Notes under the pieces: model-generated
Seen by the model: the letters and a program-made list of their open reading frames with translations, nothing else
What the model was told of the DNA's origin: nothing
Databases searched by the model: none
In this document: piece by piece, positions 1 to 64,000 of the stretch
Layout: every line of letters starts with the position of its first letter
Numbering within the stretch: position 1 is the first letter of the stretch
Translations under genes and position numbers: made by a program
Source: Chryseolinea sp. H1M3-3
GTDB taxonomy: Bacteria > Bacteroidota > Bacteroidia > Cytophagales > Cyclobacteriaceae
Assembly (NCBI RefSeq): GCF_029360725.1
Contig: NZ_JARKMY010000002.1
Span: 186,001 to 250,000 of the forward strand
DNA: 64,000 nt
Direction of reading: 5' to 3'

Positions 1-636
1 CAGGAGCAACATATCCTACTTTGGAAGTCCTTTAAAAGTGGCGACTGGGAAGCATATACTAGTTTATATCATGCATACTACCGATCGCTTAACAACTATG
101 GACACAAGTTTACTAAAGACTTAAACCTTATCGAAGATGCAATCCATGATCTATTTGTATCGTTGTGGACAAACCGTGACAATCTTGGAAATCCTATCTC
201 GGTAAAGAATTATCTCTACAAGTCTTTTCGTAACACGCTCTTTAGAAAAATTAAAGCTGAATCGCGATTCTTTGATTTGCAGGATGATAACTCAATTCCA
301 TTTGAAATCTCATACGACCAGCAGTTGGTTCTTGATGAGGATGAAAACAGATTGCAGCAAACAATAAAAGACGTACTCTATAAATTGCCTGCACGGCAAC
401 AGGAGATTATTTACCTTCGTTTTTATGACGGCCTTTCATACGAAGAAATTGCCGAGGTAATGTGTATACATGTTAGTTCTACCTACAAGCTATTGTATAA
501 AGCACTAGAGAATTTACAGCAATCGTTAACCATCGTGAGCATTGGAATCGTGGATGTTCTTGTAAAAATATTAAATGGCCGGACCGACCTCGCCACACCT
601 TCTGCCTCAAACGTATATCCGCCAGATTTTTATTGA
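1..636 (+). CDS. ECF RNA polymerase sigma factor, 5' end cut by window edge
   Basis: This is an extracytoplasmic-function sigma-70 factor. The reading frame is open from base 1, so the true start lies outside the window; 211 residues are visible. The sigma region 2 part is at about residues 10-80 (helical, with the IEDAIHDLFVSLW stretch just before the -10 recognition helix). Sigma region 4 is at about 130-185, with LPARQQEIIYLRFYDGLSYE followed by a helix-turn-helix. The next gene is a FecR anti-sigma factor, followed by an STN-bearing SusC and a SusD. In Bacteroidota this order is the standard surface-signalling arrangement, so the factor probably drives the susCD operon and is held by the downstream FecR. 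An internal TTG at 163 falls inside region 2 and is not the start. Confidence 0.93.
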   Translation, partial: QEQHILLWKSFKSGDWEAYTSLYHAYYRSLNNYGHKFTKDLNLIEDAIHDLFVSLWTNRDNLGNPISVKNYLYKSFRNTLFRKIKAESRFFDLQDDNSIPFEISYDQQLVLDEDENRLQQTIKDVLYKLPARQQEIIYLRFYDGLSYEEIAEVMCIHVSSTYKLLYKALENLQQSLTIVSIGIVDVLVKILNGRTDLATPSASNVYPPDFY

Positions 637-778
637 TCGGAAATGTTTTCTATCGACAACGTTTGTTTCAATCGTCTTCTCTCCCATAAAATATTATTTT
701 TAAAATAATCTAAAAACCGAGGGATAATTCTGCGCCTTCCATGCTATTAGGTATGAGTGTAACAGACTTCATACCTTA

Positions 779-1819
779 ATGAGCAACCAAAACTACGCAC
801 AATACACACTAACTGATTTTTTAGAAGACGATTCCTTTATACAATGGGTCATCAATGGCGATGCAAAGTCCAACGTTTTCTGGCAATCTTTTTTGATTAG
901 CTATCCGGAAAAGGACAAGGTTGTTCAAGAAGCCGCATCGATTATTCGCGTGTACCGTAAGCAGGTGATCTTTACAAATGACGATCATCGCGAAAAAGTT
1001 TGGAATAGAATCGATGCGTCAATTCCAAAGCGGACGGTTTCTCCGACAAAGACTTTCAGACTGCCGCTTTATTTCAAAGTTGCAGCGTCAATAGCCATTT
1101 TAATCGCGTGTAGTGTTATGCTATGGACGCTGAAAAACAATCACACCACAGTTGTAACAACATCCTATGGCGAGGTAAAAGCGGTCACCCTTCCTGATCA
1201 GTCAATAGTAATGCTTAATGGCAATTCCACGCTCACCTATGAGGATTCATGGGATAACAGGGCAGCGAGGGAAGTTTGGATTAAAGGTGAGGCATACTTT
1301 GATATCAGACATTTGAATCAGGACACCGCATTTGTAATGCCTTCAGAGCGATTCATTGTTCATGGGAACGGCATTGACATTCGTGTATTGGGAACTTCAT
1401 TTAACGTGAAGAGCCGCCGAAATAAAACAAACATCGCATTGCTCAGCGGAAAAATTGAAGTGAGTTATGCAGACTCAGCATCGGTGCCATCCGGCGGGCT
1501 TGTTATGATGCCAGGCGACTATGTTGAATATTCCGGACAAAAATTGCTGATAAAGAAAAAGTTATTGAGGCCACACAAAGCAGCGACCTGGACAGTTCGC
1601 GAGATAACATTTACAGATCCTTCACTGAATGATATTATGGAAACACTACAGGATAACTACGGCTATGCAATAAATGTGGAAGATAAAGACATGATGGATA
1701 TGAAGATTGAGGGAGAAATCAGCGTAACGAGCATACAGGAATTGCTGTCACTGGTTTCTACAACGCTAAGCATACGCGTCGAGGAATCTGGAAAGGAAAT
1801 CATTATCACGCGAAAATAG
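779..1819 (+). CDS. FecR family anti-sigma factor with DUF4974 domain
   Basis: This is an inner-membrane anti-sigma regulator that pairs with the upstream ECF sigma factor. Residues 1-97 are the cytoplasmic sigma-binding part. A single membrane segment lies at about 98-118 (FKVAASIAILIACSVMLW). The periplasmic FecR domain covers about 125-235 and contains the typical VTLPDQSIVMLNGNSTLTY stretch. A DUF4974 domain ends the protein at about 275-345; in this family it is thought to contact the STN domain of the partner TonB-dependent transporter. Length (346 aa) is normal. It sits 142 bp after the sigma gene and 36 bp before susC. The proposed signal path (SusC STN to FecR to sigma) is inference from family knowledge and gene order. 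Confidence 0.95.
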   Translation: MSNQNYAQYTLTDFLEDDSFIQWVINGDAKSNVFWQSFLISYPEKDKVVQEAASIIRVYRKQVIFTNDDHREKVWNRIDASIPKRTVSPTKTFRLPLYFKVAASIAILIACSVMLWTLKNNHTTVVTTSYGEVKAVTLPDQSIVMLNGNSTLTYEDSWDNRAAREVWIKGEAYFDIRHLNQDTAFVMPSERFIVHGNGIDIRVLGTSFNVKSRRNKTNIALLSGKIEVSYADSASVPSGGLVMMPGDYVEYSGQKLLIKKKLLRPHKAATWTVREITFTDPSLNDIMETLQDNYGYAINVEDKDMMDMKIEGEISVTSIQELLSLVSTTLSIRVEESGKEIIITRK

Positions 1820-1855
1820 ATTTAAAGAAAGCCTAATATCCCTAATCAATAACCT

Positions 1856-4800
1856 ATGAAAAAATTCGACTATGCTATGATGTTACGAAGTTGTTTTCTT
1901 CTGATGGTGGCACTTAGTTTTCCACCCGGCTCCTATGCCCAACAATATGCCAGCGCGTCTGGCAATGTAAGGGGAGAGCTCCATCGATCTTCTCCCCAGA
2001 TAAGCCATACTTCGGATGATGGCATGTTAAGTCTGAAAGAGGCCTTACAATTAATTAAAGAGCAATACCATGTAAAATTTGCTTATAAAGAAGGCCTATT
2101 AGATGGCGAGAGAGTTTCTCAGACGTTGCTTCATAATGGAACTAATTCGCTTGAAAGGCTACTGTCACAACTCCTGGAAAAGTCACGGCTTGATTATAAG
2201 CGAATTAATAAAAAACAGTTTACAATTTTCCTGAACATAAATAAACCGTATCTGAAAGCAGTTACACCTGCAGGTAGCAGTGATTCAACAGCCTTACATA
2301 TAAGGTATGTACGCGATGCTTCTGTTCTCGATGTCAGTGGAACTGTCACATCCCAGGATGATGGATTACCATTACCGGGGGTTAACGTAGTATTTAAAGG
2401 AACATCAACCGGTACGACTACAGATTCGGATGGAAAATATTCCCTTACAATTCCGGATGGCGGTGGTGTTCTGGTATTTTCTTTTATTGGATATGCAACG
2501 CAGGAAATTACCGTTTCAAGCCAAACGACAATTGACGTGGTGCTGGCACAAGAAGCCCAATCGCTTAGCGAGGTAGTTGTAACAGCGCTCGGTATTTCAA
2601 AGGAGAAGAAAGCGTTGGCCTATGCGGTGAGTGAGGTTAAGGGAAGTGAATTTACGCAAGCACGTGAAACCAATGTTGCCAATGCCCTTGCTGGTAAAAT
2701 TGCCGGCGTCAATGCAACGGGTATGGCTACCGGCCCCGGTGGGTCTAGCCGCATTGTCATTCGTGGAAATGGTTCACTGAATGGAAATAACCAACCGTTG
2801 TATGTTATCAACGGTATGCCTATGGATAACAGTGTGCCCGGCGGTAGCAATCAGTCGGCCGGAGAAGGTAACAATGTTGACCGTGGTGATGGAATTGGTG
2901 GTATCAACCCGGATGATATCGAGTCCATAAGTGTATTAAAGGGTGGGCCGGCTGCGGCATTGTATGGTGCCCGTGCTTCCAACGGTGTTATTTTAATTAC
3001 GACAAAAAAAGGTAAGGCGCAAAAAGGTATCGGGGTGGAAATTAATAGCAATGTTACCTTCGAAGACATCGCCATTATTCCTGATTGGCAATATGAATAC
3101 GGACAAGGTACAGATGGCGTTAAGCCCACTACTCAAACACAGGCGAAGAGCTCAGGCAGATTATCCTATGGTGCAAAAATGGATGGTCAGCCTTACATTC
3201 AATTTGACGGACAAATGCGTCCATATTCTCCGCAGAAAAACAACTTAAAAAATTTCTATAGAACTGGCGCCAACTTCATTAATTCAATAGCATTCATCGG
3301 CGGTAATGAAGTGGTGAATTTTCGATTTGGATTGAACAATACAAGTTCGAAGAGTATTGTGCCAAACTCATCATTCAATAGAAGGATTGCCAATTTGAAT
3401 TTGAATGCTTACCTGGGAAAGAAATTAAGCATTGAAACTGTTGTTCAGTACAACATCGAGAATGGCGATAACAGGCCAAAGGTAGGCTACGCTGATCAAA
3501 ACTCGCATTGGGCAACATACCTCGTTGCCAATACAGTGGACATTAGAAGTCTCGCGCCCGGATATGATCCGGTAACTGGAAAGGAAGTAGAATGGAATCC
3601 TGTTCCGGCTGCACCCAATCCTTATTTTGTGATCAATAAGTTTCAAAACTCAGACAAGAAAAACCGCTTTCTCGGGCAGGCTAGTATAAAATATGACATA
3701 ACTGAGAAACTGTTTATCAAGGGTAGCGCAAGTCAGGATTATTATAATTTTCAATCCGAATTTATTCAACCTACCGGAAACGCTTTTGCTCCCTTGGGCA
3801 CTTATGAGAGTAGAAGGGTTATTTCATCGGAAACCAACGGTATGGTTACCGTGAATTACAATACTGACCTACTCGAGATATTAAGCTTTTCTGCAATGGT
3901 GGGTGGAAACATGCAACGGAATATTTATGATCAGACGGCCATAGACGGAGCCGAATTTACCATCCCTTATTTTTATAGCTACACCAATCTTGCTACTACC
4001 ACGACACGGCCCACTTATTCAAAAAGTGGAATCAATTCGCTTTTTGCCTCCGTTGACCTCGGTTATAAAGGATTTGTATATCTGACAATGTCAGGTAGAC
4101 AGGATTGGTTCTCTGTCCTTAATAAAAACAGCAACAGCATCTTTTACCCAGCCATTGGCGGGACGTTCGTCATCTCCGATGCCTTTGACCTGCCAAGGGT
4201 ATTCAGCTTTGCCAAACTACGTGGCTCATGGGCGCAGGTGGGTGGCGCAACGGTATCACCATATCAAATATCACAGACCTATACGATGGTTCAGGGCGGT
4301 CACAATGGAAGGCCTGTGCAGGCGCTAACTACGGATGCTTCCAACATTACGGTTGTGCCAAATCCGGATTTGCGGCCTTTGACATCAACTACGTATGAAG
4401 CAGGTATCGAAGCAGGCTTCCTCGATAATCGCGTCGGATTTGATGTTACGCTATACAATCGTAAAACAACGGATGATATTGTGCAGAGCAATATTGCACT
4501 TTCTTCGGGGTATACTGCTGCGTTGTTAAACGTGGGCGAACTTAGTAACAAAGGCGTGGAAGTACTGGTAACGGGTACCCCTGTAAGAAAGGCACAATTC
4601 GACTGGGAGGTGAGTTACAACGTAGCGTACAATGAAAGTAAAGTTGTAAAACTCGCGGACGGGATCGATAATCTTACCGTTGGAAATGGAGTAGGAGGCG
4701 GTACCATACGCAATGCTGTTGGGGGTACCTACGGTGAAGTATGGGGTTATCGCAAGTTGACAGATGAAAATGGTCAGGTTGTGTTTAATACGGCAAGCGG

Positions 4801-5374
4801 TTATGCAATCAGGGGGCCACTCGAAAGAATCGGAAATGGAATTCCTCCTTTAACCATGGGTATTACCAACAATTTCAGGTATAAAAGTTTTTCGTTGAAC
4901 ATCCTCATCGACGGAAAATTCGGGAGCGTTGTATACTCAAATCTTTACCAGTATGCCTACCGTTTCGGATTGCCGAAAGAAACGTTGCCAGGTCGCGAGA
5001 CGGGCCTGACAGTAACAGGTGTAACGCCTACCGGCGACTCATTCAGCAAAACATGGACAAAAGAGGACATTGATACGTACTACGATAATGATAAAAACTA
5101 CACCGCTATGTTTACGTTCGACAACGACTTCATCAAGCTTCGGCAGGTTATTTTAACGTACAACATCCCTGTTCAAAAAGTTTCGTTTTTAAAGTGGGCA
5201 CAAGCTGCCTCAATTTCTCTGGTGGGGCGTAATCTCTTGCTGTTGTATAAAGACAAGAAGAATGATTATTTCGATCCCGAGTCGAGCTACACCAATGGCA
5301 ATGCACAAGGTCTGGAGGCATTTGGAGTACCTAGAACGAGAAGTCTAGGGGCGAATCTTATGGTGAAATTCTAA
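1856..5374 (+). CDS. SusC/RagA family TonB-linked outer membrane transporter with STN domain
   Basis: This is an outer-membrane TonB-dependent transporter of 1172 residues that imports a nutrient handed over by the SusD lipoprotein encoded next. A signal peptide covers about residues 1-28 (cleavage after SYA). An STN signalling domain lies at about 55-115, a carboxypeptidase-regulatory-like beta-sandwich at about 160-235, and the plug begins near SLSEVVVTALG and contains the family stretch GGINPDDIESISVLKGG. The remainder is a 22-strand barrel ending in a C-terminal aromatic residue (MVKF). The STN domain, found only in transporters that take part in surface signalling, matches the FecI/FecR genes upstream. 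The substrate cannot be told from sequence. The exported PLP enzyme downstream hints at an amino-containing ligand, but that is inference. Confidence 0.96.
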   Translation: MKKFDYAMMLRSCFLLMVALSFPPGSYAQQYASASGNVRGELHRSSPQISHTSDDGMLSLKEALQLIKEQYHVKFAYKEGLLDGERVSQTLLHNGTNSLERLLSQLLEKSRLDYKRINKKQFTIFLNINKPYLKAVTPAGSSDSTALHIRYVRDASVLDVSGTVTSQDDGLPLPGVNVVFKGTSTGTTTDSDGKYSLTIPDGGGVLVFSFIGYATQEITVSSQTTIDVVLAQEAQSLSEVVVTALGISKEKKALAYAVSEVKGSEFTQARETNVANALAGKIAGVNATGMATGPGGSSRIVIRGNGSLNGNNQPLYVINGMPMDNSVPGGSNQSAGEGNNVDRGDGIGGINPDDIESISVLKGGPAAALYGARASNGVILITTKKGKAQKGIGVEINSNVTFEDIAIIPDWQYEYGQGTDGVKPTTQTQAKSSGRLSYGAKMDGQPYIQFDGQMRPYSPQKNNLKNFYRTGANFINSIAFIGGNEVVNFRFGLNNTSSKSIVPNSSFNRRIANLNLNAYLGKKLSIETVVQYNIENGDNRPKVGYADQNSHWATYLVANTVDIRSLAPGYDPVTGKEVEWNPVPAAPNPYFVINKFQNSDKKNRFLGQASIKYDITEKLFIKGSASQDYYNFQSEFIQPTGNAFAPLGTYESRRVISSETNGMVTVNYNTDLLEILSFSAMVGGNMQRNIYDQTAIDGAEFTIPYFYSYTNLATTTTRPTYSKSGINSLFASVDLGYKGFVYLTMSGRQDWFSVLNKNSNSIFYPAIGGTFVISDAFDLPRVFSFAKLRGSWAQVGGATVSPYQISQTYTMVQGGHNGRPVQALTTDASNITVVPNPDLRPLTSTTYEAGIEAGFLDNRVGFDVTLYNRKTTDDIVQSNIALSSGYTAALLNVGELSNKGVEVLVTGTPVRKAQFDWEVSYNVAYNESKVVKLADGIDNLTVGNGVGGGTIRNAVGGTYGEVWGYRKLTDENGQVVFNTASGYAIRGPLERIGNGIPPLTMGITNNFRYKSFSLNILIDGKFGSVVYSNLYQYAYRFGLPKETLPGRETGLTVTGVTPTGDSFSKTWTKEDIDTYYDNDKNYTAMFTFDNDFIKLRQVILTYNIPVQKVSFLKWAQAASISLVGRNLLLLYKDKKNDYFDPESSYTNGNAQGLEAFGVPRTRSLGANLMVKF

Positions 5375-5391
5375 TTTAAAATTCTTGAGAT

Positions 5392-6930
5392 ATGAACAAG
5401 TTTATAAAAATATTATGTCTGGTTCCGATGAGCATACTGCTCGCATCTTGTGATAACGGATTTGAAGAGATGAACGTAAATCCAAATGCATCGACCGAGG
5501 TGGTCCCAGGCTTTCTTTTTACAAATGCGCAGTTGAGCACTGTTAATGTAAACTTTACAGGTTCGGCTTACCTGACAATCGGCCAGTCAATGCAACATTT
5601 TGCAACTTATAAAGAAGTACCGGCTGCGGGTGATAAATATTTCAACTTCAGCTATTCAACGGGAGCCTGGAATGCATACTCTGGAGCAGTTATTCAAATA
5701 CAACAAGTGATTGATGCAGTGTCTGAAAATCCAATTGACATCAATAAACTGTCGGTAGCCAGAATATGGAAAGCGTATCTGTTTCACCGGCTCACAGATT
5801 TATATGGAGATGTACCATACCGGGAGGCAGGAAAAGCACTAACGGAAAAGAACTACACACCTAAATATGACCTGCAATCTGAAATTTATGCAGACATGCT
5901 GAGTGAACTTGAAGAAGCTGCAAGCGCATTTGATGACGCTCAGCCTACATTTGGAAATGCTGATTTAATCTATGGAGGAAATATTTCTAAGTGGAAAAAA
6001 TTTGCATACTCGTTGATGTTGCGTCTCGGAATGCGTTTGTCTGAAGTTGATCCCGGCGCGGCGAAAAACTGGGTTGAAAAAGCAATTGCAGGTGGCGTGA
6101 TTACTGACGATTCAGACATTGCTGTTATCAATTATGTGGATGGTTCTCAAACTATTAGCCGGAATTTTATTGCGAGTGGTTTATTGGCTACAGACTATAT
6201 CACACCTGGAGGTGATAATGTCGAGGGAGGAAAATTAGCAAAAACGTTGATCGATCACCTGAAGAACACCGCTGATCCCCGGTTGAATGTGATTTCAATA
6301 GTTTGGATTCCTTCCGGTTCTACTTTTGTTGCAGATACAAGCACAGCATTGCAAAAAGGAATGCCTAACGCAGCATTCAATTCACTTCCCGCTGAGTTCA
6401 ACTCGTTTTCGGAACCGAATCCAAATACAATCCTGAAATATAATGCTCCTTTATTAGTATTCACCAATGCTGAAGTACACCTGCTTCTGGCAGAGGCGGC
6501 ATTGAGAAATTGGTATTCAGGCAGCACGGCAGAAGCGTCGTATATGCAGGCCGTTACGTCAGGGATGAAACAGTGGTCTTTATTTGGAGGTGCTGGTGTG
6601 ATCTCGGACGATAAAATTGCTAAATATCTAGCCGCTAATCCATACAAAACCGCAGGTACCTTCAATGAACAGATGGAACAAATCCAGACTCAGAAATGGG
6701 TAACATTATTTCTGGAAGATGAATACGAGATATTTTCCAATTGGCGGCGCACGGGATATCCTGATCTAACGCCGACTAACTATCCAGGAAACTTAACAGG
6801 CGGCAAAATTCCAACGCGTTTTGTTGTGCCTGATTCTGAAGGAATATATAACACGGATAATTTTAATGAAGCGGTAGACAGGCAAGGTGGAACCAATACA
6901 CTCTCCAGTGTTGTGTGGTGGGATAAGTAA
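5392..6930 (+). CDS. SusD/RagB family nutrient-binding outer membrane lipoprotein (SusD-like 2 type)
   Basis: This surface lipoprotein forms the lid of the SusC transporter. A lipoprotein signal with lipobox LLAS-C puts the acylated cysteine at residue 20. The family stretch RLTDLYGDVPYREA is at about residues 136-149, in the helical TPR-like core. The length of 512 residues and the NPNAS sequence just after the lipid anchor fit the SusD-like 2 subgroup, which is common beside SusC proteins with unknown (often peptide or amino-acid-like) substrates. It lies 17 bp after susC and is surely in the same operon. No substrate-specific features were recognised. Confidence 0.94.
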   Translation: MNKFIKILCLVPMSILLASCDNGFEEMNVNPNASTEVVPGFLFTNAQLSTVNVNFTGSAYLTIGQSMQHFATYKEVPAAGDKYFNFSYSTGAWNAYSGAVIQIQQVIDAVSENPIDINKLSVARIWKAYLFHRLTDLYGDVPYREAGKALTEKNYTPKYDLQSEIYADMLSELEEAASAFDDAQPTFGNADLIYGGNISKWKKFAYSLMLRLGMRLSEVDPGAAKNWVEKAIAGGVITDDSDIAVINYVDGSQTISRNFIASGLLATDYITPGGDNVEGGKLAKTLIDHLKNTADPRLNVISIVWIPSGSTFVADTSTALQKGMPNAAFNSLPAEFNSFSEPNPNTILKYNAPLLVFTNAEVHLLLAEAALRNWYSGSTAEASYMQAVTSGMKQWSLFGGAGVISDDKIAKYLAANPYKTAGTFNEQMEQIQTQKWVTLFLEDEYEIFSNWRRTGYPDLTPTNYPGNLTGGKIPTRFVVPDSEGIYNTDNFNEAVDRQGGTNTLSSVVWWDK

Positions 6931-7059
6931 AAATGAATAATGTATTTCCTTTCGGGATCGATGACCCAGGTCACTGCTGCACGACAGTGAAATGGAATAC
7001 ATTTTAAACGAAAAGACTTTAAGCTTCAACAGCTAACTTTTTTATTCTTTAAGTTTCAT

Positions 7060-8274
7060 ATGATCAATCGAAGACAACTAATCCAGCGACTATCTGCATT
7101 TCCATTTTTAGGAGGTTTAATGGCAACTCCTTCGACTATCTCGGCTGGTGTAGCAAAAGCACCGAAGCGCGATTTATTTAAAGAATTAGGTGTGCGTACA
7201 TTTATAAACGCTGCTGGTACCTTAACCTACATGACAGGCTCATTGATGCACGAAGAAGTTTTGGATACCATCAATAATGCGGCGAAAGAATTTTGTATGC
7301 TGGATGAATTGCAGGATAAGGTGGGAGAAAAAATTGCCAGTTTGGTTCATTCGGAAGCCGCCGTTGTAACATCAGGGGCTTTCTCTGGGATGACGTTAGG
7401 ATTAGCTGGGATTCTTACTGGGATGGATGAAAAAAAAGTGAAGGCCCTGCCACATCTTGAATACACGGGCATGAAGTCGGAGGTTATTTGCCAGGCAAGC
7501 CATGATATTGTATACAATCAAGCGTTAACAAACACAGGGTGCAAAATCGTCAGGGTTGAAACTGCAGAAGATGTAGCAAAAGCGGTAAACGAAAGAACGG
7601 CGTTAATGCATTTTTTGCACATAGAATCGGACAAAGGCAAAATTCAGCACGAAGAATGGGTTGCACTGGGAAAGACTCACGGTATTCCAACGTCTATCGA
7701 CATCGCTGCTGACGTTCCGCCCGTATCTAATCTTTGGCGCTTCAATGACATGGGGTTTGATTTCGTTGTGATCTCAGGCGGTAAGGCTATTCGCGGCCCG
7801 CAAAGTGCTGGTTTGCTTATGGGCAAAAAAGATATTATCGCCGCGGCGCGTTTATCCATGCCACCCCGTGGATTCAATATTGGACGCGGAATGAAAATAA
7901 ACAAGGAAGAAATTCTGGGTATGTATGTGGCTTTGGAAAAATATATCAACCAGGATCATGACAAAGAATGGAAGGAGTGGGAAACACGAATCGCGTTGAT
8001 AAAAAATGCGGTTAGCACAATTCAAGGCATCACCACGGAGATTAAGATTCCTCCACTAGGCAATCATACACCGACACTTCATGTTTCGTGGGATACCGAT
8101 AAGATCAAAATAACAGATAAACAATTACGCGAAGCGTTACGCAATGGGAATCCATCTATTGAATTGGGCGGAGGAACAGCCAATAGCGTAAGCGTTACCG
8201 CATTCATGCTTAAACCCGGACAAGAAAAGATTGTTGCTACGCGATTGAAGGAAGCGTTATCAATGGTACGCTGA
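7060..8274 (+). CDS. exported SelA-like PLP-dependent enzyme (aminotransferase class V fold)
   Basis: This fold-type I PLP enzyme is related to L-seryl-tRNA selenium transferase and D-glucosaminate-6-phosphate ammonia-lyase. The body begins at about residue 38 with LGVRTFINAAGTLT, a signature of this SelA-like group. The putative Schiff-base lysine is K242 within SGGKAIRGPQSAG, and a cofactor-binding aspartate lies at D214 or D218 in SIDIAADVP. The N-terminus carries twin arginines (NRRQLIQR) and a hydrophobic stretch to about residue 30, which looks like a Tat signal, so the folded, cofactor-loaded enzyme is probably exported. It follows susD by 129 bp and precedes a strong terminator, so it is probably the last gene of the uptake operon. 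It lacks any selenocysteine context. An amine or amino-sugar lyase role is inference. Confidence 0.85.
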   Translation: MINRRQLIQRLSAFPFLGGLMATPSTISAGVAKAPKRDLFKELGVRTFINAAGTLTYMTGSLMHEEVLDTINNAAKEFCMLDELQDKVGEKIASLVHSEAAVVTSGAFSGMTLGLAGILTGMDEKKVKALPHLEYTGMKSEVICQASHDIVYNQALTNTGCKIVRVETAEDVAKAVNERTALMHFLHIESDKGKIQHEEWVALGKTHGIPTSIDIAADVPPVSNLWRFNDMGFDFVVISGGKAIRGPQSAGLLMGKKDIIAAARLSMPPRGFNIGRGMKINKEEILGMYVALEKYINQDHDKEWKEWETRIALIKNAVSTIQGITTEIKIPPLGNHTPTLHVSWDTDKIKITDKQLREALRNGNPSIELGGGTANSVSVTAFMLKPGQEKIVATRLKEALSMVR

Positions 8275-8909
8275 GCCCTGCAAAAGTGATCGACCCACGG
8301 ACACGTCTAAACTAAAAAAGAAAACCTCCTCCTGGAGGCGCTACGGGTGCACCCTCTCATCAGAAACTAAAAGCCTTCATCATCTGAAGGCTTTTAGTTA
8401 ATTTTTTTATTCTATGTACCTGGCGGTTCCACAATATTGAACCATTTTCCGGACGACCCGGCCACATTCGGAAGTTTAGTCAATCCTTGAGAAAACTATT
8501 ACAACATTTCGGTGCAGTTAAAATTTCTGGAAGCCTCAGAATCCCCCATTCATTTCAGATTTATTAGGAGATCATAAGGACAAATTTTGGCCAAGCAAAA
8601 TGTGAGAACGCGCGATCTCATAAGAAGATTCAGAGATGCAGTTAAAAGAAGCTTCTCGAGTATAAAGTATTGAGTCTACCGGAAATAATGTGAATTAAAA
8701 GTTAAATGGTATTGTGTACGAGTTCTTGTTGTCATCTCACCCAAAAGGGTCATTGCATAACCATATATAAGGTGTTTGATTTGCATGCATGTTTAAAATA
8801 CGAAACGGACTGCGGCTGGTATACTAACAGTTGTGCAGCGTGGCCGTGATTTTATTGCATTTATTGGATCGGAGAGTTTAAGAACTATAAATTTAAAACA
8901 CTGGCAATT
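8275..8909. other. intergenic region
   Basis: This 635-bp gap holds the terminator described separately and a smaller CCTCC-T-GGAGG hairpin near 8325-8340. From about 8410 to 8909 I see no convincing gene, RNA or repeat. The final part presumably holds the promoter of the amidohydrolase, but no clear Bacteroidota -33/-7 pair was found. Confidence 0.5.
8365..8408 (+). terminator. strong intrinsic terminator after the SusCD operon
   Basis: A perfect 15-bp inverted repeat (arms 8365-8379 and 8385-8399, loop TCATC) is followed by a run of seven T. The arms include AAAAGCCTTCA and TGAAGGCTTTT. It sits 90 bp after the stop of the PLP enzyme and marks the end of the transport operon. Confidence 0.9.
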
Positions 8910-10175
8910 ATGCGTACCACGGCTAAACCTCAAAAGAAGTACGTAAAGGATAATTCTATTAATACTCAAAACTTGACGTTTAAAGCCATTGACAGAAGAA
9001 GTGCTTTAAAAAAATTATCCTCGCTCGCTACAGCGGCCACACTGCCAGTCTTTGGGCAAGCAAAAGACGTCGAGTCGCAAAAAGCTTTATCGAATGTTGC
9101 CCCTAACCAACGCCTGCGTAAAATTGCTACTGAAGAAGCTTTCAATATTCCTGAAATAGCTGAAGCCATAGCGAATGTTGTGCGAAAGGGAGGAACAAAC
9201 CTGGATCTACTTCTTTTAAAGCAGATCTACGATGCTCCACAAACTGTAACACCAGTATCTCCATCGCCAGGGAGTGCGGTTACGGATAGAGACCGTGCCG
9301 CTCTAAGTCTACTACCGAAACTTCTTGATTTGAACGAGATAAGGCGAGCTGACATGGATATTAATGGTGTTGACATCCACGTTCTCTCTCTGGCTATGCC
9401 CGGCGTACAAATATTTGAACGTACGAAAGCGATGGAATTGGCCCGCCTTTCAAATAATCGCTTGGCCGAAGCGGTTCGCCGCTATCCTAAGCGATTTGCT
9501 GGCCTTGCTACTTTTGCCCCTCAGGATCCAAACACAGCAGCAAAAGAAATGGAAAGGGCAATTAATGAACTAAAGCTCAATGGCTTTATTGTTAATTCTC
9601 ATACTGACAATGCTTACCTTGATGACCCTCGATTTTGGCCGATCTTGGAGGCTGCCGAAGCTCTAGGCGCCCCGTTGTATATTCATCCGCGGGCACCTTC
9701 TGATGGTATGGCTGCTCCTTTTCGTGACTACCGTTTGGAAGGAGCAGTTTGGGGTTATGGTCTTGAAACCAGTACACATATTCTGCGTCTGATATTCAGC
9801 GGCGTTTTAGACCGCTTTCCGAAGCTTCAAATCGTTATTGGGCATATGGGTGAGGCCTTGCCTTTCTGGTTATGGAGGCTCGACTTCATGGGTGCACCCG
9901 GTGCTCGTGCAGGTCGCAAAAATACGCTTAAACCAAGCGAATATTTTCAACGTAACATAACCATTACAACGAGTGGTGTTGAAGACCCGATGGCTCTTCG
10001 CTACTGCATTGACAAAATCGGAGTTGATCGTATTATGTGGGCCATTGATTATCCTTTTCAGCCCACTGAGCCGGCTGTCGCGTTTATTGAATCAGCACCG
10101 CTTTCCGAAACAGAACGAGCTAAAATTGCCTATGGAAATGCAGAACGTATTTTCAAGATCAAATCGGTCGAGTAG
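8910..10175 (+). CDS. exported metal-dependent amidohydrolase, LigW/gamma-resorcylate decarboxylase-like
   Basis: This amidohydrolase-2 (ACMSD superfamily) protein has the motif pattern of aryl-acid decarboxylases such as 5-carboxyvanillate decarboxylase LigW. IATEEAF at residues 72-78 gives E75 as metal ligand; YIHP gives H259; GHMGEALPFWLWRLD gives H312; and AIDYPFQ gives D380. The EEAF form (rather than EEHF) matches LigW. The first 65 residues are extra: RRSALKKL at 29-36 followed by a hydrophobic stretch ending in FGQA resembles a Tat signal, so the enzyme is probably exported. This is odd, because characterised decarboxylases of this family are cytoplasmic. It stands alone between a terminator and a gene-poor stretch. 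Decarboxylation of an aromatic acid is the family expectation; the substrate here is unknown and hydrolysis is an alternative. Confidence 0.87.
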   Translation: MRTTAKPQKKYVKDNSINTQNLTFKAIDRRSALKKLSSLATAATLPVFGQAKDVESQKALSNVAPNQRLRKIATEEAFNIPEIAEAIANVVRKGGTNLDLLLLKQIYDAPQTVTPVSPSPGSAVTDRDRAALSLLPKLLDLNEIRRADMDINGVDIHVLSLAMPGVQIFERTKAMELARLSNNRLAEAVRRYPKRFAGLATFAPQDPNTAAKEMERAINELKLNGFIVNSHTDNAYLDDPRFWPILEAAEALGAPLYIHPRAPSDGMAAPFRDYRLEGAVWGYGLETSTHILRLIFSGVLDRFPKLQIVIGHMGEALPFWLWRLDFMGAPGARAGRKNTLKPSEYFQRNITITTSGVEDPMALRYCIDKIGVDRIMWAIDYPFQPTEPAVAFIESAPLSETERAKIAYGNAERIFKIKSVE

Positions 10176-10467
10176 GCGTTACGACCATTTGTGCGAGAGA
10201 GGAAAGCAGAAGGATTGCCAAAGTTCTAAGTATTCCAAGGAGTCGATCCGCTAAGAATTATTTTGGTCCATCAAATATCGCTAGCAAAAATAAAAGGGAC
10301 ACAATTGTAAAATCAGTCCTAGTGATAGCAATTTGGTCGGAATCGAACCGTCGCATTGGGGGGTATCACGCTAGAGGTCCTGAATATCGAACTGTTTTTT
10401 GGAAGGACAACAGCAGTTTATCCGATAACATTGCAAAGAATGCAATTGTGGCGGCGAAGATATCTCT
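10176..10467. other. intergenic region with tRNA T-arm-like remnant
   Basis: No gene was found. On the minus strand the stretch 10333-10352 reads like a tRNA T-arm (GGTTCGATTCC core with four of five stem pairs), but no matching acceptor, D or anticodon arm follows, so it is at most a remnant. The first copy of a 22-bp direct repeat lies at 10377-10398. Confidence 0.35.
10377..10398 (+). repeat. 22-bp direct repeat, left copy, flanking the Kelch gene
   Basis: This stretch, with core GAATATCGAAC and a T-run at its end, matches 11730-11751 at 20 of 22 bases in the same orientation, 1353 bp apart. The two copies bracket the Kelch-repeat gene almost exactly. They may be a duplicated insertion target or divergent members of a dispersed element. 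Confidence 0.55.
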
Positions 10468-11475
10468 TCAATGATTATTCTCTACCCTTAGAATTTTCTG
10501 ATATGGAATTGCACACGACCAATGATTATCACGGAATATCCAGGTATCACCGAAAACATGATCTCCATTGTGCCCGCCAAACAAAACATGACGCTTATTT
10601 TTTTTATCATAAACCATTGCATGGTGGTTTCTTGCGGGGGGAGAAAGAACAACGTTTAATTGAACCCAGGATTTATTGAAGATCCAGGTTTGATTATTTC
10701 TCTCCTTACCATTCCATCCTCCAAAGCGAACAATGAATTCAAGATTGCTGTCATAACTCATTAAGGAATTGAAAAAATATGGTGTGTTGACATCTATCCC
10801 CTTCCATTCATTATTTTCAAATTTCCAAGTAGAAAATATCTGTTTCGGATCTAAATCTCTCGGGATATTTCCTCCATACATGTAAATAATTTTGTCATGC
10901 TCATGATAAACCATTGTTGTACCATTCGATGAGAACGTTCCTTTTTCCGTGAGTTTTCGCCACTTATTATTTTCGAACACCCATGTATCGTAGAGTCGGA
11001 CAGTTTGGTTATTCTTATCAAAGCGATAACCGCCATATAAAACACAACGTTTTCTTTCTTTGTCGTATTCGATGGACGCTTCAGCTCTTGGCGAAGGCTG
11101 TTGGCTTACCTGAATTTTATTCCATTTGTAATCTTTCCATTCCCAAGTGTCATTGAGAAATGCTGATGAATCTTTGGAGGCGCCAAAGAGCACTTTGTTA
11201 CCGCCAAAAATAATTATGCGATTTTGATCAGGATCATATGTCATTGCAGGAAAGGTTCGTGGGGAAGGTCCATCGCTTGTAATTTTTTCCCAGTGATTCT
11301 GATTCAACATCCACAAATCACCAAGTACTTCCCGTTCATTAGCACCTCCAAATAAAAAAACTTTACCTATTCTTTCATGAAATATCATTCTATGACCATT
11401 TCTAACACCAGGATGTTCCTCCCCCGGCCAAAAATTTAGCCACAAGAAGATTTGAATAAAACAAAGTAGTTTCAT
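10468..11475 (-). CDS. secreted Kelch-repeat beta-propeller protein
   Basis: This is a Kelch-type beta-propeller of about 335 residues. Six repeats can be read, each with a [FY]GG doublet preceded by hydrophobics and followed by a DTW-x-[FW]-x(4)-W blade end: VFLFGG, IIIFGG, CVLYGG, IYMYGG, FIVRFGG and HVLFGG. This gives one six-bladed propeller. The N-terminus is hydrophobic (KLLCFIQIFLWLNFW), which fits a signal peptide, so it is probably extracellular or surface attached. I chose the ATG at 11475; an ATG at 11493 and a GTG at 11526 are also in frame. Such propellers usually bind proteins or sugars, and no catalytic residues are evident. It is flanked by direct repeats in a gene-poor stretch, which suggests acquisition by transfer. 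Confidence 0.8.
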   Translation of the reverse strand: MKLLCFIQIFLWLNFWPGEEHPGVRNGHRMIFHERIGKVFLFGGANEREVLGDLWMLNQNHWEKITSDGPSPRTFPAMTYDPDQNRIIIFGGNKVLFGASKDSSAFLNDTWEWKDYKWNKIQVSQQPSPRAEASIEYDKERKRCVLYGGYRFDKNNQTVRLYDTWVFENNKWRKLTEKGTFSSNGTTMVYHEHDKIIYMYGGNIPRDLDPKQIFSTWKFENNEWKGIDVNTPYFFNSLMSYDSNLEFIVRFGGWNGKERNNQTWIFNKSWVQLNVVLSPPARNHHAMVYDKKNKRHVLFGGHNGDHVFGDTWIFRDNHWSCAIPYQKILRVENNH

Positions 11476-11526
11476 GCACTTTAGCAGATGCATTAATTTA
11501 AAATTTTTAAGTCTTAAAAAAATCAC

Positions 11527-12202
11527 CCAACTGGGAAATGAACCGTGATAGTTGAGGTCTTAATGCGCAGCATTTGCCAGGCTGCATAATATTTTGCACC
11601 TCTCGCTTTACCCAGACCTACGACTGGTTTAGCAGGTAAGACTGCTGCCGACCGACATAGCGTAATTTCTTTGAAGGCTCCGAATTGCATAACCATAATA
11701 CACAACAGTAAAAATAAACTACACTGGACGTCCCGAATATCGAACAGTTTTATAAGAGATTTGAATGGCATTGAGGATGTATGGAAAGATTACGTCACTC
11801 GTTCTTAAGACTTATATTGAACGGTATCCGGGAGGCACGCCAGGCATGATTACTCACAATGATTCATGTCAAAAGTAAAGCAAAGGGCTGCAGCAATAAC
11901 ATATGATGCATCGAGATCGATGCTCTTGGCAAAGTTGACAAGCCAGTAAGAAATCCATAGATAGTTTACCGCTAGGTCTATCACGACTTTTTGGAGTAAG
12001 AGCTAAAATCTAAGCAAGCAAGTTTGTTGAAGATTATGGAATTCCATCCCCAGGATGGGGCTTGGTGCCGGCATTATTCACAGCAGCACTACCATCCAGA
12101 CATTCCTGTCAATACCATACTGCTTGGAAAAGCTATCATTACCCAATGGACACTTGGTGCAGCTTTTGCTCCAAAAATTTTAACAAAATTATTTAATGGT
12201 AT
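11527..12202. other. gene-poor stretch
   Basis: Apart from the direct repeat at 11730-11751, nothing convincing was found in these 676 bp. Two short open frames (minus 11523-11771 and plus 12024-12206) have no recognisable domain, signal peptide or plausible composition and are not called as genes. Confidence 0.4.
11730..11751 (+). repeat. 22-bp direct repeat, right copy, flanking the Kelch gene
   Basis: This is the partner of 10377-10398 (20 of 22 identical). It begins GTCCCGA and contains TATCG, resembling the half-sites of the palindromes found near 13.6 kb. Confidence 0.55.
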
Positions 12203-13042
12203 ATGAAATATATATTTACGCTCATTGCTTACGCCATTGTACTAACCTGCAACGCGCAACATCACAAGTACCACCATCAAAAAAAATACGACTTTAGCAA
12301 CGTAGATCCTGCCACTATTGATAAGGAAGAACTTAATAAAAAAGTGGAAAATGCCAGAGTCAGTTCAGGGTATGATTCGTTGAAGGCGCTTGAGCATTAT
12401 GTCCAAACAACGGACGAAAATCAGTTTGCTACGCTAGCCATAGGCTATCAACACGCCTTTGCATCGTTTGACAATCTTCGGCGGGAACTTAGTCCCCTTG
12501 GATTCAACAACATTAAGGAAGACATGAGCAATTTCGTGGTCTCGCTCGATTTGTATAAAAATCGTTTTATGATGTCCTATATTTTTACGCCCGGTTTCAG
12601 AAATCTTTCATCAAATGAAAACTATGAATTGAGGACCCGTAGGCGAGCATTCGAGGCAGGGATTGGTTATGACCTCATCGGAAACAAACATATCGACCTC
12701 TTCCCACAGGTATCGATCGGTTTTCAGGATTTTAACCTGCGTGTCGAGCAAAAAAATATAAATGTTACCGACATACCGGGCCTGTTAGACGAAATGGTGA
12801 ACACATCGATGAGGAAAAGAGCTTTCATATTCACGTATGGAGGTGAATTCGATTACAAGTTTTATACGAAAGATCGTGGTCGCATTATTTTGGGTGTGCG
12901 CTATGCGCAAGTAGTAGAACCTGGTGACGGTCGCGTGAGAGTTAATGGAAAAAAATCTGACTTGAAGGTCGACGACACTATCGCTACCTCAACGATGTCG
13001 GTCGTGATCAAAATGGTTCCCGGCGGTCGTCATGTCAGGTGA
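12203..13042 (+). CDS. putative outer-membrane beta-barrel protein
   Basis: This is a 279-residue exported protein of unknown function. A signal peptide covers about residues 1-18 (hydrophobic core IFTLIAYAIVL, cleavage near NAQ). A His-rich segment HHKYHHQKK follows at about 20-28 and could bind metal, but it is short. From residue 75 onward the sequence alternates amphipathic strands rich in Tyr, Phe and Arg, such as ATLAIGYQHAFASFD, FEAGIGYDLIG, PQVSIGFQDFNLRV and IILGVRYAQVV. This is the pattern of an outer-membrane barrel of roughly 8-12 strands. No family name was recognised. It is alone in the gene-poor stretch, so its role is open. Confidence 0.7.
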   Translation: MKYIFTLIAYAIVLTCNAQHHKYHHQKKYDFSNVDPATIDKEELNKKVENARVSSGYDSLKALEHYVQTTDENQFATLAIGYQHAFASFDNLRRELSPLGFNNIKEDMSNFVVSLDLYKNRFMMSYIFTPGFRNLSSNENYELRTRRRAFEAGIGYDLIGNKHIDLFPQVSIGFQDFNLRVEQKNINVTDIPGLLDEMVNTSMRKRAFIFTYGGEFDYKFYTKDRGRIILGVRYAQVVEPGDGRVRVNGKKSDLKVDDTIATSTMSVVIKMVPGGRHVR

Positions 13043-13568
13043 GTCGCTTAATTTGCTGCGTCAAAAATTTAATTTTGAAACACCTTGTTGAAAGCCTCGG
13101 GTATGGAGAAAGGTTAGAGGGCGGACAGTGTTTCATGCATCAAGAATCGGTGGATCTGTTCGGTAGATTCGGTATTTCTTCGGAAAAAAGCCCTTTTAGC
13201 GCAGGTTTACCGAAGGCTGAACGAGCCTTAACCGAAGGCCAAGGCTCGGAACACGCTAGAATGTCGATCCGGTGTCCCGATACGAAAAAACCTTTACACT
13301 TTGAGATAATCCGGCGCTGGCTTTACTGAGTAGAGCGTTGGTCCGGCTGCGGCTATACAAATTGATAGGTTAATGGAGATGTATTTTTTAAATCATGAAA
13401 AATTGATTGTTGTTGTCGATGTTGGAATGTGGTAACTCGCGGTGGAAGTACAACAGTTTGTGCAACACTTTCCGCGGAGTTACCTAAAAACTTTCCGATT
13501 GTTCTGCAAAAGAATTGACGCTGAAGCAGGGGTACAAAGTGGATGGCTTGTAATGGCCAGATAATAAG
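13043..13568. other. non-coding stretch with hairpins
   Basis: There is no supported gene. An 8-bp stem (CGAGCCTT with AAGGCTCG) spans 13222-13248 downstream of the barrel-protein gene. A longer imperfect hairpin spans 13431-13484, with outer arms GGTAACTC and GAGTTACC and an inner GCGG/CCGC after a one-base bulge. A half-site GTCCCGATA at 13274-13282 resembles the palindromes of the adjacent tRNA-like repeats. Confidence 0.5.
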
Positions 13569-13683
13569 TACCAAAGGAGGGTCGCGATAGCTATCGTGAC
13601 GAACCCTCACATCCGAAGATACACGATTTTGTCCCGATAACTATCAGGACGTGCGCTAACTATTAATGACGAGAGTCTTTGGT
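13569..13683 (-). pseudogene. tRNA-Leu-like pseudocopy 1 with two inserted palindromes
   Basis: Read on the minus strand this 115-nt unit keeps the acceptor stem (ACCAAAG with CTTTGGT), the 3' half of the anticodon stem, the variable arm and the T-stem of the intact tRNA-Leu at 13929-14010. Relative to that tRNA, GAATC (plus-strand view, T-loop) is replaced by the 20-mer GTCGCGATAGCTATCGTGAC at 13581-13600. GAGTC (anticodon loop) is replaced by the 20-mer GTCCCGATAACTATCAGGAC at 13631-13650. The D-arm part is unrelated. The anticodon is destroyed, so it cannot act as a normal tRNA. Confidence 0.85.
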
Positions 13684-13928
13684 GCAGTCAACCAATATTG
13701 ATATTAACATATTAACGGCTAACGATAGTCAAAACTCCTCGCTTAAAGTACCAAAGGAGGGTCACGATAGCTATCGTGACGAACCCTCACATCCGAAGAT
13801 ACACGATTTTGTCCCGATAACTGTCGGGACGTGCGCTAACTATTTATGACGAGGGTCTTTGGTGCGGTCAACAAGTATTGATATTAACATATTAACGGCT
13901 AACGATAGTCAAAACTCCTCGCTTAAAG
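13684..13928. repeat. 180-bp tandem repeat flanks
   Basis: The same 65-bp spacer, ending in CTCCTCGCTTAAAG, occurs at 13684-13748 and 13864-13928. The array is therefore pseudocopy 1, spacer, pseudocopy 2, spacer, intact tRNA-Leu, with a strict 180-bp period measured at the shared CCAAAGGAGG (13571, 13751, 13931). The spacer copies differ at about three bases near their left ends. Confidence 0.9.
13749..13863 (-). pseudogene. tRNA-Leu-like pseudocopy 2 with two inserted palindromes
   Basis: This second unit lies exactly 180 bp from the first and differs from it at only a handful of positions. The T-loop insert at 13761-13780 is the perfect palindrome GTCACGATAGCTATCGTGAC. The anticodon-loop insert at 13811-13830 is GTCCCGATAACTGTCGGGAC, with 7-bp arms. 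The acceptor arms still pair perfectly (ACCAAAG/CTTTGGT). Some differences between the two units improve pairing in this copy, for example in the second palindrome. Confidence 0.85.
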
Positions 13929-14010
13929 TACCAAAGGAGGGAATCGAACCCTCACATCCGAAGATACACGATTTTGAGTCGTGCGCGTCTACCAGTTCCG
14001 CCACTTTGGC
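13929..14010 (-). tRNA. tRNA-Leu (anticodon CAA)
   Basis: This is an 82-nt class II tRNA. The acceptor stem is GCCAAAG with CTTTGGT (one G-U pair) and discriminator A. The D-loop contains GGTAGAC. The anticodon stem CACGA/TCGTG holds a loop with CAA. The long variable arm GTATCTTCGGAT is typical of leucine tRNA, and the T-arm has TTCGATT between GAGGG and CCCTC. It reads UUG codons. CCA is not encoded. Its 3' end faces the repeat array and the gene-poor stretch. Confidence 0.96.
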
Positions 14011-14142
14011 TTGGCTTCGCCAGAACATTGATAACAGACCTTTTTTAAGGGAGTTTCGTCAAAGCTCTAGCGAAGAAGGGTGCAAATATGTGTAAAGTTT
14101 ATTTTCCCAACAAATCAGGATGCCAATCCCTTCCTGTAAGTC

Positions 14143-14436
14143 CTACAATTCTATGAATTTTTCCAATGAAAAGGCATAAGGTGATGCCGAAAATAGCACC
14201 TTAACCTGTCCCCAGACATTTTTAAACAACTCGGAATTTCTGTACGCCTCAAGGTCTTCAGCAGTATTCCAATGACTAAGGGTTGTAAAGACAAGCGGAT
14301 GACTCGCATCTTTCAATAATTCCAGGTGTGTACATCCACGAACATTCCGGATAGCATTTTTATGCTTCCCGAAGATCTCTAAAAACTGGTCCAAGTTTTC
14401 TTCTTTGAAATGCATTCTTACAATCCTTATTAGCAT
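14143..14436 (-). CDS. antibiotic biosynthesis monooxygenase (ABM) domain protein
   Basis: This 97-residue protein of the dimeric ferredoxin-like ABM fold begins with MLIRIVRMHFKEENLDQFLE. It carries the family pattern of a GCTHLELLKD strand and a later SHWNTAEDLEAYRNSELF segment. Family members include quinol monooxygenases (YgiN) and heme-degrading enzymes, but many have no known substrate. The gene lies 54 bp downstream of the SAM hydroxide adenosyltransferase gene on the same strand and is likely cotranscribed with it. Length is normal for a single-domain member. Confidence 0.85.
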   Translation of the reverse strand: MLIRIVRMHFKEENLDQFLEIFGKHKNAIRNVRGCTHLELLKDASHPLVFTTLSHWNTAEDLEAYRNSELFKNVWGQVKVLFSASPYAFSLEKFIEL

Positions 14437-14490
14437 GATGAACGTATTGAGAATCCGTTTTTTGTAATAGGAATATGCTGAGACTGGCCG

Positions 14491-15261
14491 CTAGTCAAAT
14501 ACGATGTTCACAACGCCATCATATTCCAATCCCAAAAGTTCCGAAGCGTTGCCTTTATAAATTCCGATTTCCAAAAGTCCAAGGTTATTAAAAACAATAA
14601 AACATTCACCCTGCTCAGCCTGATTATATTGGGTGTATATCTTTCTGAACTTCTCTCCGCCAAAAATAACTGTGTAACTTTTTCCCTGGCTTAAAATATC
14701 AAAAACGCGTTTCGAAATATTGGTAATCAGGTTGCCGACCCCATCCACCCTAATGATGCTACCAGTAATTTGCTTTTTTGTGGCCTTGATCTGCCGGTCA
14801 ATCATTTTTTTAAACGCCGGTAGCGGTTTACCAAGGTTTGTTATCGGCATACCGCTGGCCAGTTTAACAGCAGCGGGAGCAAAAATATCACGCTCAGGAA
14901 AAGTAGTGGTGATGGGATTGAGTGAGTTCAATTCTATGACCTGCTGGTGTGACTGATCACTGATTAAACCAAATAAACCGTTATCACATCCGACAAAAAA
15001 ATGATCTTCAAGCTGTAAAGCGATAAACGAATCATTTCTGTCACCCGTGGCGTTGACACCAACCAGGTGGACGGTCTGCATGGGGAACTCCCGAAATACA
15101 GAACGTAAAACAAAGGCAGCGTGACCGATATCGCCAGGTTTGATATCGTGGGTAATATCTTCTATGCGTATGGCCTGATTGATGCTTATAATCCGTGCTT
15201 TAACCGCAGCCACATAATGATCACTGGTCCCCGAGTCAGTAAGTAAGGTTACGATCGCCAT
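14491..15261 (-). CDS. SAM hydroxide adenosyltransferase (DUF62 / chlorinase-fluorinase family)
   Basis: This 256-residue protein hydrolyses S-adenosylmethionine to adenosine and methionine in characterised homologues. The N-terminus shows the family pattern VTLLTDSGTSDHYVAAVKA, with aspartates that bind the nucleoside, and IEDITHDIKPGDIGHAAFVL follows. The C-terminal domain (from about residue 165) has the GSIIRVDGVGNLITNI stretch typical of the non-halogenating members. There is no sign of a halide-binding loop insertion. It is transcribed away from phoH, across a 253-bp shared upstream region. Confidence 0.9.
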   Translation of the reverse strand: MAIVTLLTDSGTSDHYVAAVKARIISINQAIRIEDITHDIKPGDIGHAAFVLRSVFREFPMQTVHLVGVNATGDRNDSFIALQLEDHFFVGCDNGLFGLISDQSHQQVIELNSLNPITTTFPERDIFAPAAVKLASGMPITNLGKPLPAFKKMIDRQIKATKKQITGSIIRVDGVGNLITNISKRVFDILSQGKSYTVIFGGEKFRKIYTQYNQAEQGECFIVFNNLGLLEIGIYKGNASELLGLEYDGVVNIVFD

Positions 15262-15514
15262 GGTTGATATTTGGTGTGGATACCCGGTGCTTAAGTTTTA
15301 GTTACTTGTTTGACTTTCGTGAAAAAGTAGCACTACTTTTATACTGGTAGTGTAAGAAACTTTTGCGTGCAATTATTATTGTTTTCTAAGTTGCAAAATA
15401 ATCATTTTTGCAGCAGATAATTCAGGTATTGAACTTTGTTTAAAACAATACGTTAAGCTTATGCTCACACGTTCATGTCCACACGATACGTTTAACTTAA
15501 TATTTTAATTCAGT

Positions 15515-16468
15515 TTGATCGAAAAAGTAGTCACGCTAGAAAATATTTCCATGATTGACTTCCTGGGAATAGGAAATAAGACCATTGATACTTTAACTGC
15601 GGCTTTTCCAAAAAGCAAAATCGTATCACGCGGTAACCAAATTCTCATTAAAGGGCCTACCAACGAAATTATTCAAATCGATGATGTTATTAATTCATTG
15701 GTAGACCATTACCATACTTATGGCCGGGTAACGGAAGAAAACGTGCAAGCTTACATTGATCGTGAACAGGAGATTTTGCTGCCGGAAACCCAGCAGGTAT
15801 TGTCTGAAGATGTAATTGTGTTCGGTGCTAAAGGCGTTGCCATCAAGCCAAAAACAGTTAACCAGAAGAAGCTTGTTGAACTTGTGAAGGACAATGATCT
15901 TGTTTTTGCGTTGGGGCCTGCAGGGACTGGGAAAACATACATATCTGTTGCCCTGGCGGTTAAGGCGCTCAAGAACAAACAGGTAAAAAAACTTATCATA
16001 ACACGTCCGGCAGTAGAGGCAGGAGAAAACCTTGGATTTTTACCAGGTGACTTAAAAGAAAAGATTGATCCTTATCTGCGTCCTATTTATGATGCGCTCA
16101 ATGATATGATCCCGTTTGAAAAACTCCGCTACTTCATGGAACGGGAAATTATTGAAATCGCCCCGTTGGCATATATGCGCGGCCGTACGTTAAACAATGC
16201 TTTTATTTTATTGGACGAAGCACAAAATACCACGCCCATGCAGATGAAGATGTTCTTGACGCGTATGGGTCCGGAATCTAAAATGATCGTGACAGGAGAT
16301 GCTTCTCAGATCGATTTGCCAACCAAACAACATTCGGGTTTAAAGGAGGCTGCCAGAATTCTAAAAGATGTAAAAGGCATTGGGTTTGTCGAACTTAATG
16401 AGAAAGATGTTGTACGGCATAGATTGGTTCGTGATATTTTAGATGCCTACAATAAAGATTCCGCATAG
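15515..16468 (+). CDS. phoH: PhoH family ATPase
   Basis: This cytoplasmic P-loop NTPase of the PhoH family has 317 residues. An N-terminal KH-like part (about 1-100) precedes the ATPase domain, with Walker A GPAGTGKT at residues 134-141. Walker B lies in AFILLDEAQN at about 230, followed by the family stretch TPMQMKMFLTRMG and the sensor VTGDASQIDLP. The TTG at 15515 is chosen because homologues start with the same MIEKVVTLEN-type sequence; the next ATG (15551) would remove it. PhoH proteins of this type are often linked to RNA metabolism beside ybeY, which is not present here. The next gene, comEC, is 101 bp downstream. Confidence 0.93.
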   Translation: MIEKVVTLENISMIDFLGIGNKTIDTLTAAFPKSKIVSRGNQILIKGPTNEIIQIDDVINSLVDHYHTYGRVTEENVQAYIDREQEILLPETQQVLSEDVIVFGAKGVAIKPKTVNQKKLVELVKDNDLVFALGPAGTGKTYISVALAVKALKNKQVKKLIITRPAVEAGENLGFLPGDLKEKIDPYLRPIYDALNDMIPFEKLRYFMEREIIEIAPLAYMRGRTLNNAFILLDEAQNTTPMQMKMFLTRMGPESKMIVTGDASQIDLPTKQHSGLKEAARILKDVKGIGFVELNEKDVVRHRLVRDILDAYNKDSA

Positions 16469-16569
16469 CGGTAGGCTTCCTTAGCTAATTTTTTTTTAGA
16501 TTGAAACGGACCGTTAGTTGTCCGGTTGTAGTATTGACCGTTGGCTGAATTTATTTATTAACTTTCTTT

Positions 16570-18669
16570 ATGATCCGCTGGATTCCCTATGCCTTTGTCA
16601 GGATTGTTTTGTTTTTTATACTGGGTATATACCTGGGCATCGACTATGGTGAATTAATCGATCCTTTTTATGGGCGCTTGATATTTCTTATTCTCGGTGC
16701 ATCTTATGGAATCGTGGTTTGGTGCTCGTGGAAAAAACTGTTCCTGCCAGGATATAAATTAAAAGTTATTGCGGGTATTATTGGATTATCGGCAATTGTT
16801 ATTGCGGGTTTTCTAAATGTTTATTCCAGTAAGCAGTTTCATAAGACTGAGCACTTAATTCACATCCAATCTCCTGTCGAATTTTCTAAACTGGTCATAA
16901 CAAATTTACCTGAAGAAAAAGCGAATTCCTGGAAAATTGAATCTCTTATAAAGGCTGTTAAAACAGAAGGCGAATGGAGAACTTGCGATTCCAAGATTAT
17001 GCTGTATGTTTCGAAGCGGGATTTAACTGCTGCATTTAGATATGGAGATGTTTTATTAGTAAAGGGGCAACCCCAACTCGTCGCTGGACCGGCCAATCCA
17101 GAGGAATTTGATTACAAACGTTTCGTGGGTTTTAAAAACATTTATCATCAGCAGTTTGCTAAATCAGGTGATGTAAAACAAATTGGCCATGAGCCCCCAA
17201 GTTGGATTACGTACTATGCACTGGGTTGTAGACAGTGGGCTGACGCCGCGTTGAGACAGCATATCGAAGGCGAACGGGAACAAGGTCTTGCATCCGCCTT
17301 GGTGTTGGGAGTAACGGATGGCCTGGATAACGATGTATTATCAGCGTATAAAGCGACCGGTGCCATGCATGTGCTGGCAGTAAGCGGTTTGCATGTGGGT
17401 ATTCTTTATGGGTTACTGCTGCTTGTTTTAAAACCTTTAGCAAAGTTAAAATTTGGTCCGTGGGTGGTGGCAGGTGTCAGTATTGTTGTGCTTTGGGGCT
17501 ACGCTTTTGTGACCGGATTATCACCTTCAGTCTTAAGGGCGGTTACCATGTTTTCTTTTGTCGCAATTGCTAGGCCGGCAAGTTATCGCACCAATATGTA
17601 CAATACTGTTGCGGCTTCAGCCTTTTTTATTTTGTGGTATGATCCCTTCCTGTTGATGTCAGTTGGATTTCAACTGTCGTACCTGGCGGTGTTAGGCATT
17701 GTTTACATGCAATCGGGATTATATAATCTTTGGGAACCAACGAACCGTTTACTGGATGAAATATGGAAAGTGTCTTGCGTTTCCGTAGCAGCGCAGCTTG
17801 CAACTTTTTCGTTGGGATTATTATACTTCCATCAGTTTCCCAACTATTTCTTGCTGTCTAACCTCTTTGTTATACCTGGATCTTTTATTGTTTTAATTTT
17901 AGGCTTGCTGATACTTGTCGTTGGCGCCCTTCAGCCAATAGCTTCAGCGTTAGGTTTTATACTTGGATGGATTATAAAGCTATTGAATTACATTATTTTT
18001 GCCCTGGAGGATTTGCCTTTCAGCCTCATCGAAGATGTTTACATTACGCCGCTTCAATGTGCTTTGCTTCTCGTATTAATTGCTACGGTGCTTATGCTTA
18101 TTCATTCGCGGAGATTTAAATGGGTTATCACGAGTTTTTTTATTGTATCAATGTTGTGCTTGACCCAATGGTGGCATTTTTACAAAAACGTTAACGTACA
18201 AAAGATGATCGTTTATAATGTCAAGGGGCATTTTGCGATCGACTTCATTCAGGACGGTCAAAGTTATTTTATGGGCGACACTGCACTTCAAAACGACGAA
18301 GCCAAAATCGGTTTTCATATCACCCCTCACCGGACCAAAGCAGGCGTAGATAAAATTATAACGAAGCGTTTGGCGTTTCGACAGGAATTATCGGGGTGTG
18401 CGCTTATGGTATGGAAAGGAAAAACTTTTCTGCAAATCCATGACCCTGCTTTTGTGTTAACTCCCGGTATTAAAGTAGATTTTGTAATTATCAGTAATGA
18501 TGCGGTAAAAAATTTGCAAGCTCTGGAAACGTACGTACAAATGGATCAACTTATCGTTGACAGCAGCAACTCCGTATATTCGGCAGAAAAACTATTAGAG
18601 CAGGCAGCTACAACAAAAGCGAGGGCTTATTCAGTTTTACATCAAGGAGCATTCGAGTTTTACTTATGA
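16570..18669 (+). CDS. ComEC/Rec2 family DNA uptake channel protein
   Basis: This 699-residue multi-pass membrane protein of the competence family moves single-stranded DNA across the inner membrane during transformation. N-terminal membrane helices and a soluble DUF4131/OB-like part (to about 200) are followed by the Competence domain, with the signature HVLAVSGLHVGILYGLLL at about 267-283. Many hydrophobic helices continue to about residue 530. The last about 165 residues are soluble but show no metallo-beta-lactamase metal motifs, as in many Bacteroidota members. Its stop overlaps the start of the enoyl-CoA hydratase gene by four bases (ATGA), indicating coupling. No other competence genes are in the window. 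Confidence 0.92.
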   Translation: MIRWIPYAFVRIVLFFILGIYLGIDYGELIDPFYGRLIFLILGASYGIVVWCSWKKLFLPGYKLKVIAGIIGLSAIVIAGFLNVYSSKQFHKTEHLIHIQSPVEFSKLVITNLPEEKANSWKIESLIKAVKTEGEWRTCDSKIMLYVSKRDLTAAFRYGDVLLVKGQPQLVAGPANPEEFDYKRFVGFKNIYHQQFAKSGDVKQIGHEPPSWITYYALGCRQWADAALRQHIEGEREQGLASALVLGVTDGLDNDVLSAYKATGAMHVLAVSGLHVGILYGLLLLVLKPLAKLKFGPWVVAGVSIVVLWGYAFVTGLSPSVLRAVTMFSFVAIARPASYRTNMYNTVAASAFFILWYDPFLLMSVGFQLSYLAVLGIVYMQSGLYNLWEPTNRLLDEIWKVSCVSVAAQLATFSLGLLYFHQFPNYFLLSNLFVIPGSFIVLILGLLILVVGALQPIASALGFILGWIIKLLNYIIFALEDLPFSLIEDVYITPLQCALLLVLIATVLMLIHSRRFKWVITSFFIVSMLCLTQWWHFYKNVNVQKMIVYNVKGHFAIDFIQDGQSYFMGDTALQNDEAKIGFHITPHRTKAGVDKIITKRLAFRQELSGCALMVWKGKTFLQIHDPAFVLTPGIKVDFVIISNDAVKNLQALETYVQMDQLIVDSSNSVYSAEKLLEQAATTKARAYSVLHQGAFEFYL

Positions 18670-19448
18670 CAACATTTAACTACATAACCTGTATCACGGA
18701 TCAAAGGGTTGGAATCATCACGCTCAACCGTCCGGAAAAAAGAAACGCTTTAAGCTTTGACTTAATTGCCGAATTGAAAGTGGCTTTTGAAAAATATGAA
18801 ATGGACCCCGGTGTGAATATTATCATATTAAAAGCCAACGGGGCAGCGTTTTGTGCGGGTGCAGACATTACGGATCTGCAACGACTTCAAAGCTATTCTT
18901 TCGAGCAAAATGTTGCTGATTCCAATCATCTGAAAGAATTGTTTCTTATAATTTATACTTTAAAGAAAGTCGTTGTCGCTCAGGTTCAAGGTCATGCATT
19001 GGCAGGGGGTTGCGGGTTAGCCACTGTTTGCGATTTTGTTTTTACTGTGCCGGAAGCGAGGTTCGGTTATCCGGAAGTTAAGATTGGATTTATCCCTGCG
19101 ATTGTAATGATTTTTCTTTTGCGCAAAATAGGTGAGGCCGAAGCAAGACGACTGCTGCTGAGCGGTGATTCAATTAACGCAGAGCAAGCTTTTCAAATGG
19201 GTCTTGTGCATGAAATTGTTTCAAGCGAAAAACTCGAAAAGCATGTGATGGATTTTGCCACCCGATTAATCCATACCAACTCTTCCCATGCCATGATGAT
19301 TACCAAGCAAATGATCACGAAACTGCATTCAATGTCTCTTCAGGAATCGTTGTCTATTGCTGCGGATATGAATGCCCGCGCCCGCGAGAGCGACGATTTT
19401 AAGCGTGGTATCAACGCTTTCCTGAAAAAAGAAAAAATTGAATGGTAG
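18666..19448 (+). CDS. enoyl-CoA hydratase/isomerase family protein
   Basis: This 260-residue crotonase-fold enzyme probably hydrates an enoyl-CoA in fatty-acid or amino-acid catabolism. Oxyanion-hole elements are visible at AAFCAGADITDL (about 60-72) and ALAGGCGLATVCDF (about 109-122). The acid/base region EARFGYPEVKIGFIPA is at about 132-147 and carries a candidate catalytic glutamate. The length and the C-terminal helix (DFKRGINAFLKKEKIEW) match crotonases. It overlaps comEC by 4 bp. The exact substrate cannot be read from sequence; methylglutaconyl-CoA hydratase is a common annotation for similar genes but is not established here. Confidence 0.9.
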   Translation: MTTFNYITCITDQRVGIITLNRPEKRNALSFDLIAELKVAFEKYEMDPGVNIIILKANGAAFCAGADITDLQRLQSYSFEQNVADSNHLKELFLIIYTLKKVVVAQVQGHALAGGCGLATVCDFVFTVPEARFGYPEVKIGFIPAIVMIFLLRKIGEAEARRLLLSGDSINAEQAFQMGLVHEIVSSEKLEKHVMDFATRLIHTNSSHAMMITKQMITKLHSMSLQESLSIAADMNARARESDDFKRGINAFLKKEKIEW

Positions 19449-19641
19449 ACTTATTTTTTCTATCAAAATAGCAGCAGCCGCTTTTGATTAATCTAAGTAT
19501 TATATTGGGACTTAGATGGAACCGCATTAACGGCACCTTTGAGCTTCAGACAATCACTTCGTGCCTTCTAACCTTCGTAGTCTTATTATAGTTTTACATT
19601 AAACCACTTTAATTTAAACCTTAGTCTTTAACGTTCAAGCA

Positions 19642-21561
19642 ATCGAAACTCCGCTTTCCATATTACAGAAGTATTGGCATCATAATGCCTTCCGGGCGCT
19701 GCAGGAAGATATTATTCAATCAGTTTTGAAAGGCCAGGATACGTTGGCTTTATTGCCGACAGGTGGTGGAAAATCCGTATGCTTTCAGGTACCCGCCTTG
19801 CTGCTGGAAGGTATTTGCATCGTTGTAACGCCCCTAATAGCGTTGATGAAAGATCAGGTGATGCAACTAAAGCAACGAGGCATTGAAGCGGTATCCATTC
19901 ATTCGGGAATGAGCCGGCAACAAGTCGATATTTTGTTAGACAATTGTATTTATGGCGCGGTAAAATTTTTATATGTATCGCCCGAGCGTTTGCTGACTGA
20001 AATCTTTATTGCACGTGTCAAACAGATGAAGGTCGGCCTTATTGCTGTGGATGAAGCACACTGTATTTCACAATGGGGTTACGATTTCCGGCCGCCGTAC
20101 CTGCAGATTGCTGCCTTGCGTGAATTAGTTCCCGATGCTCCAGTCATAGCGTTGACGGCCTCGGCAACTGAGATTGTTTGTGAGGATATTCAAGACAAAT
20201 TGGCTTTCAAACCATCTTCTCTGGTTTTCAGGAAATCATTTGCCCGGGACAATCTTTCTTTTGTGGTCCGGAAATCGGAGAACAAAGAAAAGAAGGTGCT
20301 GGAAATCCTTCAGAAAGTGAAAGGCTCTGCCATCATCTATGTACGATCACGAAAAGCTACCCAAGAGATAGCTGCATCTCTCGTAAAAAGGAAAATTTCT
20401 GCAGCTTATTATCACGCCGGACTTAATCATGAAGAACGGTCCAAGCGTCAGGATCAGTGGATTCAAAACATCACCAGGGTAATGGTATCAACCAACGCCT
20501 TTGGTATGGGTATTGACAAACCGGATGTCAGGATCGTAATACATCTCGACCTTCCGGAAAATTTGGAGTCTTATTACCAGGAAGCAGGCCGCGCAGGACG
20601 CGATGGTGTACGTTCTTACGCAGTCATGATTTATCAGGATGCCGATGTTTCAAATCTCCAAATAAAGACCGAACAGGCACATCCTTCACCCGAGGTGTTA
20701 AAAAGAATTTACCAGGCGTTAGCAAATTATTATCAGCTTGCTGTTGGTAGCGCAGCGGGCGAGAGTTTTGATTTTGATCTGCACGACTTTACCGATCGCT
20801 TCTCCTTCCATACAGCCGAAGTGTACGTGGCATTAAAGAAATTAGAGGAAGAAGGGCTCATTCAATTTAACGAAAGTTTTTATAGCCCATCACAACTTCA
20901 CATCGCGGTTGATAAAACTAAACTTTATGAATTTCAAATCGCAAATGAACAATTTGATCCGGTAATCAAAATGATCTTAAGGCTTTATGGGGGTGAGTTG
21001 TTTTCCGATTTTGTAAAAATCTCTGAATCATATCTGGCGAAAGGATTAAAAATTTCTTTTCAGGAAATGATAAAGATCCTTAAACACCTCGATGAATTGA
21101 AAATAATCATGTATCAACCGGTAAAGGAGAAACCCCAGCTTACGTTCGTGCTTCCACGTCAGGATGTAAGCCGGCTTCCGCTGGATACGGCGAGGATGGC
21201 GGCGAGAAAAAAATTGACCATGGAAAAAATGAATGCCATGATCGATTTTGTTACAACCCAACATCGTTGCCGCATGCAAGTGGTTCAGGAATATTTTAAT
21301 GAAATTACTTTCAATGAATGCGGAATCTGTGACGTATGCATTGAGAAACGTAAAAAGGAAAATATCCGGGCCTTTGATGAAATCCGCGAAGAAGTTTTAA
21401 ACATGCTTAAAAAAAATTCGATGACGGTGGAAGAACTTGAAGAAAAGATTGCCCCGCGTGAACACGAATTATTTGTTGATGTGATCCGGGAGATGGTGGA
21501 CGATGGCTACTTGGAATATGATGCATCCTGGCGCTTAAAATTATTACAACAAAAACGATAA
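19642..21561 (+). CDS. recQ: ATP-dependent DNA helicase RecQ
   Basis: This superfamily 2 3'-5' DNA helicase functions in recombination repair. Motif 0 is FRALQEDII, followed by Walker A LPTGGGKS. The DEAH box is in VDEAHCISQWGYDFR, and the arginine-finger region is YQEAGRAGRDG. The RQC zinc site has four cysteines (C-x16-C-x2-C-x2-C) around NECGICDVC. A winged-helix segment follows, and the C-terminal part is too short for a clear HRDC domain. The frame is open from 19618, but no ATG, GTG or TTG occurs before TTG 19726, which lies after motif 0. Homology places the start near the ATC at 19642, given here as a provisional non-canonical start. ydcF follows after 18 bp. Confidence 0.88.
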   Translation: METPLSILQKYWHHNAFRALQEDIIQSVLKGQDTLALLPTGGGKSVCFQVPALLLEGICIVVTPLIALMKDQVMQLKQRGIEAVSIHSGMSRQQVDILLDNCIYGAVKFLYVSPERLLTEIFIARVKQMKVGLIAVDEAHCISQWGYDFRPPYLQIAALRELVPDAPVIALTASATEIVCEDIQDKLAFKPSSLVFRKSFARDNLSFVVRKSENKEKKVLEILQKVKGSAIIYVRSRKATQEIAASLVKRKISAAYYHAGLNHEERSKRQDQWIQNITRVMVSTNAFGMGIDKPDVRIVIHLDLPENLESYYQEAGRAGRDGVRSYAVMIYQDADVSNLQIKTEQAHPSPEVLKRIYQALANYYQLAVGSAAGESFDFDLHDFTDRFSFHTAEVYVALKKLEEEGLIQFNESFYSPSQLHIAVDKTKLYEFQIANEQFDPVIKMILRLYGGELFSDFVKISESYLAKGLKISFQEMIKILKHLDELKIIMYQPVKEKPQLTFVLPRQDVSRLPLDTARMAARKKLTMEKMNAMIDFVTTQHRCRMQVVQEYFNEITFNECGICDVCIEKRKKENIRAFDEIREEVLNMLKKNSMTVEELEEKIAPREHELFVDVIREMVDDGYLEYDASWRLKLLQQKR

Positions 21562-21579
21562 ATCCCTGTTATATAGGGT

Positions 21580-22311
21580 ATGAAGACGGTGAAAAGAGTT
21601 CTGAGGTGGTTTTTATATTTCCATGTTTTTGTAGGTTTAGCACTTTTGCTTACCCATTGTTCCATTTCCAATCATGCTGAAAAATCCTATGCGCGGGCAA
21701 AAAAAGAAAAACCGTACGATGTAATCATCGTACCGGGCGTTCCTTATGACAAAGCAGCAACAACGTCCGTGATGACTTTGCGGCTCTATTGGGCAAAGCA
21801 TCTTTATGACAGCGGAATTACTAAAAATATTATTTTCTCGGGTTCATCAGTATACACACATTTCGTAGAAGGAATCGCCATGAAAATAATGGCCGATTCA
21901 CTCGGTATTCCATCCGATCATACCTTTTATGAAACAAATGCCGAGCACAGTACTGAAAATGTTTACTATTCCTGGAAGATGGCAAAAGAAAAAGGATTTG
22001 ATAAAATCGCTGTGGCCACCGACCCATACCAGGCTGCCTTGCTAAGACGATTTATAAGACGTTATACTCCTGGCGTTAAAACCATTCCTATTGTGTTTTC
22101 AATGTTAGATATTGATGACCGTTCGTTACCAAAAATTGATACCACGGCAGCCTATGTCGAGGACTTTGTTTCGATTACTGAACGTGAGAGTTTTTGGGAA
22201 CGACTCCGGGGCACCCTGGGTAAGCGGGTAAGAGAAGACATCAGAGATCAATCTAAAGAAGCAAGGAGAGAAAAAGAAGAAGTGACTTTGACGGGCGGCG
22301 GGTCTAAATAG
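21580..22311 (+). CDS. YdcF/ElyC/SanA family membrane-anchored protein
   Basis: This is a DUF218 (YdcF-like) protein of 243 residues. One N-terminal membrane segment lies at about 8-27, and the soluble domain follows with PYDVIIVPGVPYD, LYDSGITKNIIFSGS and a later ATDPYQAALLRRF stretch that matches the family core. Family members in E. coli (ElyC, SanA) influence envelope polysaccharide homeostasis and vancomycin sensitivity. The C-terminal tail is highly charged. It is 18 bp after recQ and convergent with recN, whose stop is 29 bp away. Confidence 0.85.
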   Translation: MKTVKRVLRWFLYFHVFVGLALLLTHCSISNHAEKSYARAKKEKPYDVIIVPGVPYDKAATTSVMTLRLYWAKHLYDSGITKNIIFSGSSVYTHFVEGIAMKIMADSLGIPSDHTFYETNAEHSTENVYYSWKMAKEKGFDKIAVATDPYQAALLRRFIRRYTPGVKTIPIVFSMLDIDDRSLPKIDTTAAYVEDFVSITERESFWERLRGTLGKRVREDIRDQSKEARREKEEVTLTGGGSK

Positions 22312-22340
22312 TTAATCCTACCTGAAACTGAACTTTGGAA

Positions 22341-23993
22341 TTAGTTCGTTAAAAGTTCCTGCGCATTTTCAAGGGCAACTTTGGAAGGTTTTGATCCGCC
22401 AATCATTTTAGCGATTTCTTCAACCCGCTCATCGTTCGTCAAACGTTTAATAGAACTTACCGTTTTGGCAGCTGAGTTGTCTTTATACACAAAATAATGA
22501 GCATCACCTTTCGCTGCGATTTGTGGCAAATGACTAATGGAAATAATCTGATGTTTTTTTGACATCCCCTTCATTAAGTTACCGAGCTTGATGGCTACTT
22601 CTCCGGAGATACCATTGTCTATTTCGTCTAGTATCAGCGTTGGCATCGCGGTTTTTGAAGCCATCACATATTTGATAGAAAACATTACCCGTGAGAATTC
22701 GCCGCCCGAAGCCACCTGGGCTAATGGCCTCGGAGAAATTCCTTTGTTGGCACTAAAGAGAATTTCAATACGATCAATCCCGGTGGGAGAGGGTTCGGTT
22801 ATTTTTGAATCGATTTCAAAAACAGCATTAGGCATCCCGAGTTCATGCAATAATTTGCTGATCTGTTTACACAATGGCTGAAACCCTTTTTTTCGCGACT
22901 CACTAAGTTTTGCCGCAATAATCTTTACCTGTTGTTGAGTCTGATCAAAAGTTTTTTTCGAGGCAGCAAGCGCTTCGTCAAGATTTGATGTGAGGCTATC
23001 TTTTTGCTGTAATGTCTCTTGAATAGTAATCAACTCCTTCACATTTTGAACACGATGCTTTTTTAATAACCGGTATAAGAGGCTTAAGCGCTCTTTTATA
23101 GTCTCCGTACGTTCAGGATCAAACTCAACTTCATCACCTTCTCTTTCAATCTCACTCACAAGGTCATCAAGTTCAATCATGAGGCTGTCAATTCGTTTAT
23201 ACACTTCCTCATAACGAGTTGAAAACGATGTAACAATTTGCAGGTGGTTTCTCGCTTCTCTTAAGCTGTTAAGTGCAGCATATTCTGAATCATTGAGTAA
23301 TTCAATAGCCTGTTGGAAACGGGTTTTTATCTCGCCCGCATGTTCCATGATTTTCAATTCCGACTCCAACGTTTCTTGTTCTGCTCCTTCTAGGTTCGCT
23401 TTCACCAATTCATCCAATTGAAAGCGAACATAATCTGACTCCTGTCGAAGCGTTTCTGCCTCCGATGTTAAACTTTCAAATGCTTTTTTAGCCTTAAGGT
23501 AATTGGACCAGGCTGCGGCGTATTCTTCTATAAGGTTTCGATTTTCAGCATAAGCATCAACTAACTTTAATTGAAATGTTTGTTGTCCGAGTTGCAGGGT
23601 TTCATGTTGTGAATGAACATCCATCAGGAAATTTCCAATTCGCTTCATTACTTCCAGGGTAACAGGTGTATCGTTGATAAATGCCCTTGATTTCCCACCA
23701 GGACTAATTTCCCTGCGTATTACCGTTGTTGAATCGTAGTCGAGATCTTCGTCTGCAAAAATTGATTTCAGATTTTCATTCTTAATATCGAACGTGCCCT
23801 CGGTAATGCACTTTTCATTTTCATCCCACAATACTTTTGTGTCGGCACGGTTCCCCATTAACAATCCGATGGCACCGAGCATAATAGATTTCCCTGCGCC
23901 GGTTTCACCGGTAATCACATTCAGATTAGCGGAAGGATCCATCTCCAAATGTTTTATCAAGGCATAGTTTCGTATGGTAAGGTGCTTTAGCAT
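22341..23993 (-). CDS. recN: DNA repair protein RecN
   Basis: This SMC-like ATPase for double-strand break repair has the usual length of 550 residues. Walker A GETGAGKS is at 29-36. A long coiled-coil arm runs from about 155 to 375, and the ABC signature is VASGGEFSRVM. Walker B is PTLILDEIDNGISGE, followed by the HQIISISHLPQIAAKGD switch. Its ATG overlaps the stop of the small upstream gene in the sequence TAATG, so the two are translationally coupled. It is the last gene of a minus-strand cluster that starts upstream with coaBC and bamD. Confidence 0.96.
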   Translation of the reverse strand: MLKHLTIRNYALIKHLEMDPSANLNVITGETGAGKSIMLGAIGLLMGNRADTKVLWDENEKCITEGTFDIKNENLKSIFADEDLDYDSTTVIRREISPGGKSRAFINDTPVTLEVMKRIGNFLMDVHSQHETLQLGQQTFQLKLVDAYAENRNLIEEYAAAWSNYLKAKKAFESLTSEAETLRQESDYVRFQLDELVKANLEGAEQETLESELKIMEHAGEIKTRFQQAIELLNDSEYAALNSLREARNHLQIVTSFSTRYEEVYKRIDSLMIELDDLVSEIEREGDEVEFDPERTETIKERLSLLYRLLKKHRVQNVKELITIQETLQQKDSLTSNLDEALAASKKTFDQTQQQVKIIAAKLSESRKKGFQPLCKQISKLLHELGMPNAVFEIDSKITEPSPTGIDRIEILFSANKGISPRPLAQVASGGEFSRVMFSIKYVMASKTAMPTLILDEIDNGISGEVAIKLGNLMKGMSKKHQIISISHLPQIAAKGDAHYFVYKDNSAAKTVSSIKRLTNDERVEEIAKMIGGSKPSKVALENAQELLTN

Positions 23994-24217
23994 TATACTA
24001 TAATGTCAAAATAAATTTCAGCAATGGATTGAAATGGATATTTCATATTTTCGAGGCGCATGTTTTTGAGCACAATTCCTGAGTCATTAACCTTGCTTAG
24101 TTCGCCGAACATAACCGTTCTGTCGGTTAAGACAACATTAATTTTCTTTCCTACAAATTCAGCAATTCTACGGCGGATTTGATCAACATCACTCAATCTT
24201 AATTGTTTGGTACGCAT
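23993..24217 (-). CDS. small protein with possible Sm-like fold, coupled to recN
   Basis: This 74-residue protein has a short N-terminal helix (DVDQIRRRIAEFVG). About five predicted strands follow: KINVVLTDR, TVMFGELSKVN, SGIVLKNMR, MKYPFQSIA and EIYFDIIV. The V-L-x-D-x-x-V-x-x-G-x-L pattern and the following N-x-x-L-x-x-x resemble the Sm1 motif of LSm/Hfq proteins; the Hfq-specific KHA motif is absent. The stop codon shares a base with the recN start. No annotated family was recognised. A possible Sm-like barrel is inference from strand pattern only; an RNA or DNA-binding role would be speculation. Confidence 0.75.
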   Translation of the reverse strand: MRTKQLRLSDVDQIRRRIAEFVGKKINVVLTDRTVMFGELSKVNDSGIVLKNMRLENMKYPFQSIAEIYFDIIV

Positions 24218-24229
24218 TGTTAAAACGCT

Positions 24230-24247
24230 ATTCAGACAAATCTGAAT
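24230..24247. other. small hairpin upstream of the Sm-like/recN pair
   Basis: A perfect 7-bp stem ATTCAGA/TCTGAAT with loop CAAA lies 12 bp before the start of the Sm-like gene (minus strand). There is no T-run, so it is more likely a 5' leader structure or an operator than a terminator. Confidence 0.35.
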
Positions 24248-24286
24248 AATTCAAATGTCGAATGCAACAGGAAGGAAATTGAAATA

Positions 24287-25186
24287 TTAATTCTGAATCA
24301 TTTTTTCGTAAGTCGACCGGTTTGAAGGATCAATAGTTGTTACGATATCATAGGCCTCCCGTCGAATCTGAATATTACCAGAAGAAAAAATGTTAGCGAG
24401 TTCCTTGCCTTTAGCATCCAGGAAGCTTACCAAAAGAATGGCGTTGGGATTTATATCACGGACCTTTTTAACCTCCTTCAATCCATCCAGAATAATTTTT
24501 CGGCTTTTGTCTGGGTCTTGATCAAACGTATCTAATGCCAAGCGGTGATAGGTATACGCCGATTTACGAAGATCAACCATTTGAGGGTTGTTATAGTTTT
24601 CAACAATCCAATACCGGCTTCTATTACTTCCGCCGATGGATTGCCATCCGGGCCTGTTGGATTGTTGAGCATTGTTCACGACGGTGAGCGCACGTTGAAA
24701 ATACGGTGTCCCACCAAGCTCGCTGAAAGTATCTGCGTCGACGCCTAATATTAGATAGGCGTATAAAGCGAGCATTGACGTTAAGTTCGACGTGTAGGTG
24801 TTATCGTTGTACTCCAGGGGAAGGGATTCAATATATTCAAACTCCCAGTCGCGGTCTGCAAAATTAAAAATGAGACTGGAATAATTGGTGTTGTAGACAG
24901 GACGCGCAGCCTGAATCTGAACGGTAGCGGAGAAACTGCCGATAGCTGGCATCTTTGTGATGGTGATGAGCATATTGCAGTTGATCTTTTCATGCACCTT
25001 GTAGGCTTCGTTAGTCCACTTACGTGAATTCATGAATTGTTCAATACCTGTCTCCATATCACGAAAAATGCCACGATCAGACGTTGTGATTTGCGTGGAA
25101 TTAATGGTAACGTTACAATTCAGCTCCTGTGCAACGAGTGGGCACCACGAGATAAGAAGTAATATGAATGACGCATATTTATGCAT
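24287..25186 (-). CDS. DUF4835 family periplasmic protein
   Basis: This is a 299-residue exported protein of the DUF4835 family, restricted mainly to Bacteroidota. A signal peptide covers about 1-19 (cleavage before QELNCNV). The family starts with ELNCNVTINSTQI and contains the NSRKWTNEAY and FADRDWEFEYIESLPLEYND stretches, then an alpha-helical C-terminal half. Function is not known to me. Its start overlaps the end of coaBC by 8 bp, and in related genomes it commonly follows coaBC, so it is probably cotranscribed with coaBC, rpoZ and bamD. Confidence 0.88.
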   Translation of the reverse strand: MHKYASFILLLISWCPLVAQELNCNVTINSTQITTSDRGIFRDMETGIEQFMNSRKWTNEAYKVHEKINCNMLITITKMPAIGSFSATVQIQAARPVYNTNYSSLIFNFADRDWEFEYIESLPLEYNDNTYTSNLTSMLALYAYLILGVDADTFSELGGTPYFQRALTVVNNAQQSNRPGWQSIGGSNRSRYWIVENYNNPQMVDLRKSAYTYHRLALDTFDQDPDKSRKIILDGLKEVKKVRDINPNAILLVSFLDAKGKELANIFSSGNIQIRREAYDIVTTIDPSNRSTYEKMIQN

Positions 25187-26378
25187 GAAGCTTTGCTATG
25201 ATAGCCTGAACAATATCTTTCGCTACAGACTTTTTATCCTTTAACGCGAAAGACGTCGATTTATGTTCACGGTCTATAATGGTAATTTTATTTGTGTCGT
25301 AGCCAAATCCGGCGCCGGCGTCTTTCAATGAATTGAGAACGATCAAATCGAAATTTTTGGATTCCAATTTTTTGAGTGCATTCTCTTCTTCTTGTTGCGT
25401 TTCGAGCGCAAAGCCTACAACAAACTGACCTTCGCGTTTCAATTTTCCCAATGAAGCAGCAATGTCGTGCGTTTTTGTCAATTCCAGGGTCAGACTTCCG
25501 TTCTTCTTTATTTTTTCAGTTGCCTGTGTTGTTGGACGATAGTCGGCAACGGCTGCAGCAAGTACGGTGATGTCAACCTCATTAAAAAGTGAAGTACAGG
25601 CGTTGTACATTTCTTCCGCTGAAGTAACATGTTTTACTGTAATTCCCGGATGACGAGTCTGTTGGTCTGTTGGCCCTGCAATAAGATTTACAGCAGCCCC
25701 TTCATTTGCCAAAACTTCTGCAATGGCGAATCCCATTTTGCCGCTGGAATGATTGCCGATGAAACGAACAGGATCAATTGCTTCGTAGGTGGGGCCGGCG
25801 GTAACGAGAACCGTTTTTCCTTTTAACTTCTGACTTCCTTTAAAAAAAAAATCCACCTGATTGAAGATATCTTCAGGCTCAGCCATTCTTCCGGTTCCAG
25901 TCAGCCCACTGGCTAGTTCGCCGTGAGTGGGATCTATCAGAACATTGCCGAAACTTCTTATTTTTTCAATATTGGATTTAGTGGAAGGATGTTGCAACAT
26001 ATCCAAATCCATTGCCGGCGCTAGCCATACGGAACAACGTGCAGACAAATAAGTGGCTAAAAGCAGGTTATCACAAATGCCATTAGCCATTTTAGCGAGG
26101 GTGTTGGCCGTAACCGGTGCAATGATAATTGCATCTGCCCACAAACCCAATTCCACATGGTTATTCCATTCTCCTGTGTCTTCCTTTTCGAAAGACGTAA
26201 GCACAGGATTTCTTGACAGGCTCGAAAGGGTAAGGGGTGTGATAAAGCTATGTGCTGAAGGCGTCATAATAACTTTTACTTCAGCACCAGCTTTGACAAG
26301 AAGTCTGGTGAGCACTGCAGATTTATAGGCAGCAATGCCTCCACAAACACCAAGAATGATCTTCTTGCCACTAATCAT
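25179..26378 (-). CDS. coaBC: bifunctional phosphopantothenoylcysteine decarboxylase/phosphopantothenate-cysteine ligase
   Basis: This bifunctional enzyme carries out the second and third steps of coenzyme A synthesis from pantothenate. The N-terminal flavoprotein domain (about 1-180) has the catalytic histidine H74 in NNHVELGLWAD and the FMN-binding IIAPVTANTLAKMANGICDN. The C-terminal CoaB domain (about 185-399) starts LKGKTVLVTAGPTYEAIDPV and has FIGNHSSGKMGFAIA for nucleotide binding and VVGFALET near the end. The length of 399 is normal. It lies 10 bp after rpoZ and overlaps the DUF4835 gene, placing it in the middle of an operon. Confidence 0.96.
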   Translation of the reverse strand: MISGKKIILGVCGGIAAYKSAVLTRLLVKAGAEVKVIMTPSAHSFITPLTLSSLSRNPVLTSFEKEDTGEWNNHVELGLWADAIIIAPVTANTLAKMANGICDNLLLATYLSARCSVWLAPAMDLDMLQHPSTKSNIEKIRSFGNVLIDPTHGELASGLTGTGRMAEPEDIFNQVDFFFKGSQKLKGKTVLVTAGPTYEAIDPVRFIGNHSSGKMGFAIAEVLANEGAAVNLIAGPTDQQTRHPGITVKHVTSAEEMYNACTSLFNEVDITVLAAAVADYRPTTQATEKIKKNGSLTLELTKTHDIAASLGKLKREGQFVVGFALETQQEEENALKKLESKNFDLIVLNSLKDAGAGFGYDTNKITIIDREHKSTSFALKDKKSVAKDIVQAIIAKLHA

Positions 26379-26388
26379 TTAAAGGAAA

Positions 26389-26712
26389 TTATAACTCCGG
26401 TTGAGAATCGCCTTCACCGCGCAGACGGAAATTAAGTTTTCCTTCCAAAAATTCTTCGGTTGCTGTTGTTGTGGGCTTAGGCATACGTTCATAGAACTTT
26501 GAAATTTCAATCTGCTCACGGTTTTCGAAAACCTCTTCAAGATTGTCTACTGTCGTAGCAAACTCCGCCAGCTTGTTGTTAAGCTCTTCTTTGATGTTAA
26601 CTGCAATTTGTCTTGCTCTTTTGGAGATGACCACTACAGATTCGTAAAGATTACCTGTCTGTGATGCGATCTTTTCAACATCGCGCGTGATGATTGAGGA
26701 TTGAACTGCCAT
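26389..26712 (-). CDS. rpoZ: DNA-directed RNA polymerase omega subunit
   Basis: This 107-residue RpoZ/Rpb6-type omega subunit aids assembly of beta-prime into RNA polymerase. It shows the Bacteroidota form of the family: TGNLYESVVVISKRARQI at about 19-36, then a coiled segment and a tail with TTTATEEFLEGKLNFRL. The position between bamD (2-bp gap) and coaBC (10-bp gap) is the conserved neighbourhood of this gene in the phylum. No odd features. Confidence 0.92.
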   Translation of the reverse strand: MAVQSSIITRDVEKIASQTGNLYESVVVISKRARQIAVNIKEELNNKLAEFATTVDNLEEVFENREQIEISKFYERMPKPTTTATEEFLEGKLNFRLRGEGDSQPEL

Positions 26713-26714
26713 AA

Positions 26715-27527
26715 TTATGAATTGTTATTTTTTGTCTTATTAAGTTTTTCTAAACTGTCGGCATAAAGTTTTTCTGCTTCACGCAGGAAGGGGCTTTGTG
26801 GGTATTTATCTACAAACTCCTTGTAATGTTCTACCACTCCTTTATAACGTTCTTCTTGTTTGCTGACAATACTTTGTTCAGCTAAACGAAACTCTGCATC
26901 AATGACGAGGTAATATGCTTCCTCCAGAAATTCGGAGTCGGGAAAATTATTTTTAAAATTGTTCAGGGCCACAATAGCAGCCTTGTACTGGCGCATCCTA
27001 TAATACTGATAGGCGTTGTCAAAGCCTTTCCGTTCTAATTTCTTTTGTGTGGTTACAATTACGTCAATAGCCTGATCCCTGAATTTGCTATTGGAAAACC
27101 GATTTAAAAACTCCTGCATCGCCGCCATAGCATCTATGCTGCTGGTTTGATCAAGATTGTCTTTAGGAGATGACTTATAGAGGGAGTAGGCATACATATA
27201 ACGAGCTTCTTCTGCCATCGAACTTCGCCCATACGTTTCGTAAAAAGTCTTGAACTGCTCGGAGGCCAGGAGGTATAATTTGTCGTAATACTGGCAATAG
27301 GCTAAATAAAACTGCACCTTTTCACCTTCCGGAAGACCTCGCACGATCGGAATAATCTGCTCAAATAAAACAGAAGCTTTATAATATTCCTTCTGGTTGT
27401 AGTAGTTGAGGGCGGCATCATATTTTATCCGCCAGTCCTGGCTTTTTTCAATTTTTCGGAATTTTCCACAGGAGACTCCAATCACCAGAATGAGGACGAA
27501 AAGAAAATAAGATGATACTCGTTGCAT
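26715..27527 (-). CDS. bamD: outer membrane protein assembly factor BamD
   Basis: This TPR lipoprotein belongs to the BAM complex that inserts beta-barrels into the outer membrane. The start at 27527 is chosen because it gives a lipoprotein signal with the acylated cysteine at residue 20 (VIGVSC); a longer in-frame start at 27617 would bury it. Tetratricopeptide pairs follow, such as YDAALNYYNQKEYYKASVLF, SMAEEARYMYAYSLYKS and DSEFLEEAYYLVIDAEFRLA. The length (270 aa) fits. It is the first gene of the bamD-rpoZ-coaBC-DUF4835 run, after two hairpins. Confidence 0.93.
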   Translation of the reverse strand: MQRVSSYFLFVLILVIGVSCGKFRKIEKSQDWRIKYDAALNYYNQKEYYKASVLFEQIIPIVRGLPEGEKVQFYLAYCQYYDKLYLLASEQFKTFYETYGRSSMAEEARYMYAYSLYKSSPKDNLDQTSSIDAMAAMQEFLNRFSNSKFRDQAIDVIVTTQKKLERKGFDNAYQYYRMRQYKAAIVALNNFKNNFPDSEFLEEAYYLVIDAEFRLAEQSIVSKQEERYKGVVEHYKEFVDKYPQSPFLREAEKLYADSLEKLNKTKNNNS

Positions 27528-27623
27528 AAGCCCGCAAATATAACATAAGACGCCATATTCTGAAAAACGTTCAGTTTCCCGATTGATTTTCATTTGTTTA
27601 GGCTTAAATCCAACCAATTAAAG

Positions 27624-27657
27624 GGTTTGATTACAAACCATCACTTACGAAGTGATG
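27624..27657 (-). other. two adjacent hairpins between T9SS cargo gene and bamD
   Basis: There are two perfect stems: GGTTTG/CAAACC with loop ATTA (27624-27639) and CATCACTT/AAGTGATG with loop ACG (27639-27657). They lie downstream of the T9SS cargo gene and upstream of bamD. No clear T-run follows on the minus strand, so terminator or leader structure remains undecided. Confidence 0.4.
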
Positions 27658-27701
27658 AAAAATGAAGGAAAAAGGTTCTTAAAGTTGGCGGAATCGCAGA
27701 A

Positions 27702-28406
27702 TTATTTCTTAACGATCAGTTTGCGCGTCATTACACCCTCGCTTTCAATGTATAGCGTATAAAAATAGATGCCAGGATTTAGATCCTCTGTTTTGATTCG
27801 GATGAGGTTTTCAAATGAAGAAAGGCTGTACTCTCCTATGACATTTCCAAGGATATTGTGAAGCAGTACCTTAGCTTTAACCTGGTCGCTTAATAGCTTA
27901 TAAGACAAATTCGCCTGCTCTACTGCTGGATTTGGATAAACGTCATACAGCGTGATGTATCGCGATTGGTAAATGGTAGCCTTGTCAGTTTTTTCCTCCA
28001 CGTTAAAGTTGAGGTCAAGATCTAATGCCTGGCTTGGATTTGACTTGTTGTAAGCGATATATCGGAGTGTACTTTCATGTTGATTGAGACCAGCATCCAA
28101 CGCCACATAGAAATTTGTTACGGTATGGCCGGGTTCAACCTTGATGATGTAATCTTCAATTTTTGCATCGAGGCAATTATTATCGATGCAGAAGTATTTC
28201 TTTTGAGTGCTTCCGATCTGTTCGTTGACTTTCCGGATGATAAGGGTGATGGATTTTTCGGAGGTGTTTTTAAAGCGAAGAGGGACCTTGATCGTTTCTC
28301 CGATACTTGCTTTGTAGGATTCCTGCAACGGCGCGATTTCGAATCCTTGGGCAAATGCCCAGGAACTCACTAAAATCATGACTGCCGACAACAGGGTTCT
28401 TACCAT
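27702..28406 (-). CDS. secreted protein with type IX secretion C-terminal sorting domain
   Basis: This 234-residue cargo protein is exported by Sec and then moved over the outer membrane by the type IX system. The ATG at 28406 gives a good signal peptide ending SSWAFAQ; an in-frame start at 28439 adds 11 residues and is less likely. The middle (about 25-130) is a beta-sandwich of the Ig-like type with VPLRFKNTSEKSITLIIRK. The C-terminal about 75 residues start with YDVYPNPAVEQANLSY and end in LIVKK, the type A sorting signature. No catalytic domain is present; it may be a small adhesive or structural surface protein. Confidence 0.88.
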   Translation of the reverse strand: MVRTLLSAVMILVSSWAFAQGFEIAPLQESYKASIGETIKVPLRFKNTSEKSITLIIRKVNEQIGSTQKKYFCIDNNCLDAKIEDYIIKVEPGHTVTNFYVALDAGLNQHESTLRYIAYNKSNPSQALDLDLNFNVEEKTDKATIYQSRYITLYDVYPNPAVEQANLSYKLLSDQVKAKVLLHNILGNVIGEYSLSSFENLIRIKTEDLNPGIYFYTLYIESEGVMTRKLIVKK

Positions 28407-28590
28407 AAAATCCTTCTCGAATTCACAAAAGTTAAACATTTTCGATGATTCTCATAATAGAAAATGAAATATTTCGTTAGGCATAACAATAAAATAATAG
28501 GCCAACCGTTCGCCCGTGTTATTCGGCTCTAAAAATGTTTAATCGGCTGAAAAAAATAGGAAATTCGAGGGAAAAGATATGCTTCTTTTG

Positions 28591-30168
28591 TCACCTTAAT
28601 TGCTTGGGTGACCGCGGAATTACCGAAGTCTTTGGTTGCTCTTTCTTGACCTCTGATTTGATAGGTTTCGCTTTTTCATTCCACAAAAATCCTTTCAGGC
28701 GGATGTCTTCTTCTTTTATTTCATGAGGTGGAATGAACCGCGCCTCAGGCTGGACATAAAAGCTGAGGTTGTTGACTTGCCCTTCCTTGAATCGAATGGT
28801 GATGTTGCTGCAAATAATTCTGTTTAAACCCAGGGCCGAATCCTCTTCCTCGCTCAGTATGTAGTAAATGCTCTCCCCGTTTCCTTCCACGATAACCTTG
28901 CTAATTTTTTGTTTCTCAAACTCGGCAATCATTTTTCTTCCTTTGATCTGGTTAAAGTTCAGTAATGAGTCTTTTGAGATAACAAATGAATTCACATTCA
29001 TGAAAATCTTATCAATCGTATTGTTCTTAATGAGCATGCGGATTGAATCTGCGGTCATTTGATTGCCATCTGACCATAAAATGGGATCCTGGTAAAAATA
29101 AATGGTTGAGTCGGCGGCGCGATATTCTACTGAATCGGCTACTCCCTGAAGATCGTCCCGGAATATTTTAACCGTGTTGTAAGCCAACAATCTTTTTTTG
29201 CTCTCATCCACATTATCGATCGATACAAGGGTATCGGCAGCGATGAAAAGTGTGTCGTTTTGATCACCCACTTTTGCCAGATAGGCCCGATCATATACCT
29301 TTATAATTCCCTTTCCCTTGTAATAGTCGGCTGCCTGGCCATAAATGATCAGGTTTTCTTTTTTAGAAATCATCTTTACAGACCGCCTGACCCTGTAAAT
29401 TTTTCTGATGTCGTCCAACTGAAAATCTTCGCCTTCCAGGGTGTATTCAGAGCTTTCTGCTATTCCTAAATCAAGGTCAGACTGTTTTGTTTTGGTATCA
29501 TATTCTCCACCGTTATAAACGAAAGTGCTGCTATCTTTTTTATCAAGTACAGTGGTAGGGGTTCTGAAGTACAGAACTTTGGTTGTGGAATTATATTGAA
29601 GGCTATCGGACGTCATGGTGTAATCCGGTGGATTTTCAACATGGACATTTTTTTTAAAGGACGCCATGTTGGAAGTGAGGTCATAATAACCTTTGTTACT
29701 CGTCAGGGTATTAATGCTATCGACAAGCTTACCACCGTTGTAATAGTACGCGAGATTTTTAGGTCGATCGAAATCCAGGTGATCCGTGTATAAGGTAGAC
29801 GTTGCGAGCTTGGTGAAAACAACATCCTTACGAAGTTCTGCCCGCTTTGTATTGCCGTCATACTCCAGTTTCTTGCCCACAATGGTAATCGAATCCCCCT
29901 CCGTTATGCGCACACTTCCAAAGGCCTCAACATAATTTCTCTTCTTAAAGAGATAAGCAGAATCACAATAAATGGTGGTTTTATTTTGGGTGAGCACCAC
30001 GTTACCCAAAAGACGTTCAATTCGTTCATCACCAATTTTTCCTGCTCGCAATTGATCGGCATGCTTCAGCTGCACTTTTTTTTGCGCCAGCGCCACGTTA
30101 CCAATTACCAACATCATGATGAGCAGGCAATAGCATCTGAAATGGTTAATTGTGAGTCGGAAATTCAT
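28591..30168 (-). CDS. OstA-like protein, putative LPS transport component
   Basis: This 525-residue periplasmic protein is built of repeated OstA/LptA-type beta-jelly-roll segments. A signal peptide ends near NVALAQ at residue 29. The following repeats have the form x-L-x-G-N-V-x-x-x-x-D-x-x-x-x-x-x-D-S-A (for example LLGNVVLTQNKTTIYCDSA and VEAFGSVRITEGDSITIVGK). In this phylum such proteins take part in moving lipopolysaccharide to the outer membrane, by analogy with LptA and the N-terminus of LptD. The C-terminal tail is basic. It is divergent from tilS with a 59-bp shared upstream region. Confidence 0.87.
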   Translation of the reverse strand: MNFRLTINHFRCYCLLIMMLVIGNVALAQKKVQLKHADQLRAGKIGDERIERLLGNVVLTQNKTTIYCDSAYLFKKRNYVEAFGSVRITEGDSITIVGKKLEYDGNTKRAELRKDVVFTKLATSTLYTDHLDFDRPKNLAYYYNGGKLVDSINTLTSNKGYYDLTSNMASFKKNVHVENPPDYTMTSDSLQYNSTTKVLYFRTPTTVLDKKDSSTFVYNGGEYDTKTKQSDLDLGIAESSEYTLEGEDFQLDDIRKIYRVRRSVKMISKKENLIIYGQAADYYKGKGIIKVYDRAYLAKVGDQNDTLFIAADTLVSIDNVDESKKRLLAYNTVKIFRDDLQGVADSVEYRAADSTIYFYQDPILWSDGNQMTADSIRMLIKNNTIDKIFMNVNSFVISKDSLLNFNQIKGRKMIAEFEKQKISKVIVEGNGESIYYILSEEEDSALGLNRIICSNITIRFKEGQVNNLSFYVQPEARFIPPHEIKEEDIRLKGFLWNEKAKPIKSEVKKEQPKTSVIPRSPKQLR

Positions 30169-30227
30169 TTGTGCAAGCTACAATCCTTTAACTGAAAATC
30201 GTACTTCATACCCTGTAATTCGTATTT

Positions 30228-31553
30228 TTGACTGTGTTTGAGCAATTTCTGAACCATATTCAGCAACATCATCTCTGCAGCCATGAAGATTCCATTTTGC
30301 TGGCGGTTAGCGGTGGTTTGGATTCGATGGTGATGCTACAACTTTTTAAGGAGGCTAACTTTAATGTCGGCGTCGCGCATTGCAATTTTCAATTGAGGGA
30401 ACAGGATTCTGACCTGGATGAGAAATTAGTTCATGAAACATGTATTGCATTAGGTATACCGTTTTTTAATCAGCGTTTTGAAACCGAATCATTTGCTGTT
30501 GCGCATGGATTGTCGATCCAGATGGCAGCGCGTGAATTGCGATATGCATGGTTCGATGACCTCGTAAAAAAATATTCGTACAATCTATTGGCAACCGCTC
30601 ATCATTTCGATGATTCCATGGAAACCGTGTTGTTGAATATTACAAAGGGAGCTGCAACGGAGGGCTTAACAGGAATTCCTCTTAAGAACCAGTATATCAT
30701 TCGTCCGTTGCTTTTTACCACGCGTGCTCAAATAGAAAAATATGGTGCTGAGAAAAAGGTGGCGTGGCGTGAAGATCAAAGCAACCTTACAGATGACTAT
30801 CAACGAAATTTTATACGCCACCATGTCATCCCGAAACTTAGAGAGGTAAATCCTTCATTGGAATCTACATGGCAGCAGGGTATTGCAAAAATTCAGGGTG
30901 ATTTGGAATTGATCCACATTGCTTTTGAGGATTGGGAAAAGAAATTTATACGAGAAACGGAAGAGCGGACCGTGATCGATAAAAAAGCATTTGATTCTTT
31001 TTCATCAGCAGTCTCCGTATTGTGGCGTTTCATAAAAAAATACGCTTTCAATTTTGATCAGGCACGTGAAATTGTCTTGGCGATGCAGGGGCAATCGGGT
31101 AAACGTTTTCTATCACCTACCCATGTTTTGGTGATTGATAGGGAAGTGATCATTATTACACGTCATCCGCAGGATTGGGACACGATTGTGATTGATGGTA
31201 GTGAACAGGCGGTAAGTCTCGGCCCTTGGAAATTGAGTTTATCCAATGGACATGTGGAAGTGCCGCGCACAAGCAACATGCAGGTATCCATTGATGCCGA
31301 CAAACTTAAATTTCCATTACGTTGGAGAAAGTGGCAGCACGGTGATTCATTCCAACCCCTTGGAATGAAAAACAACAAAAAGTTAAGTGATTTTTTAATC
31401 GACAATAAGGTTTCCCTCCCCGATAAGGATACTGTAACTGTTTTAGAATCTGAAGGAACAATAGTCTACGTAGTTGGCTGGCGAATTGATGAGCGGGTTA
31501 AAATTTCTGATGAAACGCAGCGTGTGTTGAATATCTCTGTGGAGAAAGTTTGA
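30228..31553 (+). CDS. tilS: tRNA(Ile)-lysidine synthase TilS
   Basis: This essential enzyme puts lysine on C34 of tRNA-Ile(CAU), so that AUA is read as isoleucine. The PP-loop ATP site SGGLDS is at residues 28-33, followed by HCNFQLREQDSDLDE and the ATAHHFDDSMETVLLNITKG stretch. The C-terminal TilS substrate domain (about 360-435) includes LRWRKWQHGDSFQPLG and KKLSDFLIDNKVSL. The start is TTG at 30228 or GTG at 30234, since no ATG precedes the PP-loop. The length of 441 is normal. Confidence 0.95.
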   Translation: MTVFEQFLNHIQQHHLCSHEDSILLAVSGGLDSMVMLQLFKEANFNVGVAHCNFQLREQDSDLDEKLVHETCIALGIPFFNQRFETESFAVAHGLSIQMAARELRYAWFDDLVKKYSYNLLATAHHFDDSMETVLLNITKGAATEGLTGIPLKNQYIIRPLLFTTRAQIEKYGAEKKVAWREDQSNLTDDYQRNFIRHHVIPKLREVNPSLESTWQQGIAKIQGDLELIHIAFEDWEKKFIRETEERTVIDKKAFDSFSSAVSVLWRFIKKYAFNFDQAREIVLAMQGQSGKRFLSPTHVLVIDREVIIITRHPQDWDTIVIDGSEQAVSLGPWKLSLSNGHVEVPRTSNMQVSIDADKLKFPLRWRKWQHGDSFQPLGMKNNKKLSDFLIDNKVSLPDKDTVTVLESEGTIVYVVGWRIDERVKISDETQRVLNISVEKV

Positions 31554-31754
31554 ACAGCCATTCCGCCTACGTTTCTTAAAAATTATTTTCAAAATCCCTT
31601 CTTATTGATAACTTGCCGCCCGGTTTAGGGGAGCACTTTTCCCCATCCTGCAATGTGTTGATTTCTAGACCGATACCATTTCCAAACGTTCATTCACAAC
31701 ACTTGATCAACACATCAGGCCGAATCCGATTTTTAAAACTTAATCTATATCATT

Positions 31755-32684
31755 ATGAAAGTAACTGTAGTTGGCGCGGGTAATGTTGGCGCTACATGTG
31801 CAGATGTTCTTGCTTACCGCGAGGTAGCAAATGAAATTGTACTATTAGATATCAAAGAAGGGCTGGCTGAAGGTAAGTCGCTTGACATTTGGCAAAAAGC
31901 TCCTATTGATTTGTATGATAGTCGCACGATCGGCGCAACTAACGACTATTCTAAATCTGCAAATTCAGATGTAGTTGTGATCACGTCAGGGCTTCCACGC
32001 AAACCAGGTATGAGCCGTGATGATCTTATCGGAACGAACGCCGGTATCGTAAAATCAGTTACTGAAAATATTATTAAACATTCCCCGAAGGCTATCATCA
32101 TCGTGGTATCCAATCCGCTCGATGTAATGACATACCAGGCACACATCACATCGAAATTACCGCGGACTAGGTTAATGGGTATGGCAGGCATTTTAGATAC
32201 AGCACGATATCGTGCATTCCTGGCTGAAGCATTAAATATTTCTCCAAAAGATATCCAGGCAATGTTATTGGGCGGCCATGGTGATACAATGGTGCCACTG
32301 CCGCGCTATACTACTGTTGCCGGTATTCCTGTAACGGAGTTGATAGACAAGGACAAACTGAATGCTATTCTTGAGAGAACTAAAGTTGGAGGCGGAGAAT
32401 TAGTGAAATTGATGGGCACTTCAGCTTGGTATGCGCCAGGTTCAGCGGCCGCGCAAATGGTGGAAGCGATCGTAAAAGATCAGCGCAGAGTCTTCCCGGT
32501 GTGTATGAAGCTTGAAGGTGAATATGGCATCAAAGATTGTTACCTAGGTGTCCCTGTAGTTCTTGGTAAAAATGGTATTGAAAGGGTTATTGAACTTGAC
32601 CTTGATAAGGACGAAAAAGCATTGCTTGAATCCAGCCGTAAGGCAGTTCGCGAAGTGATGGATGTGTTGGAAAAGCTGGGATAA
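31755..32684 (+). CDS. mdh: malate dehydrogenase
   Basis: This NAD-dependent malate dehydrogenase of the LDH-like type interconverts malate and oxaloacetate in the TCA cycle. The Rossmann motif GAGNVGA is at 7-13. The substrate arginines of malate enzymes lie in LPRKPGMSRDD (about 80-90). The catalytic histidine is H175 in LLGGHGDTMVPLPRY, and the paired aspartate/arginine lie in MAGILDTARYR (about 143-153). The length of 309 fits this family. It is a single-gene unit closed by a terminator at 32719. Confidence 0.97.
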   Translation: MKVTVVGAGNVGATCADVLAYREVANEIVLLDIKEGLAEGKSLDIWQKAPIDLYDSRTIGATNDYSKSANSDVVVITSGLPRKPGMSRDDLIGTNAGIVKSVTENIIKHSPKAIIIVVSNPLDVMTYQAHITSKLPRTRLMGMAGILDTARYRAFLAEALNISPKDIQAMLLGGHGDTMVPLPRYTTVAGIPVTELIDKDKLNAILERTKVGGGELVKLMGTSAWYAPGSAAAQMVEAIVKDQRRVFPVCMKLEGEYGIKDCYLGVPVVLGKNGIERVIELDLDKDEKALLESSRKAVREVMDVLEKLG

Positions 32685-32718
32685 GGCTAGAAGCACGAAA
32701 CTTACAGCAAACAATTAG

Positions 32719-32742
32719 AGCCGGTGTGAAGCCGGCTTTTTT
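32719..32742 (+). terminator. intrinsic terminator after mdh
   Basis: A 6-bp GC-rich stem AGCCGG/CCGGCT with loop TGTGAAG is followed by six T, starting 35 bp after the mdh stop. Confidence 0.88.
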
Positions 32743-32762
32743 GTTGAATAAAAACCTGATAG

Positions 32763-32831
32763 TGTTGAAGTGTTGAAGTTCGAAGTGTTGAAGGTTGTAC
32801 ACCACTCAAACACTTAAACACTTAAACACCT
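32763..32831. repeat. oligonucleotide repeats forming an imperfect inverted repeat
   Basis: GTGTTGAAGTGTTGAAG and a further AGTGTTGAAGG on the left face AAACACTTAAACACTTAAAC on the right. The halves are complementary apart from regular mismatches and could fold into a long weak hairpin. It lies between the convergent mdh and methyltransferase genes and touches the stop of the latter, so it may serve as a second, bidirectional terminator. Confidence 0.6.
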
Positions 32832-33612
32832 ATAATATCAACACTTTCTTCCGGCCTCCGTAAATAATTTCACCTTTCACGAGGCCGAATTTCTTTCGGG
32901 TGATTTCCTGAAGATCATTCACGTAGGGATCTTCGATGGGCTCCAGGCCTGCGCGTTTTATGCGTAGCGGGTAGTCTCTTCCATATTTTCGAACATGATC
33001 ATCCTGGCCAAAAATCTTTTCGCGCTCCCTTTTGTCATTGATCGTTGAGTCTTCAAATGTGACATCCGAAACCGGGTTATAGAAAGGTACTTGAAGGATT
33101 GCAAAACCTCCAGGTTTGAGTACACGATTAATTTCGGTCATCGCCTTAATGTCATCGTTCACGTGTTCTAACACGTGATTGCACAAAACGACATCAAAAG
33201 TGTTTGCATCAAAGGGAATTTGATGGATATCCATTTTCACTTTTGCCAACGGCGACTCGATGTCAGCAGTAACATATTGATCGCCATGAACCTTTTCAAA
33301 TCGTTTAATAAAACACGCTTCAGGAGCAATATGAAGTATGTGCAATTTTTTGTTAAAAAAAGGAGTCTTTTCCTTTAAATACAGCCACATCAGGCGATGT
33401 CTTTCCAATGAAAGACAATTGGGACACAAGGCATTTTCCCTGGGCTTGATTCGTCCATACGGCAAAAATTTCTTGTAACTTTTACTGCAAACAGGACACG
33501 TAACAATGTTGCCATGATACAACAGTCCTAAAACCTTCAGGCCGACACCACTAACCCGTTGAAGATATTTTCGCGGCACGTAACGGATCAGCCAGGAAAT
33601 TACTTTTTTCAT
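32830..33612 (-). CDS. class I SAM-dependent methyltransferase with N-terminal zinc-binding motif
   Basis: This 260-residue methyltransferase of unknown target has two CPxC pairs near the N-terminus (TCPVCSKSY at about 37-45 and ALCPNCLSLERHR at about 58-70), which form a likely zinc ribbon. The Methyltransf_11 core follows: ILHIAPEACFIKRF for SAM binding, VTADIESPLAKVKMDIHQIP, then FDVVLCNHVLEHVNDD and EINRVLKPGGFAILQVPF. Similar zinc-ribbon methyltransferases often occur near glycan genes, but here the neighbours are mdh (convergent) and a sigma-factor operon (divergent), which give no hint of the substrate. Confidence 0.87.
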   Translation of the reverse strand: MKKVISWLIRYVPRKYLQRVSGVGLKVLGLLYHGNIVTCPVCSKSYKKFLPYGRIKPRENALCPNCLSLERHRLMWLYLKEKTPFFNKKLHILHIAPEACFIKRFEKVHGDQYVTADIESPLAKVKMDIHQIPFDANTFDVVLCNHVLEHVNDDIKAMTEINRVLKPGGFAILQVPFYNPVSDVTFEDSTINDKREREKIFGQDDHVRKYGRDYPLRIKRAGLEPIEDPYVNDLQEITRKKFGLVKGEIIYGGRKKVLIL

Positions 33613-33818
33613 GAAGACGAAATTCGGCTACAAGCTTACGGTTAAATGCTTAAAGGTGAAAGGCTTAAATTAATGAGAACGGTATGTTTATTTGGGTAAA
33701 AAAGGCAAACTTCATAAAACTTTTTGTGAAAGCTTTCCATCCTAAGCGTATAAAGGCAAGAAGCTGAAGAATTTAAAAACCAACCGAATCTGTGGTAGAT
33801 ACTTTACTGGACATTGCC

Positions 33819-34421
33819 ATGATGCATTCTGATACCCTTGTTACACGGGCGAAGGAAGGGGATCAGAGCGCCCAAGGGAAGCTTGTGCAGCTGTGGTACA
33901 AACGTATCTACAACTTCGGGTACAAATTTTTTATGGATCATGACCTGGCCATGGAGGTGTCACAAAAAACCTTTATCTCCATGTGCAAGAATCTTCCGAG
34001 CCTTCAAGACAACGCCCGGTTTAAGTCTTGGCTCTATAAAATAGCCGTAAACTATTGTCGCGAAGAAGTTCGGAAAAAGAAAGGAGACCGGTCCTTGTCT
34101 TTTGATGTCGTATGGAACCGTGATGCAGAGGAATCGCCCAAATGGGAATCGGCAGGGCAGCGATACGATAACCCGGAATCTCAATTGCATCGAACCGAAC
34201 TCGCAGATATTTTACAGGATGCCTTAAGTGAATTGAATGTAGAGCAACGTGAAGTAGTGATCATGAAAGAATATGAAGGATTAAAATTTCGGGAAATTGC
34301 AGAAGTATTAAATATCTCGGAGAATACAGTGAAGTCGAGGATGTATTACGGACTGGATGGACTTCGAAAAATTTTAGATCGAAAAAATATTAATAAAGAT
34401 ACAATAGGCTATGAGTTATAA
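33819..34421 (+). CDS. ECF RNA polymerase sigma factor
   Basis: This second ECF sigma factor is of the RpoE-like type. Sigma region 2 is at about residues 10-80 (KFFMDHDLAMEVSQKTFISM, then FKSWLYKIAVNYCRE). Region 4 is at about 135-190 (LSELNVEQREVVIMKEYEGL, then FREIAEVLNISENTVKSRM). A linker with charged residues joins them. I use the ATG at 33819; a GTG at 33792 would add nine residues. It overlaps the downstream anti-sigma gene by 11 bp, so the two are coupled, and a secreted protein completes the operon. Confidence 0.93.
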   Translation: MMHSDTLVTRAKEGDQSAQGKLVQLWYKRIYNFGYKFFMDHDLAMEVSQKTFISMCKNLPSLQDNARFKSWLYKIAVNYCREEVRKKKGDRSLSFDVVWNRDAEESPKWESAGQRYDNPESQLHRTELADILQDALSELNVEQREVVIMKEYEGLKFREIAEVLNISENTVKSRMYYGLDGLRKILDRKNINKDTIGYEL

Positions 34422-35271
34422 ACCCAGTGAAAATGATTTAATGGCTTACCTGTACGGCGAATTAGAAGGTGCTGAATTAGAGGCTATGGAGAAATATCTA
34501 TTTCAACATCCGGAGGCACGTGCGGAAATGGAGCGCCTTTATCAAATTCGAAAGATGTTAAATCAGGTGAAGGATAAGGAAGTAATTGCGCCTCCCATTT
34601 TTGTAGGTGATACAAGACACCGCGTCCTTTGGAACGCCCCTTACCTGAAAACCATTATTAGTATAGCCGCATCGTTATTGATTGTGATCTTGGTAGGACG
34701 ATTTTCGGGCATGAGAATTCAATACCAGCAGCATGAGGTAAGAATAAGCTTTGGTGGAGACACCCCGGCAAATCCTGCAACAACGCCAACTTCCAATCCT
34801 GCGGCTTCATTATCCCCTGATGATGTTCAGGCCATGATTAATGCTTCTCTAGATAATAATAATGAGACGATGCAATCGAGCTGGAAAGAAACGCAGGAAC
34901 AACTCGATGCATCCATCAATAGAAGTCTTGCGCTAAACTCCAGTAAAATTGACAGGCTGTTACGCGAAGCTTCCGTTGCGTCACAAGACCAGATACGTCA
35001 ATATGTATCGGGTATGCAAACAGAAAACCTGCAATTGGTAAAAAGTTATTTTAAACTTTCTTCGGACGAGCAGAAGGAATACATCGAAAGCTTGTTGGTG
35101 GATTTTTCGAAATACCTTCAGCAGCAAAGAAATGATGATCTTCAGCTTGTACAAAGCAGGTTGAACAGTTTGGAAAAAAATACGAATGTATTTAAGCAAG
35201 AAACAGAACAAATACTGTCGAGCATAATCACGACGGTAGAAAATAAAAATCCAATAGGAACCACAAATTGA
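34411..35271 (+). CDS. anti-sigma factor, single-pass membrane protein
   Basis: This 286-residue protein starts with an anti-sigma-like helical segment (NDLMAYLYGELEGAELEAME). It lacks the HxxxCxxC zinc motif of ZAS proteins. One membrane span lies at about 78-96 (LKTIISIAASLLIVILVG). The periplasmic part (about 100-286) is low in order at first (Thr/Pro/Asn) and then a long coiled coil with repeated SLALNSSKIDRLLREASVAS-like heptads. Its start overlaps the sigma gene by 11 bp. The assignment as anti-sigma rests on this position plus the topology, not on a strong domain match. Confidence 0.8.
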   Translation: MSYKPSENDLMAYLYGELEGAELEAMEKYLFQHPEARAEMERLYQIRKMLNQVKDKEVIAPPIFVGDTRHRVLWNAPYLKTIISIAASLLIVILVGRFSGMRIQYQQHEVRISFGGDTPANPATTPTSNPAASLSPDDVQAMINASLDNNNETMQSSWKETQEQLDASINRSLALNSSKIDRLLREASVASQDQIRQYVSGMQTENLQLVKSYFKLSSDEQKEYIESLLVDFSKYLQQQRNDDLQLVQSRLNSLEKNTNVFKQETEQILSSIITTVENKNPIGTTN

Positions 35272-35314
35272 TATGCATTTAAAAATGCATTAAGTTTTAA
35301 AAATATGTAAGACT

Positions 35315-36511
35315 ATGAAGAAGATTATTCAAACTTTGCTTTCCAGTGCGATGATTTTAGTAATGCAATCTGCTTTAGCACAAAAGATAGACCAGGAGCG
35401 GATGGAGCGTGATATTGCTGTGGCCGAAAACGTGTTGGGTACATTGATAAAGCAGCAATTTGAGAAACAAAAAATGTTTTTCTCATTGGAAATCAAAAGC
35501 AACTATCAGCCTGGGTATGGTGTTACTTTCTACATCCCTTCCGACTATACAACACCAATCGTATTAACCATTGAGGGCGCGGATCTCTGGCAAGAACGGG
35601 TTCAAGGTCCTAATGTAAATTATTCCTTTGATTTTGAAGAAGGTGATGAAGACGACCGAGTTAACAGGCCTGAACTAGCTGGAAAAAAAGAAACGCTTCG
35701 CCTGAAAGACAGGGCGAAAGAAAAATCAAAACTCGATATGGATAGCGTTCAGGATATGTACAATAATAAAGTTATCGAAGCGGCAAAAACGTTCTTAGTT
35801 GATTATGGAGATATGATTACGCAGCTAGCAGCAACGGAAAGAATCACCATATCGAATCAGGGCGACCAGCCACGGGTTTGGGTAAAAAAGTATTTTAATT
35901 CACCAAGCCGGACGCATTTGTCTATTGAAGTTATGAAATCAGATTTAGTACAATACAAGCAAAATAAAATTACACGCGATCAGGCATTAGCAAAAATAAA
36001 AGTGATCAATACCGAATCGGTCAACGAGGTAGAACCAGACCTGGAATTGTTATCCAGCATTTTTACCCGCTTATACCGTCCAGATCTTTCTAAGACCTTT
36101 TTTATACAGGATAATATTTACTTTGAACGACTAAAAGATTACGGTGTGGTTTACTATATGCAGGCATTGAGTGCACAGGAACTAGGGTATTCAAGAAGAT
36201 ATGTTATGCCCACCGTTGGGTTGGAAGATGTTGATCAGGCTACCCGTGATAAAACAGTCAAGGAACTATATCCAAAATTCGAGGGCGATTTGAAAGATAA
36301 TATTCTTGAGTATGGTCGTACCTTAAAAAGCCTTAAAGATGAGGAGGTACTGGTCTTTCAGGTAAAAATGACCCGTTGTGCAGGCTGCAAAATTCCGTCG
36401 TCGTTGGAATACACCGTAAAAAGCGGTGTGCTAAAGGACTTTAATTCAGGCAAGATCAATAAGAATACGGCGCTGGGTAAGTTCGAAGTGAAGAAAGGGG
36501 AGGAGCAGTAA
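35315..36511 (+). CDS. secreted protein of sigma/anti-sigma operon, function unknown
   Basis: This 398-residue exported protein has a signal peptide at about 1-22 (cleavage after ALA). The first third contains a beta-rich segment (VTFYIPSDYTTPIVLTIEGA). The rest is mostly helical, with a repeated element DLVQYKQNKITRDQALAKIKV near 220 echoed at the C-terminus by VLKDFNSGKINKNTALGKFEV. A CAGC pair (about 357-360, in MTRCAGCKIPSS) could be a redox or metal site. No known family was recognised. It starts 43 bp after the anti-sigma gene, suggesting an envelope-stress effector or the sensed component of this regulon; that is inference. Confidence 0.8.
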   Translation: MKKIIQTLLSSAMILVMQSALAQKIDQERMERDIAVAENVLGTLIKQQFEKQKMFFSLEIKSNYQPGYGVTFYIPSDYTTPIVLTIEGADLWQERVQGPNVNYSFDFEEGDEDDRVNRPELAGKKETLRLKDRAKEKSKLDMDSVQDMYNNKVIEAAKTFLVDYGDMITQLAATERITISNQGDQPRVWVKKYFNSPSRTHLSIEVMKSDLVQYKQNKITRDQALAKIKVINTESVNEVEPDLELLSSIFTRLYRPDLSKTFFIQDNIYFERLKDYGVVYYMQALSAQELGYSRRYVMPTVGLEDVDQATRDKTVKELYPKFEGDLKDNILEYGRTLKSLKDEEVLVFQVKMTRCAGCKIPSSLEYTVKSGVLKDFNSGKINKNTALGKFEVKKGEEQ

Positions 36512-36572
36512 ACGATCTGAATTATCTTTTTATCTATTGTTAAAATAGAATTGAAAGATAGCAATCGAGAGG

Positions 36573-38348
36573 CTAGACCGACTTTAAAAGCTCTGACCTG
36601 TATTTTGTGAGAATACTGGATTTGGAAACAAAACCCAGATACTGCTTGTCTTCAACAACCGGCAAGTTCCATTGATTGGTGTCGTCGAATTTTTTTAAAA
36701 CCGTGTGTAGGTTTTCGTTCAGGTTAATGATGGCTGCCGGTTTTGTCATCAGTTCTCGCACGGTAATTTTATCATATTTCTCCGGGTTAAAAATGATGTT
36801 TCTGATGCTGTCCATGTGCACGAGCCCAAGCAACTCATTCTTATCGCTGACCACCGGAAAAGTGTTTCTCCGTGAATTTGAAATGATCTGGATCATAGAC
36901 TGAAGTGTATCATCAGGCTTTACAATCGAGAAATTTGTTTCAATAAGAGTGGTAAGATCAAGTTTACTCAATAGAAAACGATCTTTATCTTCCATACTTA
37001 GGTTCAGCATATGGGAAAGCTTTTTACCCTCCATGGAGAGGGGTTCAAAATACTTTGCCACGGTAACACTAAGCGCTGAAACGATCATGAGAGGAATCAT
37101 TAATTCATAACCGCCTGTTATTTCGGCGATAAGGAATATGGCGGTGAGGGGTGCATAAAATACACCGCTAAGTATTCCGGCCATTGCCACCAGCGTGAAA
37201 TTAGTTTCCGGGATTTTGGCAATGCCCGTAAGGTTGATGAACCTGGAGAAGACAAATCCCAGGTAGGCGCCAACGAACAAAGCAGGAGCAAAGCTTCCTC
37301 CATTTCCTCCACTGCCCGTCGTGATAGCGGCGGCGATTGTTTTCAAAAACATCAGTGCCGCTAAAAATAGCAGGAGGTGTATGTCATTCCGAATGAAGTT
37401 ATTCAATACACTCACCTTTGTTAGCACTGCTGGTTGAAGCAACGATAATGACTTAATGGATTCATAGCCTTCACCAAATAGCGGCGGAAAAAATATCATT
37501 AAAATGAATAACAGTGTACCGCCCATAAAGACCCGGATCCACAGGTTGCTGACTGCCTTCATTTTTAGATCTACCCAGGTAAATACACGTGCATAGTATA
37601 AGGACATAAATCCAGCGAGAAGACCCAATAAAATATAGTAGGGAACATTGTAATAGTTGAAGGGTTGTTGTAAAGAAAAAGAGATGAGTGCATCTTCTTG
37701 TAGAATAATTTTTGATAACAACGCTCCACACGCTGCCGAAATGATCAGTGGAATGAGGGCAGCTGCGCTGATATCCGTTAGCAAAACTTCCACAGCGAAA
37801 AGAACGCCTGCGATAGGAGAATTGAAGGCGGCACCAATGCCTGCGGCAGCGCCACAAGCCAGTAAGATGGTTCTGTCTTTATAGGATAGATTGTACGTAG
37901 ATCCGTAATTCGAACCGATGGCCGATCCTGTGCTCACCATCGGTGATTCGAGTCCCATAGAGCCGCCAAAACCAACGGTCAGTCCACTGGTAATGACATG
38001 AGAATACATTGTTTCCCGTGGTATCCTGCTCGACTTCTTTACGATTGTGTGTACGATTTCAGCCGTTCCTTTCTGGATGTCCTTTCTGAGTACATAACGG
38101 ATATAGATTACCGTCAATAAGATTCCAATCAGCGGAAATAAGGCGAAGACAAGGAACTCTTCAAAAGCATTAGAATAATAAGTGACGAGTCGTTCAATGG
38201 AATGCACAAAATATTTTAACATGACTGCTGCAAACCCTGATAGCAACCCGACCAGAATACTCGACAGCACAAAGAACTGGGTCGGCGGTAACTTATCTTT
38301 TAAGTAAAGTATAGGACGTTTGGATGCTGATCGAAGGGACTTAATCAT
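36573..38348 (-). CDS. ClC family chloride channel/antiporter with CBS domains
   Basis: This ClC-type anion transporter has ten or more membrane helices, from about residue 15 to 425. Selectivity-filter elements are visible: GSMGLESPMVSTGS (the usual GxEGP with a conserved gating glutamate but Ser for Gly), GIGAAFNSPIAGVLFAVE and GSGGNGGSFAPALFVGAYLG. Two C-terminal CBS domains (about 460-590) may bind nucleotides. The ATG at 38348 is preferred over an upstream in-frame TTG at 38387, because the first helix then begins at a normal distance. Whether it is a channel or an exchanger cannot be told safely. It is convergent with the preceding operon. Confidence 0.93.
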   Translation of the reverse strand: MIKSLRSASKRPILYLKDKLPPTQFFVLSSILVGLLSGFAAVMLKYFVHSIERLVTYYSNAFEEFLVFALFPLIGILLTVIYIRYVLRKDIQKGTAEIVHTIVKKSSRIPRETMYSHVITSGLTVGFGGSMGLESPMVSTGSAIGSNYGSTYNLSYKDRTILLACGAAAGIGAAFNSPIAGVLFAVEVLLTDISAAALIPLIISAACGALLSKIILQEDALISFSLQQPFNYYNVPYYILLGLLAGFMSLYYARVFTWVDLKMKAVSNLWIRVFMGGTLLFILMIFFPPLFGEGYESIKSLSLLQPAVLTKVSVLNNFIRNDIHLLLFLAALMFLKTIAAAITTGSGGNGGSFAPALFVGAYLGFVFSRFINLTGIAKIPETNFTLVAMAGILSGVFYAPLTAIFLIAEITGGYELMIPLMIVSALSVTVAKYFEPLSMEGKKLSHMLNLSMEDKDRFLLSKLDLTTLIETNFSIVKPDDTLQSMIQIISNSRRNTFPVVSDKNELLGLVHMDSIRNIIFNPEKYDKITVRELMTKPAAIINLNENLHTVLKKFDDTNQWNLPVVEDKQYLGFVSKSSILTKYRSELLKSV

Positions 38349-38571
38349 TAGCAGTTGTGTGTTACAGCTTTTGGTTACATAGTTCAACGTTAGTAGTCAA
38401 TAAGGCAAGATCTTATTTTTTTATCTTTTAAAATTCACATAAATGATAACTGTTGTAGAAATAATTGCCCAATTTTTTAACGCCTTCATGCAAATAGTTG
38501 GATATTCCTTTAAAAATCAATGGCGGAATAATTGCAATGGTTTGTGACAAGCTTATTTAACAAAAAAAATT

Positions 38572-38784
38572 ATGAAGACTTTAGGAATAGTTGTTCTTGC
38601 TCTTGGTATCATCATGACAATCTTCACCGGATTTAATATAATCACGAAGGAGAAGGTTGTGGATATAGGGCCGCTGGAAATCAACAAGGAAGAAAAAACT
38701 CCGATTTATTGGTCACCGATTACAGGTGGAATACTTATTGTAGCTGGTGCAATTATTCTGGTAGCAGGAAGAAAAGGAAGTTAA
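38572..38784 (+). CDS. small two-span membrane protein
   Basis: This 70-residue protein has two membrane segments (about 4-24 and 49-66) joined by a charged periplasmic or cytoplasmic loop with VVDIGPLEINKEEKTPIYWS. Similar small proteins are frequent in Bacteroidota, but their function is not known to me. It is followed after 24 bp by another small membrane protein gene on the same strand, and a terminator closes the pair. Confidence 0.7.
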   Translation: MKTLGIVVLALGIIMTIFTGFNIITKEKVVDIGPLEINKEEKTPIYWSPITGGILIVAGAIILVAGRKGS

Positions 38785-38808
38785 ACTTTAAAACATTATA
38801 AAAACGTT

Positions 38809-39288
38809 ATGATACCTGATAAAGTACTTTACACAGATGGACGTGGGGTTACTGTAACTGACTCAACGTTTCAGGTGAATAAAACTTCTTACCGACTTAA
38901 TGGTATAGTGAAACATGGTTTATTCATCATGCGGCCTGAGCGCTTGCCCGGCATGCTCCTATTGATAGTTGGGTTTATTGTCGCTGTTGTTGGCATTCTT
39001 AATTTAATCCCGCCATCATTTATTCCCAACATGCAGATTGATAACGAATATGTTTCAGCGAATACGGTAGCCATGTGGGCAGGAGGTTCTGTTGCATTGA
39101 TCGGTCTTTTAATTCTTGCCGTTCTGCGCGAACGGTATGCTGTGCGGATAGCGACTGCCGAGGGCGAAAAGAATGCAATCGTCAGCGACAAAAAAGAATA
39201 CATTTCTCAAATCGTAAATGCACTAAACGAAGCATTTTCACATAGCCACTTGCATACCGAGCAAGATCTAATGAGAAATCAGATTTAG
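38809..39288 (+). CDS. DUF6232-like membrane protein
   Basis: This 159-residue protein begins with a short beta-domain (VLYTDGRGVTVTDSTFQVN, then TSYRLNGIVKHGLFI) that resembles DUF6232 family proteins. Two membrane segments follow (about 47-68 and 87-107) and a cytoplasmic tail with YAVRIATAEGEKNAIVSDK and a helical end. Function unknown; family assignment is by pattern only. It is cotranscribed with the 70-residue membrane protein. Confidence 0.72.
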   Translation: MIPDKVLYTDGRGVTVTDSTFQVNKTSYRLNGIVKHGLFIMRPERLPGMLLLIVGFIVAVVGILNLIPPSFIPNMQIDNEYVSANTVAMWAGGSVALIGLLILAVLRERYAVRIATAEGEKNAIVSDKKEYISQIVNALNEAFSHSHLHTEQDLMRNQI

Positions 39289-39304
39289 GTTTGCTCAAAA
39301 AAAG

Positions 39305-39358
39305 AACTTCTCAAGATTACTGACGCAATTAATGTCGAAGTAGCTTGAGAAGTTTTTT
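39305..39358 (+). terminator. intrinsic terminator
   Basis: An 11-bp stem AACTTCTCAAG/CTTGAGAAGTT with a 28-nt loop is followed by six T, 17 bp after the stop of the DUF6232-like gene. Confidence 0.8.
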
Positions 39359-39442
39359 AGTAGTTGTTGGTGAATGCTTTCGGAATTCCTTTAGGATTGT
39401 AGCCTTAACCTATGCGTTTCCCATAATTGTTAGACTGCGCCA

Positions 39443-39808
39443 TTAGCGATTTTTCTTATCATTTACAGGCTTACCCTCTTTATCGAAACGATAGATTTGA
39501 GTGATGTTTCCATCCTTGATTTCGACTGCATAGGATTCGCCATCTTTACTTTTATAAAACGTTTTAGACTCCCCTTTGTAATCGTCACCCTTTAAAGCGT
39601 TTTGTAAGTTCGCCGGAATTTCACGTGCTGATATTTTTACCATATCCCGAAGGCCGTTGTCTCGGATTTCTTCCGGGGATTGCCGCACAGCAGGATCACC
39701 TTGTCTTACTGGATTTTGGGCTGTATCCAAATCTGAGGATTCTTGTGCGTAGGCAGCTGATCCGACTATACAGGCTGCACTGAGGATAAATATGTTTATT
39801 TTTTTCAT
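39443..39808 (-). CDS. small secreted protein, paralogue of 45191-45580
   Basis: This 121-residue exported protein uses the ATG at 39808, which gives a clean signal peptide ending SAAYAQ; an upstream in-frame codon at 39835 is less likely. After a charged linker, the C-terminal about 65 residues form a small domain with IPANLQNALKGDDYKG, FYKSKDGESYAVEI and IYRFDKEGKPVND. The same module, in the same order, is found in the 129-residue protein at 45191-45580, so the two are paralogues. The fold may be PepSY-like, but no known family was recognised and no function can be given. Confidence 0.78.
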   Translation of the reverse strand: MKKINIFILSAACIVGSAAYAQESSDLDTAQNPVRQGDPAVRQSPEEIRDNGLRDMVKISAREIPANLQNALKGDDYKGESKTFYKSKDGESYAVEIKDGNITQIYRFDKEGKPVNDKKNR

Positions 39809-39963
39809 AGCGACTGTTTTTTTGTTTGAAAACATTCACTACAAATTTGTGCCAGAAAAGTGAGGTACGTTACTGGTATTGATAGCTTCTAAAATCTCAA
39901 GCGGGTAAAAGTAGGTCGCATGCTGTGGTTTTATTTCTACACTGCTGCAGGGGATGAGTACTG

Positions 39964-41643
39964 TTAGTCATCGGCAATCCCGTTACCTTTTAGCTGATTT
40001 TCCAAAAGTTTAATTTTGTCTTCGTATTGTTTCTTTTCGGCAGAAAGACTTTTGTCCTTGCTTATTACCTCATTCTCTAACTTTTTTAGTCGCGTTACAT
40101 CTCTGGATATACCAAATGTTCCAACGACCTCACCCTTACCGTTGATCAACGGCATCTTCGTTGTTGATACCCAGTGTTCTGAACCATCGGTCATGATTTC
40201 TTTTTCAATGTAGTCAATCTTGGGTTTACGGGTAGCCATGATCTTCATTTCATCATCATAAGCTTGTTGTGCCCTGGATCTATCTTGAAAGTCAAAATCA
40301 GATTTTCCGATGAGGTCTTCCACATTCCCGCTAAAATGGCTTGCCAGGTATTTGCTCACCCGAATAAACTTGCTCGTACGGTCTTTAAAGTAAATCGCGT
40401 CCGGGATGTTATCCATTAAGGAGTCAAGAAGATACTTTTCTTTTTCAAGATTCCCTTTCAGGGTCGCCAGCTCCGAGACTGTTCTATTCATTTGCTCCTG
40501 TGTCGCCTCTAATTCCTCCATGTTTTGCCTCATTTCCTCCTCCTGTGCCCTCATTTCTTCCGCCTGCTCTTGCGAAATCTGCAAAAGATGGTTTGTCTTT
40601 TCAGCTGTTCGCACGGTAATAATCGACGAAGCCAACAGCTCGCCTAACTTTTCGAGAAACTCGATCTCATGAGGTTTGAAAGGTTTTAGAGAGGCAAGTT
40701 CCAGCACGCCCTCTATCTTGTCGTTTGTTCGTAGCGGTATCACTAACAAGCTATTGGGGTTCGCTCCACCGAGTCCTGATGTTATCGAAAGATAGTTATT
40801 GGGTACCTTGGCCAAATAGACGGTCTGCGCTTCAAGGTAACATTGACCCACGATACCTTCGCCAATTTCGACTGTCTTGGAGATATATTTTTTTCGATCG
40901 TAAGCATAACTTGCCCGCAGTTGTAAATACTTACTATTGCTTTTTTCATCTTCCTCCAAAATGAAAAGACCACCTACCTTTGCACCCACATAATTTACAA
41001 CATTCGAAATCAGATTTTCGGATAGCTTATCAAAATTGTCCTGATACTTACGGATTATTTCTCCGAATTTGGATAGCCCTTCTGTTGTCCATATCCGTAT
41101 CTGGTCCTCTTCCTTGACACGTTGCATTTGATCGCGCATGTGAAGCAACGCCCCGGCTATTGTTTCCTGATTAGCTTCTTTATTTTTATCGGTCATGCCG
41201 TTCCAGGTGATGGCATAATTACCACTTGAGATGGCCTTGATGAATTCGCGCGCCTGCTTTAAGTTGGCAATTACTTTTGCCTTTACCTCTTCTTCATTTT
41301 GATTACTCAGTTGCTCCAGTGAATTGAAGATATAGGTTCTGTTGCTCTGATCGAGGTCGGACATGACGTTGCTCAGCCTTTCGCGATTGCGCTTAATATT
41401 TGTAAAAAAAAGGTAGAGTACAGGAAGTGCAAATGATACCAATAAAACTTGAAGAATGGTTATTATGTTCAGTGCATTGGTCTCAGGCATTATAGAACCT
41501 GATACCTTGGCGGCGTCTTGCAACGGCGCCGCCAGTTCTTTTTGTTGCATTATGTAGATAAAAACAAAAGCCGTATGCACAATAAGCAATACGGCGAACA
41601 CACTCGTAAAAATCAACAGTGCTTGTTTCTTTAGAAATCGCAT
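39964..41643 (-). CDS. membrane-anchored GAF-PAS sensor protein without kinase domain
   Basis: This 559-residue signal-sensing protein has two membrane helices at about 7-31 and 58-82, followed by a helical linker. A GAF domain lies at about 205-345 (VGGLFILEED, IGEGIVGQCYLEAQTVYLAK, SLLVIPLRTNDKIEGVLELA). A long coiled coil with repeated EEMR elements spans about 345-405, and a PAS domain lies at about 408-525 (NIPDAIYFKDRTSKFIRVS, then GTFGISRDVTRLK). A terminal coiled coil ends the protein. No histidine kinase, GGDEF or phosphatase domain follows, so it must signal through a partner. No response regulator or kinase gene adjoins it. Confidence 0.87.
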   Translation of the reverse strand: MRFLKKQALLIFTSVFAVLLIVHTAFVFIYIMQQKELAAPLQDAAKVSGSIMPETNALNIITILQVLLVSFALPVLYLFFTNIKRNRERLSNVMSDLDQSNRTYIFNSLEQLSNQNEEEVKAKVIANLKQAREFIKAISSGNYAITWNGMTDKNKEANQETIAGALLHMRDQMQRVKEEDQIRIWTTEGLSKFGEIIRKYQDNFDKLSENLISNVVNYVGAKVGGLFILEEDEKSNSKYLQLRASYAYDRKKYISKTVEIGEGIVGQCYLEAQTVYLAKVPNNYLSITSGLGGANPNSLLVIPLRTNDKIEGVLELASLKPFKPHEIEFLEKLGELLASSIITVRTAEKTNHLLQISQEQAEEMRAQEEEMRQNMEELEATQEQMNRTVSELATLKGNLEKEKYLLDSLMDNIPDAIYFKDRTSKFIRVSKYLASHFSGNVEDLIGKSDFDFQDRSRAQQAYDDEMKIMATRKPKIDYIEKEIMTDGSEHWVSTTKMPLINGKGEVVGTFGISRDVTRLKKLENEVISKDKSLSAEKKQYEDKIKLLENQLKGNGIADD

Positions 41644-41925
41644 TTTGCAGGTATTAAAGTGACTTTGGGGCTTACAAAATCTATTTAAAGGAACTCAATT
41701 TGCCTGTTAGGCCCAATTGAATGCAAGGAAATCAAACGTTTGCAAAGATTTACGGGAGATAACACCTACTCCGGTTTTAATGAAGTGGGGGTGTGTGCGT
41801 GGCAATCAATTTTATAAGTATAAACGCGAGGAAAAGATAATCATTACGATGAAGGCGCTCATCTTATGGATTCTGCGGGTGAAAACGTTCTTTTTAGTAT
41901 TCCAATCTTACACTGGTAACTATCC

Positions 41926-42261
41926 CTACACCAGTTCAATTTTTGTCGGGTAGCTTAACTTATAGTCCGTGGTTTGTTTGTTGATTTTATACCGGGCATT
42001 TACATATCCCTTAACGTATTGTTTAACCCTAGCTTCGAATTCGACCTTTGCACCTTCTTTAATATTTGCCTTCTGAAAATTTTTGGAATACGTAAACCAC
42101 ACGTGGTCAGCGACAATCGCCTGCGTTTCCAAATCGATTATGTCCTTCAGTAAAATAGTCTCTTCGGAAAAACCTTGATAATTAATTTTTTTGCCATATT
42201 TAATGACAGTAGCGCGAAATTTCTTTCGTTGGCCTTCTTGTTTTTTTAATTCATTTCTCAT
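41926..42261 (-). CDS. small conserved protein, possible OB fold
   Basis: This 111-residue protein is rich in beta strands: KFRATVIKYGKKINYQG, ETILLKDIIDLE, IVADHVWFTYSKNF, AKVEFEARVKQYVKGY and TDYKLSYPTKIELV. The order and the glycine-containing turn KEGAKVEFEARV suggest an OB-like barrel that could bind nucleic acid. It has no signal peptide or membrane span. It starts 12 bp downstream of the endonuclease/exonuclease/phosphatase-fold gene on the same strand, so the two may be coupled. The fold assignment is inference; function unknown. Confidence 0.68.
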   Translation of the reverse strand: MRNELKKQEGQRKKFRATVIKYGKKINYQGFSEETILLKDIIDLETQAIVADHVWFTYSKNFQKANIKEGAKVEFEARVKQYVKGYVNARYKINKQTTDYKLSYPTKIELV

Positions 42262-42273
42262 GATGCGGGTAAC

Positions 42274-43356
42274 TCATTGCTGCAACTGGTACTGACCAAT
42301 GATGGGGAAGTGATCTGAATGTTTAACATCGTGCAGCGTTTCAAAATTTACTGCTGTAACGCCTGTTGTATAAAATTGATTATCGATACGCAACGCACGC
42401 AATGTATTTCCATTGTAAGTAAATCCAAATCCAGTGCCGCTTTCTTCAAAAGCGTTCTTTAGCTTACGTCTCATAAATTGATATGAATACGAATAAGGCA
42501 TGTCATTGAAATCGCCAACACAGATCACCGGATAAGAGGAAGCTTCGATAAAGTCTCTAAGAATTTTTATTTGCCTGCTTCTTTCAAACACTCCTTCCTT
42601 AAGTCGGGCTAAAATAATTTTTGCATTTTCTTTTCGGGATTGAAAGCTCGAGGTATGGATGGGATCAAACTGTTTTAGTCCCATCGATTCCAAGTGAACG
42701 TTAATGATGCGTAGTGTGTCACCGTTGATGTTAACGTCTGCAAATGTTATTCGATTAAATCCATTTGTGCTGACCATAATATCGCCAGTTTTTATCATGG
42801 GATATTTTGAAATGATTAATGTCCCGACTGCCACTGAATTAACGTTGTGTTGGGTGGAGTCAAATGAAAAGTAAGCATGATATCCCTTCTCATTCATCTT
42901 CCTCACAACATCATGTTCCTTGTGACCATTATAATTAATAAATTCCTGGTAACATTGGATTTCGGCATCTTGCTTGAGTATCCACGCCTTATGATCCGCC
43001 GTTGCTTTAGTCATTTCATTGAAACTTCTTGGCGTTAAGAATCGGCCGCCCAGGGAATGACTGTTGAAACTAAGAACGCGGAAGGATTGCTCAGATAATA
43101 CATGTCGCTTAAAAATGCTTTTTAATCCTATGGTTCCAAGTAAATAATTGCTACCAATAACGAGCGTAACAAGGTAGTAGAGGCTGGATTTTTTTCGTAA
43201 TAATAAAGCAATGAGCAGGAAGATAATATTTAAGGCAAGGGCAAAAGGTATGAGAAAGGTGCCGATCCATAAATTATAGTCTTCCGATGGGGGAATTTTC
43301 CCTATCGAATACAATAGAGTTAATACGATCGCGACAATGAAATTAAAATACTTCAC
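42274..43356 (-). CDS. endonuclease/exonuclease/phosphatase family membrane protein
   Basis: This 360-residue protein has two or three N-terminal membrane helices (to about residue 90) and a periplasmic or extracytoplasmic EEP domain (about 92-357). Motifs of the DNase I-like superfamily are visible: RVLSFNSHSL at the domain start, QEF near 138, IINVHLES in the centre, VICVGDFNDMPYSYSY, and a final VKHSDHFPIIGQY carrying the catalytic His pair region. Members with this layout hydrolyse phosphodiesters in nucleic acids or lipids; the substrate is unknown. The upstream neighbour is a secreted esterase on the same strand, 25 bp away. Confidence 0.87.
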   Translation of the reverse strand: MKYFNFIVAIVLTLLYSIGKIPPSEDYNLWIGTFLIPFALALNIIFLLIALLLRKKSSLYYLVTLVIGSNYLLGTIGLKSIFKRHVLSEQSFRVLSFNSHSLGGRFLTPRSFNEMTKATADHKAWILKQDAEIQCYQEFINYNGHKEHDVVRKMNEKGYHAYFSFDSTQHNVNSVAVGTLIISKYPMIKTGDIMVSTNGFNRITFADVNINGDTLRIINVHLESMGLKQFDPIHTSSFQSRKENAKIILARLKEGVFERSRQIKILRDFIEASSYPVICVGDFNDMPYSYSYQFMRRKLKNAFEESGTGFGFTYNGNTLRALRIDNQFYTTGVTAVNFETLHDVKHSDHFPIIGQYQLQQ

Positions 43357-43381
43357 AACGTATCCCTTACTTTAAATGGGT

Positions 43382-44266
43382 TTACTTTTGATGAAAGCTT
43401 TCGCTGACAAATGTCAAGACGTCAGGTAATGCGGTTCTCCAGTAGGTCCAGTTATGAACGCCATCACGAACCCGGAATTCATGAGGTATTTTTTTATCGA
43501 TCATGGCACCGTGCAGCGCCATATTCCCTTTAATTAAAAAATCTTCGTCGCCACAGTCTATGTAGAACCTAACTTTTTTTAATTCGTCCGCATTAGCTGT
43601 TTCGACGATTTTAAGAATTGAGTTCTTGTAGTAGTGATCTGTTAACCTTGCTTTGCCGGTTAAGTCCTTTTTGCCGTAAATGTCCCCTAATACATTCTTC
43701 CATAAATTATCATCTCCATTAACTATTGCTTCATCCTGAAATACTCCAGCACTTAACGGTGCTGCCGCTGAAAACAACTCAGGATGTTTCGTAGCCATAA
43801 TTAACGTTCCATATCCTCCCATTGATAATCCGGCTATCGCTCTGTATTGTTTTGTAGAACGAGTTCGATAGGTTGCGTCAATGTGCGGTATTAATTCTTT
43901 AATAAAGAAGTCTTCGTAGTTTATCTTTCCATCATGGCTGTTTACATACCAGGTAACGCCACCGTCAGGCATAACGATAATCATCGGCGCTGCCTCTCCA
44001 ATTTGGGTTACACGGTCAGTGATAAGGTGGGCTTCGCCGAATTGTGTCCAACCGGTTTCGTCATCGGTATAACCATGTAGTAAATACAACACCGGATAGC
44101 GTCGATTTGACGTTTCATAATCGGCAGGTAAATAAATGCTGTATTCAACATCTTTTGATAAAATAGTGCTTTTCACCTTAAGACTTTCTTTTAGCAAGCC
44201 ATTTTGTGAAAATGCCGCATAAGATGAAATGAAAAACAAAAGCGTAACAATTATTCTCATGGTCAA
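43382..44266 (-). CDS. secreted esterase of the esterase D/feruloyl esterase type
   Basis: This 294-residue alpha/beta hydrolase (PF00756-like) has a signal peptide to about residue 21 (AAFSQ). The nucleophile elbow is GLSMGGYG at about residues 146-153. The oxyanion region is VLYLLHGYTDDETGW, and the candidate catalytic histidine lies in DGVHNWTYWR near the end. Family members cleave carbohydrate or acyl esters such as feruloyl or acetyl groups, or act as mycolyl transferases in other phyla. Periplasmic or extracellular location fits glycan use. It is likely cotranscribed with the two downstream genes. Confidence 0.88.
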   Translation of the reverse strand: MTMRIIVTLLFFISSYAAFSQNGLLKESLKVKSTILSKDVEYSIYLPADYETSNRRYPVLYLLHGYTDDETGWTQFGEAHLITDRVTQIGEAAPMIIVMPDGGVTWYVNSHDGKINYEDFFIKELIPHIDATYRTRSTKQYRAIAGLSMGGYGTLIMATKHPELFSAAAPLSAGVFQDEAIVNGDDNLWKNVLGDIYGKKDLTGKARLTDHYYKNSILKIVETANADELKKVRFYIDCGDEDFLIKGNMALHGAMIDKKIPHEFRVRDGVHNWTYWRTALPDVLTFVSESFHQK

Positions 44267-44351
44267 GGAATAGTTTTATGGAAAGGGCAATGTAAAAAAA
44301 ATGTATTATAAAACGTTGACCATTTTAAACGTTACTACCGCGGTTCTTTCT

Positions 44352-44828
44352 CTATTTCTTTATTTGAGGGTGATAAATTTTATGAGCTTTTTCCAACAGG
44401 GGAATTTGAACCGGATTGATCATTTTAGAGGCCTTATCAAATGTCATCCATTCAGCTCTGTCAACTTCGGGTACATCGATAAATTTTTTTGAAGAGGGTG
44501 GCCATTCCATTGTAAAAATGTTTGATACGATACCTTCGGAAGGTTTCCAGTCCCCTTTGAAACACCATGCATGAATCACCTTGCCGCTTTTTAGTTTAAC
44601 GGTCCCCAGAGGATTGAAGGGTGGCTTGGGTTTGATGCCGGTTTCTTCAAAAAATTCACGTTGAGCTGTTTCCAACAAATCTTCTCCGTTTTCGGGAAGG
44701 CCTTTGGGAATGCTCCATACACCTTCGTTCTTTTTAATATAAAACGGGCCGCCAGGATGAACTAAAAAAAATTCAATCTCTCTTTTGTTTTCCCGACACA
44801 TCAGTAGCCCTGACGCAATATTTGCCAT
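44352..44828 (-). CDS. NUDIX hydrolase
   Basis: This 158-residue NUDIX protein has the full 23-residue box starting at GLPENGEDLLETAQREF and continuing FEETGI, so the G-x5-E-x7-REUxEExGU consensus is intact and the enzyme is probably active on a nucleoside diphosphate derivative. It opens with MANIASGLLMCRENKREIEF, as in proteins that act on diadenosine polyphosphates or damaged nucleotides, and contains the WSIPKG motif seen in Ap4A hydrolase-like members. The substrate is uncertain. It is divergent from the small gene at 44903 across 74 bp. Confidence 0.9.
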   Translation of the reverse strand: MANIASGLLMCRENKREIEFFLVHPGGPFYIKKNEGVWSIPKGLPENGEDLLETAQREFFEETGIKPKPPFNPLGTVKLKSGKVIHAWCFKGDWKPSEGIVSNIFTMEWPPSSKKFIDVPEVDRAEWMTFDKASKMINPVQIPLLEKAHKIYHPQIKK

Positions 44829-44902
44829 TAGTAATTGGAATTATTTGTGCTATAATAACATCAGCGCATTAAAATTACGCGTCATTAAAAATCGTACCTG
44901 AG

Positions 44903-45154
44903 ATGAAATTAAGTAATGATTTGCAGCGAAAGTTAAAGAAACACTATGATTCGAATTCATTTATAGAGAGCAAGTTTAAAGGTTTGGACATCGCCTTCAA
45001 AACTGATCATGAGGGTAACCCAATCCTTTTGTTTGTGGGTAAAAAACTTGGTGATGGAAAAATTAAAGGGGATCGCTTTGTCAGAACTCTGCAAAAGGAT
45101 TTACACGGAGCTATTGTTAAAGATCATTGGGATCTGAAAGGTCCTGCAAACTAA
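44903..45154 (+). CDS. small conserved protein of unknown function
   Basis: This 83-residue soluble protein is rich in lysine and aspartate. A helix (LSNDLQRKLKKHYDS) is followed by strands IAFKTDHEGNPILLFVGKK and GKIKGDRFVRTLQ, ending KDHWDLKGPAN. There is no signal peptide and no recognised domain. A terminator begins 4 bp after the stop, so it is a complete single-gene unit. Its even composition and defined ends support a real gene. Confidence 0.7.
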   Translation: MKLSNDLQRKLKKHYDSNSFIESKFKGLDIAFKTDHEGNPILLFVGKKLGDGKIKGDRFVRTLQKDLHGAIVKDHWDLKGPAN

Positions 45155-45157
45155 ATG

Positions 45158-45184
45158 AAAGCCAGAAGTTGCCTGGCTTTCTTT
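45158..45184 (+). terminator. intrinsic terminator
   Basis: An 8-bp stem AAAGCCAG/CTGGCTTT with loop AAGTTGC is followed by CTTT. It separates the 83-residue protein gene from the convergent secreted protein gene and may serve both strands. Confidence 0.78.
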
Positions 45185-45190
45185 GGTAGG

Positions 45191-45580
45191 TTAATAGTCT
45201 TTTACCGGTTTTCCATTTTGATCAAAGCGATGTATCCTGGTACCGGTTCCTTCGCGCATTTCAACAATATAGCTGTCGTTGTTTTTGCTGCGGTAAATGG
45301 TTGAGTTGTTTTCCCAGCCTTTGTACTGCTCCCCTTGTAATGTAGATCGCAAAGATGATGGTACATCAGCCGCCTGCATAACCGTCATGTCTTTCCGATA
45401 ATCTTGCGATTGAGATGGATTTACATCTTGATATTGTGCTCCAACTCCGGGCCCGGCTTTATCCTGCTTTGCAGCGCCGGCTTTACCCTGCGAACCGGAC
45501 ACCCCGGTCGTGTCTTGCGCATACAAGGCAACAGCACCCATGCATAGTGCGCTAGCGAGAACTAGTTTTAATTTTTTCAT
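45191..45580 (-). CDS. small secreted protein, paralogue of 39443-39808
   Basis: This 129-residue exported protein has a signal peptide ending ALYAQ at about residue 22. A low-complexity linker rich in Gly, Ala, Gln and Lys precedes a C-terminal module with DVPSSLRSTLQGEQYKGWE, IYRSKNNDSYIVEMREG and IHRFDQNGKPVKDY. This aligns with the module of the protein at 39443-39808 (shared YKG, Y-x-SK, YxVE, RFDxxGKPV). Function unknown. The two genes are about 5.4 kb apart on the same strand with unrelated genes between, so they are dispersed paralogues. Confidence 0.8.
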   Translation of the reverse strand: MKKLKLVLASALCMGAVALYAQDTTGVSGSQGKAGAAKQDKAGPGVGAQYQDVNPSQSQDYRKDMTVMQAADVPSSLRSTLQGEQYKGWENNSTIYRSKNNDSYIVEMREGTGTRIHRFDQNGKPVKDY

Positions 45581-45763
45581 GATGATTGGATTGAGATTAT
45601 TTCTTTACAGAATGGTAAAAGCCATGCCAAAGACACCTTGTAAGAAAATCAAATTAGCGAAAGCTTAAACGCTTCATATGGCGATAAAAAATTTCAATTT
45701 TACACCTCTTAAAGAATGCTAATACACATTGTGGGTTAGATTGAAGACTATTTTCCACATGGT

Positions 45764-46684
45764 CTACGATGGATGCGTAGGATTCTGAGATATCGCTGAA
45801 CCAATACTATCTTTCAGATGGTATTTTTCTCTCAAGGGCGCAACCCTTCGATAAAATTCATTTCGATACCAGGAAGGTGGCTGGTGCCCATAGGCAAACA
45901 ACTTTATATATTTTTCCTCGAGAGCTGGATAATATTTATGAATGGCCTGAAACATAAGGGTCATACTGTCTGACGGTTTATTGCCAAACAACGTGATCGA
46001 TGCGGGAAATAAATATCGGACTTGGAGGTTGCTGAAGGCAGCGAACATTGCGTTCAGGTGTTCCTCAGTATCGGTAATGTACGGAAGCAAGGGCATCAGA
46101 CTAACGCCACTATGAAATCCGGCAGCAAGTGTTTCTTTTAGGGCTTCTATACGTCTGCCGGGGAGTGGTGCACCGGGTTCAAAGATTTTTCCAACCGTAT
46201 TATCAATGGTCGAAAAGGAAAATGTGACAAATACCTTATGGCTGAGTAATGGCTGCAAATCATGCGGCAAAATTGCGTCGCGATTTATTTTTTCCAATAA
46301 GTCAAAATCACGAACAACAAGGTCGGACTTGGTAAGAATATGAACGGGAAATTTATAATGGTGTATTCTTTCCAGTATTTGTCGGGTTAACTGATATTTT
46401 TTTTCAATAGGTAAGTACGGATCCGTTGCGGATGATAGTACTATAATTCCGTGCTGGTTCTTTTTCGCGCGATTATGCAATTGGCGTTCAAGAATTTCAA
46501 CTGCGTTTACTTTTACGCTAAGTTTTTCTTCCATGTTCGCGCCATACTTGCTTCCGCGGATATAGCAGTAAAGACAATTGAATGAGCAAGCGCTGTATGG
46601 ATTGATGGTATAGTCATCTAAAAACCAGGTATCGCGACGCTTCGTTTTATTAAGTACTGACTTTACATAGATTTCGTTTATCAT
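45764..46684 (-). CDS. radical SAM protein of the SPL/Rv2578c type
   Basis: This 306-residue radical SAM protein carries the iron-sulfur motif C-x3-C-x2-C (CSFNCLYCYI) at about residues 33-42. It contains YTINPYSACSFNC and VLSSATDPYLPIEKKYQLTR, patterns of the group that includes spore photoproduct lyase-like proteins and Rv2578c. This organism is not expected to make spores, so photoproduct repair of that kind is not implied. Its end is 13 bp from the glycosyltransferase gene upstream on the same strand. The substrate is unknown. Confidence 0.86.
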   Translation of the reverse strand: MINEIYVKSVLNKTKRRDTWFLDDYTINPYSACSFNCLYCYIRGSKYGANMEEKLSVKVNAVEILERQLHNRAKKNQHGIIVLSSATDPYLPIEKKYQLTRQILERIHHYKFPVHILTKSDLVVRDFDLLEKINRDAILPHDLQPLLSHKVFVTFSFSTIDNTVGKIFEPGAPLPGRRIEALKETLAAGFHSGVSLMPLLPYITDTEEHLNAMFAAFSNLQVRYLFPASITLFGNKPSDSMTLMFQAIHKYYPALEEKYIKLFAYGHQPPSWYRNEFYRRVAPLREKYHLKDSIGSAISQNPTHPS

Positions 46685-46697
46685 GACATTCTATTTT

Positions 46698-48056
46698 TTA
46701 CGACGGCGCTTTAATAGAAAGAAATTTCTTCATAAAATTTGACGCGGTGTATAGCATGTCATGTCTTTTCAATGCTTGAATATTTTTTCTATAGATTGGA
46801 TTCGACAGGATCTCTTTGATCTTCAACCGAATTTCATTCGGTGTGTCGGCCATGGCGTTCCCTCGAAGGCCCAACTTATTATAGGCAATGCGTGCGGCGT
46901 TTCCGTAAGGATCAAATTCGGGATGAATCGGGTATGCGAGCATGGGTACTTCGTGCAAGACAGCCTCTTTAATTGAATTCATCCCGCAGTGCGTAATAAA
47001 TACGTCACTGTATTTTAAAACCTCAAGCTGCGGGACTGATTTGAAAGTAAAAACATTCTTGGCAAGCTTAAATTCACTAATGTCCTCGTCGTTAGCCCTT
47101 AGTGAAAGGATGAGAATAAACTGTTCTTGGGATGTGACGGCGACCACCTTTCTCAAAAAAGAGGACATCACAACTTTTTCTTTTGGTTCAATTGTACCAA
47201 AAGAACAATAAATGAGCTTTGACTTCTCCTTTTCTTTGATTGCCAAAATGTGTGAAAGTGAATCTTTAAAATCTTTTTCCAATTCAACATTACGATTTTC
47301 AAAAGTCATGAAGCCTACATAATGTTGATTTGGCTCTGGTTCAAAGTCGGGAAAATCAAATTCTTTGGGTGAAATGATGAACTGGTCAATCTCCCGGAGC
47401 GCAAAATTCAATAGTCCACGGTGCTTCGAAATATATTTTTCAGGTGTTGAATTTCTCTTTAATCTCCTCTGAATAATATAGCGTTCATCAAAGCCGAGCC
47501 ATATTAATTTTTTTTTGAAGGTACTTTTGAATTGATTCCATTTCATTTGTCGTTCGGCTTTTTTTACAGCTGCCTTGTCGTTGGGAAATGCATCACTGTT
47601 TAATGGCGGCCTGCCGGGAACAAAATGCAAAGGGAGCATCGGATGGACAATACCCACTCTTATCTCACGTTTTTTAACCTGATTATACATGACAATGAAA
47701 TCCGTAGCTTGGCGTGAGTCGATGAGAATTGTGTTTGGCTTTAATTCTTCGATCATCCAGAACAGATCGACTTCGCGTTCATGGTATAAACGGTCGCTGA
47801 TCCTATCGCGGAGGGACGCAAGCGTCACGTGTTTTCTTTTTTCGACCGTGTTAACCCATTTTTCGAAACCATATCCGAATGGATAACTTTTCAATAAATA
47901 GAATTTGAATCCTAACGTGAGAACGTGCGATTGAAAGAATGCTGTTCCGGCAAAGTAAACTTCATAATTCGCTTCTTCTAAAATGCGTGCGATTTTTAAC
48001 ACCGCAAGAATGTGACCCATGCCATGATAAAAAAGGAAAACCACACGTTGCTTCAT
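46698..48056 (-). CDS. glycosyltransferase of the GT1/macrolide-type family
   Basis: This 452-residue GT-B glycosyltransferase has an N-terminal acceptor domain starting VVFLFYHGMGHILAVLKIA (the GH-x-x-P-like region of MGT enzymes, with I-L for the proline). The C-terminal nucleotide-sugar domain contains KLIYCSFGTIEPKEKVV and THCGMNSIKEAVLHEVPMLA, then YPIHPEFDPYGNAAR. The last two form the donor-sugar signature seen in UDP-glycosyltransferases. The acceptor is unknown; sterol-like, carotenoid or polyketide acceptors occur in this family. Neighbours do not identify it. Confidence 0.85.
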   Translation of the reverse strand: MKQRVVFLFYHGMGHILAVLKIARILEEANYEVYFAGTAFFQSHVLTLGFKFYLLKSYPFGYGFEKWVNTVEKRKHVTLASLRDRISDRLYHEREVDLFWMIEELKPNTILIDSRQATDFIVMYNQVKKREIRVGIVHPMLPLHFVPGRPPLNSDAFPNDKAAVKKAERQMKWNQFKSTFKKKLIWLGFDERYIIQRRLKRNSTPEKYISKHRGLLNFALREIDQFIISPKEFDFPDFEPEPNQHYVGFMTFENRNVELEKDFKDSLSHILAIKEKEKSKLIYCSFGTIEPKEKVVMSSFLRKVVAVTSQEQFILILSLRANDEDISEFKLAKNVFTFKSVPQLEVLKYSDVFITHCGMNSIKEAVLHEVPMLAYPIHPEFDPYGNAARIAYNKLGLRGNAMADTPNEIRLKIKEILSNPIYRKNIQALKRHDMLYTASNFMKKFLSIKAPS

Positions 48057-48171
48057 AGTAAATAAAGATAATGAATAGTCCCAGATTCATTTTGATTTAC
48101 AACCAAATGGGTAGACGTCATCAATACGACGTGCCAACCAAGGCCTTAAGAGCGGCTTGGAGAAATTCAAG

Positions 48172-48969
48172 TCATCGCACAGGCACTTTACGAATAATTT
48201 TTGAAAAGACTGTAGGAAAAAATCGCTTGAGGTAAACAGCAAAAACTTCTTTGCCGCCGATGTAGACTTCCTCTTGCTGCCTTTCAATGGCGACAACGAT
48301 TTTTCGGGCGCACCATTCGGCGGATTTCTTTTTGTAGTGTGTCAGCGTTTTGTCGTTTTGAGTACGTTCGCCGGTTAGCGCTTTAACGGACAAGTTTGTC
48401 TGAATAAAACCCGGACAGATCATCGTAACCTTAATATTATCCTTCCAGTGTTCAGCGCGAAGTGCATCGAAGAACCCATGGAGTGCATGTTTTGATGCTG
48501 CGTATGCAGAACGGAACGGTGTTCCAAATTTCCCTGTAAGGCTGGTGACGGTTACATAATGACCTTGTTGGCGCTGGATAAAGTGTGGGAGCAACGATTT
48601 AGTTAGCGTAATCGTTCCAAAAAAATTTACTTCCATGATTTGTTTATCAACTTCGAGTGATGTTTCAAGAATCAAACTCCGTTGACCGACGCCGCCATTG
48701 TTCACCAGTATATCAATATGACCAAATAATCGAATCGCTTGCGCAGTGATATTTTGAAGCATTGCTGTATGGGCGAGATCTAGTGGCAAAATGAATATAT
48801 TGTTTTGCACGGACACGGGACAATTTGCTTTGACACGTTCCAGCTCTTCTTTTCTTCTCGCGGACAGAATCACTTTTGCATTCTGATTGGCGAATTCATA
48901 GGTTAATGCCTCACCAATACCCGAAGATGCGCCGGTAATCCAAATGATTTTATCGGTAAGATTCGACAT
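48172..48969 (-). CDS. SDR family oxidoreductase
   Basis: This 265-residue short-chain dehydrogenase/reductase has the TGASSGIG cofactor motif at about residues 11-18, VNNGGVGQR for the NNAG-type motif, and the catalytic YAASK tetrad part at about 156-160. The start at 48969 is favoured because homologues begin just before the first strand; an in-frame GTG at 49008 would add 13 residues and sit one base from the stop of the upstream VOC gene. A longer C-terminal tail (from about 215) with KKSAEWCARKIVVAIERQQE and VYIGGKEVF is typical of DltE-like SDRs. The substrate is unknown. Confidence 0.88.
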   Translation of the reverse strand: MSNLTDKIIWITGASSGIGEALTYEFANQNAKVILSARRKEELERVKANCPVSVQNNIFILPLDLAHTAMLQNITAQAIRLFGHIDILVNNGGVGQRSLILETSLEVDKQIMEVNFFGTITLTKSLLPHFIQRQQGHYVTVTSLTGKFGTPFRSAYAASKHALHGFFDALRAEHWKDNIKVTMICPGFIQTNLSVKALTGERTQNDKTLTHYKKKSAEWCARKIVVAIERQQEEVYIGGKEVFAVYLKRFFPTVFSKIIRKVPVR

Positions 48970-49009
48970 ACGCGAATGTGACGTCTTTTTTAGCCGTGTG
49001 GACGCCACG

Positions 49010-49432
49010 TTAAGGTAAAACGATATTATCGTGCTCGTCTAAAGGCCAGAATGGATTGTATGCCACTTCAAAAAGATGCCCATCCAAATCCTTGAAGTAT
49101 CCACTGTATCCACCCCAATATACTTTTTGCGCAGGCTTGATGATTGTTGCACCTAATTCTTTTACTGTTTGCAGAACGTCATCAACTTCTTTCTCAGACT
49201 TCGCATTGTAGGAAATTGTTATTCCGGAGAAACCAGAACCTTCAACATTTATCGTAGCATCATCTGCCAGATCTTGCCTCGGATGGAGTGCCAATACCAT
49301 TCCTCCCAGGGGAAAAAGTGCAAGGCCGTCCATGCTTGCCGAAGATTTTTTCCATCCGAGTCCTTCGAAGAAGGCAACGGATCTACCAAAATCGTTTACG
49401 CCGAGTGTTATTAAATTTAATTTTTGTCTCAT
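49010..49432 (-). CDS. VOC family protein (glyoxalase/bleomycin-resistance fold)
   Basis: This 140-residue protein has two beta-alpha-beta-beta-beta modules. It starts with LNLITLGVNDFGRSVAFFEG and ends with YSGYFKDLDGHLFEVAYNPF, both standard for the superfamily. A glutamate in LFEVAY is a likely metal ligand. Such single-domain members include small-molecule-binding resistance proteins and enzymes; the target is unknown. It lies between folA and the SDR gene on the same strand, 6 bp from folA. Confidence 0.88.
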   Translation of the reverse strand: MRQKLNLITLGVNDFGRSVAFFEGLGWKKSSASMDGLALFPLGGMVLALHPRQDLADDATINVEGSGFSGITISYNAKSEKEVDDVLQTVKELGATIIKPAQKVYWGGYSGYFKDLDGHLFEVAYNPFWPLDEHDNIVLP

Positions 49433-49438
49433 CGATTT

Positions 49439-49939
49439 TTACTTTTTATCATAAACAACAAAATCGAAACTGTAAGCGTGACGATCGTCTTTATCATGAT
49501 GCTTTCGAGATGTCTCTTTCCATTGATTCCGATCAAACGTTGGGAAAAAAGTATCGCCTTCTATCTCAGCTGCAATTTCTGTAAGGTAGAGTCTGTTGGC
49601 GTGTGGCAAGCCTAGCTTGTAAATTTCTGCGCCCCCAATAATAAACGCTTCAGATTCATTGCTTCTTTCAGCAAGTTGCAAACCTTTCTCTACCGAATTA
49701 ACGACAATGCATCCAGGAGCATTAAAATTTTGCTGGTGGGTTACTACGATGTTAGTTCGCTGTGGAAGTGGTTTAAACTTTTGTGGAATCGAGTCATAAT
49801 TTTTTCGGCCCATAATGGTGTGATGGCCTTTGGTTGTTTCCATGAAATATTTCATGTCGTCGGGCAATTTCCAGGGGAGGTCATTATTTTTCCCAATTAC
49901 CTGATTTCGGGAAAGTGCTGCTATCATTGAGATTATCAT
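49439..49939 (-). CDS. folA: dihydrofolate reductase
   Basis: This NADPH-dependent enzyme makes tetrahydrofolate and is the target of trimethoprim. The length of 166 is normal. [20 protein letters not shown] holds the Met20-type loop, LPDDMKYF gives the active-site acidic residue, and [10 protein letters not shown] and [15 protein letters not shown] mark NADPH binding. It lies 6 bp upstream of the VOC gene on the minus strand. There is no sign of an unusual or resistant form beyond normal family variation. Confidence 0.95.
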
Positions 49940-50001
49940 ATATCGAGAAGTAAGAATTCGAAAGTTAGTAAACTCAGTTGACCACGCGATGTATCACCAG
50001 G

Positions 50002-50922
50002 TTAAAGTTTATTTCCCCGGAAAAATTCCTGAATAGACATTCTCTTTTTACCTTCTGGCTGAAGCTCATCAATGGCAACCCATCCGTCAGAAGTTCTGAT
50101 ATGTAGATAGTTTTTATGGTCGGTCCGAATAGGCTCCGTAGACAATTGAGCATCGGTTGCAGGTGGAATAGATACTTTAAAGATCTTAAAAATCTTTTCT
50201 CCGAAATGAGTCCAGGCGGCAGGATACGGACTCAAACCCCGGACAAAATTTCGTACCTCTTCACTTTTTTTATTCCATTGGATCTCGCACGTCTCTTTAA
50301 AAATTTTTGGTGCATGCTTCAATGCCCCACGTTCAGGCTGTGGCACTAATGGATAATTATTTTGTTCGATTGCCCGAACAGTTTTTAATACTAATTCAGC
50401 ACCTTTTTTCATTAAGCGTTCATACAGCGTCCCCACATTGTCGTCTTCATAGATAGGTTCTTTTACTTGAAAAATTATGCTGCCCGTGTCAATTTCGTGT
50501 TTCAAAAAAAAAGTAGTAGCGCCAGTCTCTTTTTCACCGTTAATAATCGCCCAATTGATTGGCGCAGCACCTCTGTATTGTGGCAGGAGGGAAGCATGCA
50601 GATTAAATGTTCCGATGGATGGCATCGACCAAACCGATTCCGGAAGCATGCGAAAGGCGACGACAATCTGCAGATTTGCTTGATAACTTTTAAGCGCTGA
50701 TATAAATTCCGGTGCTTTTAATTTGTCGGGCTGTAGAACAGGTATGTTATATTTTAACGCGCATTCTTTAACGGGAGAATAAGTAATTTTTTGACCACGG
50801 CCTTGCGGCTTATCAGGCGCCGTGACAACAGCAACTACGTTGTATTTATTCTCTACCAATATTTCGAGGCTGGGCACAGCAAACTCCGGGGTGCCCATAA
50901 AAATGATTCGAAGATCGTGCAT
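50002..50922 (-). CDS. fmt: methionyl-tRNA formyltransferase
   Basis: This enzyme puts a formyl group on initiator Met-tRNA with 10-formyl-tetrahydrofolate. The length of 306 is normal. The N-terminal domain begins IIFMGTPEFAVPSLEIL and has the SLLPQYRGAAPINW catalytic stretch, preceded by NLHA, which holds the Asn-His pair. HEIDTGSIIFQ follows. The C-terminal domain for tRNA binding includes RNFVRGLSPYPAAWTHF. It is 62 bp from folA, which supplies folate cofactors, so a shared role in folate use fits. Confidence 0.96.
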   Translation of the reverse strand: MHDLRIIFMGTPEFAVPSLEILVENKYNVVAVVTAPDKPQGRGQKITYSPVKECALKYNIPVLQPDKLKAPEFISALKSYQANLQIVVAFRMLPESVWSMPSIGTFNLHASLLPQYRGAAPINWAIINGEKETGATTFFLKHEIDTGSIIFQVKEPIYEDDNVGTLYERLMKKGAELVLKTVRAIEQNNYPLVPQPERGALKHAPKIFKETCEIQWNKKSEEVRNFVRGLSPYPAAWTHFGEKIFKIFKVSIPPATDAQLSTEPIRTDHKNYLHIRTSDGWVAIDELQPEGKKRMSIQEFFRGNKL

Positions 50923-51122
50923 AGGTTGCGAAGTAAAGCATTTATTGAAAATTCATCACACATAGGGCTTTGATATATAGCAATGTTAATGCAGAATAGT
51001 TGGCACATTAACAGATGTAGGTCCGTTCTAAAACAGACCCAGGAAGAAAAATACATTGTGAACCGTATAATTCATAAGACATAAATCTGCCATCATGATT
51101 TAAACTACGGTGCATAACGTCG

Positions 51123-51758
51123 TTAATCCCGGAGTTCCTTTCGCATATATTTTGAACAGATGGGACATTCCCGCCAGTTGTGATTACGCGCGGGACAAAA
51201 TTTTCGCCCAAAGTAAATAATTTGAAGGTGGGCTTTGTTCCACTTCTCTTTTGGAATTAAGCGTTTCAAATCTTTTTCCGTTTGTTCTACGCTTTTACCC
51301 TTGCTAAGTCCCCAACGGTAGGCTAGGCGATGAATGTGGGTGTCCACGGGGAACGTGGGCAGACCAAACCATTGCGTCAAAACGACCGAAGCCGTTTTGT
51401 GTCCGACGGCAGGAAGCTCTTCCAGTTGTTCAAAAGTATTGGGAACTTCACCATTATATTTTTCAACTAAAATTTTTGACAGGCCATGAATTCCTTTTGA
51501 TTTCATCGGCGACAATCCACAGGGCCGGATGATGTCACGGATTTCATCGACACTCATCTTCAACATATCGTAGGGATTGTCTGCTTGTTTAAAAAGCTTC
51601 GGCGTTGTTTTGTTCACCATCACGTCCGTACATTGTGCGGATAGAAGAACCGAGATAAGCAGTGTATACGCGTCTTTGTGATGAAGTGGGATTTCGGGAT
51701 CAGGAAAATGTTTTTCCAGGATATTTAAGATGTCATTAACTTTTTCTGCCTTCGTCAT
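51123..51758 (-). CDS. nth: endonuclease III
   Basis: This base-excision repair glycosylase/AP lyase acts on oxidised pyrimidines. The helix-hairpin-helix LEELPAVGHKTASVVL carries the catalytic lysine K121, and D139 lies in FPVDTHIHRLA. The length of 211 is normal. The iron-sulfur region is unusual: three cysteines C188, C198 and C201 (C-x9-C-x2-C) replace the standard C-x6-C-x2-C-x5-C, and no fourth cysteine follows. The cluster could be absent, three-cysteine ligated, or bound with a histidine (H193). The catalytic core is intact. Confidence 0.93.
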   Translation of the reverse strand: MTKAEKVNDILNILEKHFPDPEIPLHHKDAYTLLISVLLSAQCTDVMVNKTTPKLFKQADNPYDMLKMSVDEIRDIIRPCGLSPMKSKGIHGLSKILVEKYNGEVPNTFEQLEELPAVGHKTASVVLTQWFGLPTFPVDTHIHRLAYRWGLSKGKSVEQTEKDLKRLIPKEKWNKAHLQIIYFGRKFCPARNHNWRECPICSKYMRKELRD

Positions 51759-51808
51759 ATGAACTCTGATGTTCGGCCGTGAATGGTATTAATAGAAACG
51801 CGAACTTT

Positions 51809-53011
51809 TTATTCGTATAACAGATATTTGGTTCTCATTTCCTTGTACGCATCCAGATCTTTTTGCCATGTCTGCCGGATTTGATCTTCAGTGAGGCCGT
51901 CTTTTATTTGCTGGCGCAAGATTTTGTTACCCGCAAGACGTTCAAAAAATGGAATAAAAAATTTTTCTTTATCCGGAAAGGCCTTGTACATGTCCAGCAG
52001 GTAACGTAGTTCAATTTTTTTCGGTACTGCAACTTGTCGCAGATCCAAACCGTAGCATAACTTATTTTCCTGCGGCGGATTTTTTGCCATGCCTTCAATA
52101 GTAACGGGTGTGAATTGAAAGTCGAAATTTTTTAGATCTGGATGTCCAATCACTTGAAAAGGAAATTGCGTTCCTCTTCCTAAGCTCAACACAGTACCTT
52201 CAAAAAAACAAATTGAAGGATATAATTTTACAGCCTGATCGTTGGGAAGGTTAGGAGAAGGTCTTAGTGGCAGCGAATATTCGTCGCTATGTCTCCAATT
52301 CTGGAGTGGTATTATTTCGAGTTCACACTTCTTTTTGCCTTCCAACCAGCCTTCGCCAGTAATCATTTGTGCAAACTCGCCCACGGTCATCCCATGAACT
52401 ACTGGAACCGGATGCATGCCTACAAACGACTTTTGTTCAGGCGAAAGCACCGGACCATCGATGTAACTTCCATTGGGATTTGGCCTATCAAGCACAATCA
52501 ATTTTTTTCCATTTTCTGCGCAGGCCTCCATCACGTAGTGCAAGGTGCTGATGTACGTAAAAAAACGTACGCCTACATCCTGGATATCATAAATGATAAC
52601 ATCGACATCCGCCAGCTGTTCAGCAGTAGGCTTTCGGTTGTTGCCGTAGAGCGATATTACTGCAAGACCAGTTTTTGTATCGAATCCGTCTTTAACATGT
52701 TCGCCATTGGCAGCATTACCGCGAAACCCATGTTCAGGAGCTAGAATCTTTTTTATAGTGACGCCCCGGCTTTTTAGCGTATCCGCCAAATGTGTATTTC
52801 CTACAGTAGCTGTATAGTTAACAACCAACGCAACATTCTTGCCTTTAATTTTTGGAAGCAGCAGGTCAAGCTGTTCAGCGCCTACCACGACTTGTACCGG
52901 AGCTCCAGGCTCCTTAGCTGTGGGGTCCGAAATTTTGGTTGGCGATTTTTTACTATTACTGCATTGAATGAAGCTTATCAGAACCAGCAAAACGAAAAAC
53001 AATCTCTGCAT
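51809..53011 (-). CDS. DUF1343 lipoprotein, putative exo-beta-N-acetylmuramidase (NamZ-like)
   Basis: This 400-residue lipoprotein has its lipid cysteine at about residue 17 (SFIQC). The DUF1343 domain covers the rest: VNYTATVGNTHLADTL, ILAPEHGFRGNAANGEHV, VDVIIYDIQDVGVRFFTYIS and VLDRPNPNGSYIDGPVL. Members of this family (NamZ) release N-acetylmuramic acid from the non-reducing ends of muropeptides, so a role in cell-wall recycling or the use of foreign peptidoglycan fits. HGMTVGEFAQMITGEGWL is another family stretch. It is divergent from the LolC/E-like permease gene. Confidence 0.9.
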   Translation of the reverse strand: MQRLFFVLLVLISFIQCSNSKKSPTKISDPTAKEPGAPVQVVVGAEQLDLLLPKIKGKNVALVVNYTATVGNTHLADTLKSRGVTIKKILAPEHGFRGNAANGEHVKDGFDTKTGLAVISLYGNNRKPTAEQLADVDVIIYDIQDVGVRFFTYISTLHYVMEACAENGKKLIVLDRPNPNGSYIDGPVLSPEQKSFVGMHPVPVVHGMTVGEFAQMITGEGWLEGKKKCELEIIPLQNWRHSDEYSLPLRPSPNLPNDQAVKLYPSICFFEGTVLSLGRGTQFPFQVIGHPDLKNFDFQFTPVTIEGMAKNPPQENKLCYGLDLRQVAVPKKIELRYLLDMYKAFPDKEKFFIPFFERLAGNKILRQQIKDGLTEDQIRQTWQKDLDAYKEMRTKYLLYE

Positions 53012-53048
53012 GTCTCTTTTTTACGTTCAAATTAGACTCCTCATAGAG

Positions 53049-53079
53049 TTGGTTGTACACTAATGTTATCCTATTTTGC
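53049..53079 (+). promoter_or_regulatory. possible Bacteroidota-type promoter for the permease gene
   Basis: TTG at 53049-53051 and TATTTTGC at 53072-53079 are separated by 20 bp. This is close to the -33 TTTG and -7 TAnnTTTG pattern of this phylum, and the start codon is 37 bp downstream. The match is imperfect (one base short in the -7 box). Confidence 0.35.
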
Positions 53080-53115
53080 GAAGAATCATTACTGCTGAAA
53101 AGTTAGCAATAACCC

Positions 53116-54339
53116 TTGAACCTTTCATATTTCATATCCAAAAGAATCAGTCGGGAGCAGAAGCAAGGATTTGCCTCATCCATTCATACCATCGCCATTA
53201 TCATTGTCGGTGTAGGATTGGCAGCCGTTATAGTTTCGTTTTTGATCATGCGCGGTTTTCAGGAAACTGTTAAGAATAAAATTTACAGTTTCAATGGTCA
53301 CCTCACGGTAACGAAGTATACCATGAACTATTCGAGGGAAGAGCAACCCATGAATTATTACGTTGACTTGTATAAAAATCCGCAGCAATATCCTTTCATC
53401 AAACATGCGCAGGAATATGCCCACAAGCCAGGGTTGGTAAAAACCGGAGATGATGAAGTGCTGGGTATTATTGTTAAGGGCGTAGGAAGGAGTTACGATG
53501 TAAATGCTTTCCAGGAAAATATGGTGGAAGGGAAATTTGTTGATTTTCCAGATTCCAGTTATTCGAACCAGGTAGTCATTAGCAGAATTATATCGAACAA
53601 ACTACAGGCAAAAGTTGGAGATGAAATTACAGTTCACTTTTTTCAGAATCCGCCGCGTGTCAGAAAACTTGCGATATCGGGTATATACGAAACCAACCTC
53701 GCTGAATATTTTGATAGTAACGTTATTCTTGGTGATTTACGCATGATTCAACGACTTAATGACTGGTCCGACAGTCTTGCCGGCGGTTTAGAGATTTTTT
53801 TAAAAAACCCTTCGGATATCGAGGAAGCTGGCTATGCCATCGGCGAGACAATGGATTTTGATCTCAACATCGAAAGTGTGAATGATAAATACATTCAGGT
53901 GTTTGAATGGTTAAATCTGCTAAGCAGACAGGTGAATATCTTATTAGGCATCATACTTGTTGTCGTATCTGTAAATATTGTATCCATTGTGTTGATACTG
54001 GTCATGGAACGTACCCAGATGATCGGGTTGCTGAAAGCTTTAGGTGGTGGTAATAAATTTATCCGTTCGATTTTCATTTACAACGGCATAAACCTTATAA
54101 CAAAAGGTTTGCTTCTGGGAAATATTGTTGGATTAGGTTTATGTTATCTTCAATACCGATTCAGACTTGTAAAACTAAACCCACATGACTACTACATGAG
54201 CTTTGTTCCAATCAGTTGGGAGTGGCAGATCGTAGGTGTGTTAAACATTTTCACGTTTCTTATCGTTTCATTCGTGTTATTGTTACCAACGATGGTTATT
54301 GCCAGAATAAATCCGATTAAAGCAATCCGTTTTGATTGA
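53116..54339 (+). CDS. FtsX-like permease, LolC/LolE-type lipoprotein release protein
   Basis: This 407-residue inner-membrane protein has the four-helix FtsX/MacB permease layout. The N-terminal helix is at about 22-48 (IHTIAIIIVGVGLAAVIVSF), a periplasmic domain follows to about 270, and three helices lie at about 275-300, 325-350 and 370-400. The segment VMERTQMIGLLKALGGGNKF is the coupling region facing an ATPase. In Bacteroidota such proteins act with LolD-type ATPases in lipoprotein sorting. No ATPase gene is adjacent, so the partner must be elsewhere. The TTG at 53116 is taken as start because MNLSYFISKRI matches the family N-terminus. Confidence 0.88.
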   Translation: MNLSYFISKRISREQKQGFASSIHTIAIIIVGVGLAAVIVSFLIMRGFQETVKNKIYSFNGHLTVTKYTMNYSREEQPMNYYVDLYKNPQQYPFIKHAQEYAHKPGLVKTGDDEVLGIIVKGVGRSYDVNAFQENMVEGKFVDFPDSSYSNQVVISRIISNKLQAKVGDEITVHFFQNPPRVRKLAISGIYETNLAEYFDSNVILGDLRMIQRLNDWSDSLAGGLEIFLKNPSDIEEAGYAIGETMDFDLNIESVNDKYIQVFEWLNLLSRQVNILLGIILVVVSVNIVSIVLILVMERTQMIGLLKALGGGNKFIRSIFIYNGINLITKGLLLGNIVGLGLCYLQYRFRLVKLNPHDYYMSFVPISWEWQIVGVLNIFTFLIVSFVLLLPTMVIARINPIKAIRFD

Positions 54340-54418
54340 TAATAATCATTTAAACTTAAAATAATTTTATATTTTTGTTCTTATAAGGAGCCCACCTTAT
54401 TCGAAATGTTACATTGTT

Positions 54419-54976
54419 ATGCAATTAAAATTCAAAAATCCGGTTAGGCCAGATCTAACCAACACGATCCAGAAGCGAAACAGAAGACTTCAGGCGTTTT
54501 TTAGTGCAAAGAATCTGGATGTGAGATTGCACGGTGATGCTCAAAATCCGCTCATGGTATTGTGTGGATGTGTAGGCTTGTCAGCTTATGTTCACAATTT
54601 CGATCTTCGGTTGTTGGATAAACCCAACCAAGGTGAAGTTATGAAAATCTATAAGCTCACTGAAATCATTCAAGGAACGCGTGAAGAAGTGGTAGAGTGG
54701 ATACAAACTTATCCGCAAATGCCTTTGTTTCGAATTCAACACAGTTCAAGCAAATTGTTCTTGTGCGGTTTCAATTTTGTAGATCGCGAACAGAAATTGG
54801 GACGTTATCCCGTTTTTGCACGTGAGGACTATCATATCTACAAACAACGCGAAGCTGCAGAAGACATTTTGAACATGCTAAAAGAAGACGGCTATGAAGC
54901 TGAAATCACTGAGCCTGATCTTGAGCTTGTGAAGTCACACGTTGGGCCCGTAACATTTATCGGGTATCAGGAGTAA
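54419..54976 (+). CDS. conserved protein of unknown function
   Basis: This 185-residue soluble protein has a basic N-terminus (TIQKRNRRLQAFFSAKNLDVR), a beta-rich centre (PLMVLCGCVGLSAYVHNFDLR, LFRIQHSSSKLFLCGFNFVD) and a helical C-terminus with EDILNMLKEDGYEAEITEP. Several Cys residues are spread without a metal-site pattern. No domain or family name was recognised. It is 79 bp after the permease gene on the same strand and convergent with the GT2 gene. The composition and ends look like a real gene. Confidence 0.75.
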   Translation: MQLKFKNPVRPDLTNTIQKRNRRLQAFFSAKNLDVRLHGDAQNPLMVLCGCVGLSAYVHNFDLRLLDKPNQGEVMKIYKLTEIIQGTREEVVEWIQTYPQMPLFRIQHSSSKLFLCGFNFVDREQKLGRYPVFAREDYHIYKQREAAEDILNMLKEDGYEAEITEPDLELVKSHVGPVTFIGYQE

Positions 54977-54994
54977 CCGTTAAAAAATTTTGGT

Positions 54995-55753
54995 TTAAGA
55001 AGATTGTCCTAACGGGATATACTTCTTAAACCAACTTTGAATGGTCATTTGAAGGACACCAAAGAAAGCTTCTTTAAATATTCCAGGAGACATTTTCGAC
55101 TCGCCTAAAGTGCGGTCAGTAAAAATTATGGGTATTTCTTTTAAGATAAATCCAAATTTCCAGGCTAAAAACTTCATTTCGATCTGAAATGCATAGCCAA
55201 CAAACTTTACACTGTCTAACGGTATCGTTTCTAAAACTTTTCGGCGGTAACAAACAAAACCAGCTGTTGTATCGTGAATAGGCATGCTCGTAATCAAACG
55301 AACATAGCTGCTAGCAAAATATGAAAGCAAAACTCTGCCAATCGGCCAATTCACAACATTCACACCTGTAGCGTAACGCGATCCAATCGCGACATCGCTT
55401 CCACGTTCGGAGCACGCGAGGTATAAATTAACAAGGTCTTTTGGATCGTGTGAGAAATCTGCATCCATCTCCAAAATATAATCATACCCCTTCTCCATGG
55501 CATATTTAAAGCCTGTAATATAGGCAGTGCCTAATCCAAGCTTGCCGGGCCGTTTAACTAAATGAAGTTTTGTTTCAGTGTCGGTGTTGTATTCTTTTTG
55601 CATTTGCTCGACAATCTCCGGAGTTCCATCAGGAGAACTGTCGTCCACAATAAGAATATGAAAGTCTTTTGCTAACCCAAAGACGGTATCGATGATAGCG
55701 CGAATATTTTCGCGCTCTTTGTAAGTCGGAATAATTACGATCGCGTTACTCAA
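54995..55753 (-). CDS. polyprenol monophosphomannose synthase-like GT2 glycosyltransferase
   Basis: This 252-residue family 2 glycosyltransferase of the Dpm1 type moves a sugar (usually mannose) from GDP-sugar to a polyprenyl phosphate. It has VIIPTYKERENIRAI, LIVDDSSPDGTPEIVEQM and the DXD-type motif YILEMDADFSHDPKDL. GSRYATGVNVVNWPIGR and RTLGESKMSPGIFKEA complete the typical set. There is no C-terminal membrane domain, as expected for soluble bacterial members. Its 255-bp upstream gap toward the EF-G paralogue shows nothing special beyond a hairpin at 55974-55996. Confidence 0.92.
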   Translation of the reverse strand: MSNAIVIIPTYKERENIRAIIDTVFGLAKDFHILIVDDSSPDGTPEIVEQMQKEYNTDTETKLHLVKRPGKLGLGTAYITGFKYAMEKGYDYILEMDADFSHDPKDLVNLYLACSERGSDVAIGSRYATGVNVVNWPIGRVLLSYFASSYVRLITSMPIHDTTAGFVCYRRKVLETIPLDSVKFVGYAFQIEMKFLAWKFGFILKEIPIIFTDRTLGESKMSPGIFKEAFFGVLQMTIQSWFKKYIPLGQSS

Positions 55754-55973
55754 AGAAATAGCGGGGTTATAACAAATCTATAAAAAGTCATCTTTTAAAC
55801 AATCGTTTTCATGGTTTGGAAAATATGATTTTTAAGCTTATAGATTTTTTTGCCCCTTCATTTGCTTACAAGTACAAACAAGAAACTAAAAACACACGCA
55901 CACTTAAGGCTAAAACTGAGAGAATATTCCCCTGACAAGTCTTTAAAAGCCTCTCTTTAACATGAAGAATGAA

Positions 55974-55996
55974 ACCCGAATTATTGCAGGTCGGGT
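55974..55996 (-). terminator. weak possible terminator after the EF-G paralogue
   Basis: A 6-bp stem ACCCGA/TCGGGT with an 11-nt loop is followed on the minus strand by TTTCATTCTTC. It begins 13 bp after the stop of the EF-G-like gene. The short stem and interrupted T-run make it weak. Confidence 0.4.
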
Positions 55997-56008
55997 CTCA
56001 TCTTTACC

Positions 56009-58135
56009 TTACACAAGTGCAGGTTCATGCGCTTGTCTCTCTAATTTATTTTGAAGATCGTACGGCACTGTGCTGAACTCAGCAAAACGTTGATTGAAAT
56101 TTGCCCGTCCTTGTGATAATGATCTTAAAGTTGTAGAGTATTTGTCTAGTTCCGCAAGTGGCGTTTTAGCTTTGATGACTTGAAAACTTCCTTTGCTGTC
56201 AATTCCCATGATCAGTGACCTTCGCGTTTGCAGGTCGCCCATCACTTCACCCATCACATCTTCAGGTACCATAATTTCCAGGTCATAAATGGGTTCAAGC
56301 AGTTGTGGTTCTGATTTCATAAAAGCATCTTTAAAAGCCATCATGCCTGCAATCTTAAACGATATGTCATTTGAATCCACGGGGTGCATTTTTCCATCAT
56401 ACACCATTACCCTTACATCGCGAACATAAGAGCCTGTGATCGGACCCTCTTCCATTTTTTCCATAATACCTTTAAGGATCGAGGGAATAAATCGCGCGTC
56501 GATAACGCCTCCCACGATGCAATTGTAGAACACGAGTTTTCCGCCCCAGTCGAGATCGACAACTTCTTTCCCTCTCACGGGAAACTCTGTAGGTTCGGGC
56601 ATACCTTCATAATAGGGTTCAATCTTTAAATGTACCTCTGCAAATTGTCCGGCGCCCCCCGATTGTTTTTTATGTCGATACGACGCAGTTCCTGATTTTC
56701 GAATCGTTTCCCGATAGGATATCCGTGGTGAGTTAAACGATACATGAAGCTTGTAATGATTTTCTAAAAACCACTTGCAGACGGCAAGATGTAATTCGCC
56801 CTGACCCGATACAATAAGCTGCTTTACGTCCTTGGAGTATTCAACTTGGAGTGTCGGATCTTCCTGATGAATTTTTTGCAAGACTTCACCAATTTTTTCA
56901 TCATCGTTTTTACTTAACGCTACGACCGCGGTGCGTATCCTTGGTTTGGGAAATTCAATTTCCTTTAAGGCCACATCATACCCTTTTGCATGAAGCGTTT
57001 GATTGGTATAGGTATCTTTTAACTTAAGGGTTGCGCCAATATCACCTGCAACAAGTTTATCCACAGGGTTTCGGGTCTTGCCATCCATAATGAAAAGCTG
57101 ATGAAACCGTTCAATGGTACCCGTTTGATGATTGATCAACTCGGCATTGGTAGTTACTTCTCCGGAGATAACTTTGAAAAATGAAAGTTTCCCCAAATTA
57201 GGTTCAAGGTGAGTTTTAAAAACAAACAACACGGTGGGCTTGGTTGGATCAATCGTTATTTCAGTCCCGTCATTTTTGATTTCAGGTTTCGCTTCAATAG
57301 GGGCAGGTGCGACATTATCAATAAAGCCCATCATTCGTCCGCTTCCCATGTTTTTCTTCGCTGACATGACAAATACAGGAAAAACATCATGATGGATCAT
57401 GCCGAGTTTTAAGCCCTCCCGCATTTCATCTTCATCTAATGTACCCTGCTCAAAATATTTTTCCATTAGCTTCTCATCATTTTCCGCTGCCTTTTCCACC
57501 AATTCATTATGAAGCCTTTCAGCTCGTTCTTTTTCGGATTCAGGAATGGGCAGCTTTTCGGGTTTGCCACCTTCTGCTGGAAATTTATACATCACCATTT
57601 TTAGAAGATCGATGATTGCATTAAAGTTCTCGCCTTGATCTACGGGGTACTGCATTTGCACTACGGCGCTGCCGAACCGTTCTTTCAATGCAGCGAGCGA
57701 AGAATCAAAATCTGATTTTGGGTGATCAACCTGGTTGATGGCAAAGATTACCGGTTTTTGGAATTGGTCAATGTAATTCCAAATTAACGCTGTGCCTACT
57801 TCCACTCCATATTGTGCGTTAATAACCATAACGCACGTGTCGGCTACACGCACAGCTGTGATGATTTCGCCAATGAAATCATCAAAACCAGGTGTGTCAA
57901 TAATATTTATTTTGTAATCTCTCCACTCGGTGTGCATGGACGAAGCGAATACAGAGTTGCCTCGCTCTTGTTCAATTTCATGGAAATCCGAAACGGTATT
58001 CTTTCCGTCGATGGTACCTCTCCGATGAGTGATACCAGCTTCAAAAACCATATCCTCGGCCAGCAAAGTTTTGCCGGCCTTTGGCGCCCCTAACAGAACA
58101 ATGTTCTTAATGTGTTTTTCGTCGTAGATTTTCAT
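56009..58135 (-). CDS. elongation factor G paralogue (EF-G2-like) lacking catalytic histidine
   Basis: This 708-residue translational GTPase has the full EF-G domain set. G1 is GAPKAGKT at 16-23, G3 is DTPG at 80-83, and G4 is NQVD at about 134-137 in place of NKxD. The residue after DTPG, histidine in standard EF-G, is Phe here (F84), and switch I reads RGNSV instead of RGITI. Domains II-V follow, with YRETIRKSGTASYRHKKQSGG and GVIDARFIPSILKG in the normal places. These changes match a class of paralogues thought to have low or no GTP hydrolysis. It is probably not the main elongation factor. Gene neighbours give no operon context. Confidence 0.9.
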   Translation of the reverse strand: MKIYDEKHIKNIVLLGAPKAGKTLLAEDMVFEAGITHRRGTIDGKNTVSDFHEIEQERGNSVFASSMHTEWRDYKINIIDTPGFDDFIGEIITAVRVADTCVMVINAQYGVEVGTALIWNYIDQFQKPVIFAINQVDHPKSDFDSSLAALKERFGSAVVQMQYPVDQGENFNAIIDLLKMVMYKFPAEGGKPEKLPIPESEKERAERLHNELVEKAAENDEKLMEKYFEQGTLDEDEMREGLKLGMIHHDVFPVFVMSAKKNMGSGRMMGFIDNVAPAPIEAKPEIKNDGTEITIDPTKPTVLFVFKTHLEPNLGKLSFFKVISGEVTTNAELINHQTGTIERFHQLFIMDGKTRNPVDKLVAGDIGATLKLKDTYTNQTLHAKGYDVALKEIEFPKPRIRTAVVALSKNDDEKIGEVLQKIHQEDPTLQVEYSKDVKQLIVSGQGELHLAVCKWFLENHYKLHVSFNSPRISYRETIRKSGTASYRHKKQSGGAGQFAEVHLKIEPYYEGMPEPTEFPVRGKEVVDLDWGGKLVFYNCIVGGVIDARFIPSILKGIMEKMEEGPITGSYVRDVRVMVYDGKMHPVDSNDISFKIAGMMAFKDAFMKSEPQLLEPIYDLEIMVPEDVMGEVMGDLQTRRSLIMGIDSKGSFQVIKAKTPLAELDKYSTTLRSLSQGRANFNQRFAEFSTVPYDLQNKLERQAHEPALV

Positions 58136-58475
58136 ACTGCTTTATGTTTAAGAGGGTGAACGATTGAACCCTTCTGAACCGGAGGTTGCAAGCATAAGTA
58201 TGGTGGCCGAGACAGAGAGGTCTTGGAAAACGAATGGGTTAGTCCGCTTAATGAAAACTTGATGCATTTCATAGGCGAAGTGAATTGAGGACTAAACGGA
58301 AGGCAACCTGAAATGAAAGTAACCAAAAATCATATCAAAGTAAACCTCAAAGCATGATCAATGTTCAAAAATTGCCAGAAGGTTATCCCAGTATACAGGT
58401 GTAAGGAAATCAAAAGGAATAAAATCTCAGTTCGATTCCAGTCTCATATTTTCGTATGCCTTTTCAACCGGTAAT
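58136..58475. other. divergent intergenic region
   Basis: These 340 bp lie between the EF-G paralogue and the porin gene, which are transcribed away from each other. I see no RNA, hairpin or convincing promoter pair. A short minus-strand frame at 58132-58326 has no plausible protein features. Confidence 0.5.
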
Positions 58476-59831
58476 GTGATGAAGAAATGTGTGGCCCTGT
58501 TCTTTTTATGCCTGTATGGCTTTTTTGCCAATGCTCAAGTTGACTCCACTGCTGCGAACGTGAGTGATGGTGATGATCTTTTCGATATGTCACTTGAAGA
58601 CCTTCTCAAGCTGGAAATCGTGGATCGGAATTTTTACCTCTACGGCTATATTAATTCCAATCTTCAAAAAACCTTTGCCTATCCTACTACCCTTGATGAC
58701 GGATCGGTGAGGCGTGTTTCCGACCCCGTGGAATGGGCACCCGTCCGCAACTTTCATATTTATGGCAAGGGGAATTTCTCTGATAAGATTAGTTATCTCT
58801 TTAATCTTTCAGGAAGCGAGGACCATATTGAGGTGAGAAATGCGTGGGGAAATTTTTCAATCCAGGAGGCATTCCAAATCCGTGTCGGAAAAATGTATCG
58901 AAAATTCGGATTGTATAATGAACGGCTCGATCAAATTCCAACATTTATTGGGATAGAGGCTCCGGAAATGCTTGATACGGATCATTTGTTTTTGACACGG
59001 ACAACATCGGCAATGATTCATGGAAATTTCAGCAATTCAACACGAGAGATTTCTTATGCGTTAATGACTGAAAATGGCGAAGGTGGAGCTCAAAAGCAAG
59101 TAATACCCATCGGGTGGGACCTCCGTTATAAATCCTTTACCAATTCCTTAATTACGGGTTTCTCCGGATATTCCTCTAGCATTAGTAATGAGAAAAGCAC
59201 TTCAACGGTTGCATTAGGAGATGGGTCGCCGAGGGGCGGAATCTTACCCTGGATGAAAGGCGATCGGTTTTCAGTTGTTGGTTTTTTCTTAGAAAAACAA
59301 CTGGGTAAAAAACTTCTTATTCAAACGGAATACTATATCGCTTCGCACAGTGCAGTTCGTGACCCGGAAGCCGTGCTGACAGTGATTCAGAATACGAAAT
59401 TAAATGCAACACAGCGGGACAGGTTTTTAATATCAAATGAAAACATTCCGAATGAAGAGCTAACGACGGCTGATGTTGCAACCAATATTCAGTACGATGT
59501 GCAGACCTGGTATATCAGGTTAGGTTACAATATTCAAACCAGCGTCGGTCAATTCGTTCCATATTTGTTCCTGGATTGGATGCGTCATCCGGAAGCAATA
59601 CAAAGTAAAACATATGGCGGCGATGAAGAGGCGGGTCTTGCTGACGATGGAATTTTCTGGAAGCCTTCCGCGGGTTTGGTATACAGGCCCTTAACTAATG
59701 TTGCCATCAAACTTGATGGAAGTTATCATATTCAGCAATACATGGGTAGAACAGTTTCGTATCCGGAACTTCGTATAGATTTTTCCTTTGCATTCAGCAA
59801 CAACCTTTTTGATAACACCTTCGGCAAATAA
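58476..59831 (+). CDS. outer-membrane porin-like beta-barrel protein
   Basis: This 451-residue exported protein has a signal peptide at about 1-21 (FFANAQ). The mature start carries DMSLEDLLKLEIVDRNF, a short motif seen at the N-terminus of many Bacteroidota outer-membrane receptors and porins. The remainder alternates barrel strands: LYGYINSNLQKTFAY, IHGNFSNSTREISYALMT, WDLRYKSFTNSLITGFSGY and AIKLDGSYHIQQYMG. It ends ...FSFAFSNNLFDNTFGK, close to an aromatic end signal. The layout resembles phosphate-selective porin or OprO/P-like proteins, but the substrate cannot be assigned. It is a single gene. Confidence 0.82.
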   Translation: MMKKCVALFFLCLYGFFANAQVDSTAANVSDGDDLFDMSLEDLLKLEIVDRNFYLYGYINSNLQKTFAYPTTLDDGSVRRVSDPVEWAPVRNFHIYGKGNFSDKISYLFNLSGSEDHIEVRNAWGNFSIQEAFQIRVGKMYRKFGLYNERLDQIPTFIGIEAPEMLDTDHLFLTRTTSAMIHGNFSNSTREISYALMTENGEGGAQKQVIPIGWDLRYKSFTNSLITGFSGYSSSISNEKSTSTVALGDGSPRGGILPWMKGDRFSVVGFFLEKQLGKKLLIQTEYYIASHSAVRDPEAVLTVIQNTKLNATQRDRFLISNENIPNEELTTADVATNIQYDVQTWYIRLGYNIQTSVGQFVPYLFLDWMRHPEAIQSKTYGGDEEAGLADDGIFWKPSAGLVYRPLTNVAIKLDGSYHIQQYMGRTVSYPELRIDFSFAFSNNLFDNTFGK

Positions 59832-60063
59832 GAACGGCGGGTCTTATCTTCCTAAGTCATCCAATCTATGTTATTAGCACGTCTCGCGGCTAATGGCACT
59901 CATCATTGGGGGCCTAAGGAGGCATGCCTCTTTTTAATATCAATCATTCCACCTGCCTGTTGATGGATGTACAATTAAAATTCGTATCCGGCTGGTTGTT
60001 CTGCATGAAGTGATTTATTTTGTGCCAATTCTGTTTCTAGTACTTATTAAACTTTTGCGACAC

Positions 60064-60882
60064 ATGAAAACTATCCTGCTGGCATTATTACTCGTCATTA
60101 TAACCGGAGCCGGCGCTCTGAGTCAGAATTTCGAAGGAACTATTATTTGGAAAGTCACCACAGAGATGGACGCAGCCACTAAAGCGCAAATGGACGAAGC
60201 TCAAAAGAAAATGAATGATCCTGAAACGCAGGCGCAGATTAAAGCCATGAAGGAAAAGATGAACGATCCTCAATTTAAACAAATGATGGAGTCGAATCCT
60301 CAAATGAAGGCACAAATGGAACAAATGCTGAAAATGACGGAAGGGGGGAACATCAATTCAATGATGCCAACAGGATTCGTACTCAAGATGAAAGATCAAA
60401 ATACCCTTACTAAAATGGAGGGCGGTATGATGGCTAATTTTGAAGTATTGTATCTGAAAAATAAGAATACCTCTTACAGAATTGACCGTGAAGCCAAAAC
60501 ATACTCAGTCATGTCATTAGAAGGGATGGATACGGTAAAAGTCTCAGATGTTAAAGTAACTAAGACTGGCGAGACTGCTAAGATATTAAACTATACATGC
60601 ACCAAATATATTGCTGAATCAACGATTCAAGGTCGTAAAGTCCAACAGTTTTTCTGGACAACAAAAGACATCAAGGGACTTGATATGAAAAGCCTGGCCC
60701 AGCAACAGGCAGGTAATAAAAACCAGCATGCGTTATTTTACAGCAAGATTGAAGGAGTTCCTTTGAAAATGGAAATGAAACAACCTGAGATGACCATGAT
60801 TATGGAAGCCACGGAAGTCAAGAAGCAGTCGTTACCAGCTTCAGATTTTGCGATCCCTGCAGGTTATAAAGAAGTAAAATAA
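60064..60882 (+). CDS. DUF4412 domain-containing exported protein, Met-rich
   Basis: This 272-residue exported protein uses the ATG at 60064, which gives a good signal peptide ending GALSQ; an upstream in-frame GTG at 60010 is less likely. The body starts FEGTIIWKVTTEMD. A Met/Gln/Lys-rich helical insert with repeated MNDP elements (about residues 40-85) follows, then a beta-rich DUF4412 part (YRIDREAKTYSVMSLEGMD, YTCTKYIAESTIQGRKV, ALFYSKIEGVPLKMEM). DUF4412 proteins are exported and of unknown function; some sit near envelope-stress genes. The Met-rich insert has the look of a chaperone-binding or metal-binding segment, but this is inference. Confidence 0.82.
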   Translation: MKTILLALLLVIITGAGALSQNFEGTIIWKVTTEMDAATKAQMDEAQKKMNDPETQAQIKAMKEKMNDPQFKQMMESNPQMKAQMEQMLKMTEGGNINSMMPTGFVLKMKDQNTLTKMEGGMMANFEVLYLKNKNTSYRIDREAKTYSVMSLEGMDTVKVSDVKVTKTGETAKILNYTCTKYIAESTIQGRKVQQFFWTTKDIKGLDMKSLAQQQAGNKNQHALFYSKIEGVPLKMEMKQPEMTMIMEATEVKKQSLPASDFAIPAGYKEVK

Positions 60883-60930
60883 CCGCCTTAGCGCGCGTTA
60901 GACCTTCAACGTCAAATTAAGGCTTTGATA

Positions 60931-62328
60931 TTATTTGTTGTAGCCGAGCACTTTTAACATGCTCTCACTCGTCTGTTCGTCCGCAAAAAGTTTGGTCGTT
61001 ATCTCCCCATCTTCATTGCGATCGATCAGTACATGTTTTGGTGCAGGAATAAGGCAGTGTTGAATGCCCCCATAACCTCCCAGCGATTCCTGGTAAGCAC
61101 CTGTATGGAAAAACCCGATGTAAAGTTTTTCTTCATCTGTGATCATCGGAAGGAATACTTCTCCCGTATGGGCCTCGGAATTGTAGTAATCCATGCTATC
61201 GCAGGTTAATCCTCCGATGTTTACTTTATGATACGGATCGTCCCATTTATTGAGGGCTAACAATATGTATTTCTGGTTTAACCCCCATGCGTCTGGCAGG
61301 TGCGTTATAAAAGAACCATCAATCATATACCACAGCTCTTTGTCGTTCTGCAGTTTTTGATCAACCAATGAATATAGAACTGCACCACTTTCTCCAACAG
61401 TGTAGCTGCCAAACTCAGTAAAAATGTTGGGAACAGGCACATTGTTTTTATCACAAATCCATTTGATATTTTCAACGATCTGTTCGATCATGTACTTATA
61501 GTCGTAATGGAATGTAAGCGAAGTTTTAATGGGGAAACCTCCGCCAATATCGATGGAATCCAGCGTAGGGCAGATCTTTTTTAAATCGCAGTATTTGAAA
61601 ATAAAACGGCTTAATTCACTCCAGTAGTAAGCAGTGTCTTTAATTCCGGTATTGATGAAAAAGTGCAACATCTTTAGTGTTGCTTTTTGGCTGCTGGCTA
61701 TCTTTTCTTTGTAAAAAGAGTTGATGTCGTTATAACGAATTCCGAGTCTTGAGGTATAAAATTCAAACTTTGGTTCTTCATCAGCTGCAACCCTGATTCC
61801 TACCCGATAAGGGACATTGACATTTTCTTCATAGTAGTCAATTTCACCTAAATTATCCAGGATCGGTATGCAGTTATGAAATCCGTCATTCAGCATTTCG
61901 CTGATATATTGACGATACAACGGCATTTTGAATCCGTTACAGATCACATAGGTATCCTTCGTAATCTTTCCTTTCTCATACAGGGCACGCACAATGGGAA
62001 TATCAAAGGAAGAAGACGTTTCCATGTGAACATCCTTGTTTTTCAAGGCCTCCTCCATGACAAAGGCGAAATGAGAAGATTTCGTACAATAACAGTACGT
62101 ATATTTCCCATTGTACTTAAATCGCTCTATGGCATTGTTAAAAGTAGCCTGTACAAAACGTATATTTTCGCTTATTCTGGGTAGATACGTAAGTTTCAGG
62201 GGGGTGCCATATTGTTTAATGATATCCATTAACGGCACATCATTAAACAGCAATTCGTGGTCTCGAACCTTAAATTCTCGCTGTGGAAACTCGAAGGTCT
62301 GCTCAATCAGCTCGCGGTAACTCTTCAT
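60931..62328 (-). CDS. speA: arginine decarboxylase (fold-type III PLP enzyme)
   Basis: This 465-residue decarboxylase of the alanine racemase-like (fold III) group makes agmatine from arginine, the first step of polyamine synthesis. The Schiff-base lysine is in YCYCTKSSHFAFV (about residue 82-84). Other family motifs are MLHFFINTGIKD, LDSIDIGGGFPIKTSL and FTEFGSYTVGESGAVLY. HTGAYQESLGGYGGIQHCL near the C-terminus holds residues of the second subunit that complete the active site. The length and motifs match the Bacteroidota version, which is shorter than E. coli SpeA. It is divergent from an arginase gene, so both act on arginine from one control region. Confidence 0.9.
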   Translation of the reverse strand: MKSYRELIEQTFEFPQREFKVRDHELLFNDVPLMDIIKQYGTPLKLTYLPRISENIRFVQATFNNAIERFKYNGKYTYCYCTKSSHFAFVMEEALKNKDVHMETSSSFDIPIVRALYEKGKITKDTYVICNGFKMPLYRQYISEMLNDGFHNCIPILDNLGEIDYYEENVNVPYRVGIRVAADEEPKFEFYTSRLGIRYNDINSFYKEKIASSQKATLKMLHFFINTGIKDTAYYWSELSRFIFKYCDLKKICPTLDSIDIGGGFPIKTSLTFHYDYKYMIEQIVENIKWICDKNNVPVPNIFTEFGSYTVGESGAVLYSLVDQKLQNDKELWYMIDGSFITHLPDAWGLNQKYILLALNKWDDPYHKVNIGGLTCDSMDYYNSEAHTGEVFLPMITDEEKLYIGFFHTGAYQESLGGYGGIQHCLIPAPKHVLIDRNEDGEITTKLFADEQTSESMLKVLGYNK

Positions 62329-62639
62329 TGAATCATTTGGACGTTAATCATTAGTTAACCGTCAATAACTTTTTCTGGTAAATAAGGTTTCTTTTTTTGA
62401 TCCTCTTTCTATTCTATTAACAGTCAATAAACAATTAGGCTGCTGGCGAAAGAGGTGCAATATTGTGATAAATTTGCCATCTTTGCAATACACACGTAGA
62501 ACGCATGGTTAATCGTTTTTCCACCCTTTCATTTGTCCCGAAATTTATCGGTACGAAGGCATTGCCCGACCTCTAAGGGCTGTGGGAAAAGCTGTGTTTC
62601 ATTTTTAACCATTTATTCAAAAAACTAATTTTATTCTTT
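62329..62639. other. divergent regulatory region of speA and arginase genes
   Basis: This 311-bp region lies between divergent arginine-metabolism genes. A TAAATTTG at 62469-62476 (plus strand) matches the Bacteroidota -7 pattern TAnnTTTG, but no -33 TTTG is at the right distance. A hairpin GTCCCGAAATTTATCGGTAC at 62535-62554 has 7-bp arms with one mismatch and resembles the palindromes near 13.6 kb. No arginine-operator palindrome was recognised. Confidence 0.5.
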
Positions 62640-63602
62640 GTGAAAGAGTTGAAGATAATAGAAGTGAAGTCAGAGATTGGAGCTGGTACACGCGGCGCTA
62701 GTCTTGGCGTTGAAGCAATAAAAATTGCCAGCCTGGATTTAAATTCCGACTTTTTTAAGCAATACGAGTCGGTAGAAGTCGAAAATGTTAATGAATTGCT
62801 CTTTGATGGTGCAAAACATTCTTATGCCAAGTTTATTGACGGTGTCATGATAATGGAAGAGCGCGTTTGCCTCGAAGTTTATGAGACCATTTGGGAAGAA
62901 AATTTTCCACTGATCATAGCAGGTGATCATTGTACCGCCTACGGAACTATCGCCGGTATAAAAAAAGCCGACCCTAAAGTGCGATTAGGCGTGATATGGA
63001 TTGACGCGCACGCCGATATCCATACCCCTTTTACTACACCATCCGGCAACATGCATGGCATGGCGCTTTCGATGGCATGCGGCATCGACAATCTGGAGTG
63101 CAAGGTGAATGATCCCCGCGGCGAAACTTTGGAATATTGGGAGCAAATAAAAAATGTCGGTATTCCCGGACCTAAAGTATATCCCGAAGACATCGTATAT
63201 ATAGGGGTACGCGATCTGGAGAAGCCAGAAAATTACCTGATCAATAAATACAACATCAACTTTATTGAAACCGAGGATATCAAAAAACTCGGGGCCGCAA
63301 AAATTGCAGAGAAAGCATTGCAAATGCTGGATCACTGTGACCAGATTTATGTTTCCTTTGATGTGGATACGCTTGACTCACGCATATCAACCGGTACTGG
63401 TACACCCGTTCCCAACGGATTGACCGTAGAGGAAGCAAAAATATTAAATGCTGAGCTGGCCAAGAATACAAAAGTTTGTGCCTGGGAAATCGTAGAGGTC
63501 AATCCTACCTTGGATACCGAAAACAGAATGGCGGAAAGCGCTTTTGAGATTCTTGAGGCGACTGCAAAATCAATTGTGAACAGGCCAGTTTTGGCGGAAT
63601 AG
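62640..63602 (+). CDS. arginase (arginase/agmatinase family)
   Basis: This 320-residue manganese ureohydrolase has the metal-binding motifs GDH (IIAGDHCTAYG), DAHADIH and SFDVDTLD. The substrate-loop stretch PFTTPSGNMHGM and the motifs YPEDIVYIGVRDLE and EIVEVNPTLD closely resemble true arginases, which convert arginine to ornithine and urea, more than agmatinases. The GTG at 62640 is taken as the start because the MKELKIIEVKSEIGAGTRG sequence is the standard N-terminus and no ATG precedes it. It is divergent from the arginine decarboxylase gene, whose product agmatine would be the alternative substrate. Confidence 0.9.
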   Translation: MKELKIIEVKSEIGAGTRGASLGVEAIKIASLDLNSDFFKQYESVEVENVNELLFDGAKHSYAKFIDGVMIMEERVCLEVYETIWEENFPLIIAGDHCTAYGTIAGIKKADPKVRLGVIWIDAHADIHTPFTTPSGNMHGMALSMACGIDNLECKVNDPRGETLEYWEQIKNVGIPGPKVYPEDIVYIGVRDLEKPENYLINKYNINFIETEDIKKLGAAKIAEKALQMLDHCDQIYVSFDVDTLDSRISTGTGTPVPNGLTVEEAKILNAELAKNTKVCAWEIVEVNPTLDTENRMAESAFEILEATAKSIVNRPVLAE

Positions 63603-63663
63603 TTTTTGGATGCTACCAATATGTAGCAGCATAGGCTAAGAGTTAAAAAGCATTTACGAGGGA

Positions 63664-64000
63664 TTATTTTGCGCTGGCCTCAGGCTGCAGCAGGGAAACG
63701 TATTCTTCAATGGTGGTCATGATATTGCTGCGTATAATGGGATCCGTTAACCATTTCGGTATCCCTATGGGCTTCGACAAAATACGATAAGTGGCTTTTG
63801 TTTTTCCAGGGCTGATTTGTTCCCATTTCCAGCTTCCAGAAAGCTCCATTCGAGTAACACCTTTGCGGACTGGTGCAAGCGTTTTATTTTCCCGCGATTC
63901 AAACGCCAGGAACACAGATTTTCCGGGAATCACTTCTACTATGGTATACTTCAATAGATGATCCTGATCGCTCACAGGCCATGGGATATCATGATACGAG
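63664..64000 (-). CDS. START/SRPBCC-domain protein, 5' end cut by window edge
   Basis: This protein runs on past base 64000 on the minus strand, so its N-terminus is outside the window; the visible 111 residues are the C-terminal part. YHDIPWPVSDQDHLLKYTIV near the cut is a standard motif of START lipid-binding domains (the pattern xWPxPVSxRD). ELSGSWKWEQISPGKTKATY and a final helix with WLTDPIIRSNIMTTIEEYV follow. The ligand is unknown; START proteins bind hydrophobic molecules in a closed cavity. It is convergent with the arginase gene. Confidence 0.82.
   Translation of the reverse strand, partial: SYHDIPWPVSDQDHLLKYTIVEVIPGKSVFLAFESRENKTLAPVRKGVTRMELSGSWKWEQISPGKTKATYRILSKPIGIPKWLTDPIIRSNIMTTIEEYVSLLQPEASAK

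Follow-up and report, generated by a model that had tools for sequence, protein, structure and literature searches.

In type III toxin-antitoxin systems (ToxIN-like), short structured RNA repeats with a terminator lie beside a nuclease gene, and the repeat RNA neutralises a toxic endoribonuclease. A nuclease gene next to tRNA genes is known from the T-even phages, where the GIY-YIG homing endonuclease SegB drives tandem amplification of tRNA and nuclease (PMC13096335). With respect to short dispersed palindromes, the Rickettsia palindromic elements (RPE) measure 105-146 bp and also occur in frame within protein genes (PMC2229807), while the GTAG/CGTC-tagged REPs are short dispersed hairpins with compensatory stems and RAYT transposases (PMC3733652). 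The locus analysed here contains an intact tRNA gene with two disabled copies, and relates to a module of Bacteroidia in which tRNA genes and a homing-type nuclease are combined with a hairpin standing in for tRNA loops. No description of this GIY-YIG/tRNA/hairpin module was found in the open-licence papers searched, including searches for the text GATAGCTATC, for palindromes with RNase P or tRNA, and for GIY-YIG with tRNA.

The tRNA-Leu(CAA) array

The window (i.e. the whole stretch of 64,000 nucleotides that was analysed) comes from a 6.88 Mb genome of the genus Chryseolinea (Cyclobacteriaceae). An earlier sequence-only reading had noted an intact tRNA-Leu(CAA) gene and two tRNA-like copies at a 180-nt period, which was confirmed by ARAGORN, Rfam and repeat comparison (Table 1). 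The disabled copies are located downstream of the intact gene in the tRNA sense, the 180-nt units starting at 13566 and 13746 are 96% identical to each other, and a 32-nt core is identical in all three tRNA-Leu units (13600-13631, 13780-13811 and 13945-13976). The search sequence CGATAGCTATCG, with at most one mismatch, has two matches in the window against 0.08 expected.

Table 1. Features of the tRNA-Leu(CAA) array and its surroundings (positions in the window)
Feature	Position	Strand	Remarks
Neighbouring ORF, 279 aa, end MVPGGRHVR	12203..13042	+	synteny anchor to G004 contig 273 (displaced copy and GIY-YIG ORF there)
Disabled tRNA-Leu copy A (distal)	13569..13684	-	within 180-nt repeat, 96% identical to copy B
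T-loop palindrome of copy A, TCGCGATAGCTATCGTGA	13582..13599		
Anticodon-loop palindrome of copy A, TCCCGATAACTATCAGGA	13632..13649		
Spacer between copies B and A	13685..13748		repeat of the 13865..13927 spacer
Disabled tRNA-Leu copy B (proximal)	13749..13864	-	hairpins in anticodon loop and T-loop; D-arm replaced; acceptor/T-stem pairs retained
T-loop palindrome of copy B, TCACGATAGCTATCGTGA	13762..13779		in place of AAT (plus strand), tRNA positions 58-60
Anticodon-loop palindrome of copy B, TCCCGATAACTGTCGGGA	13812..13829		in place of AGT (plus strand; ACT in tRNA sense)
Spacer, intact tRNA to copy B	13865..13927		relatives: terminator and GIY-YIG ORF at this place
tRNA-Leu(CAA), intact gene	13928..14010	-	ARAGORN; Rfam RF00005, 57.8 bits
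Neighbouring ORF, 97 aa	14143..14436	-	synteny anchor to G004 contig 224 (intact tRNA-Leu there)

The inserts had been described as 20-mer (near) palindromes; they are indeed palindromic, but the actual palindromes are 18-mers within those 20-mers. Each 18-bp palindrome takes the place of precisely three nucleotides, which on the plus strand of the intact gene are AAT (13942-13944) and AGT (13977-13979), so that in the tRNA sense both copies have exchanged ACT (positions 31-33) and ATT (positions 58-60) for a palindrome. Pairing of the acceptor and T-stem, which had also been noted, is retained, but not that of the D-arm, which in both copies is unrelated sequence; each copy retains the acceptor 3' strand, the T-stem, the variable arm and one strand of the anticodon stem. 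Neither ARAGORN nor Rfam detects a cloverleaf in the disabled copies, the intact Leu(CAA) being the sole tRNA called in the window, and the predicted RNA fold consists of stacked hairpins (z = -3.5 and -5.1 relative to shuffles).

Since the copies differ mutually, and since an orthologous copy exists in the related genome G004 and a like arrangement in the single-contig genome G001, an assembly artefact seems an unlikely source of the array.

The dispersed palindrome and its hosts

Allowing three mismatches, the 18-mer has 29 and 32 hits on the two strands of its own genome, compared to 5 and 2 for the reversed control. The window palindrome is thus one of about 30 in this genome, with a conserved core and covarying arms, and further copies are found in relatives. 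Most of the own-genome sites fall within broken, supernumerary copies of structured RNA genes, located beside the intact gene, the genes concerned being tRNA-Leu(TAA) (twice), Ser, Thr, Leu(TAG) and 5S rRNA (three times), while an Ile-like tRNA copy has palindromes in both its D-loop and T-loop. Several of the context tallies were made by eye from sequence, among them the 10 out of 17 independent loci that fall in broken RNA-gene copies, for which the chance is ~1e-21 with a generous target of 20 kb. In the relatives, the palindromes are likewise found mostly in broken RNA-gene copies. The idea that tRNA loops are exchanged non-randomly for a dispersed palindrome is well founded.

In a sample of the phylum, the exact 18-mer was found in 31 of 396 genomes, nearly all of the same class, at no more than 36 per strand and with zero control hits. 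When the 84,980 species genomes of GTDB were all scanned for the T-loop plus core, leaving the outer three arm positions free, 86 matches were obtained; at least 7 of the 9 positions are paired in 81 of these, nearly all of which are labelled Bacteroidota, and matches from other phyla fall among the low-pairing ones. The T-loop palindrome pattern is not present in viral contigs and the GIY-YIG queries (see below) have no match in phage and plasmid collections, on which grounds an origin from phages or plasmids was discarded. A role as intrinsic terminator was dismissed as well, a hairpin followed by a T-run occurring at only 1 of 88 non-redundant palindrome sites.

The palindrome also occurs within full-length RNase P RNA in G024 and G006, where it forms helix tips (loci L116 3764-4153 and L154 3748-4161), G006 having two, of which one is nested. 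Because the surrounding RNA is full-length, the palindrome seems to be tolerated in an RNA that presumably works.

Several other arrays were encountered. Partial tandem 5S rRNA copies with palindromes lie beside an intact 5S gene in several Chryseolinea genomes (L026 7500-8200, L157, L138, L131). In Mucilaginibacter hurinus (L178 7050-7680), seven tandem units of ~95 bp comprise the tRNA-Leu(TAA) 3' end and a terminator, each with a T-loop palindrome, and GIY-YIG is absent. Three tandem tRNA-like units in G000 contig 6 (L027 6180-6800) have T-arm-like and hairpin parts and no ARAGORN or Rfam match; one of them has a palindrome where a sister unit has AATT. Tandem repeats of ~213 bp (L034 5500-6450, L035, L029) have two palindromes each around a TTTTACATT...AAATGTAAA inverted repeat, one site being empty in L029, and G022 (L079-L098) holds around 20 copies of an intergenic repeat with CCCCGATAGCTATCGGGG, in place of which a sister form has ATTAT. 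In G000, divergent and partly degenerate tRNAs (Met, Pro, Gln, His, Arg, Ser and others) also lie together at C1:1552500-1554640 and C1:1548440-1548680, much as in a tRNA array of the phage type. Hairpin arrays of this kind confuse tRNA annotation: one hairpin-bearing copy is miscalled as tRNA-Gly by ARAGORN.

A GIY-YIG nuclease module in Bacteroidia

At T-loop palindrome loci, a small ORF was seen that ends right before the displaced tRNA. It encodes a GIY-YIG protein (Pfam match to PF01541), is found near 21 loci fetched by the T-loop palindrome alone, in every case on the strand of the tRNA, and is the ORF family present in most genomes among the palindrome-fetched loci. To remove selection bias, a second set of loci was fetched by GIY-YIG protein search alone. 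This nuclease type, for which no description was found in the open-licence papers searched, is present in 121 of 395 Bacteroidia genomes, i.e. about one third of those sampled. The order of the module is: intact tRNA, terminator, GIY-YIG ORF (same strand), partial copy of that same tRNA, and again a terminator; the unit of ORF, copy and terminator frequently occurs in tandem.

An intact tRNA lies at most 400 nt upstream on the same strand for 38 of 70 GIY-YIG ORFs, many of those without a nearby upstream tRNA being later members of tandem arrays or located at contig ends. A displaced 3' tRNA copy follows the stop codon in 41 of the 70, as counted with a simple detector that misses tandem-array copies when the fetched stretch holds no intact tRNA. 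In 36 of these 41 copies (which are partly non-independent, tandem units of one locus being counted separately) there is a hairpin of at least 6 bp, compared to 6% of shuffled controls, and the other 5 have no qualifying hairpin. The intact gene is 5' of 3'-type copies in 54 of 56 pairings.

Nearly every module copy has at least one loop or arm exchanged for a short hairpin, the stem of which is typically (T)CCCGA/TCGGG(A). The palindrome GATAGCTATC is the commonest, besides which other cores occur, i.e. CCGAAGCTTCGG (tRNA-Phe T-loops), TCCCGATGCATCGGGA (Ala anticodon arms) and TCCCGAGTACTCGGGA (Asp), and one Asn copy has a hairpin stem of 16 bp. The earlier phrase 'family of engineered-looking tRNA-like RNAs' describes this pattern well. 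In 81 GIY-YIG ORFs, the residues Y, Y, G, R, H and E are conserved at 96-99%, which is consistent with an active nuclease.

Tandem units are found at L281 (7 copies), L290, L294, L308, L310, L323 and L020. At L281 (G261 C1:541800-544319), seven GIY-YIG units with a hairpin-bearing tRNA-Phe copy, of ~381 bp each, are nearly identical, suggesting recent amplification.

The window itself has no GIY-YIG ORF in the spacer at 13865..13927. G004 (C273, L239) shares a neighbour gene and synteny with the window; there, a GIY-YIG ORF directly adjoins a displaced tRNA-Leu that has hairpins in both the T-loop and the anticodon loop. G001 and Pseudochryseolinea flava have an intact tRNA-Leu(CAA), GIY-YIG and hairpin-bearing copies, G003 has a decayed tRNA-Leu copy with D and anticodon palindromes, and in G002, where palindromes are almost absent, tRNA-Leu is a single clean gene. 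Because a close relative retains the GIY-YIG gene beside the orthologous copy, the window array is, judging from these comparisons, best read as a relic of the nuclease module, in which GIY-YIG would have been lost and the copy duplicated locally.

Origin of the hairpin-bearing copies and likeness to known systems

The module may be a SegB-like, tRNA-linked homing and amplification unit, with a hairpin disabling the tRNA copy that is left over, a reading to which we assign a probability of roughly 0.45. By analogy with SegB of phages T4/T6, the GIY-YIG protein would be a homing endonuclease of the free-standing kind and cleave tRNA genes, after which recombinational repair would spread and amplify the unit and leave extra tRNA pieces behind. 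A hairpin, perhaps drawn from the family of short dispersed palindromes, would render the leftover piece useless both as tRNA and as target for cutting or recombination, and the unit would thereby be harmless and stable. In its favour are the module layout regained at loci fetched by GIY-YIG alone, with a hairpin in most displaced copies, the conserved catalytic residues, the sister loci and the precedent of SegB. Several observations count against it. Since the module keeps its intact tRNA, a nuclease cutting within the gene would cut its own locus, unless it requires a longer site or is expressed at a low level. The position of the hairpin varies (D, anticodon, variable, T and occasionally acceptor), even within one tRNA (Asn), and is therefore not predicted by a fixed cut site. 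The persisting intact tRNA and the varying positions together form the main weakness of the SegB-like reading. Moreover, palindromes are found where GIY-YIG is lacking (5S copies, RNase P RNA, intergenic repeats), five of the 41 displaced copies have no qualifying hairpin, and the co-occurrence per genome is weak (GIY-YIG in 11/19 palindrome-rich versus 6/21 palindrome-free genomes, p = 0.11), where 'palindrome-free' means without the exact 18-mer and some such genomes hold variants (e.g. G121). More speculatively, and rather doubtfully, the module could represent a new class of selfish element, i.e. a tRNA-parasitic nuclease unit that rides on the tRNA transcript and actively adds a hairpin to every leftover copy, thereby blocking its cutting, processing and use. 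If so, the hairpin would be a recognised and installed sequence rather than a neutral insert.

Chief among the rival readings is a mobile palindrome that is independent of the nuclease and builds up in expendable copies: a selfish element of RPE/REP type, moved by a transposase in trans, would prefer ANT-like sites in hairpin loops and survive in expendable tRNA and 5S copies, with GIY-YIG merely making those copies. Empty-site comparisons, in which 3 nt is the commonest length replaced, fit this in that ANT accounts for 11 of the 13 3-nt events that were listed separately (outside the T-loop scan), and the insertions outside tRNA copies fit it too, i.e. those in RNase P RNA helix tips, in 5S copies and at intergenic sites (ATT, replaced in L035 relative to the empty L029). 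It also fits that the sequences flanking the palindrome form stems more than re-paired flanks do (2.41 versus 1.89, sd 0.10); the excess is modest, and general insertion into flanking hairpins was rejected on that ground. In a comparison of 40 genomes, strong Y1 transposases were found in 19/19 palindrome-rich versus 8/21 palindrome-free genomes (p = 2e-5), yet the palindrome flanks none of the 31 Y1 loci in palindrome-rich genomes, and these genomes have no Y1 clade of their own, so that membership of the REP/RAYT (REPtron) systems is unsupported. Genomes without the exact palindrome carry the other-core hairpins mentioned above, and a hairpin in so large a share of the displaced copies is overly regular for neutral hits, which makes such an element unlikely, though less so than the remaining candidates. 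Much narrower is the proposal of the sequence-only reading, a minute mobile palindrome with a preference for GANTC targets. Both window sites do lie in a GANTC of the intact gene, and conserved T-loops generally read GANTC, since G-A-N-Y-C (positions 57-61) is conserved in tRNAs. As a rule it fails: empty-site comparisons contradict GANTC in general, the pentamer being absent at the Thr (C[AGT]G, the replaced piece in brackets), Leu(TAA) (GG[ACT]TA), 5S and intergenic sites. Most sites outside the T-loop lack the flanking G/C (also C[AAT]C, AC[ATT]GG and GG[AAT]GG), elsewhere GTT or 4-8 nt were lost (including 7-8-nt pieces, e.g. GCTCAGC and CGCCAGCG), and tRNAs with a T-loop reading ANC are struck too (5/44 versus a background of 8/83). 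A GANTC transposon is too narrow an explanation also because most copies are 3' of a GIY-YIG ORF and hairpins with other cores play an equal part; it is very improbable.

It is also conceivable, if improbable, that the hairpin-bearing tRNA pieces are functional RNAs in which the hairpins are selected, either as 3' shields of the GIY-YIG message or as decoys or antidotes for the nuclease or for tRNA enzymes. Such a function would agree with the location of the copies after the GIY-YIG stop codon with a terminator at the end, with the predicted fold of the window copies being far better than that of shuffles, and with the covariation of the arms. In a set of 30 different T-loop variants, Watson-Crick pairs make up 63 of the 90 outer pairs, compared to 43 (sd 3.3) with shuffled arms, and at one and the same tRNA-Leu(CAA) T-loop site four relatives have four differing arms that are always paired (TCAC/GTGA, ACCC/GGGT, TCCC/GGGA and CCCC/GGGG). 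Covariation points either to selection on the hairpin or to a copy made from a folded strand, however, and could thus arise at insertion. In addition, the retained part varies widely (T-arm only, anticodon to 3' end, or 5' D-arm pieces), many copies are decayed and several arrays are without any GIY-YIG. Finally, a restored tRNA followed by displaced 3' fragments, with breakpoints in loops, is the classic signature of integration, and the copies could accordingly be attR/attL remnants of integrase-borne elements that use T-loops or anticodon loops. Yet no integrase family recurs among the ORFs at palindrome loci, the inserted unit is short with GIY-YIG as its only gene, and the 5' fragments that precede some tRNAs (Ala, Ser, Lys, Val) are at odds with this reading; integrase attachment sites were rejected on the first of these grounds, and hardly any weight is left to them.

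Compared with the described systems, the module resembles type III toxin-antitoxin loci in having a nuclease gene adjoined by short structured RNA repeats with a terminator, whereas its nuclease is of the GIY-YIG type and its RNA pieces are tRNA-derived and mostly 3' of the ORF; we know of no toxicity for the GIY-YIG module. With REP/RAYT it shares short dispersed hairpins with compensatory stems, and Y1 transposases in all palindrome-rich genomes tested, but there is no constant tag (GTAG at 0/88 and CGTC at 13/88 non-redundant palindrome sites). RPEs are likewise dispersed palindromes tolerated in structured RNA genes, including RNase P RNA, whereas the Bacteroidia palindrome is 16-20 bp, occurs mainly in tRNA and 5S copies and replaces a short target. 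Whatever their origin, the covarying palindromes offer a clean system for studying how very short hairpins move. SegB of T4/T6 has in common with the module the GIY-YIG domain, a tRNA-adjacent gene and the tandem amplification of tRNA plus nuclease segments; the Bacteroidia module differs in being chromosomal, with one tRNA per unit, a repeated tRNA piece that is truncated and hairpin-bearing, and a cutting activity that is putative. If the proposed mechanism holds, the module would be a cellular counterpart of the phage SegB amplification, and a selfish element that disarms its own leftovers.
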